From Limnochordales bacterium (GTDB lineage Bacteria > Bacillota > Limnochordia > Limnochordales > DUMU01), in assembly GCA_014896315.1 (NCBI GenBank), contig JADBKP010000001.1:457557-521556 (forward strand): 64,000 nucleotides of DNA. Direction: 5' to 3'. Positions within the stretch are counted from its first letter, which is position 1. Each line of letters opens with the position of its first letter. The notes under the pieces were generated by a model. The model ran no database searches. It saw only the letters and a list, made by a program, of their open reading frames with translations, and was not told the DNA's origin. Position numbers and translations under genes: made by a program. Below, in pieces: positions 1-64,000 of the stretch.

Positions 1-1
1 G

Positions 2-577
2 GAGGAGTTGGTCTCGTACATCGTTCAGCGAGTGCTGGAGAGACGCCGCCGCGAGCTCGCCATGCTGGAACGGGATATAAGCAAGCTGGAGAAGATAACC
101 CCTCCCTTCCCGCGCCTCAGTTACGACGAGGCTGTCGAGCTTGTCAACCAGGCGGGCGAAGTGCTTGCCTGGGGCGATGACCTGGGCGCGCCGCACGAGA
201 CCATCATCTCGCAGAGGTATGAGAAGCCGGTCTTCGTCCACCGCTATCCGGCGCAGGCGAAGGCTTTCTACATGAAACCCGACCCGGAGCGCCCGGAGGT
301 AGTGCTGTGCGCTGACCTGCTCGCTCCGGAGGGTTACGGCGAGATCATCGGTGGTGGCCAGCGCATCGACGACTATGACCTGCTGCTTTCCCGACTTGAG
401 CAGCACAAGCTGCCGGTAGAGGTCTACCAGTGGTACCTCGATCTGCGACGTTACGGCAGCGTACCGCATTCCGGCTTCGGTCTTGGTATAGAACGGACGG
501 TGGCCTGGATCTGCGGCCTGCCGCACGTACGGGAGGCAATTCCCTTCCCGCGGATGTTAAACCGGCTGCGTCCTTAG
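2..577 (+). CDS. asnS: Asparagine--tRNA ligase, C-terminal part (5' end outside window)
   Basis: This is the C-terminal catalytic part of a class IIb aminoacyl-tRNA synthetase that charges tRNA-Asn in the cytoplasm. The reading frame is open to the left edge, so the gene starts upstream. Visible signatures are the [20 protein letters not shown] block followed by [10 protein letters not shown], and class II motif 3 as [15 protein letters not shown], close to the end. The terminal [12 protein letters not shown] tail is typical of asparaginyl rather than aspartyl enzymes. The gene converges on the yqhV-like gene with only nine bases between the two stop codons; a short AGCCGGCT inverted repeat overlaps the end of the frame. 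Identity is clear; only the length of the missing part is unknown. Confidence 0.95.
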
Positions 578-586
578 CCGGCTGGC

Positions 587-850
587 TCAGCCTACTCCCG
601 CAAAGATAAGCATTACACCGGCGATGACCAGCGCCAGCTTCCAGGGGCTGACCTGAGCTGCAAGACCGGCTATGCCCAGGCTGCTCACAAGCAACAAGAT
701 AATTGGCCCGACAAGTCCCAGGGAGGCGTTGATCTGGAACGCTCCTTTAACGGTACCTGCGCGCCACATAAGAAGCGCGCCGGTCAGTTCAATCAGGGAT
801 GAAATGAAGCGGAGTGCTACCATCCCGGTGAGGATGCGAGCCTCGTCCAC
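587..850 (-). CDS. yqhV: YqhV-like small membrane protein (DUF2619)
   Basis: A small hydrophobic protein of 87 residues with three predicted membrane segments. It matches the pattern of Bacillus YqhV (DUF2619): a MVALRFISSLIELTGALLM segment, then KGAFQINASLGLVGPIILL, then a C-terminal hydrophobic helix. The function of the family is unknown. I chose the GTG start at 850 because GGGGGAA lies seven bases upstream; a longer reading frame from a TTG at 889 has no comparable site. In Bacillus the homologue sits beside the spoIIIA sporulation operon, but no sporulation genes are next to it here. Its presence supports a Firmicutes origin. Confidence 0.75.
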   Translation of the reverse strand: MDEARILTGMVALRFISSLIELTGALLMWRAGTVKGAFQINASLGLVGPIILLLVSSLGIAGLAAQVSPWKLALVIAGVMLIFAGVG

Positions 851-1043
851 GATCTGATTCCCCCGAACTCTTAATCCGGCTTCTCCCAACTGAATGGCTA
901 TTCATTTTCGGCTGTCGTTATCACGCAAGACGTAATGGCGGTAGTAGAAGGGAGTAAGGCGGGGGGTTTAGAATGATAAGCAAGTGGTGCAGACGAGGCG
1001 AGTCAAGCTGAGGCTGCAGAGTTTAGCAGAGAGGAGAAAGATC

Positions 1044-2423
1044 ATGGCCAAAGTTACCGATCGGAAACAGACCAAGTTCTTGCTGGACGAGAAGGATCTG
1101 CCCCGCGCCTGGTACAACATACAAGCGGACATGTCCAACCTTCCCGGGCCGCCCCTCAACCCAGCTACCCGAGAGCCGATAAAGCCTGAAGAACTCGCTC
1201 GCATCTTCCCTGTGGCCTTGCTTGAACAAGAGATGAGCCGGGAGCGGTGGATTCCCATCCCCGAAGAGGTTCTCGACATCTACAGGCTCTGGCGTCCCAC
1301 TCCGCTTTACCGGGCCCGCCGCCTGGAACAGTACCTGAAGACGCCCGCCCATATCTACTACAAGTACGAAGGGGTCAGCCCGGCCGGCAGCCACAAGCCG
1401 AACACTGCCATCGCGCAGGCCTACTATAACAAAGAGGCGGGCATTCGCCGCCTGACCACCGAGACGGGAGCGGGGCAGTGGGGGAGCGCCCTGGCGCTGG
1501 CCTGCCAGTTTTTCGGGATTGAGTGCCGTGTCTACATGGTCAAGGTCAGCTACGAACAGAAACCGTACCGCCGGTTGCTGATGCAAAGCTGGGGGGCGGA
1601 GGTTATCCCGAGCCCCAGCCCGATGACGGAAGCCGGCCGCAAGATCCTGGCGGAGAACCCCGATTCACCCGGCAGCCTGGGAACTGCCATTTCCGAGGCC
1701 GTGGAGGAGGCAGCGAGCCGTTCTGACACCAACTACGCTTTGGGTAGCGTTCTCAACCACGTGCTGCTCCACCAGACGGTGATCGGGCTCGAAGCCAAGA
1801 AACAAATGGAGTTGGCCGGAGAATACCCGGATGTGGTTATCGCCTGCGTGGGCGGGGGCAGCAACTTCGGTGGTCTGGTCTTTCCCTTCCTGGCCGACAA
1901 GTTCGCCGGGAGGGAAGTGCGTGCCGTGGCAGTAGAGCCGACCTCCTGCCCGACCCTCACCAAGGGCCGGTTGACGTATGATCTAGCGGACGTGGCCGGC
2001 CTTACGCCTATGCTCCAGATGTACACACTGGGCCACGACTTCATGCCGCCTGCCATCCATGCCGGCGGGCTGCGCTATCACGGAGACTCACCGCTGATCA
2101 GCATGCTGGTTCACGACGGGCTGGTAGAGGCGAAGGCGGTTGACCAGCTGCCCACCTTTGAGGCGGCCGTCACCTTTGCCCGGACCGAAGGGATACTACC
2201 CGCTCCCGAGTCGGCCCATGCCATTCGGGCGGCCATAGACGAAGCCCTGGCAGCCAAAGAGGCGGGCGAGGAAAGGGTGATCCTCTTCAACCTGAGCGGG
2301 CACGGGCACTTCGACCTCGGCGCCTACGAGTTGTACTTTGCCGGGCGGCTGCAGAACTACTCCTATCCGGAGGAACTGATTGCCGCTTCGCTGGCCCGCC
2401 TGGAAGCGATGGCTCGGCGGTGA
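1044..2423 (+). CDS. trpB2: Tryptophan synthase beta-like PLP enzyme (TrpB2)
   Basis: A PLP-dependent enzyme of 459 residues that condenses indole (or a related nucleophile) with serine. The length and the motif AGSHKPNTA place it with TrpB2, the longer beta chain that usually works without TrpA, rather than TrpB1. The Schiff-base lysine is the K of SHKPN (about residue 118), and the phosphate cup is GGGSNFGG near residue 270. The frame could start upstream, but the ATG at 1044 has GAGGAG eight bases before it. No other trp genes are in the window, so the physiological role may be indole salvage. The gene is followed 61 bases later by glyA in the same direction, which also handles serine; co-transcription is likely but not proven. 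Confidence 0.9.
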
Positions 2424-2484
2424 TATACTCGCGTGCAATAGATACAGGCGCACGCAGGCGGGCGAGCGAAGGGAGTTTGGCGGA

Positions 2485-3774
2485 ATGAACGACACCCCGG
2501 TTGAGTCTGTTGCGACCGGTTTCTACACCCCGTTGGCGGAGAAAGATCCTGAAGTTTGGGCCGCCATTCGCCAGGAGGCATGTCGCCAGCACCGCAAGCT
2601 GGAGATGATCGCCTCCGAAAACCATGTGAGTGAGGCTGTCCTGGAAGCACTCGGTTCGGTACTGACCAACAAGTATGCCGAGGGCTACCCGGGCAAGCGG
2701 TACTACGGCGGCTGTGAATACGTGGACATAGTTGAAAGGCTCGCAATCGACAGAGCCAAGCGCCTCTTCGGTGTGGAACACGCCAATGTTCAGCCGCACT
2801 CGGGTGCCCAGGCGAATATGGCTGTGTACTTTGCCGCTCTTGAACCGGGTGACGTGGTGCTGGGAATGAACCTCTCGCACGGCGGGCATCTCACCCACGG
2901 TTCACCGGTGAATCTGTCCGGCAAGTGGTTTCGCTTTGCTCATTACGGTGTGAACCGTAAGACGGAGCAGATCGACTACGGCGAGGTACGACAGATTGCC
3001 CGGGAAGTGAAGCCGCGGCTGATCGTCGCCGGGGCAAGCGCCTACCCCCGGATCATCGACTTTGCTGCTTTCCGCGAGATCGCCGACGAGGTGGGCGCAT
3101 ACCTGATGGTGGATATGGCCCATATCGCTGGTCTGGTGGCGGTGGGGCTGCATCCATCGCCTGTTCCTTACGCTCACTTCATAACCACGACAACGCATAA
3201 GACACTGCGCGGGCCGCGCGGCGGGATGATACTGACGAGCGGGGAATGGGGGCCGAAGATAGACAAGGCGATCTTCCCCGGGACCCAGGGCGGCCCGCTG
3301 ATGCATGTGATTGCGGCCAAGGCGGTGGCCCTGGGCGAGGCCTTGCAGCCGGAGTTTCGCCGCTACCAGGAGCAGGTCGTGGCCAACGCGCAGGCGCTGG
3401 CCGAGGCCCTGCTTGCCCGGGGTTTTCGCCTCGTCTCTGGCGGCACGGACAACCACTTGATCCTGGTCGACGTCAAGGCCAGAGGCGTGACCGGGAAGTG
3501 GGCGGAGACCCGGCTCGATGAGATCGGCATCACGGCCAACAAGAACACCATCCCCTTCGACACGGAGAAACCGACCGTGGCCAGTGGCATCCGCCTGGGC
3601 ACGCCGGCGCTGACGACCCGAGGCATGCGGGAAGCGGAGATGCGCGAAATAGCCGATATTATCGCTCTCGCCCTTGATCCCAACGCTGACGAGAAGGCCC
3701 TCGAGGAAGCCAGGGCCCGTGTGGCGGCTCTGGTGCAGCAGTTCCCGCTTTATGTGAACAGGTGGGCGGAGTGA
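2485..3774 (+). CDS. glyA: Serine hydroxymethyltransferase
   Basis: Interconverts serine and glycine while loading tetrahydrofolate with a one-carbon unit. The 429-residue product has the usual family length. The PLP lysine lies in [13 protein letters not shown] (about residue 239). Other signatures are the N-terminal [20 protein letters not shown], the [17 protein letters not shown] block, and the [10 protein letters not shown] stretch that holds the cofactor-contacting aspartate and histidine. The ATG at 2485 was chosen over the longer open frame because GAAGGGAG precedes it and the longer N terminus overlaps trpB2. It forms a likely two-gene transcription unit with trpB2. Confidence 0.97.
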
Positions 3775-4197
3775 GGCTGTCGTATTTCCACGGGTCGGGT
3801 CAAAAAACTACCATGTCTCCGGGGCTGATTGGGTGAAAAAAGTACCCGAACGAGGGGGCAAGCCGCCCAGATTGTGGAGACAGGAGGGGGGCGGCTAGAG
3901 CGCCCGGCGGTGTGCCGTCGCGCTAGCAGGGCTTTAATACGCCCGACCCCCAAGGCAGGGGCCAAGGCCGGGTGGTCCGGCGCTGGTGGGAACGTTCCCA
4001 CGCCGAGGTGGGTAATTGTTTCACCCTTCGCCATATTGAGGCTGGGTAAAAAAACTACCTACGAACCCGAAGTCAGGGCAGCCGACTCTGTTGACTCGGT
4101 TTGCCCGGATAGACCAGCTCGGTCACCAGCGATGAGGGCAAGAGGGCCAGGGGCCGGAGGGCAGCACCCCCGGCCCGGCCTTGACTATACGTCTCTC
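3775..4197. other. Convergent intergenic region with short repeats, no supported gene
   Basis: These 423 bases separate convergent glyA and acnA. The open frames that cross it are GTG-initiated, run into acnA antisense and look like chance. It contains three direct copies of a short hairpin-forming motif plus one inverted relative, and a perfect 16-base palindrome, GTGGGAACGTTCCCAC, at 3986-4001. I see no classical intrinsic terminator for glyA on the plus strand. On the acnA (minus) strand the repeats read as GGTA followed by a T run and ACCC, which could weakly assist termination. Confidence 0.5.
3797..4059. repeat. Repeats of GGGTNAAAAAANTACC
   Basis: Three direct copies lie at 3797-3812, 3831-3847 and 4044-4059. 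A related copy lies in inverted orientation at 4010-4026 (14 of 17 positions agree with the complement of the second copy). Each copy can fold into a small stem of GGT(A) with (T)ACC closing an A-rich loop. The second and third copies are both followed by a CGAAC stretch. I know no named element that matches. They may be remnants of a small mobile repeat or RNA stem-loops. Confidence 0.45.
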
Positions 4198-6975
4198 TTA
4201 CTGCAGCAACTTCTTCAGCACCGTCAGGAGGATACCGCCGTTGCGGTAATATTCCACCTCTACCGGCGTGTCGAGGCGGGAGGTGACGGTAAACTGCACG
4301 AGGGTGCCGTCGCCTTTGCGGGCGGTCACTCTTAGCGGCTGGCGGGGGGCGAGCCCGGACGCGAGGCCCGTGATGGAGTACACTTCGGTACCGTCCAGTC
4401 CGAGAGTCTGCGCGTTTTCGCCGGGGGCAAACTGAAGCGGGAGAACGCCCATGCCGATCAGGTTGCTGCGGTGAATACGCTCGAAGCTTTCTGCGATCAC
4501 TGCCCGAACTCCCAGAAGGTAAGTGCCCTTGGCGGCCCAGTCCCGGGAGCTGCCCGTACCGTACTCCTTGCCGGCAATGATGATCAGCGGCACTCCCTCC
4601 TGGCGGTACCTCATAGCTGCCTCGTAGATGGTCATCCGTTCACCGTCGGGCAGATGCAGCGTCACTCCACCTTCGGTGCCCGGCACGAGCAGGTTCTTCA
4701 GGCGCACGTTGGCAAAAGTACCCCTCATCATCACTTCATGGTTGCCGCGCCGAGCTCCATATGAGTTGAAGTCGGCCGGCTGGACCCCCCGTTCCAGCAG
4801 ATACTGGCCGGCGGGCGACTTTACCGGTATTGAACCGGCCGGCGATATGTGGTCTGTGGTCACGGAATCGCCAAGAAGCGCCAGCACACGGGCCTCAAGA
4901 ATGTCGGTAACGGTGGAGCCAGCGGCCTCGGCGCAGCTTTTCGCTGTGCCGGCGTCTCGGCCGAACTCGGCAAAGAACGGCGGTTCCTGGATGTAGGTCG
5001 AATTCGGATCCCATCGATACAACTCACCTTCGGGAACGGGAAGCGCCTGCCACCGTTCATCTCCACGGAAGACATCAGCGTATCTGCAGGAAAAGAGGTC
5101 AGGAGTGATGGCCGCGGCCATCGCCTGCTCGATCTCTTCCGGTGCGGGCCAGATGTCGCACAGGTAGACTGGCCGTCCGTTTGGATCCCACCCGAGAGGC
5201 TCCTGATCCATATCGAGGTCCACCCGCCCGGCCAGGGCATAGGCCACAACCAGCGGCGGTGAGGCCAGGTAGTTGGCCTTTACCAGGGGGTTGATACGTC
5301 CTTCAAAGTTGCGGTTGCCGCTCAGCACGGCGGCTACGACCAGATCCTGCTCCTGGATGGCTCGCGCCACGGCCGGTGGCAACGCCCCGCTGTTGCCAAT
5401 GCAGGTAGTACAGCCGTAGCCGACCACATGGAAGTGCAGTGCCTCAAGGTATGGCAGCAGTCCCGCCCGCGCCAGGTAGTCGGTGACCACCCGGGATCCC
5501 GGAGCGAGGCTGGTCTTCACCCACGGCTTCACCATCAAGCCCCGCTGCACGGCCTTCTTGGCGAGCAGCCCGGCCGCCATCATTACCGAGGGGTTGGACG
5601 TATTGGTGCAGCTCGTAATGGCGGCTATGACCACCGCACCATCCCGCAGGCTACTGGCGGGTGACGAAACGCTCGTGCCGGTCCCGGTGTCGATGGCAAC
5701 CGCAGCTGCCGTAGTGGTTGCAGCTACCTCCGCCGTCGCAGCTGCGTCTTGCTGGTTGCGGCCGAAGTTCACCTGGAGCGCTTTCCGGAAGGCGGACTTC
5801 ATCTCCCGCAGCAAGACCCGGTCCTGGGGCCGGCGTGGCCCAGCCAGGCTGGGCTCGACCGTGCTCATGTCGAGTTCCAGGTAATCGGAGTATTCCGGTT
5901 CGGGAGCGCCCTCGCTACGGAAGAGACCCTGGCGACGGGTATACTCTTCCACCAGCCGGACCAGCCCTTCATCGCGTCCGGTCAGCCGCAGGTAGGCCAG
6001 GGTTTCCTCGTCGACCGGAAAGAACCCCACGGTCGCCCCATACTCGGGCGCCATGTTGGCAACCGTTGCTCGATCGGTCAATGCCAGCTGTTTCAACCCG
6101 GGGCCGTAAAACTCAACGAATTTACCTACTACTCCGTGCTGGCGCAGCATTTGGGTGATTACCAGTACGAGGTCGGTCGCGGTCGTCCCGGCGGGCAGCC
6201 GCCCGGTGAGCTTGAAGCCGACCACTTCCGGCAGCACGAAGGAGTAAGGCTGGCCCAGCATCACCGCTTCTGCCTCGATACCGCCCACCCCCCAACCAAG
6301 CACTCCCAGCCCGTTTATCATGGTGGTATGGGAATCTGTCCCCACCACGGTGTCCGGGAACGCCCGCAGTTCGCCCTGCTCCGTGCGTAGTTGAACCACG
6401 CTCGCCAGGTACTCCATATTCACCTGGTGGATGATCCCCGTGCCGGGCGGTACGACCCGGAAGTTAGTGAACGCCTTTTGCGCCCAGCGCAGCAGCGTGT
6501 ACCGTTCCCGGTTCCGTTCAAATTCCTTCTCCACGTTGTGGGCATAGGCGTATTCGGTTCCGAAACTGTCGACCTGCACCGAGTGGTCGATTACGAGGTC
6601 AACCGGGATGAGCGGGTTGATCTTGCGGGGATCTCCACCCAGGCGGGCGACGGCGCTGCGCATGGCAGCCAGGTCGACGACGGCCGGAACGCCCGTGAAA
6701 TCCTGCAGTATCACCCGGGCGGGCAGGAAGGGGATTTCCCGGGGAATATTCTGGCGGGGCTGCCAATTGGCCACAGCCAGAACATCATCAAGAGTCACCA
6801 GATAGCCGTCACAATTCCGCAGCAGGTTTTCGAGGAGTACCCGCAGTGAATATGGCAACCGTTGAATGTTGGCTATCCCCTGATCTTCGAGGCGTTTCAG
6901 GCTGTAGATGACGGCAGGGCCGCCAGGAGTGGTTATTGTCTCCCTTGTCTTGAAGGGATCACTGATCCCGCGCAT
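4198..6975 (-). CDS. acnA: Aconitate hydratase
   Basis: Isomerises citrate to isocitrate through a [4Fe-4S] cluster; a TCA-cycle enzyme of the cytoplasm. The 925-residue product has the AcnA/IRP-type layout. The cluster cysteines lie in [10 protein letters not shown] (about residue 455) and in [12 protein letters not shown] (about 521-524). The swivel domain includes [26 protein letters not shown] near the C terminus. The ATG at 6975 is chosen because GGAAGGAG lies ten bases upstream; the frame stays open to 7104 without a comparable site. It is longer than most homologues because of an Ala/Thr-rich low-complexity insert of about 30 residues just before [11 protein letters not shown] possible -10 element (TATAAC at 7044-7039) lies upstream. 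Two perfect DnaA boxes lie further upstream. Confidence 0.96.
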
Positions 6976-7131
6976 CGGCACTTCTCCTTCCGCTGACATA
7001 GACCGATAGTCTGAAGCCAGAGAAGACAGTTTAATGCAGTTATAGCATCTAGCCTCACGATTGCCTAGGACCGGACCGCCGGGGGAGCGCCGTATCACCG
7101 CCATTCCGCTTTGCCCACCAGGTTGTTCGAC

Positions 7132-7151
7132 TTATCCACAGGTTATCCACA
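7132..7151 (+). promoter_or_regulatory. Two perfect DnaA boxes
   Basis: TTATCCACA occurs at 7132-7140 and again at 7143-7151, separated by two bases, so the boxes lie on the same face with an 11-base period. Both match the strict consensus TTATNCACA. They lie between divergent acnA and the broken Nramp gene, with no dnaA, dnaN or other origin gene in the window. They could be a DnaA titration or regulatory site. Confidence 0.7.
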
Positions 7152-7204
7152 AATCCAGAGCCTGGATTCTCTGTCGCCGGCGCCGCCCGCCGCGATCGTT
7201 CATA

Positions 7205-7222
7205 AAGTGATCTGGTTCACTT
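7205..7222. promoter_or_regulatory. Inverted repeat AAGTGA-N6-TCACTT upstream of Nramp remnant
   Basis: A perfect 6-base inverted repeat with a 6-base spacer lies about 80 bases before the Nramp-type frame. Its position would suit a metal-responsive repressor, but the sequence does not match an MntR or Fur consensus I recognise. No yybP-ykoY-type manganese riboswitch is visible in the leader. Confidence 0.3.
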
Positions 7223-7300
7223 CTCCGGCCCTGCCGGGCCCAGGCGATAGGCTCAGGAGAACAACCGGCGAGAAATGCCGCGAGAAGAGGTGCAACACGG

Positions 7301-8450
7301 ATGCCCGCCGGACCCGACTACAACTCGAACGCCCAGATACAGGGGACGCCTCTTGCGGCCGCGGTTCGGGCCATGCAGCCCGACGCCGGCGTGGGGCCCC
7401 GGCCGGACGATGCCCGCACCCTGTCGCAGGCGGCCGAGGTCCTGGCGCAGAGCTCGGCGCGCCTGAGCCTGAGCCGTTTGCTCCCTTTCCTTGGGCCGGC
7501 GTTCGTCGCGGCCGTAGCCTACGTCGACCCCGGCAACTTTGCCACCAACATCCAGGCGGGTTCGGAGTTCGGTTACCGCCTTGTCTGGGTGATCCTGGCC
7601 AGCAACCTTATGGCGATGCTGATCCAAGCGCTATCTGCCAAGCTTGGGATGGCCACCGGCAAGAACCTTGCCGAAGTCTGCCGGGACCGCCTCCCACGCC
7701 TGCTGGTATACGCCATGTGCGTGCTCATGGAGATAGAACGTAGCCATGGCTACCGATCTTGCAGAGTTCCTTGGCGCGGCGCTCGGGTTCAACCTTCTAT
7801 TCCACATGCCGCTCATCTGGGGGGCGGTCCTGACGGGGCTGGCCACCTTTGTCATCCGGGCTTTGGATCGACACGGATTCCGCCCTCTCGAAGGCCTGAT
7901 CACTTCTATGGTTGGTGTGATCGCTCTTGCTTACATTATTGAAACTGTTCTTGACCGCCCCGACTGGAGGTTGATCGTGCATCATGCTCTTGTCCCGAGC
8001 TTTGCCGGGCCGGAGAGCATCTTGCTGGCGGCCGGTATACTCGGGGCTACAGTCATGCCACACGTGATTTTCCTCCACTCGGCCCTTGCTCAGGGCCGGA
8101 TTGTAGTGCGCGAGCCGGAACAGCTCCGCCGTCTTTACAGGCTTGAGCTTCTTGATGTCGCTATAGCCATGGGAGTCGCGGGTCTGGTAAACGCAGCGAT
8201 GTCGATCATGGCTGCAAGTACCTTCCACCGTGAAGGCCTCACCCACGTTGCCACCATCGAGGAGGCGTACCAGACCCTTACCCCGCTCCTTGGTCCGGCG
8301 GCGAGCTGGATCTTCGCCATCTCCCTGCTTGCCTCCGGCCTCTCATCTGCTACGGTCGGGACCATGTCCGGACAAGTCACCAGCTTTGTTGCCAATCTAA
8401 TCGTTGCTCTCAATCTCTATCTGCTCTTGCGGACGGCGATGGGCCGTTGA
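7301..8450 (+). pseudogene. mntH: Nramp-family divalent metal transporter, frameshifted and internally deleted
   Basis: Homologous to the proton-coupled Mn2+/Fe2+ transporter MntH. The first frame (ATG 7301) carries the TM1 metal motif DPGN in [20 protein letters not shown] and runs in frame to about 7735 (VLMEIE). Homology then continues one frame over as [20 protein letters not shown], so a +1 (or 4-base) change near 7730-7740 breaks the gene. The second frame, to 8450, keeps the TM6 motif MPH in ATVMPHVIFLHSAL. Near the end, GTMSGQV, which normally leads into three more helices, is joined almost directly to the terminal LIVALNLYLLL helix, so roughly 80 residues are missing in frame. With two independent lesions it is most likely non-functional. 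The frameshift alone could be a sequencing error; the deletion could not. Confidence 0.85.
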
Positions 8451-8622
8451 ACTGAGCCGCCCTCAACTGACCTGCCTGGGAATGGTTTCGTTCCGCGGTT
8501 TGTTCCCTCTGACACAAGCAGGCGCGCGGTCCGGCGGCTCGCCGGGCTGCTCGTGAGAGTAAGGACCGGTTCATGGTTTAGGGGGAGGCTCTCTAGCTCG
8601 GTAGACCTGCAAGCCCCCAAGG
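8451..8622. other. Intergenic region after the Nramp remnant
   Basis: No gene, tRNA or strong hairpin is visible here. It leads into the promoter at 8623-8651. Frames crossing it lack ribosome binding sites and overlap the real gene start at 8807. Confidence 0.4.
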
Positions 8623-8651
8623 TTGACGGTACTCACACCCGGTGTTACACT
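8623..8651 (+). promoter_or_regulatory. Sigma-A-type promoter of the ferredoxin oxidoreductase operon
   Basis: TTGACG at 8623-8628 and TACACT at 8646-8651 are separated by exactly 17 bases. Transcription would start near 8658, leaving a leader of about 150 bases before the ATG at 8807. Confidence 0.65.
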
Positions 8652-8706
8652 CAAGGCGGTTTGAAAGTTCAACCGTTCACGAGTCGCGCCTCAGCGGGCA
8701 GGGAAG

Positions 8707-8727
8707 ACCCACACGTGGGTTCTTTTT
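8707..8727 (+). terminator. Hairpin with T-run in the por leader (possible attenuator)
   Basis: ACCCA and TGGGT arms (8707-8711 and 8716-8720; the sequence is almost palindromic) are followed by TCTTTTT. It lies between the promoter and the first gene, so it would act inside the leader RNA. The stem is short, so termination strength is uncertain. No known riboswitch class is recognisable around it. Confidence 0.4.
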
Positions 8728-8806
8728 CCTCGGGCCCTGGTTTTGACGCGTGCTGTGGGCGAGCTCTGACAAGCTTCCCGAAATTCTCCCGACAGGGGGT
8801 CTTTTC

Positions 8807-9835
8807 ATGGCTCAGGTTCCCGAATTGCCTAAAACTAATGAGTTGGGGTTCTTTGAGATCCGCTTTGAATCCATCGGTGGTCTCGGGGCCCACCTGGCCG
8901 GGCAAATGCTGGCTGAAGCCGGCGTCCTGCGCCTGGGGCTCAACGGCGCTCACTTCTCCTCCTATGGTTCGGAGAAGAAGGGTTCACCTGTCAAGTCGTT
9001 CGTCCGCTTTTGCGCGCCCACCCAAGCTGTGCGGACCAACAGCCCGATCGAGCGGCCGCATGTTCTCGTGATCTTCCATGAACGTCTTATCAAGGACCGC
9101 AGTGTCTTGTCGGGTCTCTACCCGGATAGCACTATAATTGTCAACTCGACTCTTTCGCCCGATGAGATGAAGCAGCGGCTTGGGATCAAGTCCGGCACCG
9201 TCGGAACCGTGGATGCTCTCAGCATCGCCGTCGAGGAGAAGACTCGTGTCAACACCGCGATGCTGGGCGCGATCGCCCGTGCGCTCACCTTCCTTGACCC
9301 GCAAGCGCTCCGTGACACGATTCGGGCCACATTCGAGCACAGGTATCCCCACCTGGTGGAAGCGAACCTGCGAACCTTTGACCGGGGCTATAATGAGCTT
9401 CAGCTGAAGACCTTTGCCGGAGAAGGTGAGGAGCTGCCATATGTTCGTCCCCGGCCGCAATTTGGCTACCTAAATGCGCCTATCGGTGGCATCATCGTCA
9501 ATCCTGGCAACAGCATTTGGAAAGATCTCAGCGCCTCCCGGTCCGGTTTCCTGCCAGCGTATGATCGGAGCAAGTGCATCGACTGTGGCCAGTGCGATCT
9601 CGTCTGCCCGGACATGTGCTTCGTATGGGAGAAGAGTACTGACAAGCGCGGTCGGCCGGCCATGGCGCTGGTAGGCATAGACTACCAGTATTGCAAAGGA
9701 TGTTTGAAGTGCGTGGAGGCCTGCCCGGTCGAAGGTGCTCTCACCGCGATTCGGGAGACTGAGGGTTATGCGGAGACGCACGGTGTTTCGCACAGGTGGA
9801 ACCGTGAGGCCACAACAGCTCGGCAGGCGGTCTGA
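8807..9835 (+). CDS. porGD: 2-oxoacid:ferredoxin oxidoreductase, fused gamma-delta subunit
   Basis: Part of the enzyme that oxidatively decarboxylates pyruvate or a related 2-oxoacid to the acyl-CoA with reduction of ferredoxin. The 342-residue protein joins a gamma domain (from about residue 15, with GIGG-like FESIGGLGAHLAGQMLAEAG) to a delta-type ferredoxin domain. The two [4Fe-4S] motifs are CIDCGQCDLVCP (from residue 256) and CKGCLKCVEACP (from residue 296). The ATG at 8807 has AGGGGG nine bases before it, while the longer frame has no site. It is followed 55 bases later by the alpha-beta partner, so the operon encodes a four-domain enzyme in two polypeptides. The exact 2-oxoacid cannot be read from sequence. 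Confidence 0.88.
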   Translation: MAQVPELPKTNELGFFEIRFESIGGLGAHLAGQMLAEAGVLRLGLNGAHFSSYGSEKKGSPVKSFVRFCAPTQAVRTNSPIERPHVLVIFHERLIKDRSVLSGLYPDSTIIVNSTLSPDEMKQRLGIKSGTVGTVDALSIAVEEKTRVNTAMLGAIARALTFLDPQALRDTIRATFEHRYPHLVEANLRTFDRGYNELQLKTFAGEGEELPYVRPRPQFGYLNAPIGGIIVNPGNSIWKDLSASRSGFLPAYDRSKCIDCGQCDLVCPDMCFVWEKSTDKRGRPAMALVGIDYQYCKGCLKCVEACPVEGALTAIRETEGYAETHGVSHRWNREATTARQAV

Positions 9836-9890
9836 TTCCAGCGTGGTCGGTAACTTGAGTAAATTCGACTATAGAGGGTGAACGGCAGAA

Positions 9891-12182
9891 ATGGCAGTTG
9901 CTCGCAAAGAAGAGCCCGGAGTAGGTTTGGCCCAGGAGGTCGCGCTTAAGACCGGCAACGAGATGGCAGCGCTGGCCGCGAGCCAGATCAACTATCACAT
10001 TATGGGATATTACCCGATTACGCCTTCCACAGAAATCGCCGAGTTTCTCGACGAGATGAAGGCGGAAGGGTTGCATCAGATTTACATGATCGAGGGCGAA
10101 GGTGAGCACAGCGCCGCCGGTATCTGCTACGGTGCATCCACCGCCGGCGGTCGTGTCTTCAATGCCACCAGCGCTAACGGGTTGATGTACGCCATCGAGC
10201 AGCTCCCCGTTCAATCGGGGACTCGCTTCCCGATGGTTCTCGACCTTGTAACTCGTACCATCAGCGGTCCGCTTGATATTCGGGGCGACCACTCGGATCT
10301 CTATTTCGCCATGCATACCGGCTGGATCGTGCTGCTCGCCCGGGATCCGCAAGCGGTCTATGACATGAATATCATGGCGGTTCGTATCGGTGAGCATCCC
10401 GATGTGATGCTTCCCGTAATCGTCGCCTACGACGGTTTCTTCACCAGTCACCAGAAGCGCCGTGTTCAGTTCTTCCGGGACGCGGAGGTTGTCCGCCAGT
10501 TTGTGGGCGAGCGGAAACAGCCGTATACCACGATCGACCCGCGCCATCCGATTACCGTCGGCGCTTACATGAATGACCCTGATATCATCAACAACAAGTA
10601 TCAGATGAAGCTGGCGATGGAGGCCGCATATGAGCGGGTGATTCCCGAGGTCTTCGCCGAGTATGCCCGTCTGAGCGGCAGGGAGTACTCGCTGGTCGAC
10701 CTGTACCGGATGGAGGATGCGGAAGTGGCTGTCTTCCTGCTCAACTCCGCAGCCGAAACGGCCAAGGATGTGGTCGACCGCCTGCGGGCCCAGGGTTACA
10801 AGGTAGGCGTGATCAGCCCCAACGTGCTGCGGCCCTTCCCCGTGCGTGAGATTCAGAAAGCGCTGCGTAACGTCAAGGCCCTCGTCATCGGCGATCGGGC
10901 CGACTCCCTCGGCGGCTTTGGCGGTAGCGTCAGTCACGAGGTTAAGTCAGCCCTCAAGGACGATCCGGAAAACCGGACCCTGGTAGCAACCCGCATCTAC
11001 GGTCTGGGTGGCAAGGAGTTCTACGACGATGAGGCGGAAAGCTTCTTCCGGCTCGGTTTGGAGATAGCCAGAACCGGACGGGTAGACGTGCCCTATGACT
11101 ACTCCGACGTGACTGCTGGGGATCCTGCAGTCAGGCCCGTGCAAGCGCTTGAGCCCCTGCGCAAGGAAGAGGTTACCCTCGGGCTGACGCAGGTGGAGAA
11201 AGATGAGGCCACGGGAGAACTCAAGGTCAAGGTGGCCCCGCCACGGGCGCTGACCGAGCGGCCCAAGCGGATTGTCTCCGGTCACGGTGCCTGCCCTGGT
11301 TGCGGTATCTTCTCCGGTATCGATACTTTCCTCAAGGGTATTGAGGGTGACGTGGTCATCCTCTTCCAGACGGGTTGTGGCTACGTGGTCTCCGCCGGAT
11401 ATCCATACAGCTCGCACAGGGTGACGTTTATTCACAACCTGTTCCAGAACGGGGCGGCCACCCTGGGCGGTGTGGTGGATATGTTTGAGGAGCGGGTCCG
11501 CCGGGGCGAGATCCCGTCCGGCGAGGACATCACCTTTATCATGGTGTCCGGTGACGGCGGAATGGACATCGGTATGGGGTCGGCCATTGGTGCGGCTTTA
11601 CGCAACCATAAGATGATCATCCTCGAGTATGACAACGAGGGTTACATGAATACGGGCAGCCAGATGTCGTACTCGACGCCGATCGGCCACATGACCAGTA
11701 CCACCCACATTGGACCGGCCGGTCGCGGCAAGACCTTCCATCATAAGGATACGCCGCAGATCATGGCGGCCACCAACATCCCGTATGTCTTCACGGGAGT
11801 GGAGGCTTTCCCGCAGGATCTGATACGGAAGGCGGCGAAGGCACAGTGGTATGCCAAGCATGAGGGGCTTGTCTACGGTAAGATCCTCAGCGCTTGCCCG
11901 CTTAACTGGCGTTCCGAGGACAAGCTGGGGACCAAGATCGTCGAGACGGCGGTCAACTGCTGCTTCTTCCCGCTCTACGAGGTTGAGCACGGAAAGACCA
12001 GGATCACGTACAACCCCGAGGAGAAGGGTAAGCGGGTCCCGGTCACGGAATGGCTGAAGATGATGGGGAAGACCCGCCACCTTCTTAAGCCGGAGTTTGA
12101 ACCGGAGCTGAGGGCATTCGAACAGGAAGTGGAGAGACGCTGGCAGCGGCTTAAGGCCAAGCATGAGCATCCGCTCCTGTGA
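9891..12182 (+). CDS. porAB: 2-oxoacid:ferredoxin oxidoreductase, fused alpha-beta subunit
   Basis: The catalytic partner of the preceding gene, 763 residues. The alpha part comes first (GYYPITPSTEIAEFLDEMK, then IEGEGEHSAAGICYGASTAG), including the C-terminal transketolase-like region. After a charged linker near residue 430 the beta part begins, with HGACPGCG (about residue 465) giving cluster cysteines. The thiamine diphosphate/Mg site is GDGGMDIGMGSAIGAALRN (from about residue 553), closing with EYDNEGYMNTGSQMS. The stand-alone CoA-binding domain of one-chain pyruvate synthases is absent. The enzyme would feed reduced ferredoxin to the Rnf complex encoded at the other end of the window. 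It could act on pyruvate, 2-oxoglutarate or branched-chain 2-oxoacids. Confidence 0.9.
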   Translation: MAVARKEEPGVGLAQEVALKTGNEMAALAASQINYHIMGYYPITPSTEIAEFLDEMKAEGLHQIYMIEGEGEHSAAGICYGASTAGGRVFNATSANGLMYAIEQLPVQSGTRFPMVLDLVTRTISGPLDIRGDHSDLYFAMHTGWIVLLARDPQAVYDMNIMAVRIGEHPDVMLPVIVAYDGFFTSHQKRRVQFFRDAEVVRQFVGERKQPYTTIDPRHPITVGAYMNDPDIINNKYQMKLAMEAAYERVIPEVFAEYARLSGREYSLVDLYRMEDAEVAVFLLNSAAETAKDVVDRLRAQGYKVGVISPNVLRPFPVREIQKALRNVKALVIGDRADSLGGFGGSVSHEVKSALKDDPENRTLVATRIYGLGGKEFYDDEAESFFRLGLEIARTGRVDVPYDYSDVTAGDPAVRPVQALEPLRKEEVTLGLTQVEKDEATGELKVKVAPPRALTERPKRIVSGHGACPGCGIFSGIDTFLKGIEGDVVILFQTGCGYVVSAGYPYSSHRVTFIHNLFQNGAATLGGVVDMFEERVRRGEIPSGEDITFIMVSGDGGMDIGMGSAIGAALRNHKMIILEYDNEGYMNTGSQMSYSTPIGHMTSTTHIGPAGRGKTFHHKDTPQIMAATNIPYVFTGVEAFPQDLIRKAAKAQWYAKHEGLVYGKILSACPLNWRSEDKLGTKIVETAVNCCFFPLYEVEHGKTRITYNPEEKGKRVPVTEWLKMMGKTRHLLKPEFEPELRAFEQEVERRWQRLKAKHEHPLL

Positions 12183-12280
12183 CGGAGAAGGTAACGACGG
12201 GAATCACAGGAGAGTAGCAGAGTGCAGCGAGGAGCGGAGCTCGCAGGAACTGCTGGTAGCAGGATGGAAGAGTAATTGAG

Positions 12281-12323
12281 GGACAGAGGAAAGGACGTCC
12301 GACCGGGCGTCCTTCCTTTGTCC
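12281..12323 (+). terminator. Strong terminator hairpin after the por operon
   Basis: Long complementary arms GGACAGAGGAAAGGACGTCC and GGGCGTCCTTCCTTTGTCC enclose a GACC loop, followed by a short T stretch. It lies 100 bases past the alpha-beta stop codon and could work on both strands. The remaining intergenic bases up to 12450 contain only GGCTGTGGC-type simple repeats around 12360-12385. Confidence 0.75.
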
Positions 12324-12450
12324 TTTGCATAGGATAGGACACTTTCTTCCCCCGCGGCCACCGTGGCTGTGGCGGTGGCTGTGGCAAGTTGGACATAGCG
12401 AGATGGCGTAGCGCGGCTGCGCCGTGTGCAGCTGCTGGAAAGGGGCGCGT

Positions 12451-13998
12451 ATGGTCGGCGACAAGGTTCCAGGCCGTGCTCAAAGTGTGGGTGAGGGTGA
12501 GCGGGCCGCCGGTCCGGAGATCCCAAACAGAGCACAGCCCGGATCGAGCGACAGCCCGGGGGGCAGACCGGAACCCGATGCCGGATTCAAACCGGGACTC
12601 ACCCCGAAGCAGCGGGCAGAGGCCATGCGCTGGAGCATTTGGGACGGGGTATTCGCCTCTATCAGCGATAATCTTGTCATACCCTTCCAGGCGCTGTTCG
12701 CCCTCTACCTGGGTGCCAGTACATCACAGGTAGGTCTGCTAACAGCACTGCCCTTGTTGGTGGGCAACATCCTGCAATTACCTTTTGCCAGTCTGACCGA
12801 GCGCTGGGGCAACCGGAAGAAGATATACCTTTATGCGAACTTTATTGCCAGATTCCTCTGGTTACCGGCGGGTGCTATACCCTTCTTTTTCCAGGGCAGG
12901 ACGGCCGTTAACCTCTTTATCGGCCTGGTCACGCTGCGGAGCATCTTTGCCTCGGCGGCCGTACCCGGCTGGACCTCACTGATGGCCGACATTACTCCAC
13001 GGCGGCGAAGGGGTAGATTCTTTGCCTGGCGCAACGTCGTGGTAAACGTTGCGGCCCTGGCTGCCTCGGTCGCCGCCGGATGGTTCATTCAACGGTTGCC
13101 TGTTGCCCGCGGGTATCAACTGGCCTTCCTTCTTTCCTTCCTGGCGGGGGGAGCGGCCCTCCTTGCCTTTGCCAGAGTTCCCGAACCGCCGCTATGCCGG
13201 TATCAAACCGGTCCGGCCGTAGTTGATCAGGACGCCGATAAATCTGCACGAGGGATCATAACGAACCGCCGGGCAAAGCCGCGTGTGGTGAGTTTTCTAC
13301 GAGAGTTCTCCTGGGATGCTCTGAACGGTTTCCTTTGGACCTCCGCACTCTGGAACTTTGCCGTCAATCTGGCCGGTCCGCTCATGCCGGTATATTACTG
13401 GGATACTCTCAAGGGTAGTGAGCAAATCTGGGGTATCGGCCAGGGGGCGACTTTTGTTGTTACTATACTTTCGCAACGCTACTGGGGAAGACTCGCAGAC
13501 CAGTGGGGGGCCAGGCGGACCCTGCTATTAGCGGGCATTGGGGCTGCCCTGGTACCCGTCCCCTGGATAATCGCGCGAGCGCCTTTCGACATAGTCTGGG
13601 CACAGCTCTGGAGCGGGTTAGCCTGGGCGGGGTACAATCTAGCTTCGTTCAACCTGTTGCTCGAAGTAACTCCGGAGGACCACCGGACGCGTTCGGTGGG
13701 CGCGTACAATCTTCTCATGGGGATCGCGTCAGCACTCGGTCCGGTGATCGGAGCAGCGTTGGCCGAAAGATGGGGCCTGATCACCGTCTTCATCATTTCG
13801 ACCGTATTACGCTTCCTCGGCTTGCTCACTATTGGTATGAGGGTGAAAATAGACATCGATAGGCCGTGGCAGTGGAGAGACCTGCTTCCGTGCCTGCCGG
13901 AGCTTCGGACGCGCCAGGGCAATGCGCTCCGCTGGTCCTTTTTCTCCGGGGGGCGCGGCTATCTCTCCCGCTTTGGGGCGGGCCACGAAGACGAGTAG
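12451..13998 (+). CDS. MFS transporter
   Basis: A 515-residue inner-membrane carrier of the major facilitator superfamily with about 12 hydrophobic helices. The N terminus is a hydrophilic stretch of about 50 residues; the first helix region begins around [27 protein letters not shown]. The loop between helices 2 and 3 carries the family-type signature [14 protein letters not shown], and the second half repeats it as [16 protein letters not shown] chose the ATG at 12451 because GGAAAGGGG precedes it. The C-terminal tail, past about residue 470, is polar and unlike a normal MFS end, so it may read into former non-coding DNA. The substrate is unknown and no neighbour suggests one. Confidence 0.8.
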
Positions 13999-14105
13999 CC
14001 CTGACCGGGTGCGATGCCAGCTGGCCGTCGCCGGGCAGGCACAGGGTACGGATCGGCCAGTGCTGGGTCGGTGCCGATGTATACTGGCGGAGAGCTGAGC
14101 TGTGC

Positions 14106-14137
14106 GCTTGCCGACCGCCGGTCGGCAAGCTTGTTTT
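14106..14137 (+). terminator. Terminator or attenuator hairpin just before serS
   Basis: A perfect 11-base stem (GCTTGCCGACC and GGTCGGCAAGC) with a 3-base loop is followed by TTGTTTT. Only 28 bases separate it from the serS ATG, too few for a promoter, so serS transcripts must start upstream and read through it. TATACT at 14080-14085 could be a -10 element, with a poor -35. No T-box sequence or specifier loop is visible. Confidence 0.7.
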
Positions 14138-14165
14138 GCAGCGGTTAACACACGGAGGGAAGAGG

Positions 14166-15446
14166 ATGCTCGACCTGAAATTGATTCGCACAAACCCTGA
14201 GGTGGTCCGGGAAGCGTTGCGCCGGCGGCACGAGGATGCTCCCCTTGACGAGTTGCTGGCCAAAGACGAGGAGAGGCGCAGATTACTGGCCGAGGTGGAG
14301 GGTCTGAAAGCGACCCGGAACCGTGTCTCAGAGGAGATTGCCGCCCGCAAGAAGCGGGGAGAGGACGCAAGTGAACTGATCACTTCCATGCGGGATGTGT
14401 CAAACCGCGTGCAGGAGTTGGACGCCCGGGTCAGGGAGTTGGAGGAGGAGATACAGCGGTTACTCCTCGCGATTCCTAATATCCCTCATCCCTCAGTCCC
14501 CGAAGGAAGGGATGAAAGGGACAATCAAGAAGTCCGCCGGGTTGGAACACCGCGGAAGTTCGACTTTGAACCCCTTCCTCACTGGGAGCTGGGAGTCCGC
14601 CTTGGTATCCTCGATTTTGAACGGGCGGCGAAGATCTCAGGCGCCCGATTTGTCTTCCTTACCGGGCTCGGGGCACGATTGGCGCGGGCACTGACCAACT
14701 TCATGCTGGATCTGCATGTCCGGGAACATGGTTACCGCGAGGTGTTTCCTCCGTTTCTGGTCAACACGGACAGCATGACGGGTACGGGGCAATTGCCGAA
14801 GTTTGCGGAAGATGCCTTCAAGGTCGAAAACCAGGACCTCTACCTGATTCCCACAGCAGAAGTACCGGTAACAAATATGCACCGGGATGAGATTCTCGAT
14901 GGTAGCAAGCTTCCCCTCTACTATGTCGGTTACTCCTCCTGTTTCCGGGCGGAGGCCGGTTCTTACGGGCGGGACACCCGGGGATTGATCCGGATGCACC
15001 AGTTCGAGAAGGTAGAGCTGGTCAAGTTCGTGCTGCCCGAGACGAGCTATGACGAGCTGGAAAAGCTGGTCGCGGACGCGGAAGATGTGCTCAAGCGCTT
15101 GGGATTGCCCTATCGGGTGATGCTGATGTGCACCGCCGACCTTGGCTTTGCCCAGACCAAGAAGTATGACCCCGAGGTATGGATGCCGAGCTACGGCCGG
15201 TACGTGGAGATCTCAAGCTGCAGCAACTTCGAGGATTTCCAGGCCCGCCGGGCCAACATCCGTTTCCGCCGTGCACCGGGAGCCCGTCCGGAATACCCGC
15301 ACACCTTGAATGGCTCGGGGCTGGCAATTGGCCGCACCCTGGCCGCGATCCTGGAGAACTACCAGCAAGCCGACGGTTCGGTGGTGATTCCGGAAGCGCT
15401 CAGACCGTACATGGATGGGCTTGAGGTGATCCGACCGCAAAACTGA
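14166..15446 (+). CDS. serS: Serine--tRNA ligase
   Basis: Charges tRNA-Ser in the cytoplasm. The 426-residue protein begins with the typical [18 protein letters not shown], followed by the long antiparallel coiled-coil arm (residues about 30-105) that grips the long variable arm of tRNA-Ser. Class II motif 2 is visible as [21 protein letters not shown] (about 261-281) and motif 3 as [16 protein letters not shown] (about 382-397). The ATG at 14166 has GGAGGG upstream. Two tRNA-Ser genes are located in the same window at about 39.2 and 40.4 kb. A strong hairpin right before the gene suggests transcriptional attenuation. Confidence 0.97.
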
Positions 15447-15487
15447 AGGGATCAGTCCCGGAGCAAGAAGGAGCGGGGCACGAGGAA

Positions 15488-15525
15488 TGCCCGGAAAGCC
15501 ACGGCGTGCGGCCGGGCGCCGGGCA
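15488..15525. terminator. Possible terminator between convergent serS and the 114-residue gene
   Basis: TGCCCGG and CCGGGCA arms (15488-15494, 15519-15525) flank a GC-rich region that can pair further, followed by CTCCAGTTTTG on the plus strand. Confidence 0.35.
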
Positions 15526-15539
15526 CTCCAGTTTTGTGG

Positions 15540-15884
15540 TCAGGCCTGCATGTCGGGGGTGGCGGTAAACTCAACCGGACTGATGGTCAGGGCCATTTCT
15601 CCCTGCATCACGGTGGAGCCCCAATCTTCCTTTCCCAGCTGGACCTGCATCCCGCCTTGCAGCGGCAGGGCTATGGTGGCGTGTTCCCGGCTGCCCGGTA
15701 GGTGACCGACGACCCGCAACGTTTTCCTGTCCGGCAGCGAATCATCGATATAGGCTTTCTCCATCCGCATCACCGCCTGGCCCAGCTTGTCCGCCCCCAT
15801 CCGGAGCGATACCACGCACTCTTTGCCCTCGTATGCTTTGTTCAGCTCCGAGACAACGTGGTTTGCGTCCTGCGCCTGTTTCAT
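15540..15884 (-). CDS. Hypothetical protein, 114 residues
   Basis: I do not recognise this protein. It is soluble, without signal peptide or membrane segment. The first half is helical and charged (DANHVVSELNKAYEGKECVV), the second half looks like beta strands (ALPLQGGMQVQLGKEDWGSTVMQGEMALTISPVEF). The ATG at 15884 has AGGAGGG upstream. The frame is open for another 87 codons but that extension is low-complexity and basic. It is transcribed divergently from the ArsB-like transporter, about 145 bases away. It has no cysteines or metal-binding clusters that would suggest a redox or arsenic role beyond one cysteine. Confidence 0.6.
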   Translation of the reverse strand: MKQAQDANHVVSELNKAYEGKECVVSLRMGADKLGQAVMRMEKAYIDDSLPDRKTLRVVGHLPGSREHATIALPLQGGMQVQLGKEDWGSTVMQGEMALTISPVEFTATPDMQA

Positions 15885-16029
15885 CACGGGCTTCCCTCCT
15901 GTGGCTCTGGTCGTGCCTTCTGCCTTGGTAGGTTTTCCGCAGCCGCGGCAGAGATATACGGTGGAGATACGGTGTATGCTTCGGGTAGCATGAGAGTGGC
16001 GGAGAAGAGGGGGCAGCGGTACGTTCACG

Positions 16030-17511
16030 GTGGCAGCAGAAGCAGTTTCGTCCGATTGGTCCTTTCTACCTCTGCTTGTGTTGGTGCTCGTCCTTCTCTT
16101 CATTTTTCGGCGTCCGCGAGGGCTTTCCGAGGCCTGGTTCACCATGGGTGGCGCCGGGCTCCTGGCAGCCCTGGGCTATTTGGATGCTGCGGACGTACGG
16201 GTTGTAGTGGGGCAAACCGCGCCCACCCTGGCCTTCCTGGCCGGGATGCTCGTGGTAGCGTTCGTCGCCGACCGGGCCGGGGTCTTCCGCCGCGTTGCCG
16301 AGTGGGTGGCAGGCCGAGCCGGCAGCTCGCCAGTCAGGCTTTATGTTCTGCTTTTCCTCTTGGGGTCGGCCATGACAATCTTTTTTTCGCTCGATACCAC
16401 CGCGGTGACGCTCACGCCAATCGTGCTGGCAATTGCGGCCCGGCTGGGGCTGCCGCTGCTTCCTTTCGTGTGGCTGGCAGTTTACACCGCCAATGCCGCG
16501 TCATTGCTCCTGCCGGTGAGCAATCTGACGAACCTGATTGCGGTAGGGTATTATGGCATTCCGTTTTGGGAATATGCCCGGGTTATGTTCTGGCCGGCTG
16601 TGCTTGTGATTGCCCTCAATCTCCTCCTTTTCGTATTTCTCTTCCGCGACCAGCTCAGAGGAGCCCGGCCCGCCCAACTGGCGGAGCGTGTGGAGGCAGG
16701 ATCTCGTACACCTGACGAGGTGCCAGCTATTCCTGGGAGGCCTTCGGAGACTGCTTGCAACGAGGATGAGGGATTGGTCCGTTGGGTGGGAATGGGGCTT
16801 CTGGCACTCCTGGCGGGACTGGGCCTGTCCCCCTATCTCAACTGGCCGCTTTGGCAGGTCTCGACGGTAGCGGCCGTGCTATTTACCCTGCTCGCGCTAT
16901 GGCGGCGCTTGATCGAACCAGTTGAACTGGTTCGCAAGGTGTCCTGGAGCGTGATCCCGTTTGTGTTCGGGCTATTCCTGGTGATCCGTGCCGTCGAACC
17001 CGGCTTCTACAGGCTGCTCGAGGCCACTCACCTCCTTGCTTTGCTGCGGGCGCCGGGAGAGGTAACGGCAGCAGCGGCTGTACCGGCGACAGCGACTGCA
17101 CCTGCACCTGCGGCTGCGGCTGCACCTGCGGGTGCGGCGGCTGGCCATATGGCACTTGGTCTTGACGGCGTTACTGGTAAGGTGGCGACTGCCGCCCGCT
17201 TCGCTGTCCTGGGGGCGGTCTCTGCCAATCTGGTGAATAACTTGCCGGCGGAACTACTCTTCCTTGACCTTGCCGGTCCCGGGCCGGCCCTTTACGGTCT
17301 CTTGCTGGGCGTCAACCTTGGTCCGAATCTTACCATAATCGGCAGCCTGGCCACCATCCTGGTGCTCTCCCTAGCCCGCCAGGCCGGGACTTCCGTTTCT
17401 TTATGGGATTACCTCCGGTTGGGTTTGGTCATGACACCCGCACTACTGCTGGCGGCTCTGGCCGGGTTGCTCCTTGCTGCCGGCGCTGGCTTGACGGCAC
17501 CTGCCATCTAA
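16030..17511 (+). CDS. ArsB/NhaD-type anion or sodium transporter (ion transporter superfamily)
   Basis: A 493-residue membrane protein with about 11-12 helices. The layout resembles ArsB-type carriers: an N-terminal hydrophobic block, then TLAFLAGMLVVAFVADRAGVFRRVAEWVA, then the hairpin segment SLDTTAVTLTPIVLAIAARLG and the half-helix ANAASLLLPVSNLTNLI. The second half repeats it with SANLVNNLPAELLFLDLAGP and LGVNLGPNLTIIGSLATILV. Arsenite extrusion is the classical role, but no ars genes surround it, so the substrate is open. The start is a GTG at 16030; a GAGAAGAGGGGG tract upstream is somewhat far away, so the start is uncertain. A linker near residues 345-377 is an Ala/Pro/Thr simple-sequence insertion. 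Confidence 0.75.
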   Translation: MAAEAVSSDWSFLPLLVLVLVLLFIFRRPRGLSEAWFTMGGAGLLAALGYLDAADVRVVVGQTAPTLAFLAGMLVVAFVADRAGVFRRVAEWVAGRAGSSPVRLYVLLFLLGSAMTIFFSLDTTAVTLTPIVLAIAARLGLPLLPFVWLAVYTANAASLLLPVSNLTNLIAVGYYGIPFWEYARVMFWPAVLVIALNLLLFVFLFRDQLRGARPAQLAERVEAGSRTPDEVPAIPGRPSETACNEDEGLVRWVGMGLLALLAGLGLSPYLNWPLWQVSTVAAVLFTLLALWRRLIEPVELVRKVSWSVIPFVFGLFLVIRAVEPGFYRLLEATHLLALLRAPGEVTAAAAVPATATAPAPAAAAAPAGAAAGHMALGLDGVTGKVATAARFAVLGAVSANLVNNLPAELLFLDLAGPGPALYGLLLGVNLGPNLTIIGSLATILVLSLARQAGTSVSLWDYLRLGLVMTPALLLAALAGLLLAAGAGLTAPAI

Positions 17512-17621
17512 ATGCCAATATGGAAATCCCATTCAGCGACAGGATAGCGGGGCCTCGCCGAGAATTTATTCGGTTATTTAGCATATGTATCCAGAAACAA
17601 TCTGGGAGGGATCAATGTCTC

Positions 17622-19802
17622 ATGAAACGTCGATTTCCTGACCGGCACGCCTGCCGGTTGACAGCGGCGGGTATCCTGGGCGGGTTTCTCGCTGCCAGTG
17701 TCCTCCTGGCAGTGGGTAGCACTGTAGGGAACGTTCCGGTAATACCGGCGGTAGCGGCTGCGGCAGCAGCTACAACTGCCAAGCCAACCGATTTACCGCC
17801 GCCCATGTACACTCCGGCCGTGCCGGGTGAATCAGCAGTGGCTGACCTTGTCAGTGAGGAGCGGCTGCTGGCGGACGTGCGGGCACTGGTGGCAGTAGGT
17901 AACCGCTTTGGCGGTTCACGATCGAATCAAGCGGCGGCCAAGTACGCAGAAGAACAACTGCGAAAACTGGGCCTCGAAGTGGAGGTCGTCAACGATCCAC
18001 CGGCGGTATGGACCTTTGACCAGGGCCCGTACAGCCTCACCCTCGTTTCACCGACTGACACCGGAATCCGTTTCGACGCCGCACACCCGTACAATTTCTC
18101 TGCGAGGGTCGACCAGCCCCAAGTAGACGTGACTGCCGAGGTAGTATACGTAGGTACGGGTGACAAGGCCGAGCAGTATCAGCAGGCAGCGGGGAAGATC
18201 GTACTGATGGACGGATCGCCGCGCCGCAACGGTAAACTGGCCGCCGATGCCGGAGCGGTGGCCATCCTCACCGATTACCCGAACAATCCGGAAGTTTATA
18301 GGGACGCGGCAATGCTAGCGTCGCTCTCTCCCACGGATGAGGGACGCCTGCCGGTAATGGCGCTTTCGTATACCGAGGGGCAGGCACTGAAAGAGTTGCT
18401 CTCCGCGAGCACCCAGCCGGTGGTGGTCAACCTCAAGATCAACCAGCATATCTACCAGGCTGAACCGGTTACCGTGATTGCCCGCCTCACGCCTCCGGAT
18501 GCCAGCAGCCGGGGCAGGACAGGAAGTCAGAAGTTCTTTGCCATCCTGGCCCACGGTGATGGCGACTCGGGTGGCCCGTCCGCTGACGACAACGCCTCCG
18601 GTGTTGCGGCTGTGCTGGAAATCGCCCGTGTACTCAAGACGGCCATGGATAAAGGGATATGGAAACCGACGTTCGGGCTTGAGTTCCTGGTCCTCGGCAA
18701 GGAGTACCACAGCTCCGCTGCGTGGATCAAAGCGAATGCCAACCGGCTCGACGATCTGCTGGGCGTGATCAATTTCGACGAGGTGGGGACCGGTGCCAGC
18801 CGCGATGCGATCTTCTTCGAATCGCCGGATGTTCCCTACAATGAACTGCTGTTGCGGACCTTCGATAGCGTCGGCCGCGATTATGCAGGGCTTCCGGGCT
18901 ACTGGAAGGAGTATGCAACGGACGATTCCCTGGGTGGGACGGATTCGTATGCGTTTCTCGCCCCGTGGACTGCACGGGGTAACGGGCGTTTTGACGGATC
19001 GCAGCTGATTCCCGCCAGCACCGTCTTTACCGCCGCCTGGTATACCCCGGACGTCATCGACCAGGTTCCTTATTGGCCCAACAAGGGGCTTGCTCCCGGC
19101 GATCCCGTAGTGGTGGATAGCTCGTCATATTATCACTCCTCTCGTGACCTGCCGGAGACGACGACAGAAAAGGAGCCTTTCAACCTTGTCAATGCCGCCA
19201 AGGCCGGCGTGCTCGCGTTGATACGGTTGCAGGCGCTTTTTAGCCGGGCGACCCCCTTTGCTGACGACGCGACCGCGCGTTTTGATCCCAACCGTCTCTA
19301 TGCCGAGGCACTTTATGCCGCCGGCGTGTGGCAGCCGCCGCTGGCCGACAGGGAAGATCCCCTGAGCAGGCCGGTAGCGGATTTGGCGGGCGTTCCTACC
19401 GTCGGCGAAGTAGCCCGGCTAGCCTATGCCCTTTCGGGGGAGGAGAGGGTACCAGCTGGGGTACAAGCACCCGAAGCTGCACTCTCCCGGTTGGGTTTTG
19501 TCAACATCCTGGTCGAAGCTACCGGCGAGGCTCTACCTGATGCCGAGGCCACCGATAAGCTGCTCAAGGAAGCGGGACTGGCAGACGAGGACTCACTGGC
19601 GAACGCCGGGCCGAACGCGCGGGCTGCCGTAGCTTTAGCCCTGCAGAAGGGGTGGCTCTTGCCCAACTACAACGAAGACGGCGACCCGGTCTTCCAGGCC
19701 GATGCTCCCATTTCCCGGGGTGAGGTACTCAAGCGGCTTTACTGGGTGCTGGTATGGGAGCCGCAGGTACTCGGGGTAAGTACGGTCCAGGTGGGATCCT
19801 GA
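17622..19802 (+). CDS. Secreted M28 family metallopeptidase with C-terminal SLH-like region
   Basis: A 726-residue exported zinc peptidase. A signal peptide (basic start, hydrophobic AAGILGGFLAASVLLAVG) is followed by an Ala-rich stretch. An insert resembling a PA (protease-associated) domain comes before the catalytic core. Likely metal ligands appear in AHGDGDSGGPSADDNASGVA (about residues 309-328), LEFLVLGKE (about 353-361) and INFDEVG (about 383-389). The C-terminal 150 residues show degenerate S-layer-homology character, ending in PISRGEVLKRLYWVL, which suggests cell-wall anchoring. The ATG at 17622 follows GGGAGGG. It probably degrades peptides at the cell surface. Confidence 0.82.
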   Translation: MKRRFPDRHACRLTAAGILGGFLAASVLLAVGSTVGNVPVIPAVAAAAAATTAKPTDLPPPMYTPAVPGESAVADLVSEERLLADVRALVAVGNRFGGSRSNQAAAKYAEEQLRKLGLEVEVVNDPPAVWTFDQGPYSLTLVSPTDTGIRFDAAHPYNFSARVDQPQVDVTAEVVYVGTGDKAEQYQQAAGKIVLMDGSPRRNGKLAADAGAVAILTDYPNNPEVYRDAAMLASLSPTDEGRLPVMALSYTEGQALKELLSASTQPVVVNLKINQHIYQAEPVTVIARLTPPDASSRGRTGSQKFFAILAHGDGDSGGPSADDNASGVAAVLEIARVLKTAMDKGIWKPTFGLEFLVLGKEYHSSAAWIKANANRLDDLLGVINFDEVGTGASRDAIFFESPDVPYNELLLRTFDSVGRDYAGLPGYWKEYATDDSLGGTDSYAFLAPWTARGNGRFDGSQLIPASTVFTAAWYTPDVIDQVPYWPNKGLAPGDPVVVDSSSYYHSSRDLPETTTEKEPFNLVNAAKAGVLALIRLQALFSRATPFADDATARFDPNRLYAEALYAAGVWQPPLADREDPLSRPVADLAGVPTVGEVARLAYALSGEERVPAGVQAPEAALSRLGFVNILVEATGEALPDAEATDKLLKEAGLADEDSLANAGPNARAAVALALQKGWLLPNYNEDGDPVFQADAPISRGEVLKRLYWVLVWEPQVLGVSTVQVGS

Positions 19803-19891
19803 GGTCTTAAGGAGTGTAACCGGGGTGCCATACGCGAGTTAGTTGAGCTTGACTAGCAGCCGGGAGATTCCGGCGTGGTGGCCTGGTGAAG

Positions 19892-19931
19892 GGCAGCGGG
19901 GAACGGCTATATCCTGTCGTTCCCTGCTGCC
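19892..19931. terminator. Bidirectional terminator between convergent peptidase and radical SAM genes
   Basis: Arms GGCAGCGGGGAACG (19892-19905) and CGTTCCCTGCTGCC (19918-19931) pair along 14 bases with one G-U pair and a 12-base loop. It lies between two convergent stop codons. Confidence 0.6.
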
Positions 19932-19972
19932 GCCGACCCGCCATGACGCCGAGGAAGACCTGGCGACGTGGT

Positions 19973-20950
19973 TTAGAAGAGGATACTGACTGTCAGCCCC
20001 AAGCCGGCCGCAGCTTCGGTGACTGTCTCCCGGAGCCGGTTGAGATAGCCGTGGGGCCTCGTGGTGTACTCCCGTAGGACCCGGGCGGCTTCAGCGGGGG
20101 CTGCTTTTAGAAACCGGCTGACGGAAGCAGGGTACGGGTTAAAGCGGTCCACCATCACCCTGACAACGCCGGCATCACGGATCGCCGCAAGGATCGAACG
20201 TACGGCCCGCTCGGAGTCGGAATGATAGGGGAGAACCGGGCTCAGGAATGCCCACGTGGAGATCCCGGCGTCGGCCATCCGCCTAAGAGCAGCAAGTCTC
20301 CTTGTAGCGGGTGACGCCCCCGGCTCATACCGGTTGCTCACCGTATCGTCCGTGGTTGTGATAGTCATACCAACTTCAATACGAGGGATATCCTGGAAGA
20401 CATCAAGGTCGCGTAGGACCAGGTCCGATTTGGTCAGGATGGAGACCCTGAGCCAGGGATCGGGCGGCGACCTGTGAGGGTCAAAGAACTGGCGATCCGG
20501 AGCACCAGGAAGCGGCTGTTCTTGTGGTGCTTTGACCGCTATGGCGATGGTCTCCAGGCAGGCCCGCGTGATCCTGTAAGTCCGCTCGAGTGGCTGATAG
20601 GCGTCGGTGACGCTCGATATAAAAACAGCCGGCGGACCGTTTTGAACCTTGCTCCGCAGGCGCTGCAGGTCTCGCCGCAGTACGTCGGCCACGTTCACCT
20701 TCACGTCCACCCACCGGCCCCAGGGCTGCTCGTGCGGTGCGAACCTGGCCATGAACGAGGCGTAGCAATAGGTGCAACCGTGAGCGCAGCCAGTGTACGG
20801 GTTCAGAGCAAAATCAGCGATGCCCGACTTAACCAGTGCCGATTTGCAGAGAACTTCCCGCACCGTTACCCCACCGTCCTCACCTCTCTTCTCTATAGAA
20901 TACACGTTCGGTGGCCGCCATGCGATTTCGCCTTCGGGACGTCGGGCCAC
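19973..20950 (-). CDS. Radical SAM protein of the Spl/Rv2578c type
   Basis: A 325-residue radical SAM enzyme. The cluster motif is CAHGCTYC (C55, C59, C62), preceded by FALNPYTG, the arrangement seen in the Spl-like (spore photoproduct lyase-related) group. Downstream elements include VFISSVTDAYQPLERTYRITR and SILTKSDLVLRDLDVF, also usual for this group, and GMTITTTDDTVSNRYEP. True SplB repairs spore photoproduct, but this subgroup is broad and mostly uncharacterised, so I do not assign a reaction. The start is a GTG at 20950 with AAGGG/GAGG upstream. It lies 65 bases downstream of fabH on the same strand. Confidence 0.8.
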   Translation of the reverse strand: MARRPEGEIAWRPPNVYSIEKRGEDGGVTVREVLCKSALVKSGIADFALNPYTGCAHGCTYCYASFMARFAPHEQPWGRWVDVKVNVADVLRRDLQRLRSKVQNGPPAVFISSVTDAYQPLERTYRITRACLETIAIAVKAPQEQPLPGAPDRQFFDPHRSPPDPWLRVSILTKSDLVLRDLDVFQDIPRIEVGMTITTTDDTVSNRYEPGASPATRRLAALRRMADAGISTWAFLSPVLPYHSDSERAVRSILAAIRDAGVVRVMVDRFNPYPASVSRFLKAAPAEAARVLREYTTRPHGYLNRLRETVTEAAAGLGLTVSILF

Positions 20951-21015
20951 CAGATGGCCTCAGCCCTTGCCGTGATTTACCTGGTTCGTGAAGTTAACGG
21001 CGAACTCGAGCGAGG

Positions 21016-21990
21016 TTATCCCAGCCAGGTCACCAGCGTCACGCCCCACGCCAACCCGGCCCCAAAACCCACGAGGGCCAAAAGATCGCCCGGCTCCACT
21101 CGTCCCTGTTCGACCGCTTCCACCAGCGCCAAGGGAATGGAAGCGGCCGACGTGTTGCCATACCGGTCGATGTTGATCATGAGCTGCTCGGGCCGCAGGC
21201 CGAGCTGCTTGTACGCCGCCTCAATCAAGCGGGCATTGGCCTGGTGGGGGATCACGAGCTTGAGGTCTTCAACCGTAAGACCCGCATTTTGCAACGCCTG
21301 ATGCAAGGAAGCTACCAAAATGGATACCCCAAACCGGTAGACTTCTCGACCGTTCATCCGCAGGTATTGGCCATCGTGGCTCCCCAAGGGCTCGGACGGG
21401 TAAGATGCCGGGGCAAACAGCAGCTGCCACCTTGTCCCATCGGCGCCGAGGCACCAGTGGAACGGGACATGGTTGGGCGCCTGTTGCAGCACCACAGCTC
21501 CTGCTGCGTCCCCGAACAGGATGGCCGTGCTCCGATCCTGGCCGTCCACCACCCGCGACATGAGGTCGACGCCGACGACCAGTACACAGCGGTAAGTCCC
21601 CGTCCGGATGAACTGCCCTGCGACGGCCACCCCGTATGGGAAGCCCGCACAGGCCGCCGACAGGTCGAAAGCAGCCGCTTGTCGGGCTCCCAGCCTGCCC
21701 TGAACGAGGCAGGCCGTGGAGGGCATCCGGTAGTCCGGGGTACTGGTTGCTACCACGATGAGATCCAGATCGTTGGGGGTCAGCCTGGCGCTTTCAAGGG
21801 CCGCTTCGGCTGCCTGAACGGCGAGATCCGACGACGCGGTTGCCGGTCCCGCAATCCGTCGCTCGCGGATGCCAGTGCGTGCCTCGATCCATTCTTCGGA
21901 ACAGCCCAGACGTTGGGCCAGCTCATGGTTATCGAGACGCCGACCTGGTACACATGCGCCCACGCCTACGAGCGCCACTGAAAAATCCAT
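21016..21990 (-). CDS. fabH: 3-oxoacyl-[acyl-carrier-protein] synthase III family protein
   Basis: Catalyses the first condensation of fatty-acid synthesis, acetyl-CoA (or branched acyl-CoA) with malonyl-ACP. The 324-residue protein keeps the full triad: Cys114 in LSAACAGFPYG, His in VIPHQANARLIEAA (about 249) and Asn in RYGNTSAASIPLALVEA (about 280). The adapter motif GDAAGAVVL is also present. It sits alone, without other fab genes or acpP, next to a glycosyltransferase, TetR regulator and patatin. It may therefore serve membrane remodelling or a secondary pathway rather than bulk synthesis; this is inference. Confidence 0.9.
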   Translation of the reverse strand: MDFSVALVGVGACVPGRRLDNHELAQRLGCSEEWIEARTGIRERRIAGPATASSDLAVQAAEAALESARLTPNDLDLIVVATSTPDYRMPSTACLVQGRLGARQAAAFDLSAACAGFPYGVAVAGQFIRTGTYRCVLVVGVDLMSRVVDGQDRSTAILFGDAAGAVVLQQAPNHVPFHWCLGADGTRWQLLFAPASYPSEPLGSHDGQYLRMNGREVYRFGVSILVASLHQALQNAGLTVEDLKLVIPHQANARLIEAAYKQLGLRPEQLMINIDRYGNTSAASIPLALVEAVEQGRVEPGDLLALVGFGAGLAWGVTLVTWLG

Positions 21991-22215
21991 AACCCAAGGT
22001 GCCCCCCACGCGCCCCTATTTTGCGCTAACGATATAGCCGCCCGTGTCTCTTGTTCGAGGGTATCGGCCAGTTCGGTGCCATTGGGCTGAACTCTCGTCG
22101 AGGAAACGGGCTCGTTTGCCGGTCAACACCGTCTCCGGGCCCGGGTGGGTGGATGGAGTAGGCCCCCGACCCGGCCACCATTGCCCGCAGAGGGTGATCG
22201 ATGCGCCGAAAATGA

Positions 22216-22530
22216 TCCCCGCTCCCGCAGGCGGTCTATAGCGGCCATCACCTTGTCGAACACGCCAGAGCCCCGCCGCTCGTCGGCCTCTTCCTTCCAC
22301 CCCTCCTGGCTGATGGCCGGCGAGCAGTTGCCCAGCTCGGCCAGCCGGCCGGCCACCTTGTTGGTGATCAGGATGCCGTTGGTGTAAACCATGAAGGTGG
22401 CATCGGTATGGTTTGCCAGTACGTCGGCGCCTTCTCGCAGATAGCCGGGTCGCACATCAGGTAGGCCAGGGCGGCGTCGACGGCCGTCTTTGCCTCCTTC
22501 CGAGCGACGCTAAGCTGGGCCTCTAAGCTT
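22216..22530 (-). pseudogene. Remnant of a radical SAM gene
   Basis: Two frames hold pieces of what was probably one radical SAM protein. From about 22455 to 22216 the product reads DATFMVYTNGILITNKVAGR, then LAELGNCSPAISQEGWKEEA, then DERRGSGVFDKVMAAIDRLR. This is the conserved middle of a radical SAM family (TNGxxI, ISxEG, DxRRG motifs). Just upstream, in the frame of the glycosyltransferase, KTAVDAALAYLM may be the former N-terminal helical part. The CxxxCxxC cluster motif is absent and the region after DRLRERG is scrambled, so it is a decayed fragment. The bases from 21991 to 22215 show no gene. Confidence 0.6.
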
Positions 22531-23768
22531 TTATTCACCTCACCGGTGCTCTTTGGGCGCCGCCCACGCGTGTGACAGGTGGTCTCGACCGACGCCCTGG
22601 CGTCGATCACCGATTCGTAGAGCCGTTCGAGCAAGGCGATGGACGCATTTACACTGTGGCGCACCGCAGTCTCCCGTGCCAGCGCGGCCATGGTCCACCG
22701 AAGATCCTGGTTCTCAAGTAGACGCAGGGCCGCCTCCGCCAGGGCCCGCCCGTCGCCCGGGGAGACCAAGAAGCCGTTTTTTCCGTCCTCAACGAGCTCC
22801 GGTACGGCGCCGCCTCTGACGCCGACGACGGGAAGCCCGCTAGCCATCGCCTCAAGTACGGCCAACCCCTGGGTCTCAACGGCCGAGGGGAAGACCAGGA
22901 CGTCGGCGTCCCGGTACACCTCCGGCATGTGCTCCCATGCCACGTATCCAACCAGGTGGAGCCGCCCGGCCTGCAGGAAGGGCCCGAGCTCATGCAGCAG
23001 ATGCCCGCGCCAAGGGCCATCACCGACTACCCGAAAAGATGCAACTGGATGGAAACTCAGGAGGTGCCGAATAGCAACCACCAGTTCAGCCATGCCTTTT
23101 TCCGCGCTTAGGCGGCCCACATAGAGCGCGGTTGGCGGCCGATCCCACCGGTCACGGTTCACGGACAAGTCTGGTGGGGCCTGCCAGGCGGGTGTAAATC
23201 GCTGAACGTCGACACCGTTGGAAAGCACAACGACCGGTGTGCGAAGCTCCTGGTCGAGGAGTTTGGCGGCCGCCGACCGGCTGGGCGCGGTCACAAGATG
23301 CGCACGGCTGTAAAACGCAACCTCGGCCCGTGCCACCAGGCCAAGCAACCCGGTGGTCCGGCCCCGCAGCAGCCAGCGTGCATACGCCTCGGTCCACCCG
23401 GTGACGTTGGCATGATAGGTGGCAACCACCGGAAGGGAAAGCCGATGTGCCGCCCACATACCGAGCCAGCTAGTAGGGAAGGGCGTGTGCAGATGCACGA
23501 CGTCCGGATTCCACCGGGCAAGTTCGCGGAGAACAAACGGATAACTGTAGGCAATCCGGCTATCCGGAGCCAGCGCCCCCACCCCGGGCAGCGTAAAGGC
23601 GGGTACGAACATGAGGTCACCCGGATGCGTGGGGCCGCCCCGCTGCGGCAGAGTGAAAACCCGTACGTTGTGGCCGCGGGCCACAAGGTGGTCGTGCATC
23701 TGGATGACCGCCCGGGTCAGCCCGCCCACGTTCTCCCGAAACGACTCAGTGAAGAAAGCGATGCGCAA
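22368..23768 (-). CDS. GT4-type glycosyltransferase, C terminus fused to pseudogene sequence
   Basis: A GT-B fold transferase that moves a sugar from a nucleotide donor to an acceptor, probably a lipid, at the cytoplasmic membrane. The N-terminal domain starts RIAFFTESFRENVGGLTRAV; later LHTPFPTSWLGMWAAHR. The donor-binding part has YVGRLSAEKGM, VGDGPWR, and the E-x7-E region ETQGLAVLEAMASGLPVVG. I prefer the TTG at 23768, placed eight bases after GAAAGGACGG; a GTG at 23792 is the alternative. The last ~45 residues (after RRPKSTGEVNKS) come from a decayed radical SAM gene, so the original stop appears to have been lost. A divergent TetR gene shares its upstream region. Confidence 0.8.
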   Translation of the reverse strand: MRIAFFTESFRENVGGLTRAVIQMHDHLVARGHNVRVFTLPQRGGPTHPGDLMFVPAFTLPGVGALAPDSRIAYSYPFVLRELARWNPDVVHLHTPFPTSWLGMWAAHRLSLPVVATYHANVTGWTEAYARWLLRGRTTGLLGLVARAEVAFYSRAHLVTAPSRSAAAKLLDQELRTPVVVLSNGVDVQRFTPAWQAPPDLSVNRDRWDRPPTALYVGRLSAEKGMAELVVAIRHLLSFHPVASFRVVGDGPWRGHLLHELGPFLQAGRLHLVGYVAWEHMPEVYRDADVLVFPSAVETQGLAVLEAMASGLPVVGVRGGAVPELVEDGKNGFLVSPGDGRALAEAALRLLENQDLRWTMAALARETAVRHSVNASIALLERLYESVIDARASVETTCHTRGRRPKSTGEVNKSLEAQLSVARKEAKTAVDAALAYLMCDPAICEKAPTYWQTIPMPPSWFTPTAS

Positions 23769-23786
23769 TCGATCCGTCCTTTCCGT

Positions 23787-23815
23787 TTGCACGCTTGGGA
23801 CGTCCCCATTATAAT
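23787..23815 (+). promoter_or_regulatory. Strong sigma-A promoter of the tetR-patatin operon
   Basis: TTGCAC at 23787-23792, a 17-base spacer and a perfect TATAAT at 23810-23815. The -10 lies inside the palindrome CATTATAATG, so it can also be read as a -10 toward the glycosyltransferase. Confidence 0.75.
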
Positions 23816-23822
23816 GTGAATC

Positions 23823-23834
23823 GGTCGTCCGACC
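23823..23834. promoter_or_regulatory. Probable TetR operator
   Basis: GGTCG and CGACC arms with a 2-base centre lie at the expected transcription start of tetR, between the -10 and the gene. This position suits autorepression by the TetR protein encoded 25 bases downstream. Confidence 0.55.
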
Positions 23835-23858
23835 AAGAGGGGTGGGTAGACACAGCCT

Positions 23859-24467
23859 ATGCGCTCAAGTTCACGCGAGGCGACGAGTGAAACCATTCTG
23901 GATGCGGCGTACCGATGCCTGGTTAAACAGGGATATGCCGCGGTGTCCATGCGTCAGATCGCCCGTGAAGCAGGTGTCGCGCTAAGCCAGCTTCACTACT
24001 ACTTCCAGTCCAAGGAACGCCTGTTCATCGAAGTGATGCGGCGTACGACCGAGCAGCACATACAAGAGGTGGTGGGCTGGTTAACTGATCTCGGTGCGGA
24101 GCAACGCCTTAACGGACTGGTAGGCATCGTTCGAGCCAAACTCCTTGAGGATCCCGGGTGGTTCCGGCTGCTGTTCGACTTCAGCAGCCTGGCTTTTCGG
24201 AACGCGGAGGTGCGCCGCCTACTCCGCCACCTGTTCAAGGAGGTAGCTGATGAGGCTGCCCGGCGTGTCATCAGTATGTGGCAGACTTCGCCAGCGGAGG
24301 TGTCCCAGTCTCGCCTGGCACGCCTGTCGCCGGAAACCGTGGGCCGCCTTCTCGTGGCTGCCGTCTACGGCCTGGCGCTCCAGGTGCTCATGGAAAGCGA
24401 TGAAACGGACCTGGTAGACCAGCCAGGCTGGTTCGAAGAGCTCCTATCGGCGGTGGGTGCCTCATGA
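23859..24467 (+). CDS. TetR/AcrR family transcriptional regulator
   Basis: A 202-residue repressor. The N-terminal helix-turn-helix spans about residues 11-57: SETILDAAYRCLVKQGYAAV, then MRQIAREAGVALSQLHYYF with SKERLF, the classical TetR pattern. The C-terminal part is a helical ligand-binding domain with no recognisable specificity. The ATG at 23859 is the first in frame. Its stop overlaps the patatin start as ATGA, so the two proteins are translationally coupled. The palindrome just upstream is the likely operator, controlling itself and perhaps the divergent glycosyltransferase. Confidence 0.9.
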   Translation: MRSSSREATSETILDAAYRCLVKQGYAAVSMRQIAREAGVALSQLHYYFQSKERLFIEVMRRTTEQHIQEVVGWLTDLGAEQRLNGLVGIVRAKLLEDPGWFRLLFDFSSLAFRNAEVRRLLRHLFKEVADEAARRVISMWQTSPAEVSQSRLARLSPETVGRLLVAAVYGLALQVLMESDETDLVDQPGWFEELLSAVGAS

Positions 24468-25474
24468 GGCTGTGTAGCGAGCCAGCCGGTGCGCTGCCGG
24501 GAACTGGCGCGCACAGTTTCGTTTCGCCGGTCACCTGGCCAGGTCCGTCATCCATCGGTATTGCCCTCGGGGGAGGGGCTGCCCGCGGAGCCGCCCACGT
24601 CGGCGTGTTGAGGGAGCTCGAACGGCGGGGCATCTCGATCGACGTCGTGGCGGGAACCAGCATCGGCGCCCTAGTGGGGGCTGCCTATGCTGCCGGCCGT
24701 CTTGACCAGCTTGAGGCCTTAGCTCGGTCCCTGACGTGGGGTAAGCTTCTGCGCCTGGCGGACCCCGCCCTCGACGGAGGCCTCGTTCGTGGCCAACGCC
24801 TCGATGCGGTGCTCCAGGGGCTGTTCGGCGAACTTAAGTTCGAGGACCTCCCCCAGCGTCTCGTGCTGGTGGCGGCCGCCCTACCGGATGGTGATCCGGT
24901 GATGCTTACCTCAGGACGACTGGCCGAGGCAGTACGGGCAAGCATGTCTGTCCCCGGACTGTTTCAACCGGTTTGGCACCAAGGCCGATGTCTGGTGGAC
25001 GGAGGGCTGGTTGAGCTTCTGCCGGTACGAGCGGCCAAGGCATGCGGTGCAGAAGTAGTCATCGGAGTGGACATCAGCTCGCCGAACGACATCTGGGGAA
25101 GGCTGACCGAGTGGATGAAGCACATCTACGTCCGCGTCGCCCGGCGACCCCCGCGTTGGGGGCAACCGGGATCTCGAAACGGATCTGCGGGGCAGGCGAT
25201 CGGGCATTTGAGCCTGTGGCAGGTTGTTGGGCATAGCCTGGACGTGGCGGTCAGGTCCCGGGAAACCGTACCGGGGGACGACGAGGCTCAGCCGGACATA
25301 CTTATCCGGCCCGCGGTCCAGACGATGCACGGCCACGAGTTTCTGCGATGGGCTGAGGGCGTGCAAGTCGGCCGCACGGCCGTCGAGGAGGCTTGGCCTC
25401 GCCTCAGCAGGCTTTTGGGGGATGCATCACACTCAGGCACATTCACGTCACGCGCAAGCTTACTGCGCATATGA
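24464..25474 (+). CDS. Patatin-like phospholipase
   Basis: A 336-residue acyl hydrolase of the RssA/patatin type. The oxyanion loop is GIALGGGAARGAAHVGVL. The nucleophile is Ser66 in GTSIG and the aspartate of the catalytic dyad is in LVDGGLVELLPV. There is no signal peptide, so it probably acts on membrane lipids from the cytoplasmic side. Its start overlaps the tetR stop (ATGA). The TetR gene, a glycosyltransferase and FabH next door suggest a small regulated module for membrane lipid turnover; this is inferred from context. Confidence 0.88.
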   Translation: MRLCSEPAGALPGTGAHSFVSPVTWPGPSSIGIALGGGAARGAAHVGVLRELERRGISIDVVAGTSIGALVGAAYAAGRLDQLEALARSLTWGKLLRLADPALDGGLVRGQRLDAVLQGLFGELKFEDLPQRLVLVAAALPDGDPVMLTSGRLAEAVRASMSVPGLFQPVWHQGRCLVDGGLVELLPVRAAKACGAEVVIGVDISSPNDIWGRLTEWMKHIYVRVARRPPRWGQPGSRNGSAGQAIGHLSLWQVVGHSLDVAVRSRETVPGDDEAQPDILIRPAVQTMHGHEFLRWAEGVQVGRTAVEEAWPRLSRLLGDASHSGTFTSRASLLRI

Positions 25475-25950
25475 ATCAGTCGTCCGAATTAGATTCCACG
25501 GCTGTCTGCGATGAGCCGGGACTCCCGGCGGGGCAGGACGGATGGTCGATGATGGGACAGGGGGCGATGAGGTTGGGATGGAAAGGTTGCCGGGAACGGT
25601 AGGCGGCGACCAGAGGCGACCGTAGCGCGTCCAGCAGTACACCTGCCGATTAAACCACGAGTCGTAGGTGTCGAAACTGTCATGCTGCGAGGCGGGAAAG
25701 TGAAAAAGCTCTACGAATTCGAGGAGAAAGGGTACTCCATCCGAGCCTCAGAAGTGCGGCCTCCTCTCTTCTGCCCGGCCGGTGGCCCCGCGAGCTGATG
25801 TTGTAATACTTCCAACTTATCGGGGCAAATCTGTGAAGATTTTCCTGGGACGTAACTGAGGCTACGTTCGACCTGGCGGCCAGCCGGACTCCACGTGTCC
25901 GGCTCGGCTGCCGGTCTGGGCCGAGGAATAGAGAGGGGGATACCAGACCG
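25475..25950. other. Intergenic region with a possible transposase remnant
   Basis: The 476 bases between the patatin and mannosidase genes hold no intact gene. Apart from the short frame at 25682-25798, I see no terminator, tRNA or clear promoter. Confidence 0.4.
25682..25798 (+). pseudogene. Possible N-terminal fragment of an IS21-type transposase
   Basis: A short frame of 38 residues starts MLRGGKVKKLYEFEEKGYSI and then loses resemblance. The opening resembles the start of the IstA helix-turn-helix domain (a KV-x2-LY-x5-KGYSIR pattern), which would normally continue into a recognition helix. Nothing else of an insertion sequence is visible, so at most this is a stub left after deletion. 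The match is short and could be chance. Confidence 0.3.
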
Positions 25951-28900
25951 ATGCTTTTCCAAAGATTCGAAGAGAATCTGATCGTACTGATACGGGCAAC
26001 TCGAGCCCGCCGGGCTATGGCGGTCACCCTATCACTGGCTTCCTTACTCTGCCTCTTACTGGCCCTAGGCCTCGCTACCTCGGTGGCTTATTCCCAGGGT
26101 AGCGGCACCGGAATACCCGTTGATCTTTCCGGTGTCTACAACCTGGACGGGATCAGCACAGCGCAACGCCCTGGAGACGGGGGCTTTGACGGAAACTTTA
26201 ACTACGCAGCAGAAACCCTACCGCCCGCAGGATTGGTAGAGTTTTCCGGTGTCGCCTTCCGATTTCCATCGTCAAGGGACGGAGTACAGAACTTTGTCGT
26301 CCCGGCCGGACAGAATCTACCGGTTCCTCCCGGACGGTACCATGCAATAGCCCTTCTAGAGAGCAGTGTATTCGGAAGTTCCGATGTTGACCTGACCTTC
26401 CACTATGATTCAGGTCCTCCCCAAACCAGTCGGATCGTCTTCAGCGACTGGTGTGCACCCCCATCGGAATCAGAGGTCGTAGCAGTGCAGGCGGATTACC
26501 GTCATGACTACTCCGGTCGAACAGGCCCTGCCCCAGCCATCTTCATACAATTGGTACCGGTGGATCCCACACGCACGCTGCGAGCCATCCAACTGGGAAA
26601 TGCGGAGAACGCCAGAATCGCGGCCCTCACCCTCATCGATTCGCCGGACAGCCTGGGACCTGAGCTTCGGATTCACTTGTTTGCCCGGCAGAATCCTTTG
26701 CTGCGCGAAATGCTCTCCCGCTGGGCGGCCACCCGGACACTGGCGATCTGGGCAATGCCCGGCAACCCCGAGGTGCTCCCAAACATACTGGCAATAAACC
26801 AGGCCTTCGCGAGTCTCCGTTCCGACTATACCGCGGATGACCTGGCAGAGATTCAGGCACAGATAGAGGCTTTCGAAACCCGGGTTAGACCATTGTTACA
26901 CGAGCCAGGAACGACTGCTGCCAACCACGACATATGGCTGGTAGGTAGCTCGCATCTGGATGCCGCGTGGCTCTGGCGTCGTGATGAGACTATCGAAAAA
27001 GCCCGGGCCACCTACAGTCAGGCCCTCTCCCAGTTGCCTTTCAACCCCACCATGAAGGTGGCTTTCAGTTCACCCCAGTACTACCAGTGGATGGAGGAAA
27101 AGTACCCTGAGATCTTCCGCCAGATTCAGGAGTATGTACGGGAAGGCCGCTGGATCCTGGTCGGCGGGTCATGGGTCGAATCCGACGGGAACTTGCCTGA
27201 CGGCGAGTCCCTCATCCGTCAGCGGCTATACGGACAGCGGTATTTCCTGTCCAGATTTGGCAAGCTGGCCGAAGTCGAATGGCTCCCGGATACCTTCGGT
27301 TTCACCTGGCAGCTGCCGCAGATCATGCTGAAATCGGGCCAGAAGTATTTTGTAACTTCTAAGCTCTTCTGGAACGACACCAATCGCTTTCCCTTCAATG
27401 CGTTTCGCTGGCGGTCACCGGACGGTTCAGAGGTGTTGGCCTATCTGGGACGACTGGAGCACGATTTCTCCGTGGAACGCCTCAGGACCCAGCGTTTCCA
27501 GCAGGAGATCACTCCGTGGCAGTTGTTGCTCAAACCCGGCGGTTCCAAGGGCCTCTTCGATTCAAGCAATTTCGACCGGAAGCAGATTCTGGAAGCGACC
27601 GTAAATAACGACTGGAAAGGCGGCGCACCCTACGGTCCGGTTTTACTCTACTATGGCAAAGGGGACGGTGGCCATGGGCCTGACCCGGCGGAGGTGGCCG
27701 CGGCGGCAGCGGCCAATCGCCTGGGAATTGCTCACGATGGTGACCCGGCTGCCTTCTTCCGCTCCCTGGAAGCGGCTGCTGCCGGCCGGCTGCCCATCTG
27801 GAACGACGAACTCTATCTGGAGTACCATCAAGGTACTTATACTTCCCAGGCAACCGTCAAACTGGCCAACCGCCGGCTGGAACAGCTGCTCGTCGAAGCC
27901 GAAAAATGGGCTACTCTGAGCATGCTGTATACGGGCCGGCCTTATCCCAAGGAGCAACTGGACGAAGCATGGAAACTGCTGTTATTCAACCAGTTCCATG
28001 ATATACTACCCGGAAGCAGCATCAGCGGGGTCTACGTCGATGCTGCCAAGGATTATGACCGTGCCTTCACCCTTGCCAACGAGGTGCTGGCTCAGTCGGT
28101 GCGAGCCCTGGGACAGAGGATGATCGCTACGACCCCCCGACCCGCGGCAGTACCGGCGTCAGCCCACCCCGTAGTCCTATTTAACGCCTTGTCTTGGGAA
28201 CGTAACGACATTGCCCGTGTTCCCCTGTCCGGCCTGGGGCTGGAGACGGCGACGGCGGAGTTTGTCGTCTACGGGCCCGATGGCGGGAGAGTCCCGGCAC
28301 AGGTTGTTGAGGAAGAGGGGTTTGGCCCCGCAGGCAAGGATGATTCTCGGCGGCAGTTGGTGTTCCCGGCCAAGGTGCCCGGCTCAGGCATGGCGGTTTA
28401 CTGGGTGATGCCCGTCGCTACCGGTGAACGTAGCCCAGTCGCCAACCGAGAACTCCCTGTCCCCATCGAGCTTCCGTTCACCATTGAGAATCGCTGGTAC
28501 CGTCTGACAATAGATGCTCAGGGCGCCTTGGCAGAACTATACGACAAGGAAGCCGGCCGCGCCGTTCTCAATGGGCCCGGCAACCTCTTACAGGCCTTCG
28601 TCGACACGCCGGATCAATGGGATGCCTGGAACATTGACCGTGACTACGAACGGAAACCGCTCACCATCGGCGACCCTACCCGGGTCGAGTTGGTGGAGGA
28701 CGGGGCGGTTCGGACGGTGATCCGCTACACCCGCCGGCTTGGGTCCTCCCACATCGTTCAGGAAGTCAGGCTGTATCATCAGCGCAAGGAAGTGGAGTTT
28801 GCCACCATCGTTGACTGGCAGGAACGGCAGACATTGCTCAAGGTGGCGTTCCCGCTAGCAGTGGAAAGTGACGCCCTGGTAACGGAAATTCCCTATGGCA

Positions 28901-29670
28901 TCTACCAGAGACCGACTCGGCCCAAGACGGCCATGGAACGAGCCAAGTTCGAGTTCCCCGCCGGGAAATGGGTCGCCATGGACGACGGGGAGTTTCAGGT
29001 CACGCTGGTCAACGATAGTAAGTACGGGTTCGACCTAAACGGTAGCACTGTTCGTATGACGCTCCTCAAGGGCGCAATCTGGCCGGATCCCAACGCCGAC
29101 AAAGGCCGCCACGTGATCCGCTATGCGATCACCTCCGGGGCGGGTGACTGGAAGTCAGCCGCGAGCTGGCAGCGGGGATACGAGTACAACCAGCCGCTCG
29201 TTACCTGGCTACCGGACGCCGGGCTAAGCGATGGGCAACCCGGCGGCGACCTGGTCGAGTCCTGGCTGATTCCCCCTGCGGTGCAGCTACTGTCGCCGGC
29301 TCGCACTGCGGAAGTGCCCCCTGATGAACCGGCGGATGCCCTGCCGGCCGTGGATTTCGTCCCCGGCACGGAAGACGGGTCCATTGGGTACATCCAGCTG
29401 GACGATCCGGATCAGCACATTGCTCTTACCGCCGTCAAGCTGGCCGAGGACGGCAACGGAATCGTCCTGCGGGTCGTGGAAATGACCGGGCAGGGCGATC
29501 GCGTCGCCATCCGTTTCAGCCAGCCCGTGGCCCGTGCGGAAAGTATCGATTTCCTGGAGCTCGGCCTTTGGGGACCCCAGCCACGAGTCGAAGGGGCGAC
29601 GGTCTATACGGAGCTGAAGCCCTTCGAGATCCAGGCTCTGCGGGTGGAGTGGGGTAGGTGGGAGGAGTAA
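25951..29670 (+). CDS. Secreted glycoside hydrolase family 38 alpha-mannosidase
   Basis: A 1239-residue exported enzyme that removes alpha-mannosyl residues from glycans. A signal sequence lies at about residues 24-50 (hydrophobic LASLLCLLLALGLATSVAYS). About 275 residues of beta-rich N-terminal sequence follow before the GH38 core. The core starts at about 325 with WLVGSSHLDAAWLWRRDET (zinc-binding His and Asp). The nucleophile Asp is in WLPDTFGFTWQLPQIM (about 447). The helical LLFNQFHDILPGSSISGV segment matches the family. The C-terminal beta domains end at 1239. The ATG at 25951 follows GAGAGGGGG. It heads a row of secreted sugar-binding proteins. Confidence 0.92.
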   Translation: MLFQRFEENLIVLIRATRARRAMAVTLSLASLLCLLLALGLATSVAYSQGSGTGIPVDLSGVYNLDGISTAQRPGDGGFDGNFNYAAETLPPAGLVEFSGVAFRFPSSRDGVQNFVVPAGQNLPVPPGRYHAIALLESSVFGSSDVDLTFHYDSGPPQTSRIVFSDWCAPPSESEVVAVQADYRHDYSGRTGPAPAIFIQLVPVDPTRTLRAIQLGNAENARIAALTLIDSPDSLGPELRIHLFARQNPLLREMLSRWAATRTLAIWAMPGNPEVLPNILAINQAFASLRSDYTADDLAEIQAQIEAFETRVRPLLHEPGTTAANHDIWLVGSSHLDAAWLWRRDETIEKARATYSQALSQLPFNPTMKVAFSSPQYYQWMEEKYPEIFRQIQEYVREGRWILVGGSWVESDGNLPDGESLIRQRLYGQRYFLSRFGKLAEVEWLPDTFGFTWQLPQIMLKSGQKYFVTSKLFWNDTNRFPFNAFRWRSPDGSEVLAYLGRLEHDFSVERLRTQRFQQEITPWQLLLKPGGSKGLFDSSNFDRKQILEATVNNDWKGGAPYGPVLLYYGKGDGGHGPDPAEVAAAAAANRLGIAHDGDPAAFFRSLEAAAAGRLPIWNDELYLEYHQGTYTSQATVKLANRRLEQLLVEAEKWATLSMLYTGRPYPKEQLDEAWKLLLFNQFHDILPGSSISGVYVDAAKDYDRAFTLANEVLAQSVRALGQRMIATTPRPAAVPASAHPVVLFNALSWERNDIARVPLSGLGLETATAEFVVYGPDGGRVPAQVVEEEGFGPAGKDDSRRQLVFPAKVPGSGMAVYWVMPVATGERSPVANRELPVPIELPFTIENRWYRLTIDAQGALAELYDKEAGRAVLNGPGNLLQAFVDTPDQWDAWNIDRDYERKPLTIGDPTRVELVEDGAVRTVIRYTRRLGSSHIVQEVRLYHQRKEVEFATIVDWQERQTLLKVAFPLAVESDALVTEIPYGIYQRPTRPKTAMERAKFEFPAGKWVAMDDGEFQVTLVNDSKYGFDLNGSTVRMTLLKGAIWPDPNADKGRHVIRYAITSGAGDWKSAASWQRGYEYNQPLVTWLPDAGLSDGQPGGDLVESWLIPPAVQLLSPARTAEVPPDEPADALPAVDFVPGTEDGSIGYIQLDDPDQHIALTAVKLAEDGNGIVLRVVEMTGQGDRVAIRFSQPVARAESIDFLELGLWGPQPRVEGATVYTELKPFEIQALRVEWGRWEE

Positions 29671-29686
29671 CCATCCCGGATGCGAG

Positions 29687-29718
29687 AGGGGCGGCCCATC
29701 ATCCGCCGGGCCGCCCCT
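29687..29718 (+). terminator. Terminator hairpin after the mannosidase
   Basis: AGGGGCGGCCC (29687-29697) pairs perfectly with GGGCCGCCCCT (29708-29718) across a 10-base loop, 16 bases after the stop. The following T stretch is poor. The rest of the region up to 29969 shows no gene or clear promoter. Confidence 0.6.
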
Positions 29719-29969
29719 CAAACCTCTCCGTAGATTTCCTCGAGGCCATGACATATGAGCTTTCACAAGAATACACCCTAACGGGCAGTTCGCAGAAGCG
29801 AGCATGGAGCTCCGTCAAGGCCAAATCGTCCAATCTGCTACGTGACTGACCTCCGTTTGGCCAACTCTTCAGAAACCAATTGCCATGGAAGGAATATCCG
29901 CAAGGGCGTGGAATAAGGAACATGTAATTCGATTCACCACGGTCCTACCGCAGGAAGGAGGTCAGAGAA

Positions 29970-31340
29970 ATGCTGCGTTGCGGGGAAGAGGAAGCAGTCC
30001 GGAAGGGTCAGCGGTCGCGGTGGACAGCCAGGGTGCTGTGGCTGATTGCCATGTTAGCAGTAGCCGTTACGGCCGGCCTGCCTGCAGGTGCATGGGCAGC
30101 ATCCGGCAAGGTTACCATCGTCCATTACGGGTACTACTGGCACGGCGAGGCGTGGCGCAGCTTTGTTGATTGGGCTGCCAAAGAGTTCGAAAAGATCCAC
30201 CCGAACATTGACATTCAGCTTGTGGTCGCTGGCGGGCCCGGCCAGGGCGCCTATGATCAGAAGTTCCTCAGCATGTTGGCGGGTGGAAGTCCCCCGGACA
30301 TATTGGAGATGAATGCAAACCAAGCGCAGAGCTTCGTGGACGAAAACGTGTTCCTGGATCTGCGCCCGCTCATGGACAAAGAGAAGGAGATCTCCTGGGA
30401 TCTATTCTCGCCCATAACCGTCAGGATGGTAACCTGGACGGACGGTCGTGTCTGGGGCGTCCCGATGGACGCATATCCACTCTTCGTAGCCTTCAACCAG
30501 AGCCTTTTTGAAGCCGCGGGGCTGCAGACGCCAGTAGACCTGGGGCCCCAGGGTTGGACATGGGATGCCATGCTCACCGCGGCCAGGCGGTTGACTGTTG
30601 ATGCCAACGGCGATGGCGTTACCGATCGGTATGGTTTGGATGGCCGGCTCTGGGCGTGGTGGGGGGCGGCAGTCCACCAGGCAGGTGGCGACCTGTACGA
30701 TCGGCCGGTCAATCCAACCAGAGCAACCTACAGCAGGCCCGAGGTAATTCGCGGGTTGAAGTTCGTTCAGGACCTGTATTGGAAGTACAAGGTAGCGGTG
30801 CCCGTTACCGCTGGCACTTCGTCCACCCATACCATTTGGCTTGGCAACGTGGGCATTTCTACGGTTGAAGGTCCCGGTCTTATCAGCCAGCCGTTTATGC
30901 GGGATGTGAAGTTTGCCTGGGACATTGGCCCTCAACCGCGTGGTCCCGTTCGCGGTGGTTGTCGCTTCACTGTCGATGCGCTTGAAATCTTCTCTGGCAC
31001 GAGGCATCCGAGCGAAGCATGGGAATGGGTTAAGTTTCTGTCTACAAACAAAGCAGTGGTTCGCCGGTTTGTGGCCGACACTGCCAGACTAACAGCCTTC
31101 CAACCAATTCAAAATGAGTATTCCAAGCTCGTGCCCCATGCTCCCCGTCATGCTGCCTATATGGTTTATGAACTGGCCAATCCCGACAGCGGCCCGGCCT
31201 ACCTGATACCGGCGGCCAGGGAAGTGAACGCAATCACGGGCCCGCTGATCCAGGAGATTCTCGATGGCAAGCGCGATCCATCAGTTGTTGTAGTTGAAAT
31301 AGACGAGAAACTCAATCGCCTATTGGCTGGTGGTAAGTGA
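29970..31340 (+). CDS. Extracellular solute-binding protein of a sugar ABC transporter
   Basis: A 456-residue family-1 (MalE-like) binding protein that would deliver sugars or oligosaccharides to a CUT1 ABC importer. The N terminus has a basic region and a hydrophobic signal segment (VLWLIAMLAVAVTAGLPAGAWAASG). The mature part starts KVTIVHYGYYWHGEAWRSF. Typical features are FEKIHPNIDIQL, SMLAGGSPPDILEM, VWGVPMDAYPLFVAFNQSLF and the C-terminal GTRHPSEAWEWVKFLSTN. The ATG follows AAGGAGGTCAG. No permease or ATPase gene is adjacent, so it may serve a transporter encoded elsewhere. Confidence 0.88.
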   Translation: MLRCGEEEAVRKGQRSRWTARVLWLIAMLAVAVTAGLPAGAWAASGKVTIVHYGYYWHGEAWRSFVDWAAKEFEKIHPNIDIQLVVAGGPGQGAYDQKFLSMLAGGSPPDILEMNANQAQSFVDENVFLDLRPLMDKEKEISWDLFSPITVRMVTWTDGRVWGVPMDAYPLFVAFNQSLFEAAGLQTPVDLGPQGWTWDAMLTAARRLTVDANGDGVTDRYGLDGRLWAWWGAAVHQAGGDLYDRPVNPTRATYSRPEVIRGLKFVQDLYWKYKVAVPVTAGTSSTHTIWLGNVGISTVEGPGLISQPFMRDVKFAWDIGPQPRGPVRGGCRFTVDALEIFSGTRHPSEAWEWVKFLSTNKAVVRRFVADTARLTAFQPIQNEYSKLVPHAPRHAAYMVYELANPDSGPAYLIPAAREVNAITGPLIQEILDGKRDPSVVVVEIDEKLNRLLAGGK

Positions 31341-31471
31341 CGAATAAGGATACTGCTCATAATCGTAACGCTCTACCTCTGGAAAGGGACGGGGCATCTT
31401 GCTTCGTCCCCCAACTGGTTAGTAAGGATCAGCCTCAGAGCTACCACTCGAGCATAGGGAGGTAAGAAGCG

Positions 31472-32836
31472 ATGCAGTGGGGCAAACTCGTCGGAGAAAA
31501 CAGGCAAATGCGCACATGCTTACCTAGCCTTGCGACTGTTTTCTGCAAGCAGGTTGTGGGGTTCTCGCTTATCGCCATATTCCTGTTTGCCATGTTTGGT
31601 GTTCTAAAGACCACACCTACTGCTGCAGCCACTGTGCATAAAGGGAAATCAGTAACCATAACATGGTGGATTCTCGCCGGTACAAATCTTGAACCTCTAT
31701 TTCACCGGGTTGCTGAGGAATACCACGGTTTGAACCCTGATGTTCGGTTCAATATTGAGCTCCAACCCAGCTGGAACGCGTTGATAGAGAAACTTTTGAT
31801 TGCGACTGCTTCCGGGGCACCGCCAACGCTTACCCAGTTTCATACTGCCTTTCTCTCCCGCCTTGTATCTGCGTTGGAGCCCATTCCTGAGTCTATTTGG
31901 CCGCGTAAAAGCATGCAGCAGCTTTTTTGGAACGTGGAGCTCGGTGCAGAAGTAGATGGGTCGATTCGGTTCACACCGGGGGGATTGTCGACAGGACTTC
32001 TCTGGTTGAACCTGGACTTGCTGGACGCCGCCGGAGTGCGCCCTACCATACTGACCTGGGACGATCTTCGGGCTATTGCTCGCAAGCTTACCCGCTACAC
32101 TGCAGACGGCCGCCTGCAAGTCACCGGCTTTTTTGCAAGTGAAGTGATCTGGGACGATCTGATCTACCAGCAGGGGCAATTCATGTGGGATGAGAAGGGG
32201 AAGCGTTTGCAGTTTAACAGTGCGGCCGGACGAAAAGCTCTCACCCTGATCTATCAGCTCCAGGTGCAGGACAAAAGCTGGCATCAGGTGCCTATGCAGT
32301 CTGCATTCCTACAAGGACAGATCGGAATCCTGTACGAGTGGGGGTGGATTCGCCGGCGTATAGGGCCGGAGGCTAAATTCCGCTGGGCCACGGCACCGAT
32401 ACCTACGTGGACTGGTCAACCTAAGCCCGCAATCGGACGCAATAGCTACGAGGCGGACTTCGCAGTATTAGCGGCAGCCCCGGATGCCGAAAAAGCAGCG
32501 GCCTTTCGCTTCTTGCGCTGGCTTTACGAAGAGTCGTCGTTCCCAATTGAACGTAACCTGTTGGGCGGCCGCATTCCTGCGGTGAAGAAGAGCTGGTCTG
32601 ATCCAAGGTTCGTCCAGGACCCGGTTTTCCGGACTACGTTAGAGACTATTCCGTACACCATCTTCCCTGGTGAGCGGCCGGATTGGATCAACCAGATACT
32701 AAGGCAGATGTATCAACAGATTCGGGAGGGCGCCGGTATCGAGACAGCCCTGACAACTGCTCAAGAGAAAGCGGACCAGCAGCTCCAGCGCGAGCCGGTT
32801 TTCTGGATTGTCGAGCGCCGTCGTCCGGCCCAATGA
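31472..32836 (+). CDS. Extracellular solute-binding protein (second)
   Basis: A 454-residue MalE-like protein with signal segment VVGFSLIAIFLFAMFGVL and mature start near VTITWWILAGTNLEPLFHRV. Other landmarks are EYHGLNPDVRFNIELQPSWN, TASGAPPTLTQFH and DAEKAAAFRFLRWLYEES. AGGGAGGT precedes the ATG. It is only about as similar to the neighbouring binding protein as distant family members are, so it is not a recent duplicate. Base composition looks richer in A and T than the surroundings, which hints at separate acquisition. No permeases are nearby. A weak GGGACG/CGTCCC hairpin lies upstream at 31386-31411. Confidence 0.82.
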   Translation: MQWGKLVGENRQMRTCLPSLATVFCKQVVGFSLIAIFLFAMFGVLKTTPTAAATVHKGKSVTITWWILAGTNLEPLFHRVAEEYHGLNPDVRFNIELQPSWNALIEKLLIATASGAPPTLTQFHTAFLSRLVSALEPIPESIWPRKSMQQLFWNVELGAEVDGSIRFTPGGLSTGLLWLNLDLLDAAGVRPTILTWDDLRAIARKLTRYTADGRLQVTGFFASEVIWDDLIYQQGQFMWDEKGKRLQFNSAAGRKALTLIYQLQVQDKSWHQVPMQSAFLQGQIGILYEWGWIRRRIGPEAKFRWATAPIPTWTGQPKPAIGRNSYEADFAVLAAAPDAEKAAAFRFLRWLYEESSFPIERNLLGGRIPAVKKSWSDPRFVQDPVFRTTLETIPYTIFPGERPDWINQILRQMYQQIREGAGIETALTTAQEKADQQLQREPVFWIVERRRPAQ

Positions 32837-32892
32837 GAATTGGCGGGAGCCGGGGGATTGCTTCGTCGCCTTTACTGTTGTTTGCCCTGTCT

Positions 32893-32933
32893 CCCGCCTG
32901 TCTCCCGCCGCTTCAGGGCGGGGGACAGGTGGG
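32893..32933. repeat. Duplicated CTGTCTCCCGC units in a strong hairpin
   Basis: CTGTCTCCCGC occurs twice in tandem near 32887-32908. The second copy pairs with GGGCGGGGGACAGGTGGG (32916-32933) to form a long stem with loop GCTTCA. It sits between two genes on the same strand, so it may end transcription of the binding protein or stabilise its mRNA. Confidence 0.5.
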
Positions 32934-32977
32934 GGTCTGAGAGTGCTAATCGTACCGCAGGGAGGAGATCGTTAATC

Positions 32978-35047
32978 ATGATGCACCGCTGGCTGGGAGT
33001 TCTGGTTTTGGCTATGACCGCGCTGGGAGGAGGGTATGCACCAGCAGCCCGGGCGGCACAGGAAGTTGGCAAGAGCGCAGATGTTCCTATCGTCCTTAAG
33101 CCATGGCAACACGAAGAAGCACAGTTTGGTTATAGACCGTGGTATACCCAAAACGAGCCATCGTTTGACCGGTATAACCGCCCGTACATTCGCAGCCGGG
33201 GGGCGGACTTGCACGAGACCGGTTTTATCCATACGTTGCGAGGTGGAAAATGGGTTGCCAAGGACTTTACCCGGGCTATACGGCAGGCGTTTCCTAAATT
33301 TGATGGCTTCGTGCGTGGGGCCGGTTCTACCGGCAGTCGCGTCGTATTCGATGCGGACGACCATCTGTACACGCTGTTGACCATCAAGGAATCTGACGGG
33401 CGGCAACACAACATACTTCTGTACTCGACAGACTACGGCGATACGTTTCAGGTATACGAGCTGCCGCCTGGAGAATTCGCTATCGAGTACTGGGTCGGTC
33501 ATAACACGTTGAACCGGCCTCCTTTGATCGGCCTGTATCAAATGCGTGCGTCTCATCCCGCGCAGTACGCTGACTACTACAACTTCTTTATCATACAACC
33601 GGAGAAGCGAGACGGTAAACTCGTGATTCGGGAACCGATCCTAGTCACGGAAAATGCGTTGCCTCCATCGAGGCACTCGGGAGAACCGTCCTTTGCTGTC
33701 TCGAGCGGCAACAGGACTTTCTTCACCTGGGCTGAGATCACAGAAGAAGCTGTACCGGGAGTTCCCACTTTTGTCGCAACGTATTACGCGGACACTAATA
33801 CGCTTGGGAAGAAGCACTTAGTAGCCTATGGCCCGCCGGTTAACGACAGCCACAACACACCGGGAATCTGTATTGACAGTAAAGGGATACTTCACCTTAT
33901 CTCTGGATCACATGGAGATAACTTCTACTATTCGCGGTCTCTAAAACCATATACCGCGGATGAAGGGTGGACTGACCCGGTGCCTGTTTTGAACACCGGC
34001 TGGCGGGATGGAAAGGGCGAGCGCGGTCGTCAAACCTATCTTGCCTTCGTGTGTGATGGCGAGGACACGCTGCATATCGCATTCCGGCAGTGGAGGCAGG
34101 GAGTTGACCCCTTCTTTGGCGGCCAGTACTACGGGGCGCTTGCTTACCAGCGCAAGCCGGCGGGGGGAACGTGGAGCGAACCTACCGTGCTGGTTGTTCC
34201 GCCGGTGCAGGGCTACAGCATTTATTATCACAAACTGTCCCTCGATCGTCGCGGCAGGTTGTATCTATCTTACAGCTACCGGAGTGACGCAGGGCTCTAT
34301 TACGACTTTATGCCCGGATACTACCATTTTCGAGCGGTCCTCCTTTCGGCGGACGGTGGAAGGTCATGGCATTTGGCGAGCACCGAAGACTTCATTGAAG
34401 GCGTGGATGCCAGCGCGCCGGACGGTCCTGCCAAGCCAGGGCGCCTTGCAGGACAAGTCAGTGCCCAAGATGGTTCTCCGGTGGAAGGAGCTGTTGTCGT
34501 GGCCGGTTTGGCGCAAGCAGTGACCGACCGGCAGGGACGCTTTGTGTTGGAGCCCATTTATGCCAACCCGGTGGATTTGGTTGTACGCAGAGCGGGTTAC
34601 CATACCTGGCAGCAAACGTATACTTTCTCTGACACCAGTGAAGGTGATGTTGTAGTCACCCTTGTAAAGGCATTGGAGATTCCCGTTGAGAATCAAGAAA
34701 CGTGGGATCGAGCGTTGAAAATTGGAGTGCGACTCGAAGGCGAGGGACCGGTGCGGAGGCTTGTTTTCACAGACGCGGCGGCTGGCGTTTTCGTACTCCG
34801 CGCCCCCTCTGAGGAAACGGAAGCACCCTATCGCGCGGTGCGATTTGAAGTCCGTGTGCAGAGCCCGATGCGACGGGTTGTGGAGCTACTGGTGTCTGCC
34901 GGTAACAGCAGGGTCAGGCCTCTTGTGAGCAACGAGTGGCAGGAAGTAGAACTGATGGTCTCCGATGGTTTTGATCGCTTGAGTATCGGGCTGGAACAAG
35001 GTAAGGGGATCGTATTGGAGATCAAGAATGTTGTCTTTGTGCGCTAA
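32978..35047 (+). CDS. Secreted BNR-repeat protein with carboxypeptidase-regulatory-like domain
   Basis: A 689-residue exported protein. The signal peptide is MMHRWLGVLVLAMTALGGG followed by an ARAA cleavage region. The first ~470 residues resemble BNR_4-type beta-propeller proteins of polysaccharide utilisation loci: repeated strands such as LLYSTDYGDTFQVYELP, IDSKGILHLISGSHGDNFYY, and ADGGRSWHLAS. A carboxypeptidase-regulatory-like beta sandwich follows (GRLAGQVSAQDGSPVEGAVV), then a C-terminal beta domain. The start follows GGAGGAG. Some related proteins are polysaccharide lyases; I cannot assign activity. Together with the GH38 enzyme and binding proteins it suggests capture of complex glycans. 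Codon use appears more AT-rich than the flanks. Confidence 0.65.
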   Translation: MMHRWLGVLVLAMTALGGGYAPAARAAQEVGKSADVPIVLKPWQHEEAQFGYRPWYTQNEPSFDRYNRPYIRSRGADLHETGFIHTLRGGKWVAKDFTRAIRQAFPKFDGFVRGAGSTGSRVVFDADDHLYTLLTIKESDGRQHNILLYSTDYGDTFQVYELPPGEFAIEYWVGHNTLNRPPLIGLYQMRASHPAQYADYYNFFIIQPEKRDGKLVIREPILVTENALPPSRHSGEPSFAVSSGNRTFFTWAEITEEAVPGVPTFVATYYADTNTLGKKHLVAYGPPVNDSHNTPGICIDSKGILHLISGSHGDNFYYSRSLKPYTADEGWTDPVPVLNTGWRDGKGERGRQTYLAFVCDGEDTLHIAFRQWRQGVDPFFGGQYYGALAYQRKPAGGTWSEPTVLVVPPVQGYSIYYHKLSLDRRGRLYLSYSYRSDAGLYYDFMPGYYHFRAVLLSADGGRSWHLASTEDFIEGVDASAPDGPAKPGRLAGQVSAQDGSPVEGAVVVAGLAQAVTDRQGRFVLEPIYANPVDLVVRRAGYHTWQQTYTFSDTSEGDVVVTLVKALEIPVENQETWDRALKIGVRLEGEGPVRRLVFTDAAAGVFVLRAPSEETEAPYRAVRFEVRVQSPMRRVVELLVSAGNSRVRPLVSNEWQEVELMVSDGFDRLSIGLEQGKGIVLEIKNVVFVR

Positions 35048-35098
35048 TTGCCAGACAGCGGTGGTCGAATAACGGGACGCGGCACAGGCACGGTGATG

Positions 35099-35138
35099 CC
35101 CTTCCGGCCGGAGTCTGTTGCTAGTCCGGCCGGAAGGG
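35099..35138. terminator. Bidirectional terminator between convergent genes
   Basis: A perfect 14-base stem, CCCTTCCGGCCGGA with TCCGGCCGGAAGGG, encloses a 12-base loop. It serves the BNR gene and the convergent binding-protein gene. Confidence 0.7.
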
Positions 35139-35182
35139 CGGGCCAGGATTCCTTTTTCCTTAAGTACCGGGGCAGCTGGCGG

Positions 35183-36592
35183 TTACCGCCGGCTCTTCCA
35201 GTACTCGTCAAGCCGCTGCTGAGCCTTGGCAGCTGCCTGTTTGAGAGCGTCCTGTGGTGAGAGCTCGCCGGCCATGGCCTGATTCCAGGCAGTATAGTAG
35301 GCCTGCTGGATGTCAGGGTGGACAGGTGTGATTGGTATGGATACGTCTCTTTCCATCACCTTTATCACCTGAGGCCAAAGCGGGTTGAGCTTGAGGTAGT
35401 CGGGATTGAGATTGTAGGCGATCACCGGCGACGGCCGCTTTTGCTGCAGCATAAACCAACCTGCCCCCTCCCTTTCCACCGTGAACCATTCAAGGAGCAG
35501 GAAGGCTGCATATTTGCGGGCCTCATTGCCAGTCTCCGGGAGGACGTAACCCCAGCCGCCTTCTACCACACCATGGGATTCGGCCTTCGGGTTCTCGGCG
35601 TTGTACGGCATCGAGCCGACACCATAGCGGATACCTTTCGCCCGCTCGTCGATCCAGAAGAAGGCGGAGACGTTGGTCCACCAGATGGCCTCAACACCGA
35701 CGTAGAAGGGGGTCCCGTGGCGGGCATAGAGGTTGGCGACCTGGTCCTTACCGCGATTAACCTGGTTTGTGAAGTTAACGGCAAACTCCAGAGCTTCGAC
35801 ACCCTCGGCACTATCGAAAGTGATCTTGCGCAGGTCACGTGAGATGTACTGGCCGGCATTGGAGTAGAGCATAGGCAAGAAGAGTTGCGACTGGTAGCTC
35901 AAATTGGCTCCGTAACGAACCAGCTGGCCATTCTTGAACTCGACAAGCTTCCTGGAGAAGGTAGCCAGCTCCTGCCAGGTCAGAGGGGCGCGATCGGGCA
36001 GACCCACTTCTTCGAATCGGTCCCGGTTATAGATAACGAGGAAGTTCGTGGCACCGCCGCTGGGAGTGGGAAGCGCCCATGTCTTGCCATTGACGATGAA
36101 ACTCCCGATGTCGGCCGGGAAGAAGATCTCTTTGCTGATCTTGCGTTCGTTCATGAAACTGTCGAGCGGAGCAAGTGCGCCGGCATCGATGAACTGCGGA
36201 ACTACCGTGCGGGGCAGCATCACTACATCCGGCGGAGCGCCACCGGCAAGCGCGGTAGTAAACTTGGCTGTGATGGCGCCTGTTGCATAGAACTGGCGGT
36301 TCACCTTGATCCAGGGATATGCAGCCTCAAAGTCCTTGACCACCTTTTCTGCCAGTTCGTGGCGCGGACCGTCCCAGACGTCCCAAAGGGTAATGGTTAT
36401 GGGCTTCTGACCGGGGCGCAGCGGCCGTTCCTTCCAGGACATGACGGCCTTCGTCCAGTCGCCAGAAGTTCCGCTTGCGGCAAGGACAACTGCGGGTGAG
36501 GGCGGAACACCCGTGAGAAGCACTGCGAAAGCCGCGAGCAGGACGAGCGCAGGCAACGTCAGCTGACCGAGCGACTTCACCCTGGCTACCAT
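35183..36592 (-). CDS. Extracellular solute-binding protein (third)
   Basis: A 469-residue MalE-like sugar-binding protein with a signal peptide (LPALVLLAAFAVLLTGV). The mature part has PITITLWDVWDGPRHELAEK, VVKDFEAAYPWIKV, FTTALAGGAPPDVVMLPRTV and IVNGKTWALPTPSGGATNFL, all usual for CUT1 binding proteins. The ATG has AAGGAGG upstream. It is convergent to the preceding genes and has its own upstream promoter-like elements and a palindromic operator candidate, suggesting sugar-dependent regulation. As with the other two, no membrane components are nearby. Confidence 0.88.
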   Translation of the reverse strand: MVARVKSLGQLTLPALVLLAAFAVLLTGVPPSPAVVLAASGTSGDWTKAVMSWKERPLRPGQKPITITLWDVWDGPRHELAEKVVKDFEAAYPWIKVNRQFYATGAITAKFTTALAGGAPPDVVMLPRTVVPQFIDAGALAPLDSFMNERKISKEIFFPADIGSFIVNGKTWALPTPSGGATNFLVIYNRDRFEEVGLPDRAPLTWQELATFSRKLVEFKNGQLVRYGANLSYQSQLFLPMLYSNAGQYISRDLRKITFDSAEGVEALEFAVNFTNQVNRGKDQVANLYARHGTPFYVGVEAIWWTNVSAFFWIDERAKGIRYGVGSMPYNAENPKAESHGVVEGGWGYVLPETGNEARKYAAFLLLEWFTVEREGAGWFMLQQKRPSPVIAYNLNPDYLKLNPLWPQVIKVMERDVSIPITPVHPDIQQAYYTAWNQAMAGELSPQDALKQAAAKAQQRLDEYWKSRR

Positions 36593-36623
36593 AACTGGCC
36601 TCCTTCCGCCACATTCAGCTGAG

Positions 36624-36635
36624 GTAACACGTTAC
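36624..36635. promoter_or_regulatory. Candidate operator of the third binding-protein gene
   Basis: GTAAC-AC-GTTAC is a perfect 5-base inverted repeat with a 2-base centre, placed just downstream of the predicted -10. Its form resembles LacI-family operators, although no LacI gene is in the window. Confidence 0.45.
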
Positions 36636-36639
36636 ACCT

Positions 36640-36669
36640 AATATGCGGCGCTTCGCGCTTATCAGACAA
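36640..36669 (-). promoter_or_regulatory. Possible promoter of the third binding-protein gene
   Basis: On the minus strand TTGTCT (36669-36664) is followed after 18 bases by CATATT (36645-36640). Each hexamer matches consensus at four of six positions. The operator-like palindrome follows immediately. Confidence 0.4.
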
Positions 36670-36716
36670 GCGGCAGGAGTACAGAAAAACAGATTCTGTC
36701 GGTGGTGCGGCCGGCG

Positions 36717-37427
36717 TCACACCTCCCGTGACTCCAACAACCGAGCAGAGATGAACGCCTGCAGCCAGTAAATGGCCAGGATGGCGAGAATGAAGATTAC
36801 GGCAGTTGCACCCGGGCCAGGGTTGACGGCTTGCCAGGTCATCAAGACCGTGTCTCTTACCTTATGTGCTAACTCTTTGAACCCCGGGATTGCGCCGAAA
36901 AAGACGAATACGAGCGGCACGAATTGGAGGTTCATGGCGGTTCTAATCCCCCAGCGGAAGGCGACGGCGAGCAGGGCTCCGGCAAAAAGCAAGGAGACGC
37001 CGGTGAAGATAGCCAGCTGCCAGAGCGAGGCGACCGGGCTGTCGACCAGACCATTGCTTGAACCGGCGACATATCTTTGGAAAAGCGTGCGCAGGACCAG
37101 GCCGCCGGCGGCACTGAGAAGATAGAGCGACGCTGCTGCCAGGAGCGCGACGTACTTACCCAAGGCGATGTGGGATTTAGTCAGGGGCAGCGAATACAGG
37201 AAGCGCCAGTGCTGCTCTTCCGCCATGGCCGAACGCGTGGCAAAGCCTGCCACCCCGATAACCAGCATCATAGCAACCGGGACGAGGTCCCCGTCGAGCT
37301 CGTCAAGAAAGGCTAACAGCATGCTGTAGACAAGCAGCAGACCGTTCAGGAAAAGCAGCAGTTTTCGCATCTGTTTAATGTCTTTACAGGCAATGGCCAG
37401 AACATTCTGCAGAAGCGCCATCGTCAT
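36717..37427 (-). CDS. ABC-2 type transporter permease
   Basis: A 236-residue membrane protein with six hydrophobic segments, the partner of the ATPase gene just upstream. It starts MTMALLQNVLAIACKDIKQM, followed by a long hydrophobic first helix. The segment EEQHWRFLYSLPLTKSHIALGKY before the second pair of helices is typical of ABC-2/YtrF-like permeases (a SLPL/TK motif before the membrane). The ATG follows the ATPase stop after one base. The substrate is unknown; small GntR-linked exporters of this type often respond to cell-envelope stress. Confidence 0.82.
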   Translation of the reverse strand: MTMALLQNVLAIACKDIKQMRKLLLFLNGLLLVYSMLLAFLDELDGDLVPVAMMLVIGVAGFATRSAMAEEQHWRFLYSLPLTKSHIALGKYVALLAAASLYLLSAAGGLVLRTLFQRYVAGSSNGLVDSPVASLWQLAIFTGVSLLFAGALLAVAFRWGIRTAMNLQFVPLVFVFFGAIPGFKELAHKVRDTVLMTWQAVNPGPGATAVIFILAILAIYWLQAFISARLLESREV

Positions 37428-37428
37428 G

Positions 37429-38394
37429 TCACCACATCTCCTTTCTTTGGCTGTTCTTGCCGGCAGACAACAGGCCCAGTATCTCGTCGAAAGCTAGCGG
37501 TCGTTTTCGGATGGCACTTGTATGGCAGATCTTCAGGGTGGCGGGGGCATCGCGCGTGATGACGCGTATCGTTCCGGCGCCTGCCGGTTCAGCGGCGAAG
37601 ACCTCGGGTAGCGCAGTGAGTTCGTGCAGCGGGCGGGCGTTTTCATCCAGCCACAGCTCCATCCACTTCTCGCGCAGCTCGTCTTGAGTGGCGAGCAGTG
37701 CCAGCCGCCCCTCTACCAGAAAGGCAACCCGGTCGGCGATCCGTTCTACGTCCTCGGTGATGTGAGTCGAAAAAAGGACGGTTGCCCGGTCGGAGCGGGC
37801 GATAACCGCCTGCAGTTCCTCGAGGACTTCGCGCCGCACGATGGGGTCAAGCCCCGAGGTGGGTTCGTCCAGGATCAGCAAGTCCGGATGGTGGGCGAGG
37901 GCCAGAGCCAGTTCGGCCTTGACGCGGGAGCCCTTGGATAGCTCTTTTATCTGCTTGCGGGCGGGCACGTCAAAATGGGCGAGCAAACGCCGGAACTCGT
38001 CTTGATCCCAGCCGGGATAAAGGCGGGAGACGAAGCGCCCGATCCAGGCCACGTCCATTTCGTCGTAGAGAAACGGTTCTTCCGGCACAAAACCTATGCG
38101 AGAGAGTATCCGGTGATGGTTGTCGGCGTAGGACAGGCCAAAGACGGTGATTCGCCCGCGAGTGGGACGAGCCATGCCCATGATGAGCCGCAAAAGCGTG
38201 GTCTTGCCCGCCCCATTCCGCCCGATCAGAGCCGTTATGTAGCCGGGCTCCAGTTCCAGGTTGATCGGCCCAAGGGTGAAATCCCGGTACTCTTTAACCA
38301 CGCCTTCAAGCCGGACCGGCGCAGGGGGTGAAGGGTTCGTCATGACCACGGGCTTCAGCGGCCGTCGCGGTGACACGGTTGATCCGGGAGACAT
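37429..38394 (-). CDS. ABC transporter ATP-binding protein
   Basis: A 321-residue ATPase of an ABC-2 exporter. Walker A is GRNGAGKTT (about residues 57-65), the signature is the variant LSKGSRVK instead of LSGGQ, and Walker B with D-loop is LLILDEPTSGLDP; the H-loop is in LFSTHITEDVERIADRV. The variant signature is common in YtrB-like ATPases. The ATG at 38394 directly abuts the GntR stop codon and has GAAGAGGTG as ribosome binding site, so all three genes form one operon. Confidence 0.9.
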   Translation of the reverse strand: MSPGSTVSPRRPLKPVVMTNPSPPAPVRLEGVVKEYRDFTLGPINLELEPGYITALIGRNGAGKTTLLRLIMGMARPTRGRITVFGLSYADNHHRILSRIGFVPEEPFLYDEMDVAWIGRFVSRLYPGWDQDEFRRLLAHFDVPARKQIKELSKGSRVKAELALALAHHPDLLILDEPTSGLDPIVRREVLEELQAVIARSDRATVLFSTHITEDVERIADRVAFLVEGRLALLATQDELREKWMELWLDENARPLHELTALPEVFAAEPAGAGTIRVITRDAPATLKICHTSAIRKRPLAFDEILGLLSAGKNSQRKEMW

Positions 38395-38865
38395 TCAATT
38401 CACCTCTTCTTCTGACGAAGTAAGGGAGTCGAGAATCTCTGAGACCATCTCTTTCACGCGTTGGGGAGTAACCCCGAGTTGCAGAGCTTGCACCACCGCA
38501 GAAGTCAGGAGCGAGCGGGCGTTTCTCTCCTGCTCCTCCCGGCGCTGGTCTGCCGCAAGCGGGGCGACGAAGCTGCCCGCACCCTGGCGTGTCACTATCA
38601 GTCCGGCCCGCTCCAGTTCCTCATATGCCCGGCGAGTGGTGATCACGCTCGTTCGCAGCTGCCGGGCCAGAGCACGGACTGAAGGCAGCAATGTGCCCGG
38701 AGCGAGCCGCCCGGCCAGTACCAGCTCCCGCACCTGATCCACCAGTTGCTGATAGTACGGGCGAGGATCTCCGGGCAGGAGAGTGCAGGGTAGGACCGGC
38801 GTTTCTTCGCCTGATTGCGGCCGATCCCGATTGCGAGGCGCCTGAACAGAGTGTTTATTGCTCAT
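38395..38865 (-). CDS. GntR family (YtrA-like) transcriptional regulator
   Basis: A 156-residue repressor. The winged helix occupies about residues 30-100: PYYQQLVDQVRELVLAGRLA, then PGTLLPSVRALARQLRTSV, TTRRAYEELERAGLI, TRQGAGSFV. The short C-terminal part with no large effector domain is typical of the YtrA subfamily, which controls adjacent ABC exporters. I chose the ATG at 38865, which lies downstream of a good promoter; the frame stays open far upstream across a tRNA gene, so the longer version is excluded. First gene of the GntR-ATPase-permease operon, probably autoregulated. Confidence 0.88.
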   Translation of the reverse strand: MSNKHSVQAPRNRDRPQSGEETPVLPCTLLPGDPRPYYQQLVDQVRELVLAGRLAPGTLLPSVRALARQLRTSVITTRRAYEELERAGLIVTRQGAGSFVAPLAADQRREEQERNARSLLTSAVVQALQLGVTPQRVKEMVSEILDSLTSSEEEVN

Positions 38866-38868
38866 ACT

Positions 38869-38880
38869 GTGTATATCCAC
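38869..38880. promoter_or_regulatory. Candidate GntR operator
   Basis: GTGGATATACAC (minus strand) is a near-palindrome with GTG and CAC arms around ATAT. It covers the predicted transcription start of the GntR operon, where a repressor would block initiation. Confidence 0.4.
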
Positions 38881-38887
38881 CATACCC

Positions 38888-38916
38888 ACCATAACGCCGG
38901 TCAGGCTTGTTGTCAA
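38888..38916 (-). promoter_or_regulatory. Sigma-A promoter of the GntR-ABC operon
   Basis: On the minus strand a perfect TTGACA (38916-38911) is followed after 17 bases by TATGGT (38893-38888). Transcription would start near 38881, only about 16 bases before the ATG at 38865. Confidence 0.75.
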
Positions 38917-39125
38917 GAGCACTTTGCTGCCATGCGAAGCGCCCGGGTGCACACGGAGTCTAACGTTTAACCGGTGCTGAGCCAGAAAGAGTATGCCATA
39001 TGCCACAGCGATGAGCTTGGTCTTGAGGAACTCAGATAGGGGGTGGCGCCTGGAGGGTGGAATCAAGCGAGGGGTGCTTACTGAGAGGCTGAGGAATACT
39101 GCACCACGCAGCAACCTTGAGGCCA
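38917..39125. other. Intergenic, no feature seen
   Basis: Between the GntR promoter and the tRNA-Ser gene I see no gene, hairpin or repeat. Confidence 0.35.
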
Positions 39126-39211
39126 TGGCGGAGGGGGCGGGATTCGAACCCGCAAGCCCGTGAAGGGCGGCGGTTTTCAAGACCGCTTCGCTACCGTTAC
39201 GACACCCCTCC
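39126..39211 (-). tRNA. tRNA-Ser (anticodon UGA)
   Basis: Read on the minus strand, the acceptor GGAGGGG pairs with CCCCTCC, followed by discriminator G and an encoded CCA. The anticodon loop is CTTGAAA, giving UGA. A long variable arm (CGCCCTTCACGGGCT region) and T loop GGGTTCGAATCCC confirm a class II serine tRNA. It lies upstream of, and divergent from, the CBM9-like gene. Confidence 0.95.
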
Positions 39212-39397
39212 GCGTTAGCACCACCTATTATATAGCATCTGCTCTCCTGCGTGTCCACCGCCGACGGGTCGCGGCTGGCCTGCAGGGACAAGCGTAGAGA
39301 AGGAATTATTCAACAGATCACGAATTGGATGGTTGGCCGGGTAAGGATAGGAAACGCAAGGAAAATGTCCGCTGAGTATTGCTGAAGGAGGGATAGC

Positions 39398-40096
39398 ATG
39401 CGCGCCCGTTCGCTGCTGGTGGTAGGTTTGGTCGTTTTGTTGGCCGGTGCTCTGGTGGTTCCCGCTCTGGCCCACGACGAGGGAATGGGCTTATCGCCGA
39501 CGGTAGTAGCCTACAAGGCCAGCACCGCACCGGTGATTGACGGCAAGCTCGACGATGCCGCCTGGCTTGACGCCGCCCTGGCGGGGGCGAAGGTGAGCGG
39601 CTTTGTGACCCATGTTGGGGATGCCATCGCCACCGACCAGACCATCGCTTACGTAACCTGGGATGACGAAAACCTGTACGTTGCTTTTAAGAACTACCGC
39701 ACCGACATGAACCAGCTAGTGGCTAACATGACGGAGCCGATGTCGTCCGTCTTCCTGGAGGACGACAATGAGGTCTTCATCGATCCCTTCCACGATCATG
39801 CTACCTTTATCCAGTTTGCCTGGAACGCCATCGGCACCAAGTGGAGCGGCATCGGCGATGTCGAGAGCTGGCAGGTGGCAACATCCAAAGATGACACAGC
39901 CTGGTACGCGGAGGCTGCCATCCCCTGGGCGCTTGTCGGTGTCACTCCCGCGGAAGGCCTGACTATTGGTTTCAACGTAACCAGCCACGTGATTTGGAAC
40001 GACCAGTGGACCACCTGGTCGCCCACCTTCGGCACATTCCTGAACCCGCTCCGGTTCGGGCATCTGCAGCTGGCCGGTGAGTACGTGCGTCCGTAG
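39398..40096 (+). CDS. Secreted CBM9-like (DOMON) sugar-binding protein
   Basis: A 232-residue exported protein with a clear signal peptide (SLLVVGLVVLLAGALVVPALA). The mature part is a single family-9 carbohydrate-binding-like module: PVIDGKLDDAAWLDAA, then TIAYVTWDDENLYVAFKNYR, LEDDNEVFIDPFHD, and TAWYAEAAIPWALVGVTPAEG, the standard order of strands in this fold. Ribosome binding site GAAGGAGGG. No catalytic domain is attached, so it binds a sugar, haem or similar ligand at the surface. It stands between two serine tRNA genes and has its own terminator. Confidence 0.82.
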   Translation: MRARSLLVVGLVVLLAGALVVPALAHDEGMGLSPTVVAYKASTAPVIDGKLDDAAWLDAALAGAKVSGFVTHVGDAIATDQTIAYVTWDDENLYVAFKNYRTDMNQLVANMTEPMSSVFLEDDNEVFIDPFHDHATFIQFAWNAIGTKWSGIGDVESWQVATSKDDTAWYAEAAIPWALVGVTPAEGLTIGFNVTSHVIWNDQWTTWSPTFGTFLNPLRFGHLQLAGEYVRP

Positions 40097-40161
40097 GTGA
40101 CTGACCGGGCCATCTTAACCCGGCCAGAGCAGCGTTGGATGGTTGGATCGAAAAGTGGATA

Positions 40162-40196
40162 AACCCGGCGGCGCACCCGGCCCCGCCGGGTTTTTT
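40162..40196 (+). terminator. Intrinsic terminator of the CBM9-like gene
   Basis: AACCCGGCGG (40162-40171) pairs with CCGCCGGGTT (40183-40192), followed by TTTTTT. Confidence 0.9.
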
Positions 40197-40366
40197 CCCT
40201 GCCTGAGGATGGATTGGTCGAGATTGCCCACTCCGTACCGGTACGCGGACGGGAAGTTGACACAGGGTAAGGCGTGTGATACCCTGGGTATGTTCGCGGG
40301 CAGGAGGCCAGGTGACGAACCGGGGCGTTCGGATTTGATAATCAGTGAGTTGGAGATATAAAGCGC

Positions 40367-40460
40367 GGAAGGGTGGCCGAGAGGCCGAAGGCAGTCGCCT
40401 GCTAAGCGATTGTAGGGGCTAAAACCTCTACCGAGGGTTCGAATCCCTCCCCTTCCGCCA
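40367..40460 (+). tRNA. tRNA-Ser (anticodon GCU)
   Basis: Acceptor GGAAGGG pairs with CCCTTCC, followed by discriminator G and an encoded CCA. The anticodon loop CTGCTAA gives GCU. There is a long variable arm and a GGGTTCGAATCCC T arm. A terminator follows directly. Confidence 0.96.
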
Positions 40461-40472
40461 TTTCTTTTTATC

Positions 40473-40518
40473 GCCGCCAAGCCTTGCCGGGCAAGCTAGC
40501 TCGGCGGGTCTTTTTTTC
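40473..40518 (+). terminator. Terminator after tRNA-Ser(GCU)
   Basis: An inner CTTGCC/GGCAAG hairpin lies inside outer CCGCC/GGCGG arms, followed by a seven-T run. Confidence 0.8.
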
Positions 40519-40539
40519 TAATCACTGGGAGGTGTCACG

Positions 40540-41079
40540 GTGCAACCCGACAGGGAGCTTCAAAGCGGCCGGGTTAGACTGCGCCCGCTGCGTAAAGAGG
40601 ACTTGCTGGTGCGGCTCGCGATGAATAATGACCCCGAAGTTCAACGGCGTACGCTGGGAGATGAAGTTGGAGACGACGCAAGTCTTGCCGATATGGAGAA
40701 CTGGTTCCATGCGCTTTCTGCCGACCAGCACGCAGAGCTATGGGCGGTCGAAGCCGATGACGGCACCTACATAGGCGACATCGATCTTCACAGTATTGGT
40801 ATGCAACCTCCCGGACAACCGCGACAGGCCTGGATCAATCCGTTTTTTGGCAATAAGCAGTACTGGAACCGAGGGCTGGAGAAAGATGCCCTTGCCGCCA
40901 TCATTACTCACGCCCGGGCCGACCTGGGAGTCGAGAAGCTTTCGCTTGAGATCGTTGAAAGTGACAGGACGTTGGTTGAGGCCGTACAAGAGCTGGGATT
41001 CCATCTCGAAGAACGGGTCGAAGCGGTGGTGAACGGCAAGGACATATTGGTTTTCTCCCTCGACCTCAGCCAGAAGTAG
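40540..41079 (+). CDS. GNAT family N-acetyltransferase (RimJ/RimL-like)
   Basis: A 179-residue acetyltransferase that uses acetyl-CoA. The pattern is that of the RimL group: RVRLRPLRKEDLLVRLAMNN at the start, then YIGDIDLHSIGM, then AWINPFFGNKQYWNRGLEKDAL in place of the usual IGIGDKEYWGKGYGTEA stretch, and LGVEKLSLEIVESDRTLVEA with GFHLEERVEAVVNGKDI at the end. The target (protein N terminus, amino sugar, antibiotic) is unknown. The GTG at 40540 has GGGAGGTG upstream. Its last 14 bases overlap the end of the convergent 1387-codon gene. Confidence 0.85.
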   Translation: MQPDRELQSGRVRLRPLRKEDLLVRLAMNNDPEVQRRTLGDEVGDDASLADMENWFHALSADQHAELWAVEADDGTYIGDIDLHSIGMQPPGQPRQAWINPFFGNKQYWNRGLEKDALAAIITHARADLGVEKLSLEIVESDRTLVEAVQELGFHLEERVEAVVNGKDILVFSLDLSQK

Positions 41080-44000
41080 AAGTAGTTGGACGAGGAAGTG
41101 GTACCGGTGGGAGAATCTCCAGCTGTTTGCTGATACTTACTCCCCCAACTTCCAGCGTTACTTGCACCTTACCCGGTGCCTTTGCGGTCAGTTCACCCGT
41201 TGAGGGGTTGATGGTGGCCAGTCGGGGATCGCTGACGGACCATTTGTAAGCAAGGGGCGGTTGAATGGTAATGCGCAGTGGTGAACGGCTGGCCGTATAC
41301 AGGTCTGCTATTGCCCACGGCGTGACGCTTCCGTTCACCCGCAGTTTATCGGGGAGACCCCCCACAGTGATAGTTTGGACCAGCGGTACTACTGCCCAGC
41401 GTACCGGACCATCCGCGGGCAGGGTCAACTCCAGCCAGTGGTAAAAGCCTCCGGCATCGGGCGGGGCCTCCGGTTGGCGACCACCGCCGCCGCTGGTCAG
41501 ATAAAGAACGCCGCGGTCCTGTTGTGCCAGGAAGGCTGCGGGCGAGCCGCTAACGAAAAGGATCTCCGGCGCGCTGGCGCCACCTGTTTCAGTGGTGGAA
41601 AGCAGGGAGAGCAATTTCTCCGCCTCTCCAGCTTCTGGCCAGCCCGCCTCACTCCCTCCCGGGGCAGGGGCCAGGGGTGAACGGTAGCTGAAGATAACAT
41701 ATCTCGTGATCTTGCTTGCTGGGCTACTGGCCAGTTCACGGGCGAACCAGTCCCACTGTGTCGGATCATGCCCCCCAATTCCGTCCACCGTATCCAGCAG
41801 AAGCAGGCGGGTTGTGCCGATATCGAGGCGTCCGCAAGTGAGCCCCCAGGTCTTGAGAAACTGTTCCCGACTGGTACTACCGCCAGCGTCCAGGTCCCGC
41901 TTGCCCGGAATGACCAGGTACGGAATCTTCAGGTTTTGCAAAAGCTGCGCCGCGCGCGCATGGAGCGGTTCACTGTTTGCGGCTGTCATGTCTCCCACGA
42001 CGACAACGAGGTCAACGGCATCGGGCTGTGCCAGCCGGTTGTTGAGACGACGGATTATCTCCCGGAATATCCGCTCCCCGGCTTCGTCCGGAACCTCCGC
42101 CAGTGCCGGTCCTCCCACCACCGCTATCCGCAGCGGCCGGGTGTGCGAGACTGCCGGCGCGGCTTGTGGCGCTACAGTGAACTGCCATTCAAACTTAGCC
42201 AAGCTCCTTTCCGTAGTGGGCTCGCCGCCCGAACCGGCGCCGATCAGTGTGAACTCCAAACGGGCCCGGTGGCTTCCTGCCGGAAGCGGCTGCGCCGGCA
42301 TGAACCAGAAGCGGCCGCTTTCGCGCTCAAAACCTCCTTCTCCGTAAATCAAACGTCCCCAGGCAGAGTTGGCTTGCTCTCTGCTCCATACCACCTTGCC
42401 ATCCAGCAAGAACCGGAGGGAAGCGGTGTCCAGCTCCCAGCCGCGAGCTATCTCGAGGCGCGCCGAAAACCGCGGGGTGGGGGTGAGGATCGCCCGACCG
42501 TCTGCCGGCTGGACCTCGCGGAAAGTCACCAAAGACTGGGCCGCCGTTGCAGCTGCACCGGCCGCCGAGCTTGTGCTTTGCACCGCCGGTGTGCCCGTTC
42601 CCGCAGCGGACGAGGTGGTAGAGATAGCCAGCAGTGCCCCAAGGGCGGGCAGCTCGCCGGCGAGGGCTGCAGAATCAGTCTGCCCTGGCAGAAGCCGGAT
42701 GCCGGTCAAGGCAGCGGGGGTGGTTGCCGTTGCCGGCACGGAGGCAAGCAGGAAGTGCCATCCCCTGGTCAGTTGTAGGACCGGCGTTTTCTGCGCGGTG
42801 CCGTCAATGCTAAAAGGAGCAAAAGATGAACTGAGGGTGCGCCCCGTGGCATCCGCCCATTCGGCCACAAGAACCACTGCTTGATCCACGGATGTGTATA
42901 GCCAAAGTCCAACAGCCCGTTCCTCTGTGGTCAGGGTGAGCATCTCTGCGAGCCCGGGGTGAGGGCGCACGACCAGTTCGCGGGCGGACGAACCTGTTCT
43001 GAAAACTGGCTGAAGCATAAGGGGACCTACTGTGGTGGGTCGGGGTGAGGGGGCGGCGACCACCCGCAGGTATCCTGATTTCGGGTCGGCCATCACCCAC
43101 TGCGGTGAGGGAGCGGATAGATCAGTCACCGGCCGAGGCCCCGGGCCTTGCCCGACGTAGGCGGTGGCCGACAGATCGGGACGGGCGCGCAGGCTGACGC
43201 GGATTACGCCTGTAGCCGGGCCTGAACCCGGGGATGAGGTCGCTGCCAGGGCGCGAGCCGACGGCAGCAAAGTACCGGTGGCAGTGTCAAGATAGCCAAG
43301 AGAGGTGGGTACATCCCATACCAGAAGAGCGGGGTCGATGTAAACCGGCCGTCCGGATTCGTCCCAGCCGGTAACGGTGAAGGTAAGGGACTCTCCCGGA
43401 GCAAGAAGAGCTGTGGTCGGGGCAAGTGTGATCCGCCGCAACCGGCTTGCGGCGACGGCCTCACCTTCCCAGCTCTTCTGCACCGGCGTTCCCTCCGCCG
43501 CCAGGACCTCAGCCCGTACTGCTACCCGGCCCGGTGCTTGCGGCACAAGGTAAGTCACTGCGCCTTGTTTTTCCAGAATTGCGTTGTTGGTCAGCACACT
43601 CCAGCTCAGGGAGGCTGGCGAGAGAGAGACCGGATGGAAGCCCGTATCGAGTCCAATCGCTTGCAGGGCTACGCGGGACCCGACAAGCACCCGCTCGGAA
43701 GCGCCCTCGATCTGCAGCAGGAAGAGCGGACCGGAGGGAGCAGTGTTCCAGATTCCCACCGTCCGGGGGAGAGTGGAGGCCGATCCGGATGCCCCCTGCC
43801 CTGATGACACCCCAGAAATCCCTGGGGCTCCGGATGTTCCGCTTGCCTCGCCCGCAATGCGCAGGGTAAAACGAGCCGGTAAAGAGATGGCATCGGCCAT
43901 GCCCAGCTCCTGCAGGAGACGGGCGAGCTCGGGAAGGGTGAGCCCCTCCGCCCGCCAGAGCCCGGCCGGCGCTCCGGCCCACTCCGGCCCGTTGACCGAA

Positions 44001-45229
44001 GTGGTATCGTCCACGGCCAAGAACATGAGAACCTTCTCGTTGTAGGCAAAGGCGACATGTGCTGAGGGAGTAGAGACTGCAGGAGTTTCCTCCGGTAACG
44101 GGCGCATCACCCGGCCTGTGAGCAGCAGGTGCTCCCCGGGTACTACCTCCCGGGCCGTTCGCCACTGGGTCGGGATTAGCTGAAAAGTAAGGCGGACAGT
44201 CTGGCCGTTGGTCAGGTAACCGGTAAGCCGGGATGCCTCCGGCCCGGAGACTGCCAGAACCGCCCCGTCCGCGGGGATGCTGCTGTTGCCGCTGCGGCGG
44301 ACGGAGACCACTACTGCCTCAATTCTGGTATCAGGCCCCGGGCGGGCCAGCGCTTTCCCATCTTTCCCTGCCAGCACAAACTCGGTCGTGCCTGGCTCGG
44401 TCCCCGTGGTCTTGCCAAAAGCGGGTGTGTAATAGGTGACGCCGCTCGTATGGGGAAGGTTAACCTGGTCGACGGCGACAGAGATGTACGGAATCCCGCT
44501 CGGGCGGAGCGGCTCTGCTTTGGCCCACAGGAGTGGCAGTCCGGACACCGGCTGGCCGTTGAGGAGTATGCCCATTGCCGGAACGCCGGAGGAGGCATAG
44601 AGCAACTCGCCGTTGCTGATCCGTATTCCGGCCAGGTTCGGATATGCCGAAAGGGTATCGGGAAGTTCTTCCTCAAGACCACCTAACAGTACCGGAACAT
44701 CCTGCGTGAATGTCGTTCCGGGCGCCTGGGAGGCAGTGGCCGCCAACTGCGCCGGGGAAGATGTCAAACCCCCTGTTGCCGCAACAGCTCCTGAAGATGG
44801 AGCGCTCTTTATTCCGGGCAGGCTGCCGGGCGGAGTGATCGGGGTTGACGCCACCGACCCGGCAGGCGCTCCCCCTGCCGTTGCGCTCTTCACCTCCGTC
44901 CCGCTGATCGGGATAACGAGAGGCATAGATGTGGCCGCAGGCGCGGTGGAGATAACGAGCGGGCCCGAGGGAGCAAGATACGAACGGTCGACTATCAACA
45001 GCTGTACCCGGTGAACAGTGGAGGGCACCTCCTCATCCTGCCAAACGATCGTGCGCAGGTGCACCCCGGGTCCCACCGCTTTGAGCCGGTCTTCCAGAGT
45101 AGAACCGGCGACTCTGGACGGCAGCAGTAGAACGGCTGCTGCCAAGAATATTGCGAATAATGGCTTGAGTCTGATCCGGCGCATTATACGCCCGTTCAGG
45201 GGCGCCGGACGTACGGCCAGATCCTTCAC
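41066..45229 (-). CDS. Large secreted protein with degenerate NAGPA-like and metallophosphoesterase-like domains
   Basis: A 1387-residue exported protein. The signal segment is FAIFLAAAVLLLPSRVAG. Residues about 80-450 resemble a phosphodiester glycosidase (NAGPA) domain: SNGELLYASSGVPAMGILLN, the SAHVAFAYNEKVLMFLAVDD strand and LTLPELARLLQELGMADAISL, but without the usual DGGGS. Ig-like beta domains follow, then a calcineurin-type phosphoesterase fold at about 1050-1260. There VVVVGDM is kept, but the GNHD motif reads PGKRD, a metal histidine is lost in FSYRSP, and the GHxH region reads SGSPAAF. A Big2-like domain (WSVSDPRLATINPSTGELTA) closes the protein. The GTG start follows GAGGAGGT. It is probably a surface-binding or structural protein rather than an enzyme. 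Confidence 0.7.
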   Translation of the reverse strand: MKDLAVRPAPLNGRIMRRIRLKPLFAIFLAAAVLLLPSRVAGSTLEDRLKAVGPGVHLRTIVWQDEEVPSTVHRVQLLIVDRSYLAPSGPLVISTAPAATSMPLVIPISGTEVKSATAGGAPAGSVASTPITPPGSLPGIKSAPSSGAVAATGGLTSSPAQLAATASQAPGTTFTQDVPVLLGGLEEELPDTLSAYPNLAGIRISNGELLYASSGVPAMGILLNGQPVSGLPLLWAKAEPLRPSGIPYISVAVDQVNLPHTSGVTYYTPAFGKTTGTEPGTTEFVLAGKDGKALARPGPDTRIEAVVVSVRRSGNSSIPADGAVLAVSGPEASRLTGYLTNGQTVRLTFQLIPTQWRTAREVVPGEHLLLTGRVMRPLPEETPAVSTPSAHVAFAYNEKVLMFLAVDDTTSVNGPEWAGAPAGLWRAEGLTLPELARLLQELGMADAISLPARFTLRIAGEASGTSGAPGISGVSSGQGASGSASTLPRTVGIWNTAPSGPLFLLQIEGASERVLVGSRVALQAIGLDTGFHPVSLSPASLSWSVLTNNAILEKQGAVTYLVPQAPGRVAVRAEVLAAEGTPVQKSWEGEAVAASRLRRITLAPTTALLAPGESLTFTVTGWDESGRPVYIDPALLVWDVPTSLGYLDTATGTLLPSARALAATSSPGSGPATGVIRVSLRARPDLSATAYVGQGPGPRPVTDLSAPSPQWVMADPKSGYLRVVAAPSPRPTTVGPLMLQPVFRTGSSARELVVRPHPGLAEMLTLTTEERAVGLWLYTSVDQAVVLVAEWADATGRTLSSSFAPFSIDGTAQKTPVLQLTRGWHFLLASVPATATTPAALTGIRLLPGQTDSAALAGELPALGALLAISTTSSAAGTGTPAVQSTSSAAGAAATAAQSLVTFREVQPADGRAILTPTPRFSARLEIARGWELDTASLRFLLDGKVVWSREQANSAWGRLIYGEGGFERESGRFWFMPAQPLPAGSHRARLEFTLIGAGSGGEPTTERSLAKFEWQFTVAPQAAPAVSHTRPLRIAVVGGPALAEVPDEAGERIFREIIRRLNNRLAQPDAVDLVVVVGDMTAANSEPLHARAAQLLQNLKIPYLVIPGKRDLDAGGSTSREQFLKTWGLTCGRLDIGTTRLLLLDTVDGIGGHDPTQWDWFARELASSPASKITRYVIFSYRSPLAPAPGGSEAGWPEAGEAEKLLSLLSTTETGGASAPEILFVSGSPAAFLAQQDRGVLYLTSGGGGRQPEAPPDAGGFYHWLELTLPADGPVRWAVVPLVQTITVGGLPDKLRVNGSVTPWAIADLYTASRSPLRITIQPPLAYKWSVSDPRLATINPSTGELTAKAPGKVQVTLEVGGVSISKQLEILPPVPLPRPTTSTSG

Positions 45230-45332
45230 TGTCAGACCTCCTCAAACAGCAGGACGCTTACCGGACGCATGTTTGGGGCTACTTTCGGCGTACACCACCC
45301 CTGCATTTTGACGTACAAGCAAGAGAGCCTGT

Positions 45333-46091
45333 TCATGCCTCAGTGCGTCGGCCGGAGTCGAGACACCCGGCCCCGGTACTCAGGCCCAGGTTCTGCACGT
45401 GGAAAGCCAGTGCCTCCCGCACGTGCACATCCCAGTAGTCCCATGTGTGACCCCCGGGATGCTCCTTGTAGATGTGAGGGATGCCCCGTGCCTCGAGAAA
45501 GGCATGAAACTGGCGATTCTGCTCGATCAGGAAATCCTCCGTGCCGCAGTCGAAAGCGATGGCCGGCAGCTGGTTCGGGTCAACCTGTTCTACCAGGCGA
45601 TAAATATCGGCCTCCTTCGGGTCGGTCATAACGCCGCCGAATCGCTCGGTGATCACCTCGGGGGACCAGAGAGCACTGGAGTGCGCCCAGGCGGAGGCGA
45701 ACCTGTCCGGATACTTGAAGGCAAGCCGCAGCGCCCCGAACCCGCCCATGGAAAGCCCACCTATGGCCGCCTTGCCCGGACGAACTGGAAACGTCCGTTG
45801 CAGATGTTCGGGCAGGTCCTGTATCAGGAAGTCTTCGTACCTTTCGTGAGCCGAGAAGTTGAGCCAGAAGCTCAAGCCCCCGTCAGGAAGAACCACCAGG
45901 AGAGGGAGTCCGGCTACATAACGGGTGAGATTGGATAGCCTGACCCACGCCGTATGGTCATCTGAAGCACCGTGCAGCTGATAGAGTACCGGGTACGGAC
46001 CAGGACCGGCCGTCGGTTCAGGGAGAAGAACCGTGTAGGTTACATGTCGCCCCAGTGCCGGGCTAAGGAAGGTGACGGTGGCGATGTTCAA
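45333..46091 (-). CDS. Esterase of the alpha/beta hydrolase fold (esterase D/PHB type)
   Basis: A serine hydrolase of about 252 residues. The nucleophile is in AAIGGLSMGGFGALRLAFKY, the acid in FDCGTEDFLIEQNRQF and the histidine in HPGGHTWDYWDVHV. The oxyanion region is YPVLYQLHGASDDHTAW. It looks cytoplasmic, without signal peptide. The N terminus is uncertain: the frame is open to a GTG at 46196, but a TTG at 46091 lies after TTGGGGG and starts LNIATVTFLSPALGRHVTY, which matches where such esterases usually begin. Related enzymes remove acetyl or feruloyl groups from carbohydrates or act on S-formylglutathione. Confidence 0.82.
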   Translation of the reverse strand: MNIATVTFLSPALGRHVTYTVLLPEPTAGPGPYPVLYQLHGASDDHTAWVRLSNLTRYVAGLPLLVVLPDGGLSFWLNFSAHERYEDFLIQDLPEHLQRTFPVRPGKAAIGGLSMGGFGALRLAFKYPDRFASAWAHSSALWSPEVITERFGGVMTDPKEADIYRLVEQVDPNQLPAIAFDCGTEDFLIEQNRQFHAFLEARGIPHIYKEHPGGHTWDYWDVHVREALAFHVQNLGLSTGAGCLDSGRRTEA

Positions 46092-46248
46092 CTGGAATAC
46101 CCCCAAAACTGGTTCTTCGCCCACCAATTCGACATCAAGGGCACTTTCCCTGTAAGGCTTGGCCGTGCTGCATCCCAGCGGGCATCCAGTTGACACGTGT
46201 GAACTGCCTGCGTAGAATAATTAATGTCTGCGCAAGCCACCGGTTGAT

Positions 46249-46325
46249 GCGCCCGTAGCTCAGGTGGACAGAGCGTTTGGCTACGAACCAAAAGGGCGGG
46301 GGTTCGAGTCCCTCCGGGCGCACCA
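46249..46325 (+). tRNA. tRNA-Arg (anticodon ACG)
   Basis: Acceptor GCGCCCG pairs with CGGGCGC, followed by discriminator A and an encoded CCA. The anticodon loop CTACGAA gives ACG (wobble A is normally deaminated to inosine). D arm and T arm (GGGGTTCGAGTCCCTC) are regular. Confidence 0.95.
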
Positions 46326-46342
46326 TTTTTATATGTTCTTGT

Positions 46343-46383
46343 AACTTCTGGTAGTAGGCGGGTAAGCCACCAGAAGTTTTTTT
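46343..46383 (+). terminator. Terminator after tRNA-Arg
   Basis: AACTTCTGGT pairs with ACCAGAAGTT, followed by an unbroken T run of seven to nine bases. Confidence 0.9.
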
Positions 46384-46520
46384 ATCCCCTATCCTCGGAC
46401 CGATCCACAGCGTCCATCACTTCCCTCCCCCTCCAGTGCCCCTTGAGAATAGCAGGCTGCCCTGCATGGTCATCCTCCCCTGAGGGAGGCAACCCTAAGC
46501 GAGAGAGGGGCGATGCAGAG

Positions 46521-47666
46521 ATGGGTGACACAGATGGAGGAAAGGGCCCTGATCAAGGTGCGGGAGGAAGCCGGCGCCTTCTGATCTGGGTTGACTGGCT
46601 GCGCCGCAATCCGATCGTTGCCGCCGTGGTCCTGGTGGCTGCGGTCGCCCTGGGTATCACGCTCTTGCGCGGGCGCACCTGGCTCAAGCAGGTGGGGCGG
46701 CCCAGGCAGCCGCAGGTAATCGCCTTCTATCAGAAGGGCTGGACCGATCTGGATCAGGGCTTACCGGCACTCCAGGCCCACCACAAGCACATCGACATCC
46801 TCTCGCCCTTCTGGTACACGATCGAGTCCGACGGAAAGATCGTCTCCCGGGATATTGAGGACGCAGTCCTCCAGTTTGCCCGGGAAAAGAAGCTTCCACT
46901 GCATCCGCTCTTCAACAAGGGCGAAGGCACGGGGATGCTGACCGATCCGGCGGTTCGCGACAGGGTAGCCCGGGGCATAACCGATATCGTGGAAAAGATG
47001 GGGTACGCGGGGGTCAACATCGACCTGCAGCCTCTAACCCCCGATCTGGCCGACGAGCTTTCCGATCTGGTCGGGAAGATAGCCAGGCGCCTGCACCCAC
47101 AAGGTAAGATGGTAAGCGTATCGGTGCTTCCTCGCGTGGGCGTCCCGGAAGAACTAGGAGGGGCATATGACTACCGTTCACTGGCAAGGGTAAGCGACTT
47201 TCTTGTCATGCTGGCCTACGACCGCCATACCGCTCCTGGCACGATGCCCGGTCCGGTGGCACCGCTGGAGTGGGTGGAAGAGAACATACGCTATGCCCTC
47301 AACCACGGGGTTCCGGCGCACAAGCTGGTGCTTGGGATTGCCACCTACGGATACGATTGGAGTGATTCGACGCCCCAGGGCAGGAGCGTGGGCCTGAAAG
47401 AAGCGGTGACCAGGGCAAAGCAGTCCGGCGCAGACATTCGTTTCGACGAGAAGACTCGCTCGCTTGTCTTCACCTACTATCCCGGGCAAAACCTTCCCCG
47501 CCACGTCTGGTTCGAGGGCGGGGATACGGCGATGGAGAAGGCAGCTCTGGCCCGTAAGTACCGATTGTACGGCGTTGGGGTATGGCGAGTGGGCTACGAA
47601 ACCGAGTACTACTGGCAAAAATTAGAAAACGCGCTGCGGCGCGGAGGCGACGCATCCACCCGCTAG
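46521..47666 (+). CDS. Membrane-anchored GH18-like protein (YdhD/YaaH type) lacking the catalytic Glu
   Basis: A 381-residue protein with a short cytoplasmic N terminus, one membrane segment (PIVAAVVLVAAVALGITLL) and an extracellular GH18 barrel. QVIAFYQKGWTDLDQGLPAL, LSPFWYTIESDGKIV and LVLGIATYGYDWSDSTPQGR match the spore-type GH18 family that acts on peptidoglycan. The family's DGxNIDxE motif reads AGVNIDLQPL here (about residue 160), so the proton-donor Glu is Gln and the first Asp is Ala. There are no LysM domains. It is therefore probably a binding protein, or an enzyme with altered chemistry. The ATG at 46521 follows GAGAGGGG. Confidence 0.78.
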   Translation: MGDTDGGKGPDQGAGGSRRLLIWVDWLRRNPIVAAVVLVAAVALGITLLRGRTWLKQVGRPRQPQVIAFYQKGWTDLDQGLPALQAHHKHIDILSPFWYTIESDGKIVSRDIEDAVLQFAREKKLPLHPLFNKGEGTGMLTDPAVRDRVARGITDIVEKMGYAGVNIDLQPLTPDLADELSDLVGKIARRLHPQGKMVSVSVLPRVGVPEELGGAYDYRSLARVSDFLVMLAYDRHTAPGTMPGPVAPLEWVEENIRYALNHGVPAHKLVLGIATYGYDWSDSTPQGRSVGLKEAVTRAKQSGADIRFDEKTRSLVFTYYPGQNLPRHVWFEGGDTAMEKAALARKYRLYGVGVWRVGYETEYYWQKLENALRRGGDASTR

Positions 47667-47680
47667 TGGTTTGTCAACCA

Positions 47681-47710
47681 GGGCCGGCCCGAACCCTGTC
47701 GGGCCGGCCC
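47681..47710. terminator. Bidirectional terminator
   Basis: GGGCCGGCCCG and CGGGCCGGCCC form a perfect 11-base stem with an 8-base loop between the convergent GH18-like and dipeptidase genes. Confidence 0.65.
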
Positions 47711-47716
47711 CCTCGA

Positions 47717-49126
47717 TTACTCCGCCGATACCGGCCCGGCTGCCAGGCGAAGCCAGTACGCGACCAGGGCCTGCATGCCGCAACGCATATTGGCCAGGTG
47801 GAAGTGCTCGTTAGGGGCGTGGATTCTCTCGTTGGGCAAGGAGAAGCCGAGAAGCACGATGGGCTTTCCCAGCTGCCTGGCGAGGGCGGAGACGATCGGG
47901 ATCGATCCGCCCATGCGGATGAAGACGGGGGCAGCGCCGAAGCACTCCTGCAGTGCGGCTGCGGCCGCCTTCATGTAGGGATGCTCGGGTGAAGTGGTCC
48001 AGGGATGGCCGCCCTCCATAACCGTGAACCGGTAACGAACGGTCCTCGGCAACCGGGAGGCAATGGCCTCTTCAATAAGGCGGGCGATCTTTGCCGGATC
48101 CTGGTCGGGCACGAGCCGGCAGGTAATCTTGGCATGGGCCGTCGCCGGGATGATCGTTTTCGTCCCTTCACCCTGGAAGCCGCCCCAGATGCCGTTCACC
48201 TCGAGGGTCGGACGACCCCACATTCGTTCCAGTGGCGAAAAGCCCTTTTCACCCGTGAGTGCGGGAACACCTATCTCCTCGCAGAATGCGGTTTCCGAGA
48301 AAGGCAGCCTGGCCCAGGCCTCTCTTTCGCTGGGTGAGAGGGGCCGCACCGAGTCGTAGAAGCCGGGGATGTTGACCCGACCGTCTGCGTCGTGGAACGA
48401 GGCGAGGAGTTCTGCCAGCACGTGGATGGGATTGGCTACGACACCACCGTAAACTCCGGAGTGCAGATCGTGCGCCGGGCCGATGATGTCGATCTGACCG
48501 GCGAAAATGCCCCGCAGGCCGGAACAGATCGAAGGAATGCCGGGGGCGTACATGGCGGTATCAGAGATGACGACGACGTCGCAATCCAGTTCACCCCGGG
48601 CTTCCAGCAGGTAGGTGTAAAGATGCGGACTTGAGATCTCCTCTTCTCCTTCAATCAGTAACTTGAAGCGCAACGGCAGCCGCCCAACAGCCGCCCGTAG
48701 GGCTTCCAGGGCTGCCAGGTGCATCCAGACAGGGCCCTTGTCATCACTGGCACCCCGGGCGTATATTCTGTCGTCCCGGATGACCGGCTCGAAAGGCGGG
48801 GTCTCCCACTGGTCGAGCGGGTCGACGGGTTGGACGTCGTAGTGACCGTAAATCATAACCGTAAGAGCGGTAGGGTTGTCCGCCGGCGGACCTGAATCGG
48901 CAAAGACCAGCGGATGACCGGCGGTGGGGATGACCTTCACCACCGGGAAACCCAGCTCCCGCAGCCGGGAGGCAAGGTACGTAGCTGCTCTCTCCATGTC
49001 CTGTGCGTGTGCGGGTAGCGTGCTGATGCTCGCTATGCGGAGAAACTCCTGCAAGCCCTGCAGGATACGATCTTCATGGGCCGCAAGGTAATCCCGGGCC
49101 TTCTGGATGGCGAGAGCGTACTCCAT
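47717..49126 (-). CDS. M20 family dipeptidase
   Basis: A 469-residue zinc-dependent peptidase of the M20/carnosinase type. Metal ligands are visible in MIYGHYDVQPVDPLDQW (His), in ARGASDDKGPVWMHLAAL (bridging Asp), in LLIEGEEEISSPHL (Glu pair) and in the C-terminal NEHFHLANM (His). The dimerisation domain includes AHDLHSGVYGGVVANP. It cleaves dipeptides in the cytoplasm. The ATG at 49126 follows AAGGAGG. Nothing nearby suggests a particular pathway. Confidence 0.92.
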   Translation of the reverse strand: MEYALAIQKARDYLAAHEDRILQGLQEFLRIASISTLPAHAQDMERAATYLASRLRELGFPVVKVIPTAGHPLVFADSGPPADNPTALTVMIYGHYDVQPVDPLDQWETPPFEPVIRDDRIYARGASDDKGPVWMHLAALEALRAAVGRLPLRFKLLIEGEEEISSPHLYTYLLEARGELDCDVVVISDTAMYAPGIPSICSGLRGIFAGQIDIIGPAHDLHSGVYGGVVANPIHVLAELLASFHDADGRVNIPGFYDSVRPLSPSEREAWARLPFSETAFCEEIGVPALTGEKGFSPLERMWGRPTLEVNGIWGGFQGEGTKTIIPATAHAKITCRLVPDQDPAKIARLIEEAIASRLPRTVRYRFTVMEGGHPWTTSPEHPYMKAAAAALQECFGAAPVFIRMGGSIPIVSALARQLGKPIVLLGFSLPNERIHAPNEHFHLANMRCGMQALVAYWLRLAAGPVSAE

Positions 49127-49218
49127 CCTTTGTTAAACCTCCTTGGGGTGAACATCATCACCGATGTGGGCGACCCAGCCCGTCCCGCGGCTGCAGTATG
49201 ACGCGCCGGCTGTGCTCT

Positions 49219-50058
49219 TTATAGCCGCAGGCGGATGCGGGTTGCTTCGCGGAAGGCTTCCGCCATCATTTCCTGACCCCAGTTGATGATGGCATCAACC
49301 TTGCCGGTGGATGGGTCGATGACCACGACCAGACCAGGATAGGCTTCCCACTGCCAGTGCTCCACTGAGATGGATTTACCCGGTTGGGGCTGGTAGGTGC
49401 GACCGTGAAGCTGTGTCTGGCTCGGGTGGCTGACGTTGACCGGCTGGACGAAGTCCGGTTGACCCAGGGCTGCAATCACGTCTCCGCGTGCAGCCCCCGC
49501 GCCAAAAGACAGAGAGACCACCCGGTAGAGCTGGTTGACCTCTGACGCGCGGCTCTTAACCTTTATCTGTACCCAGCCCGGCCGGAGGAAGTGTAACTGC
49601 CCGTTGCTCGTGACCGTAGCCACTTCCGGGTCGGAGGAGAGGAACTGCAGATACTCCGTCCCTGTCTCCCAGGGGATGGAGTTGTTGCCCGGCAGCGGTC
49701 CTGCTCCTGTTTCAGTCAAGATGTAGCCGCGTACGCTTTCGGCAGCCTGGCCCGAGCCTGTGGCGGCCTTGCCCGAGGCGGAGGCAGGTAAATAGACGAG
49801 CCAGTGACCGAAGTTGATCCGTATGTAGATGCCATCGGCCACCATCAAGTAGTCGGCACTTCCCAGGGGAAGGGAGTCTCCTGGCTGCGTTGACTCTGCT
49901 TGCGCCTCAAGTGGCGCTTGGGTCTGGGAGTTTGGCTCTTTGGGTTGCTCGGGTTCGGATGTTGATGCAGATTCTGCCAGGGCGGGAACCAGCAGGAGCG
50001 ATAATGCCAGGATCCCCAGGCCCAAAAGCAGCCGTGCCACGCGCGAAGTACTGATCAC
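49219..50058 (-). CDS. Secreted protein of unknown function with Ig-like segment
   Basis: A 279-residue exported protein that I do not recognise. It begins with a signal peptide (LLLGLGILALSLLLVPALA) and a Gln/Glu/Pro/Thr-rich linker of about 40 residues. A bacterial Ig-like strand pattern is seen at YLQFLSSDPEVATVTSNGQL and HFLRPGWVQIKVKS. Its C-terminal part (GAARGDVIAALGQPDFVQPV, YPGLVVVIDPSTGKVDAIIN) resembles the SmpA/BamE-like or copper-amine-oxidase-type 'GD-V-LG-P' beta repeats found in many Gram-positive surface proteins. The GTG at 50058 has AAGGAGGG upstream. Confidence 0.55.
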   Translation of the reverse strand: MISTSRVARLLLGLGILALSLLLVPALAESASTSEPEQPKEPNSQTQAPLEAQAESTQPGDSLPLGSADYLMVADGIYIRINFGHWLVYLPASASGKAATGSGQAAESVRGYILTETGAGPLPGNNSIPWETGTEYLQFLSSDPEVATVTSNGQLHFLRPGWVQIKVKSRASEVNQLYRVVSLSFGAGAARGDVIAALGQPDFVQPVNVSHPSQTQLHGRTYQPQPGKSISVEHWQWEAYPGLVVVIDPSTGKVDAIINWGQEMMAEAFREATRIRLRL

Positions 50059-50261
50059 TGGCAGCCCTCCTTCGGGGTGGTTCTTGGTGCCGGATTGTGT
50101 ATTCGTTGAATACGCCGGGCGCTCCGGGTTACCTGCTTTTCGACCTCACGCGGCGCGTCGCCGTCGGCTCCTCGGACTCAAGAAACTTAAGGGCGTGGCA
50201 TGGCGCCGCACCACGGCGCTCCGTACCGCGCCGGAGTTGTTTATCGGCAGCAGGCAGTTGT

Positions 50262-51659
50262 TCAGGCCGAAACCTGGTCCCGGCAAACGGGTTGCTTTGT
50301 GGGTTGGCCCGCCGGTTGTTGGGCCTGGCGGCGACGAAGCTCTGCCTTACCCTGCCGCAGGTACTGGACGAGAGGCCGCCGGCTCGGGCAGATATAAGCA
50401 CATGCTCCGCACTCCACGCAGTCGAGCAGCCCGTTTGTGGCAGCCTCCGTCACCATCCCGGCCGCCACCAGCTGGGTGAGCCGGACGGGGGCCAGCCCCT
50501 GGGGGCAGACTTCCAGGCAGCGCCCGCAGCGTACACAGGGAAGCGATTCTGCCAAAGTCTCCTGCTCCGCAGTGAAAGCCAGAAGACCGCTGCAGCCTTT
50601 GAGGATTGGTAACTCGAGGGAAGAAGTTGCGAGTCCCATCATCGGACCGCCCATGATGACCTTGCGGACCGGGGCTTCCTTGAGCCCTGCCTGGCGCAGG
50701 ACCTCGCCGATGGGTGTACCGATGGCGACCCAAAAGTTGCCCGGCTCACGGACCGCATCGCCTGCTACCGTAACGATCCGTTCCAGAAGCGGTTCACTAT
50801 GGAGAAGAGCACGTCCCAGAGCTGCGGCCGTTCCGACGTTGTGAACCACCACGCCTACGTCCGCAGGAAGTCCGCAGCTTGGCACCTGCCTGCCGGTCAG
50901 GGTGCGAGTCAGCGTGCGCTCGGCACCCTGGGGGTAACGGCTGGGAAGCACACGCAGTGAGAACCCGGGCAGCTCCCGAATCATATGGCTGATGAGTTCA
51001 ATGGCGTCGGGTTTGTTGTCTTCGATCGCAATTACGACGTTGTTGACGCCGAGGGCACGGCGCATTGCCCGGGCGCCCCACAGGACGAGATGAGGTTCTT
51101 CCACCATAAGGCGGTGGTCACAGGTAAGATAAGGTTCGCACTCGCAGCCGTTCAAGATCAGCAGATCAGGGCGGGGGTCACTGCGCGGAGTGAGCTTGAT
51201 ATGGGTGGGGAAGAGGCCGCCGCCCAGGCCAACGAGTCCGGCCTCCAGAGCCAGACGGCGAATGCCGGCCGGGTCCATCGCTTCCGGCATGCTGGTATCG
51301 CCCAGGTACGACCGATCGAGGGGCAGGAACGAGTCTCCACCGTCATTCTCGATGATCACCGTCGGCACCAGTTGGCCCGAGGGGTGCGGGTACGGCTCGA
51401 CAGCCACGACGCGTCCGCAGATGGGCGAGTGGACCGGCGCACCTAGCCCGGACGGTTCACCGACGACTTGACCCCTGATCACTCGGTCACCCTTCCGGAC
51501 AGTGGGGGTGCACGGGGTTCCGGCATGCTGCAACAGGGACAGGTAAACCTTATCGGGGGCAGGGAGTCTGCGGCTGGGTTTGCCCGCGGTGATCCTCTTC
51601 TCCTCGGGTGGTCGCACACCCCGACCCCGGAAGTGCTCAAGAATGGCTAGAGAGAGCAT
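50262..51659 (-). CDS. rnfC: Rnf complex subunit RnfC, intact second copy
   Basis: The cytoplasmic NADH-side subunit of the ferredoxin:NAD+ oxidoreductase Rnf, 465 residues. It keeps the N-terminal barrel-sandwich part (VYLSLLQHAGTPCTPTVRKG), the glycine-rich nucleotide/flavin loop GLGGGLFPTHIKL (residues 144-156) followed by LILNGCECEPYLTCD, the SLBB region, and two [4Fe-4S] motifs, CVRCGRCLEVCP and CVECGACAYICP. The start follows AAGGGGTG. It is the last gene of the rnf-apbE row, about 195 bases behind the Gx-NusG fusion; the gap could hold a separate promoter. It is distinct from the divergent RnfC-like protein that opens the operon. Confidence 0.9.
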   Translation of the reverse strand: MLSLAILEHFRGRGVRPPEEKRITAGKPSRRLPAPDKVYLSLLQHAGTPCTPTVRKGDRVIRGQVVGEPSGLGAPVHSPICGRVVAVEPYPHPSGQLVPTVIIENDGGDSFLPLDRSYLGDTSMPEAMDPAGIRRLALEAGLVGLGGGLFPTHIKLTPRSDPRPDLLILNGCECEPYLTCDHRLMVEEPHLVLWGARAMRRALGVNNVVIAIEDNKPDAIELISHMIRELPGFSLRVLPSRYPQGAERTLTRTLTGRQVPSCGLPADVGVVVHNVGTAAALGRALLHSEPLLERIVTVAGDAVREPGNFWVAIGTPIGEVLRQAGLKEAPVRKVIMGGPMMGLATSSLELPILKGCSGLLAFTAEQETLAESLPCVRCGRCLEVCPQGLAPVRLTQLVAAGMVTEAATNGLLDCVECGACAYICPSRRPLVQYLRQGKAELRRRQAQQPAGQPTKQPVCRDQVSA

Positions 51660-51854
51660 TCATCGGCACCCCTTTTAGCTAGAGTCAGCCCGCGTTCTGG
51701 TTAGTGAACGCTATCACAAAGCGACCTAAAACAAAAAGCCAGGTATCGTGACACTGCTTCCGAGAATCACCTTACTAGCTTAACTTTACCTCACCAGGAG
51801 CTAATCTGCAAGCTGTCTTTGCCGACCCGATCCTGACGAATTCCCGCTCTCGTT

Positions 51855-52964
51855 CTAGCGGCTCATGATGTCGTACTGGGGTGTGGCTGCCCCCCTTACG
51901 GTGACAACGGTCTGCAAGGGCACGCAGACAATGGCCTGGGCCGGATTGTTGATCCAACCGGTGCGTACGCAGATCCTGTCGGGACAGGTCGATTCCCTTA
52001 CCCGGATCTTGCCCGGGGCCACCTCGAGTACCATTCTCCCCCCGGGGAGCTCCAGGGGTATTACCTGCTCCCGGTCTAGCGGCACAACCACCCGTACTAC
52101 TCCGGCTACCCTGACGACGCCTTCCGGGTTCAGGGGAGGTGCGGCCGTGCCTTGCTGCCAGAAAAAGGCCACCAGTGCTGCCAGGAAAAGGGCGGCTGCC
52201 GCGGCGCTGTCACCGGTCTGGAGCTTGAGATGCAGCCCCAACCGCCGAGCCAACCCGCTGCGAATGCCATAAAGAGCGCTCAAGACTCCCGGGATCACCT
52301 TTTCCATGTTCCTGTTCCCGGCAGGCGCCGGTCCGGCAGTTCGGGCGGCGGTTCCGGCGAGACTGTGATTGCAGGAGGCGAGGTAAGGCAGCAGATAAGC
52401 CCCTGCCACTCCGACCAGCGTTCCCGTGGGCAGTGAGAACCAGAGAAGATAGGGCAAGTAGGCCAGGATAGCCCACTCACCGGTGAAGAGCCGGGCGACC
52501 ATGAGCTGGGCCACGTTATGGGTGGCCGCCCCCACAATACTGACCCCGGCAGGTGAAATCCGGCGACCGCCAAGGCAGGCCGCTGCTCTCATTGTGACCA
52601 CGCTGGCTATTCCCCCAGCCAGGCCGAAGAAAAACGGAGCCGAGAGAAAAGTTCCGGTTGCCAGCGACCCCAGCAGCTGGCGGGCAACGACAAGCATCAT
52701 CGCCTCCCGCCAGCCCCAGGCCAGGACGGCGAGCAGGGAGACCAGGTTGGCCAGCCCCAGCTTTGCCCCGGGAAGGGGAAGGGACGGCAGCAGACTTTCA
52801 AATACGTAAAGGGTGATGGCGATGGCAAGCAGTACGCCAAGCTGGGCTACCTTCCGCCCCGGCTGGGTGCGGGGGGGAAACCGAGCGCCGGCTGCGTCCG
52901 CGGTGGCAGTTGCGGTTGCGGCTGCAGTTGCGCTTGCTGCCGGCGACGGTTGTACCATTACCAC
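51855..52964 (-). CDS. Fusion of a Gx-type membrane transporter and a NusG-domain-II protein
   Basis: A 369-residue protein. After a low-complexity Ala/Thr stretch, residues about 35-215 form a multi-helix membrane domain of the Gx transporter/HepST component I type (LPLPGAKLGLANLVSLLAVL, then ATHNVAQLMVARL). A linker leads to a single helix and an extracytoplasmic NusG domain II, with the signature STCPDRICVRTGWINNPAQA and IVCVPLQTVVTV. In many Firmicutes these are two adjacent genes near apbE. As I recall, they correspond to the EetB- and EetA-like genes of Gram-positive extracellular electron transfer. Here they are one frame. It starts three bases after apbE. Confidence 0.8.
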   Translation of the reverse strand: MVMVQPSPAASATAAATATATADAAGARFPPRTQPGRKVAQLGVLLAIAITLYVFESLLPSLPLPGAKLGLANLVSLLAVLAWGWREAMMLVVARQLLGSLATGTFLSAPFFFGLAGGIASVVTMRAAACLGGRRISPAGVSIVGAATHNVAQLMVARLFTGEWAILAYLPYLLWFSLPTGTLVGVAGAYLLPYLASCNHSLAGTAARTAGPAPAGNRNMEKVIPGVLSALYGIRSGLARRLGLHLKLQTGDSAAAAALFLAALVAFFWQQGTAAPPLNPEGVVRVAGVVRVVVPLDREQVIPLELPGGRMVLEVAPGKIRVRESTCPDRICVRTGWINNPAQAIVCVPLQTVVTVRGAATPQYDIMSR

Positions 52965-52967
52965 CGC

Positions 52968-54233
52968 TCACTCCTCCTCCCCGCCTGCGGGCGTGGTCCC
53001 GGAGTCCAGACGCCCTCGTCCGACCACTTCTACCTTACCGGCCAGGCCCGAGGTTATGCGGACGGAGAAGTCGGGAAGGACCACTATCCCCTCCACGTCC
53101 GGCAACGATTCCAGGAGCGCGAGACCCCTGTCGCGGCCGAGGACGAAGGCTGCGGTGGACAGAGCATCTCCCAGAGCTCCGTCCGGGGTGATCACCGTCA
53201 CGCTGAGAACATCCCGGGCCGGCCAGCCGGTATGCGGATCGAGGAGGTGACTGTAGCGGACGCCGTCATACTCAAAATACCGCTCGTAATCGCCGGAGGT
53301 GGACAGAGCTGCATCGGTGACGGGAACGACGGCGATGATGCCACCTGGATCACGGGGGTCTTGGATCCCCACTCTCCATGGTGAACCGTCAGCCTTGGTA
53401 CCCAGGGCATAGATGTTCCCTCCCAGGTCGACCAGGGCGCGGATAACCCCGTGCTGCCGGAGAATGCGGGCCACCTGGTGCACCCCGTAACCCTTGGCAA
53501 TCCCGCCCAGGTCGAGAGCCTGCCCCGGCCTGTGCAGGCGCACGCGCCCGCCTGCTTCATCGATCTCCACGTCCTTGTACGAGACGAGTGGCAGGAGCTG
53601 GGCTATGCTGGCGGCCGCCGGAGGTTTGTGACCCCGAATGTGGGTCGGCCCGACCTTTCCCACTCCTTCGTGGGAGGCAGCCTCCTGGCCACCGTCGGAT
53701 TCAGGGCCAGATTCGCCGGCCGCTTCGACGAAGCCCCACAGGTCTACCAGCGGGGCGATGGTGGGATCGAAAGCTCCGCCGCTCTTTTCGGCAACCTGAC
53801 GGGCGGTTTGCAGCATGGAGATGATGTCGGGAGAGACCTCAACCCAGGATTGGTCTCCCGCATGGCTGTTGATGAGAGATACCTGGCTGTCTGGTCGGAA
53901 CCGATCTACGATGGCGGAGAGCCGGTCCAGCTCCCGCAGCGCAGCCTGGAGCGCTCTCTCGGCCTGTTCTTGGGAGGCGGCTTCGGCCTTTATCTGAACG
54001 TAAGTACCCATGGTGAAGGCGATGGCTTCGGCCGCTGCATCGCCAGCCTCACCAACGGTGGCAAAGACAGCTCCCGGCTGCGGGTCGGCGACAGAAGCAG
54101 TCCGGGGCGAAGCGTCCTTACAGCCGCCGGCTGCTGCTGTGAGTGGCAGCAGCGCGGCGAGAAGGAGGGGACGCATGCTCTTCAGGTTGGCGATGGAACG
54201 CAGGCGCGTGCAGATTGTCGTAAAGCTCACCAC
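52968..54233 (-). CDS. apbE: FAD:protein FMN transferase (ApbE)
   Basis: Attaches FMN from FAD covalently to Thr/Ser in the motif D-x-x-[ST]-G-A-T of exported flavoproteins. The 421-residue product has a signal sequence ending in a possible lipobox (LTAAAGGC), so it is probably a lipoprotein on the outer face of the membrane. Family motifs are AFTMGTYVQIKA, GGAFDPTIAPLVDLWGF, QALDLGGIAKGYGVHQVARI, LVDLGGNIYALG and DAALSTSGDYERYFEYDGV followed by SHLLDPHTGWPA. A hydrophilic insert of about 45 residues lies after LWGF. Its likely targets, RnfG and RnfD, are encoded just upstream. The start is uncertain (GTG at 54233 or the internal ATG of MRPLLL). Confidence 0.92.
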   Translation of the reverse strand: MVSFTTICTRLRSIANLKSMRPLLLAALLPLTAAAGGCKDASPRTASVADPQPGAVFATVGEAGDAAAEAIAFTMGTYVQIKAEAASQEQAERALQAALRELDRLSAIVDRFRPDSQVSLINSHAGDQSWVEVSPDIISMLQTARQVAEKSGGAFDPTIAPLVDLWGFVEAAGESGPESDGGQEAASHEGVGKVGPTHIRGHKPPAAASIAQLLPLVSYKDVEIDEAGGRVRLHRPGQALDLGGIAKGYGVHQVARILRQHGVIRALVDLGGNIYALGTKADGSPWRVGIQDPRDPGGIIAVVPVTDAALSTSGDYERYFEYDGVRYSHLLDPHTGWPARDVLSVTVITPDGALGDALSTAAFVLGRDRGLALLESLPDVEGIVVLPDFSVRITSGLAGKVEVVGRGRLDSGTTPAGGEEE

Positions 54234-54289
54234 CGATCAACATAATATTGAATCAGTTCTTCGGTGCACGGGCGAGATGCGCGGCACGA

Positions 54290-55126
54290 TCAGGAGGCAG
54301 CCGCGGCGGCAGCCGGCTCTCTGCCCTCCTGAACCTGCCATTCAATTACGTGTGTCGGACACTTGGCCGCACACTTACCGCAAGCGGTGCAAAGCTCCGC
54401 GTTAACCACGGCCAGGTTGTCGATTACGTGAATCGCATCGTATTCGCAGGTGCGCTCGCATATGTTGCAGGCGATGCATCCACCCTGGCAGACCTGGCGT
54501 ACCAGCTTGCCGGGGGCAGGTGAAACGCAGTTCACAAAGGTACGCTGGTCGTAGTCTACCAGCTTGATTATCCCCCGCGGGCAGACCTGCACACACAGGC
54601 CGCATCCGGTGCACTTCTCTTTGTCAACTATAGGTAGTCCCTCTGACCCCAAGGTGAGGGCGCCGAAGGGGCAGGCTGCCACACAGGTGCCCAGGCCGAG
54701 ACAGCCGTAGGTGCAGGCCTTGCCACCGCCGCTGACCAGCTCCGCCGCCCGGCAATCCGCAAGCCCCCGATACTCCCCCGTCCGTTTGGCCAGAGCGTGC
54801 GTGCCATTGCAGAAGACATGGGCGACCTGGCGCTTAACCGACGGCACCGAAACTCCCAGAAGCTCGGCCACCCGAGCCGCTACCGCCGGCCCGCCCGCCT
54901 TGCAGCCGTCAGCCGGGGCCTTTCCCTCTACCGCAGCCCGGGCAAAACCGGAGCAGCCGCTGAAACCGCAGGCACCGCAGTTAGCCTGCGGAAGGAGGTT
55001 TGCCAGCAGCTCTACCCGGGGATCTTCCTGTACAGCGAAGCGGCGGGAGGCCCAGACGAGAAGCAGGGCAGAGAGTATCGCCACGACACCCATGGAAAGC
55101 GTCGCAGCCATGATTGAGCTTAGCAT
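54290..55126 (-). CDS. rnfB: Rnf complex subunit RnfB
   Basis: Accepts electrons from reduced ferredoxin and passes them into Rnf. The 278-residue protein has one N-terminal membrane helix, the RnfB-type cluster CGACGFSGCSGFA, and four further cysteine motifs: CLGLGTCVAACP, CTGCGLCVQVCP, CIACNICERTC and CTACGKCAAKCP. The C terminus ends in a run of alanines. I chose the ATG at 55126, six bases behind GAGGTG; a GTG inside that site would also be in frame. It follows rnfA on the same strand. Confidence 0.95.
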   Translation of the reverse strand: MLSSIMAATLSMGVVAILSALLLVWASRRFAVQEDPRVELLANLLPQANCGACGFSGCSGFARAAVEGKAPADGCKAGGPAVAARVAELLGVSVPSVKRQVAHVFCNGTHALAKRTGEYRGLADCRAAELVSGGGKACTYGCLGLGTCVAACPFGALTLGSEGLPIVDKEKCTGCGLCVQVCPRGIIKLVDYDQRTFVNCVSPAPGKLVRQVCQGGCIACNICERTCEYDAIHVIDNLAVVNAELCTACGKCAAKCPTHVIEWQVQEGREPAAAAAAS

Positions 55127-55194
55127 ACTTTTCACCTCGCATAGGAAACGAGTAACTCATATTCCGGCACGTTGGGACTGCTGCCGTGGTCATG

Positions 55195-55785
55195 TTATAA
55201 TGCCGGAACGACCCCGCTGAAGCCGATAAATGTCAGGCTCATGATGGCAGCGATCAAAAGCGAAAGTGCCGACCCCTGAAGGCTTGGGGGAACATCGGCG
55301 AACTCTAGCTCTTCCCTCAGGCCCGCCATGAGCACAATGGCCAGAGTCCAGCCAATGCCGGAGCCGATTGCAAAGACCACCGTTTCCAGCAGTCCGTAGT
55401 CGCTTCCGGCCACAAGCAACGCGACACCCAGAATTGCGCAGTTGGTGGTGATCAACGGTAGATAGATGCCGAACGCCTCATACAAGGCTGGGCTGTAGCG
55501 CCGGATCACCATCTCGAGGAACTGGACCAGCGTTGCAATAACGAGGATGAAGATTAGGTTCTGCAAGAACGGCAGATTAAATGGTTCGAGGATGTAGTTC
55601 TGAATGGCCCAGCTAAGCGTCCCGGAGATGGTCATAACGAAGACGACCGCTGCTCCCATTCCCAGGGCAGTGCTCAGGCGGTTGCTTACCCCAAGGAAGG
55701 CGCAGATGCCCAGGAACCGGCTGAGTATGAAGTTGTTGATCAATGCCGCTCCGACAAAGAGCAGGACCAGATCCCCGAAATCCAA
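55195..55785 (-). CDS. rnfA: Rnf complex subunit RnfA
   Basis: An integral membrane subunit of 196 residues with six helices. Two symmetry-related half-helices carry conserved cysteines: SRFLGICAFLGVSNRLSTA and LPLITTNCAILGVALL; in Rnf and Nqr these coordinate the intramembrane iron site with RnfE. The start is a TTG at 55785 after AAGGACTG. It lies between rnfE and rnfB. Confidence 0.95.
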   Translation of the reverse strand: MDFGDLVLLFVGAALINNFILSRFLGICAFLGVSNRLSTALGMGAAVVFVMTISGTLSWAIQNYILEPFNLPFLQNLIFILVIATLVQFLEMVIRRYSPALYEAFGIYLPLITTNCAILGVALLVAGSDYGLLETVVFAIGSGIGWTLAIVLMAGLREELEFADVPPSLQGSALSLLIAAIMSLTFIGFSGVVPAL

Positions 55786-55881
55786 GACCTATCAGTCCTT
55801 CCCGTTGTTTGACTTGTGTCACTTATAACTCGATCCAACCATACGAACGATCCCAGGCTCACCAGGTACAAGGTGAGCATA

Positions 55882-56622
55882 TCAGCTGGCGCTTGCCCCC
55901 GGAGCGGCTCCCAGCGGTGCGGATGGTGAACGCGGTCGGGCCGCCATCCGGAGCTGCCGTTCCCTGGCCAGCCGGCTACCCAGGTTGAAGAGACCGACGA
56001 TCATACCCATGGTCAGGAACGCCCCCGGCGGCTGCAGCATGACCTGCCAGGTCACGAAGCCGTCCGGCATGAGGCGAAGTCCGAGAATCGTTCCGTTACC
56101 GAGCAGTTCACGAACTATACCGATCATCACCAGGGAGATGGTGTAGCCGATACCATAACCCAATCCGTCGGCGAAAGCACGATCCACGGGCACGTGAGCG
56201 GCCCAGGCTTCCGCACGTCCGAGAATGATGCAGTTCACTACGATAAGCGGTACGAACAGACCGAGAACCTGGTGCACATTGGGAACGGTAGCCGCCAGTA
56301 CGAGGTCGGCGATGGTTACGAAGGTGGCGATGAAGATGGTGTATACCGGGATGCGAACCTCGCGAGGAATCTGCCGGCGCATGAGTGAGACCATCACGTT
56401 CGTCCCAACCAGAACGAAGATGACGGCCGCTCCCATGGCGAGGCCGTTGACAACGGCAGTAGTAACGGCCAGAGCCGGACAGAAGGCAATCATCAGACGG
56501 AAAGGAGAGCTTTCCGTCCAGACCCCCCGCAGGATGTCCTGCCACAAAGTTTGCCACCGTGAGGCTGCTGGCCGGCGGGCTCCCTGGGCCCGTTTATCCA
56601 TCTCTGTCGTGCAGCACTCCAT
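55882..56622 (-). CDS. rnfE: Rnf complex subunit RnfE
   Basis: The second six-helix membrane subunit, homologous to RnfA, 246 residues. Conserved parts are SPFRLMIAFCPALAVTTAVV and LFVPLIVVNCIILGRAEAWA, each with the cysteine expected at the intramembrane iron centre. I chose the ATG at 56622, preceded by GAGGGGAG; upstream in-frame sequence is not conserved in type. The C terminus has a polar tail (MAARPRSPSAPLGAAPGAS) longer than usual. Confidence 0.93.
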   Translation of the reverse strand: MECCTTEMDKRAQGARRPAASRWQTLWQDILRGVWTESSPFRLMIAFCPALAVTTAVVNGLAMGAAVIFVLVGTNVMVSLMRRQIPREVRIPVYTIFIATFVTIADLVLAATVPNVHQVLGLFVPLIVVNCIILGRAEAWAAHVPVDRAFADGLGYGIGYTISLVMIGIVRELLGNGTILGLRLMPDGFVTWQVMLQPPGAFLTMGMIVGLFNLGSRLARERQLRMAARPRSPSAPLGAAPGASAS

Positions 56623-56709
56623 GACTTCAGCACTCCCCTCGTATCGGTTGGCCGGGCGCACCGGCCGGATGGAAGGAGCTCGGCCGGTGCGCGGACATGA
56701 CCAAGACAT

Positions 56710-57780
56710 TCACTCAACAAGTCCCGCCGCCCGGGCAGCAGCAATGCCGTATCGCACCGCTTCCGCCACAGCCTTGGAAGAGAGTGTCGCGCCGGTGATG
56801 CCGTCAATGTCATCACCGACCTCGAAGCGGGACTCAATGCTCATGCCTTTGAACTGTTCCTGGAAACCGGCATCGGTGGCGATCTTGTCGCCCAGGTCGG
56901 GGGTCTCCTGCTGATGGAAGACACGAACGCTGACCAGGGTGCGGTTGCCCGGATCGATAATCCCGAGGACTTCCACCGGACCTTCGACGCCATCGGCGCT
57001 GGCGCGGAAGCCGACCGCACCGGTCTCACCTGTGGACGTCACACCGACAAAGACCTCAGGATCGGTCTTTGCGCCTTCCACGGGCGTCGTCCCCATGGAC
57101 ATGAACATTGCTGCGTCAAACCCTGCCGCCATGGCCATACTCACCAGGGCCTCGGCAGGATCTTCGGGCAAGTCAGGTAGGGCGGAAGCAGCCTCTTCCT
57201 CTGTTGTAGAAGCCGCAGCCATTTGCACGGGTTGGCCCATGCGCTCCATTGCACTCTGGATGCCGGTACGGATTATCTCCACTGCGGCCCTGGAGGAGAT
57301 GGTGGCACCCGTTATACCATCGATGTCCTGATTCAACTGGTAAGGATCGGTCAACGGTTTCATAACGAACTGGTCGGTGAAGACCGGTTCCTGGATTTTC
57401 GTCCCAAGGCCGGGTGTTTCGGACATTTGCAGAACTCTTACGCCAGCAAGGGCGCTGCGATCAGCGGTGATACCCAAAGCCATCTTGATTGGGCCACCGA
57501 AACCTTCGCCGACCGCCTTGAAGGCGTACCCGAGAAGCCGTCCGTCCGCCGCCAGCACCCGGTAGATGGCGTCATCGGATTCGGGGGAAGTGGCGGGTAC
57601 CTCGATCTCGAAATTGGCGGCTTCAGGGAAAATGCCCTTGAACCCCACTTCCAGATCGGCCTTGGTCCGGTTGGCCTCGATGATTGGATTGAGCCAGGAG
57701 TAGAAGCCGGCCAGCACGCCACCGGAAAGGGTCGAAACGAGAGCGAGCACCAGAATCATCCGCCAGGTGGAACTACGCAC
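56710..57780 (-). CDS. rnfG: Rnf complex subunit RnfG with duplicated FMN-binding domain
   Basis: Carries covalent FMN on the outer face of the membrane. Normal RnfG is about 190-210 residues; this one has 356. One membrane helix (MILVLALVSTLSGGVLAGFY) is followed by two FMN-binding domains, with flavinylation motifs DGITGATISS (about residue 157) and DGITGATLSS (about 327). Each is preceded by a PGLG/PDLG-type segment (SETPGLGTKIQEP and QETPDLGDKIATD). An acidic, Ala/Met-rich linker joins them. The GTG at 57780 overlaps the rnfD stop and follows GAGGAGG. ApbE in the same operon should flavinylate both domains. Confidence 0.92.
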   Translation of the reverse strand: MRSSTWRMILVLALVSTLSGGVLAGFYSWLNPIIEANRTKADLEVGFKGIFPEAANFEIEVPATSPESDDAIYRVLAADGRLLGYAFKAVGEGFGGPIKMALGITADRSALAGVRVLQMSETPGLGTKIQEPVFTDQFVMKPLTDPYQLNQDIDGITGATISSRAAVEIIRTGIQSAMERMGQPVQMAAASTTEEEAASALPDLPEDPAEALVSMAMAAGFDAAMFMSMGTTPVEGAKTDPEVFVGVTSTGETGAVGFRASADGVEGPVEVLGIIDPGNRTLVSVRVFHQQETPDLGDKIATDAGFQEQFKGMSIESRFEVGDDIDGITGATLSSKAVAEAVRYGIAAARAAGLVE

Positions 57781-58768
57781 GAGCGGAAACCTCCTCACTT
57801 ACGTCGCTTGCGCGGATCGGGCGCGGCAGCGTGTAGCGGTTGATGAGCGGGGTGCACATATTCATGAAGAGAATGGCAAACGACACGCCCTCGGGATAAG
57901 AGCCCCAGAGGCGGATAACCATGGTGATCAGCCCTATCCCGACGGCGTAGATCCAGCTTCCGAGCCGGGTGAGCGGACTTGTCACCCAGTCCGTGGCCAT
58001 GTAGAAAGCCCCGAGAATCAAACCGCCGGAAAGAAGATGAAAGAGTGGATCCTGCCCCGCAGCCCAGGCGAAGATGGCTACAGTTGCCAGTATTCCAAAC
58101 GGAATACGCCAATTGATGATGCGGAAGGCGATGAGGATCAGACCACCCAGGAGGAGTGCGACCGCTGCAGTCTCCCCCAGGGCCCCGGCACGATAACCTG
58201 CCAGCAGCTCAAGGTAGGATGGCACGGTCTGACCCTGTGCCACGGCCGCGAGCGGTGTGGCCGTGGTCACGGTGTCTACCATGCGCACGCTACCACTGAA
58301 GTCGGAGAGCAGCTGCGGAAAAGTGACCAGGAGAAAAACCCGGCCCACCAGCGCGGGGTTAAAAACGTTGTGCCCCAAGCCTCCGAAAGCCTGCTTGCCC
58401 AGGAGAATTGCAACGGTGGAACCGAGCGCCGCCACCCACAGCGGGGTGGAAGCTGGCAGGGTTAACGCCAGAAGCAGCCCGGTCAGGATCGCGCTTCCGT
58501 CCTTCAGGCTTCGCCATGGCGAACGCCGCCGGGCCCACTGGGCTACTCCTTCCGCGATCAAGGCAGAGACCACCGATGTCAGAACGATAGGGAGGACACG
58601 CCAGCCGAAGATGTACACGGAGACGCCGGCAACCGGCAGTAGGGTGGCCAGCACTGTGTACATAGCCCGTTCGGCTGTCAGGGGCGAGTGTATATGTGGT
58701 GAACTGGAGAGGACGAGCAGCGGTGGCTCGGTCCCCCTGGTTTGTGAACTGGTAGTTGTCACGCTCAT
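57773..58768 (-). CDS. rnfD: Rnf complex subunit RnfD
   Basis: An integral membrane subunit of 331 residues that carries covalent FMN and probably part of the ion channel. Family features: SPHIHSPLTAERAMYTVLAT at the start, LPASTPLWVAALGSTVAILL, KQAFGGLGHNVFNPALVGRV, and YMATDWVTSPLTRLGSWIYA. The FMN site reads DTVTTATPLA, so the usual glycine before AT is a threonine. ATG at 58768 after a GAGGT site. Downstream rnfG overlaps its stop codon. Confidence 0.95.
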   Translation of the reverse strand: MSVTTTSSQTRGTEPPLLVLSSSPHIHSPLTAERAMYTVLATLLPVAGVSVYIFGWRVLPIVLTSVVSALIAEGVAQWARRRSPWRSLKDGSAILTGLLLALTLPASTPLWVAALGSTVAILLGKQAFGGLGHNVFNPALVGRVFLLVTFPQLLSDFSGSVRMVDTVTTATPLAAVAQGQTVPSYLELLAGYRAGALGETAAVALLLGGLILIAFRIINWRIPFGILATVAIFAWAAGQDPLFHLLSGGLILGAFYMATDWVTSPLTRLGSWIYAVGIGLITMVIRLWGSYPEGVSFAILFMNMCTPLINRYTLPRPIRASDVSEEVSARA

Positions 58769-58781
58769 TGACAGGGATACC

Positions 58782-60245
58782 TCACTTCACAAGCTCCAGC
58801 TGAAGCTGGGCGAGCTGGATCAGCTGCACCAGCGGCCGACCGGCCGGACAAACGTACGCGCAGGCACCGCAGCCAAGGCAGCGCTCTGCGCCGGCAGAAG
58901 CAGCTTCACCCCACAGGCTCTTCTGAGCGAGGCGAGCGATGGTGGTCGGGGAGAGGCCCGCCGGGCAAGCATCCAGGCACCTGCCGCAGCGCAGGCAGAG
59001 CCCTGCATCGCTGGCCCGTTGCCCAGCAGACGTAAAGGCGAGGAAGCCGATGTCGTCAATTCCCACTATCGCGTCGCCCAGGGTGATGGCCTGCCCTGCC
59101 AGACATCCCCCGCGGATGAGCAGACGCAGGGAGCTCAGATTGAGACCCGCCAACTCCAGTAAAGCCGCAAGCGGAGTTCCTACCGGCACACGGTATACTC
59201 CGGGGCGGCTCACCGCATCGCCGTCGACAGAGACTATGGTCTCTGCAGGCGGGCGATGGTGGTGTAACGCGTAACCCAGTGCTGCGACCCGCTCCACCCC
59301 CACCACGGTCACTCCATCCTGGCAGTAAACTGCCGGTGAACTGGTGGTCGGGAGCAAGCTTCTGCGGCTGCCCGCGTTGTGACAGCGGTTCGGTTTCTTT
59401 CCCGTGAGGCGACTGACCAGCATCTCGGGTCTACCCGCAGGGTAGCCGGCAGGTACGAGGAGGAGCTCCAGCGGAGCAGCATCATGCCTTAACGATTCCA
59501 GCTCTGCCGCGGTCAGCTGACCGCGGGTTACGGCCAGATAGGCGTGACGGGCTCCCACATGGCTGGCCAGGGCGGTAGCGCCGCTTGCTAAATCGGCCAG
59601 TCTTTCCCGCAGCAGGCAACGACGACCGTACACGCCCACATCCGGGTCGCAGCCGTTTACCACCAGCCAGTCAGTATTCCGAAATAGCGCCAGGTCGAGC
59701 CCGGCATAAGCGGCTGCCAGCTGCAGGCGGGACTCTTCTGAGGAGGGGAGCTCACGCACCTCTACCGCCTCCTGCTCCTGGGCCGGCGCGGTCGGAGATA
59801 TGGCGATCACAGGCACAAACTCGCCACTCCCGCCAGGCCGGTGACTGATATCGACCACCTTTCCGGCCACGGGGGAGAAGAGGTGCACCGTTCCATAGCG
59901 ACCTTTTGCTGCAGCAATTACCGGACCGGCGGCCGGCCGGCCCGCCGTACTCAAGGCAGCTTGTATGGAGGACCTCTGGCTTGCTTGACTTGCTCTGCCA
60001 CCTTGCGAAACCAGAGGTGCCTCAGCCGAGTCCAGGTTCGGTGGAGCGGCCAGCACCGAGCCTACCTTTACTTCTTCGCCCCTCTTTACCTGTGGAGTAA
60101 GCGGGTTTCCCTGCCAGTCCTGACAAGGGAAAAGAAGGGGGGTTGCAGGTTGGAAGACCTGACTGGAGCGCCAATTGGCACGGGATCGCAACCCGATTTC
60201 CGGTATATGGCGAGGCGCAACCCGCCCTTGCCATAGCCAGGGCAT
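58782..60245 (-). CDS. Divergent RnfC-like protein lacking the glycine-rich nucleotide motif
   Basis: Occupies the position of rnfC in the operon, 13 bases before rnfD. The 487-residue product keeps the RnfC outline: the N-terminal sandwich (TPQVKRGEEVKVGSVLAAPP), the VVNGCDPD segment that follows the nucleotide site, the SLBB part (YRVPVGTPLAALLELAGLNL) and two cluster motifs, CLRCGRCLDACP and CLGCGACAYVCP. The stretch that should read GxGGGxFPTHxKL is instead YAGLDLALFRNTD, so NADH/FMN binding is unlikely. The ATG at 60245 follows GGAGGG. It may be a structural electron-wire subunit; an intact RnfC lies at 50.3-51.7 kb. Confidence 0.85.
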   Translation of the reverse strand: MPWLWQGRVAPRHIPEIGLRSRANWRSSQVFQPATPLLFPCQDWQGNPLTPQVKRGEEVKVGSVLAAPPNLDSAEAPLVSQGGRASQASQRSSIQAALSTAGRPAAGPVIAAAKGRYGTVHLFSPVAGKVVDISHRPGGSGEFVPVIAISPTAPAQEQEAVEVRELPSSEESRLQLAAAYAGLDLALFRNTDWLVVNGCDPDVGVYGRRCLLRERLADLASGATALASHVGARHAYLAVTRGQLTAAELESLRHDAAPLELLLVPAGYPAGRPEMLVSRLTGKKPNRCHNAGSRRSLLPTTSSPAVYCQDGVTVVGVERVAALGYALHHHRPPAETIVSVDGDAVSRPGVYRVPVGTPLAALLELAGLNLSSLRLLIRGGCLAGQAITLGDAIVGIDDIGFLAFTSAGQRASDAGLCLRCGRCLDACPAGLSPTTIARLAQKSLWGEAASAGAERCLGCGACAYVCPAGRPLVQLIQLAQLQLELVK

Positions 60246-60289
60246 CGTATGTCCCTCCGCTTCCACCCCAAGGATTAGCCGACCCGGAT

Positions 60290-60318
60290 ATCCTTAAGGT
60301 GATTAGAGTAAGTGACAA
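60290..60318 (-). promoter_or_regulatory. Weak promoter candidate of the rnf operon
   Basis: On the minus strand TTGTCA (60318-60313) lies just past the terminator of the upstream gene, with AAGGAT 17 bases later. The -35 is good, the -10 poor. Confidence 0.3.
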
Positions 60319-60328
60319 GAGGCACAAA

Positions 60329-60355
60329 GGAGGGGCAGCAATCTGCCGCCCCTCC
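60329..60355 (-). terminator. Terminator after the secreted FMN-binding protein
   Basis: GGAGGGGC-GGC and GC-GCCCCTCC arms (one mismatch) enclose a 5-base loop and are followed by CTTTGTG on the minus strand. It separates this gene from the rnf operon. Confidence 0.6.
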
Positions 60356-60365
60356 CTGGTTACTG

Positions 60366-61100
60366 CTACTGCCGCTGGGCTGCCTTGAGGGCAGCGATGA
60401 CCGCTTCCTTATACATTTCACCGCTATGGGTTGCCTTGGCCACGACGTCGATTTTCTCGATCTCCTCTGGGCTACTCTTGCCGATGAACCGCTTTTGCAT
60501 GATGTCACGGGCTTCTACGGCGATCTTGTAGGAGTAGTTCTTCCAGTCCTTGAATTCGCCCGTCTTTGTCACTTCTTCCAGCCTCACGCTGGTAATCTTA
60601 TCGTTCTTGATGGTGACCCAGGCCACGGCGTAACCGTGTTCGCCGGCGGAGCTCTTGCCGAAGAAGGTCCCGTCAAAATACTTGTTCTTGGATTCCGGGA
60701 CCAACCGGGCCTTGCTCAGGGCACGTTCCACAGCCTGGATCCACTTCTTGGAGCTGTGGGTGGCCTTAGCGTAGATGTCCACTTTAGTACCGTTCACAGC
60801 TACAAACTGCTTTGTCAGCTGGTTCCGGGCATCTTTGACAGGCTGCCAGGTATAGGTGTTGTAGTCCTTGGGTACGCCTTTCTCAGTTACTTCTGATAGC
60901 ACCACGGAGACGATCTTGTCGTCCTTGATATTCACCGTGGCCATACCGTAGCCGTGATCATCGGCGTCGGAGATACCGACGTAGATTCCATCTTTATAGA
61001 TCTTGCCCGCAGTCCTACCAATCAAAGGCATAGCGATGCCCACAATCAGGACTGCAACTGCTGCCAAGCCTAGTACCCGCCATTTAGAAAACCGCTTCAT
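60366..61100 (-). CDS. Secreted protein with two FMN-binding-type domains
   Basis: A 244-residue exported protein: an N-terminal helix (VLGLAAVAVLIVGIAMPLIG) and then two copies of the same ~105-residue domain (KDGIYVGISDADDHGYGMAT and FDGTFFGKSSAGEHGYAVAW). Each copy ends in the position of the flavinylation motif: DIYAKATHSS (Thr114) and DVVAKATHSG (Thr224), exactly 110 residues apart. The usual [ST]-G-A-T reads A-K-A-T, so covalent FMN is plausible but not certain. The architecture recalls PplA of Listeria. It has its own promoter, a leader of about 225 bases and a terminator, just upstream of the rnf operon with ApbE. Confidence 0.82.
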   Translation of the reverse strand: MKRFSKWRVLGLAAVAVLIVGIAMPLIGRTAGKIYKDGIYVGISDADDHGYGMATVNIKDDKIVSVVLSEVTEKGVPKDYNTYTWQPVKDARNQLTKQFVAVNGTKVDIYAKATHSSKKWIQAVERALSKARLVPESKNKYFDGTFFGKSSAGEHGYAVAWVTIKNDKITSVRLEEVTKTGEFKDWKNYSYKIAVEARDIMQKRFIGKSSPEEIEKIDVVAKATHSGEMYKEAVIAALKAAQRQ

Positions 61101-61324
61101 GTTGCAAGGACCCTCCTGCTAAAAGAGATCAGAAGCCTGTACCAACGGATACGAGGTTTTCCGGCAATAGTTTCCAGATAATCCCTCCCGGTCTGGGTCA
61201 GGTCAACTCGCCCGGCGATAACCTGAGACGTGGACGTGGCCGTTCTTGTGTTTGTGCCCAGAATCACAATGTCTGGCAACCCAAGACGGCCACCCCGGCG
61301 CTTACACCCCGCGCTCCTGATTTC
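61101..61324 (-). other. Long leader RNA of the secreted FMN-binding gene
   Basis: About 225 bases separate the predicted start site from the ATG at 61100, much longer than needed for translation. I do not recognise a riboswitch; in particular the FMN (RFN) consensus is not visible. AGGAGGG lies just before the ATG. Confidence 0.4.
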
Positions 61325-61330
61325 AACGCG

Positions 61331-61359
61331 ACTATAGTGCTTACCACCTGCTTTGTCAA
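61331..61359 (-). promoter_or_regulatory. Near-consensus sigma-A promoter of the secreted FMN-binding gene
   Basis: On the minus strand a perfect TTGACA (61359-61354), 17-base spacer and TATAGT (61336-61331). Transcription would start near 61324. Confidence 0.75.
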
Positions 61360-61663
61360 CCAGAGAACGTCCCCGTTAGAAGATCGTGGCTTATTGGTCG
61401 GAAGGCTGGCGGAAGCTCCACAATTGCCGGAATCGCCTTGATAGATCCTGGTGATTCTGTTCTCTTATCAGTTTTCCCGGTCAGGTCGCCTGCGGCAGGA
61501 TACGAGAATAAGAGAGAGAATGTGATGATACGGGCGGGCCGTATGGCGACCACCCTGGGACTCCTGGCGCCCGCACTCCGCGCAGGTAAAGGCAGGTAAG
61601 ATCGGATGGGAAGAAGCGAACGCAATCGCATGTTTGAGCAGACAGCGGGATCGAGGTGTCTGT
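61360..61663. other. Upstream region of the pyrophosphatase gene
   Basis: About 300 bases between the divergent promoter and hppA. No gene or terminator is visible. TTGATA near 61438 could be a -35, without a convincing -10. Confidence 0.35.
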
Positions 61664-63991
61664 ATGCCTAGAAAAGATAGCAGTTGGCTGGGGCGGATCG
61701 CCCCCATCGGCGTTGCTGCTCTCCTGGTGGGTTTGATGGTCCTCGCCGCCTCGGGGGTAGTCCTGACGGTGTCTGCCGAAAGTGTGACTACCGAGGTCAT
61801 CGGTGAGGTAGTAAGAGAGGTGACCGACGGTTCGGCGACCGTGGCTACCGGCGAGGCGAGCGGGGATGAGGCAGCAGCCGAATCAACCGCACATGAAGAG
61901 GATCTGCCCTCTGGGACAAATGGTGAGACAGCAGTAGCAGAGTCCGAGGCAAGCGCCGGCAGAAAGGCCGCGTTCTGGACTCTGGGAGCCGGAGTTCTGG
62001 CGCTGCTCTACGCCTTCTACCTCTTTGGCCGTATCAGTCGTGCCGATGCCGGCAGCGACCGGATGAAGGAGATCTCGGCGGCCATCCACGAAGGTGCCAT
62101 GGCCTTTCTCACTCGTGAGTACCGCACTCTGGTGCTCTTCGTTATTGGATTGGCAGCCCTGATCTTCATCGTAGGTCGCTTTACACCCAAGGAAGCAATG
62201 CAGCCGGTCACTGCCGTTCCGTTTGTGGTGGGAGCGCTCTGCTCCGTGTTGGCGGGCTTCTTCGGCATGCAGGCTGCCACCCGCGCCAATGTCCGGACCG
62301 CGAGTGCTGCTCGCAAGGGACTGAATCAGGCGCTCGGGATTGCTTTCGCCGGCGGGTCGATCATGGGCATGGCGGTGGTCGGGCTCGGCCTGGTAGGCCT
62401 CGGCTTGATGTACATCCTGTTTGCTGATCCCGCTGACCCCATCACGTTCCAGATCATCAACGGGTTCGGGCTGGGCGCAAGTAGCATCGCCCTTTTCGCC
62501 CGTGTGGGCGGTGGTATCTACACCAAAGCGGCAGACGTAGGTGCGGACCTGGTCGGCAAGGTGGAGGCAGGAATTCCGGAAGACGACCCCCGCAACCCGG
62601 CGGTCATTGCTGACAACGTAGGGGACAACGTGGGGGACGTCGCCGGAATGGGGGCCGACCTCTTCGAATCCTACGTGGGTTCAATAATCGCCACCATGGC
62701 CATCGGTTCAAACATGATTCTGGACGGTACCGGTACCGTCGGCCATATTACTCTGCCGCTTCTGATTGCCGCGGTAGGGACGGTGGCTTCTATTGTTGCT
62801 TCCTTCTTCGTCAGGACCGGTGAGGGGGCAAACCCCCGTCTTGCGCTCCGCAACGGGACTTTTGGCTCCGCGATTTTGGTCCTGATCGCATCGTACTTCT
62901 TAACCCGCAGCACCATGCCGGACGGCGGTTTGGGCATCTTTGGCGCCGTGGCTGTCGGGACAGTAGTGGGGATGATCATTGGGATCTTGACGGAGTACTA
63001 CACCTCGGCCGACTACCAGCCGGTGCGCCGGGTGGCGGAAGCTGCCCAAACCGGGACGGCTACCAATATCATCGAAGGGTTGGCCCTGGGTATGGGCAGT
63101 ACGGCAGCGCCGATCGTACTGATCGGAGTTGCCATCTGGCTCTCATACGTCTGGGCCGGTCTATACGGCATCGCGATTGCTGCCGTCGGCATGCTGGCCA
63201 CTACGGGCATGACAGTCTCGGTGGACGCCTACGGTCCGGTAGCAGATAATGCTGGCGGCATCGCCGAGATGGCGGGTCTTGATAAGAGCGTGCGGCAGAT
63301 AACGGATAAGCTGGATTCGGTCGGCAACACCACTGCGGCTATGGGGAAGGGGTTTGCGATTGGTTCGGCGGCCCTGACGGCCCTGGCCCTCTTCTCGGCG
63401 TATGCGCAGACTGCGGATCTGGAAAGCATCGACCTGTTGAACTCGCGGGTCATTGTCGGGCTCTTCCTGGGGGGTGTACTGCCCTTCTTGTTCGCTTCGC
63501 TGGCGATGCGAGCTGTCGGGCGGGCCGCTCACCAGATGATCGAAGAGGTCCGGCGTCAATTCCGGGAGATCGCGGGACTGATGGAGGGCAAAGCTCGGCC
63601 CGATTACGCCCGGTGTGTTTCTATCAGCACTTCAGCGGCGCTGCGGGAGATGATCATTCCTGGCCTGATGGCGGTGGTCGTGCCGCTGCTGGTGGGGATC
63701 CTCTTGGGCCGGGAGGCGCTGGGAGGGCTGCTGGCCGGGGCGAACATAACCGGTGTACTCCTTGCCATCCTGATGGCCAATGCTGGCGGCGCGTGGGATA
63801 ACGCCAAGAAGTATATTGAGGAAGGGAACCTCGGTGGCAAGGGAACACCCGTCCATGCGGCGGCGGTAGTGGGCGACACGGTGGGCGATCCCTTCAAAGA
63901 TACTGCCGGTCCGTCCATGAACATCCTCATCAAACTGATGGCCATTGTCGCGCTGGTCTTTGCGCCGCTCTTCAGCTGGCTGGCCATCTGA
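61664..63991 (+). CDS. hppA: Membrane-bound ion-pumping pyrophosphatase with N-terminal extension
   Basis: Couples hydrolysis of pyrophosphate to export of H+ or Na+. The 775-residue product has the usual 16-helix core. The catalytic loop is [20 protein letters not shown] followed by [20 protein letters not shown]; further sites are [20 protein letters not shown], and [20 protein letters not shown] at the end. [16 protein letters not shown] has alanine where K+-independent enzymes have lysine, which predicts K+ dependence. H+ versus Na+ cannot be settled here. The N terminus carries an extra hydrophobic segment ([20 protein letters not shown]) and an acidic Ala/Glu/Ser linker of about 65 residues before the normal start. 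The ATG at 61664 follows GAGGTG. Confidence 0.95.
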
Positions 63992-64000
63992 CCGCCCGGC

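Follow-up and report, generated by a model that had tools for sequence, protein, structure and literature searches.

The Rnf complex is a main ion pump of anaerobes, and the electrons that pass through it normally go back to NAD. A single RnfG subunit that appears to carry two FMN-binding domains raises two questions: whether the second domain is a genuine flavin carrier, and where its electrons would go. Such an RnfG is encoded in the stretch of Limnochordales DNA analysed here (64,000 nt, hereafter the window), within a complete rnf operon that occupies 61100 to 50262 of the minus strand, with all of its subunits adjacent (Table 1). The original prediction had described an ORF of 356 residues at 56710-57780. 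Its coordinates and length were correct; the strand, which had been left unstated, is minus. The gene has a GTG start at 57780, 9 nt after a GGAGG sequence, which gives the 356 residues, whilst the longest ORF starts at 57798 and encodes 362 aa; RnfG residue numbers given here follow this longest ORF.

Membership of the RnfG family was clear from several features. The protein scored 157 bits against TIGR01947 (RnfG), above the curated cut-off of 102, the operon encodes RnfA, B, C, D and E, and the sequence has an N-terminal membrane helix and two DGITGAT motifs. The helix occupies the same N-terminal position as the TM helix of RnfG/NqrC (PMC12174285). Beside the operon, a large ORF on the plus strand (61634-63991) resembles, by eye, a membrane ion-pumping pyrophosphatase. 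Within the operon, the Hpre_diP_synt_I/NusG_II gene adjoins apbE, and a homologue does so in many of the relatives examined.

Table 1. Positions of the rnf operon genes and rnfG subfeatures in the window, followed by fused RnfD ORFs in other genomes
Feature	Position	Strand	Basis
PplA-like membrane-anchored protein, two FMN_bind domains, AKAT in place of [ST]GAT	60366..61100	-	Profile matches
Second rnfC (RnfC'), in the usual rnfC place; FMN/NADH loop missing, both 4Fe-4S motifs kept	58782..60266	-	Profiles and alignment
rnfD, FMN-Thr motif TTATPL	57773..58768	-	Profiles and alignment
rnfG, tandem FMN_bind, 356 aa	56710..57780	-	Profile matches, structure model, start site
RnfG N-terminal membrane-helix region, single anchor	57697..57777	-	Sequence and predicted helix 8-56
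RnfG FMN_bind domain 1, ordinary RnfG position; ETPGLG, Lys, DGITGAT	57241..57567	-	Profile and structure-sequence matches
RnfG ApbE motif 1, DGITGATISS	57292..57321	-	FMN-linking Thr codon 57301-57303
RnfG linker, low-confidence stretch (residues 196-205, 362-aa numbering) and one helix	57067..57240	-	Structure model
RnfG FMN_bind domain 2; ETPDLG, Met at the Lys place, DGITGAT	56728..57066	-	Profile, alignment, fold of the half alone
RnfG ApbE motif 2, DGITGATLSS	56776..56805	-	FMN-linking Thr codon 56785-56787
rnfE, true start possibly downstream of the longest-ORF start	55882..56709	-	Profiles
rnfA	55195..55785	-	Profiles
rnfB, ferredoxin-side Fe-S subunit	54290..55135	-	Profiles
apbE, flavin transferase	52968..54233	-	PF02424, E 9e-91
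Hpre_diP_synt_I and NusG_II fusion ORF, operon membrane protein	51855..52964	-	Profiles
Canonical rnfC, FMN/NADH loop GLGGGLFPTHIKL intact	50262..51659	-	TIGR01945, 501 bits
RnfD-RnfG fusion ORF, L043	9682-11565		
RnfD-RnfG fusion ORF, L044	9697-11907		
RnfD-RnfG fusion ORF, L045	7745-10270		
RnfD-RnfG fusion ORF, L046	4340-6166		
RnfD-RnfG fusion ORF, L047	2990-4609		
RnfD-RnfG fusion ORF, L048	1015-2790		
RnfD-multi-FMN_bind ORF, L170	5069-8935		
RnfD-multi-FMN_bind ORF, L171	4106-6094		
RnfD-multi-FMN_bind ORF, L172	2-2569		
RnfD-multi-FMN_bind ORF, L174	4458-6506		

The central claim of the original prediction, that one RnfG contains two FMN_bind domains, was borne out by profile searches and by comparison of the halves. 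PF04205 (FMN_bind) matched the protein twice, with a whole-protein E value of 3e-32, and in a six-frame search of the 2.59 Mb genome the halves were matched separately (E 1.2e-16 and 1.9e-14). Half 1 and half 2 are 40 % identical over 92 residues, with an E value of 1e-19 in a single pairwise comparison, a similarity that excludes chance. Both predicted ApbE motifs are present, one per domain. The further claims that each domain has its own PGLG-like segment and that both sites are perfect ApbE targets held in part: the two motifs are perfect matches to D-x-x-[S/T]-G-A-T and the segment of half 1 is ETPGLG, but that of half 2, ETPDLG, is only an approximate counterpart, and the domain 2 pocket combines this PDLG with Met for Lys.

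Structure prediction was consistent with two domains of the same type. The AlphaFold model of RnfG (eight sequences) had a mean pLDDT of 81 and an identical succession of strands and helices in the two halves, with a low-confidence linker and an uncertain mutual placement of the halves (whole-model pTM 0.46). The best structural matches of the model were the RnfG proteins of C. tetanomorphum, A. woodii and A. vinelandii, and solved RnfG structures were also matched by the sequence of each half alone, with best E values of 1.7e-11 and 2.6e-6 for halves 1 and 2, respectively. When half 2 was folded alone (pTM 0.82), its only convincing PDB matches were RnfG/NqrC chains (Foldseek probability 1.00, TMq up to 0.61). 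A structure prediction in which just one half folds as an FMN-binding domain, which had been named as the outcome that would refute the claim, was not obtained, and a misfolded remnant was rejected on the separate fold of half 2. Taken together, a predicted architecture of two folded RnfG-type domains with two ApbE motifs is supported by the sequence, by the modelled structures, by its conservation across eight genomes and by the apbE gene of the operon.

Meheust et al. (2021, eLife 10:e66878; PMC8238504) reported 'multi-flavinylated RnfGs', and proposed that they provide a second route to extracytosolic acceptors. Tandem RnfG has already been reported in kind, and the window RnfG is a solid further example from an added lineage. 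Like the proteins of that study, the window RnfG belongs to an Rnf cluster and has more than one FMN-binding domain, and it fits their definition in having a D-x-x-[S/T]-G-A-[S/T] site in each domain, as not all of its relatives do. Unlike their modelled example, a multi-heme RnfG of Christensenellales, it is without CxxCH; a multi-heme RnfG was rejected more widely, as no CxxCH was present in any RnfG or RnfD-RnfG ORF examined. The window protein shares with single-domain RnfG (7zc6, 9eri and 8ahx) and NqrC an N-terminal membrane helix, a linker helix, FMN_bind, an ETPGLG pocket and the Thr motif, but it has two FMN domains where the solved proteins have one. Several linker-joined FMN_bind domains are also found in SaFMN3 and CbFMN4, multi-FMN proteins purified by Tong et al. 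in 2023 (PMC10339131) and flavinylated by ApbE, and RnfG domain 2 matched domain 1 of CbFMN4 (PDB 8p2b, E 3e-6). SaFMN3 and CbFMN4 are, however, secreted proteins that lack the RnfG anchor and whose flavin content has been measured.

A search for other tandem RnfGs, suggested in the original prediction, recovered them both within the class and in other phyla. A full tandem RnfG was found in 8/73 surveyed genomes of the class, distributed over four families (f1, f3, f6 and f10); the remaining genomes had a single-domain RnfG, an RnfD-RnfG fusion or no rnfG that we could detect. The domain 2s of all eight tandem genomes formed one group in the tree, apart from the domain 1s (85/86 support), a grouping that is no longer resolved once more distant sequences enter the tree. 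This pattern suggests that one old duplication within the class lies behind the eight proteins. Recent internal copying was rejected on two counts: the halves are just 40 % identical, and the grouping of the domain 2s spans four families. In families f4 and f12, the fused RnfGs with one domain nested near the tandem domains, and are perhaps the product of domain loss.

RnfGs with two or three domains also occur in other Bacillota (G187, G153, G180, G104 and G450), in Latescibacterota, in a Tissierellia MAG and in Rikenellaceae. The domains of the Rikenellaceae, Tissierellia, Latescibacterota and G450 proteins grouped within their own protein in the tree, and several tandem origins are therefore likely. 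A single origin of all tandem RnfGs was unsupported, as these four self-pair and the domain has too few residues to place the others. One RnfG-like ORF of Latescibacterota (L104, 667 aa) has three complete FMN_bind domains plus part of a fourth.

The conservation of the flavin sites bears on whether domain 2 could instead be a folded relic, or a structural or docking module, with little or no flavinylation of its own, so that domain 1 alone has FMN. The PDLG and Met of the window pocket point in this direction. At the Lys-aligned position, half 1 and most relatives have Lys; judging from the distance between K and T, which is 18 in NqrC and 19 in the window protein, and from the 7zc6 alignment, we infer that this position is the probable equivalent of NqrC K207, which is said to contact the FMN phosphate (PMC12174285). 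The motif Gly, too, is less well kept in domain 2 (4/8, with Met or Arg in the other four) than in domain 1 (6/8, with Ala in two), and its loss may lower flavinylation of domain 2 in those four genomes. In one fumarate reductase a Gly-to-Ala change alone gave approximately 50 % flavinylation, and Asp-to-Ala had little effect (PMC12052999). It should be noted that the RnfD motifs of the same operon set are often without Gly (TTATPL, STATPL and TAATPL), such that the ApbE of these bacteria may tolerate change at this residue. Against the relic or docking module stand the domain 2 motif, intact in the window, both f1 relatives and G004, the linking Thr, which together with the preceding Ala is invariant in 16/16 domains of the eight tandem RnfGs, and purifying selection on domain 2 in family f1 (dN/dS about 0.09-0.26, with dS near saturation). 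We rank this explanation last of the three that were weighed, and consider it doubtful.

The most likely of the three, to which we give an even chance, is that domain 2 provides an additional electron outlet outside the cytoplasm. Domain 1 would do the ordinary job, its FMN swinging from the RnfA/E iron-sulfur centre to the RnfD FMN and back, whilst domain 2, on the same single anchor, would carry a second covalent FMN. The latter would accept electrons from domain 1 and deliver them to a partner on the extracytoplasmic side, for which the double-FMN_bind, PplA-like product of the operon's head gene is a plausible candidate. The ferredoxin-to-NAD route would thereby gain an outlet or branch. 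FMN on both domains and an outward extension of the electron path, as the original prediction envisaged, are what we infer, and the same role was proposed for multi-flavinylated RnfGs by Meheust et al. in 2021 (PMC8238504). Limnochordia are reported to be diderm (PMC11456536), in which case the space outside the membrane would be the periplasm.

In favour of the outlet we weighed the two domains and their predicted folds, the invariant Thr, purifying selection, the operon ApbE and the PplA-like protein, which is present at the operon head in 6/8 tandem genomes. PplA itself is an extracytosolic lipoprotein of Gram-positive extracellular electron transfer and, like the window protein at 60366-61100, has two FMN_bind domains. 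The window protein matched PplA with an E value of 2e-9, but at 37 bits against a cut-off of 325 bits; unlike PplA it has AKAT motifs and is without a lipobox, and it is not an RnfG. In the relatives of this protein, one of the two motifs reads GAT or GST. These imperfect window motifs were counted against the outlet, together with the domain 2 pocket (PDLG and Met), the loss of the motif Gly in 4/8, the uncertain placement of the halves and the two f3 tandem genomes, in which no PplA-like protein was found. Furthermore, the window keeps an intact RnfC and the RnfD FMN-Thr, and the ordinary route therefore needs no outlet.

This last observation, that electrons can return to NAD through an intact RnfD FMN-Thr and a canonical RnfC, is also in favour of domain 2 as a second shuttle arm in the ordinary Rnf cycle. 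Two FMNs sharing one anchor would then relay electrons across the ~35 Å gap between RnfA/E and RnfD, or would store a second electron, with no outward branch. Both the gap and the requirement for RnfG to swing are documented (PMC12174285), and the f3 tandem RnfGs without a PplA-like neighbour agree with such a role. However, known Rnf and Nqr complexes work with a single-domain RnfG, and domain 2, in contrast to an essential part of the core cycle, evolves faster than domain 1, with more frequent loss of its motif Gly. We rank the shuttle arm second; it is possible, but on balance unlikely.

The outlet also has to be seen beside the RnfC subunits of these bacteria. Family f1 has two rnfC genes, of which the copy in the usual place is without the Nuo51-type FMN/NADH loop GLGGGLFPTHIKL and the canonical copy lies downstream. 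In the window RnfC' (58782-60266) the GxGGxxFP (GLGGxxFP) loop was absent from the alignment and both CxxCxxCxxxCP motifs were present. RnfC' scored 161 bits against TIGR01945, below the cut-off of 246, and 34 bits against PF01512, compared with 133-164 in intact copies, and is under purifying selection. The same loop-less second rnfC was present in both f1 relatives (L036, 11434-12942; L037, 6703-8091). In families f3 (L038 and L039) and f4 (L043-L046), three genomes of which are single-contig, the sole RnfC found is degenerate at the FMN/NADH loop, with PF01512 scores of 73-74 bits in f3 and 22-29 in the two f4 copies scanned. It may be that Rnf in these f3 and f4 genomes does not react with NAD.

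In families f4 and f12, rnfD and rnfG form one ORF (Table 1), and the f4 fusions have lost the RnfD FMN-Thr motif (xATPL). Searches of titles and abstracts, which do not imply absence from the literature, found no report of an NADH-loop-less RnfC beside an intact one, nor of an RnfD-RnfG fusion. Karnachuk et al. (PMC11456536) gave the genes of two Limnochordales isolates as rnfCDEAB, with no G; should these isolates belong to f4, a fused rnfDG would agree with that list. The RnfC change and the RnfD-RnfG fusions are parts that a specialist may not expect. A broader but improbable proposal is that Rnf in this order no longer serves as a ferredoxin:NAD pump but as an outward electron line, the window encoding a hybrid able to use either the NAD-reducing RnfC or the NADH-blind RnfC'. 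If this were true, the NADH/FMN site would have disappeared from the RnfC in the usual place, RnfG would have acquired domains or been fused to RnfD, and ferredoxin electrons would exit via extracytoplasmic flavins. A natural RnfG with two covalent-flavin domains, found together with a PplA-like protein and with an RnfC that has no NADH site, would be a good system in which to test whether Rnf can also feed acceptors outside the membrane.

Finally, other families have a second Rnf-like cluster, which in L170 contained no recognizable rnfB within the stretch examined, and in which rnfC precedes an RnfD fused to three to five FMN_bind domains.
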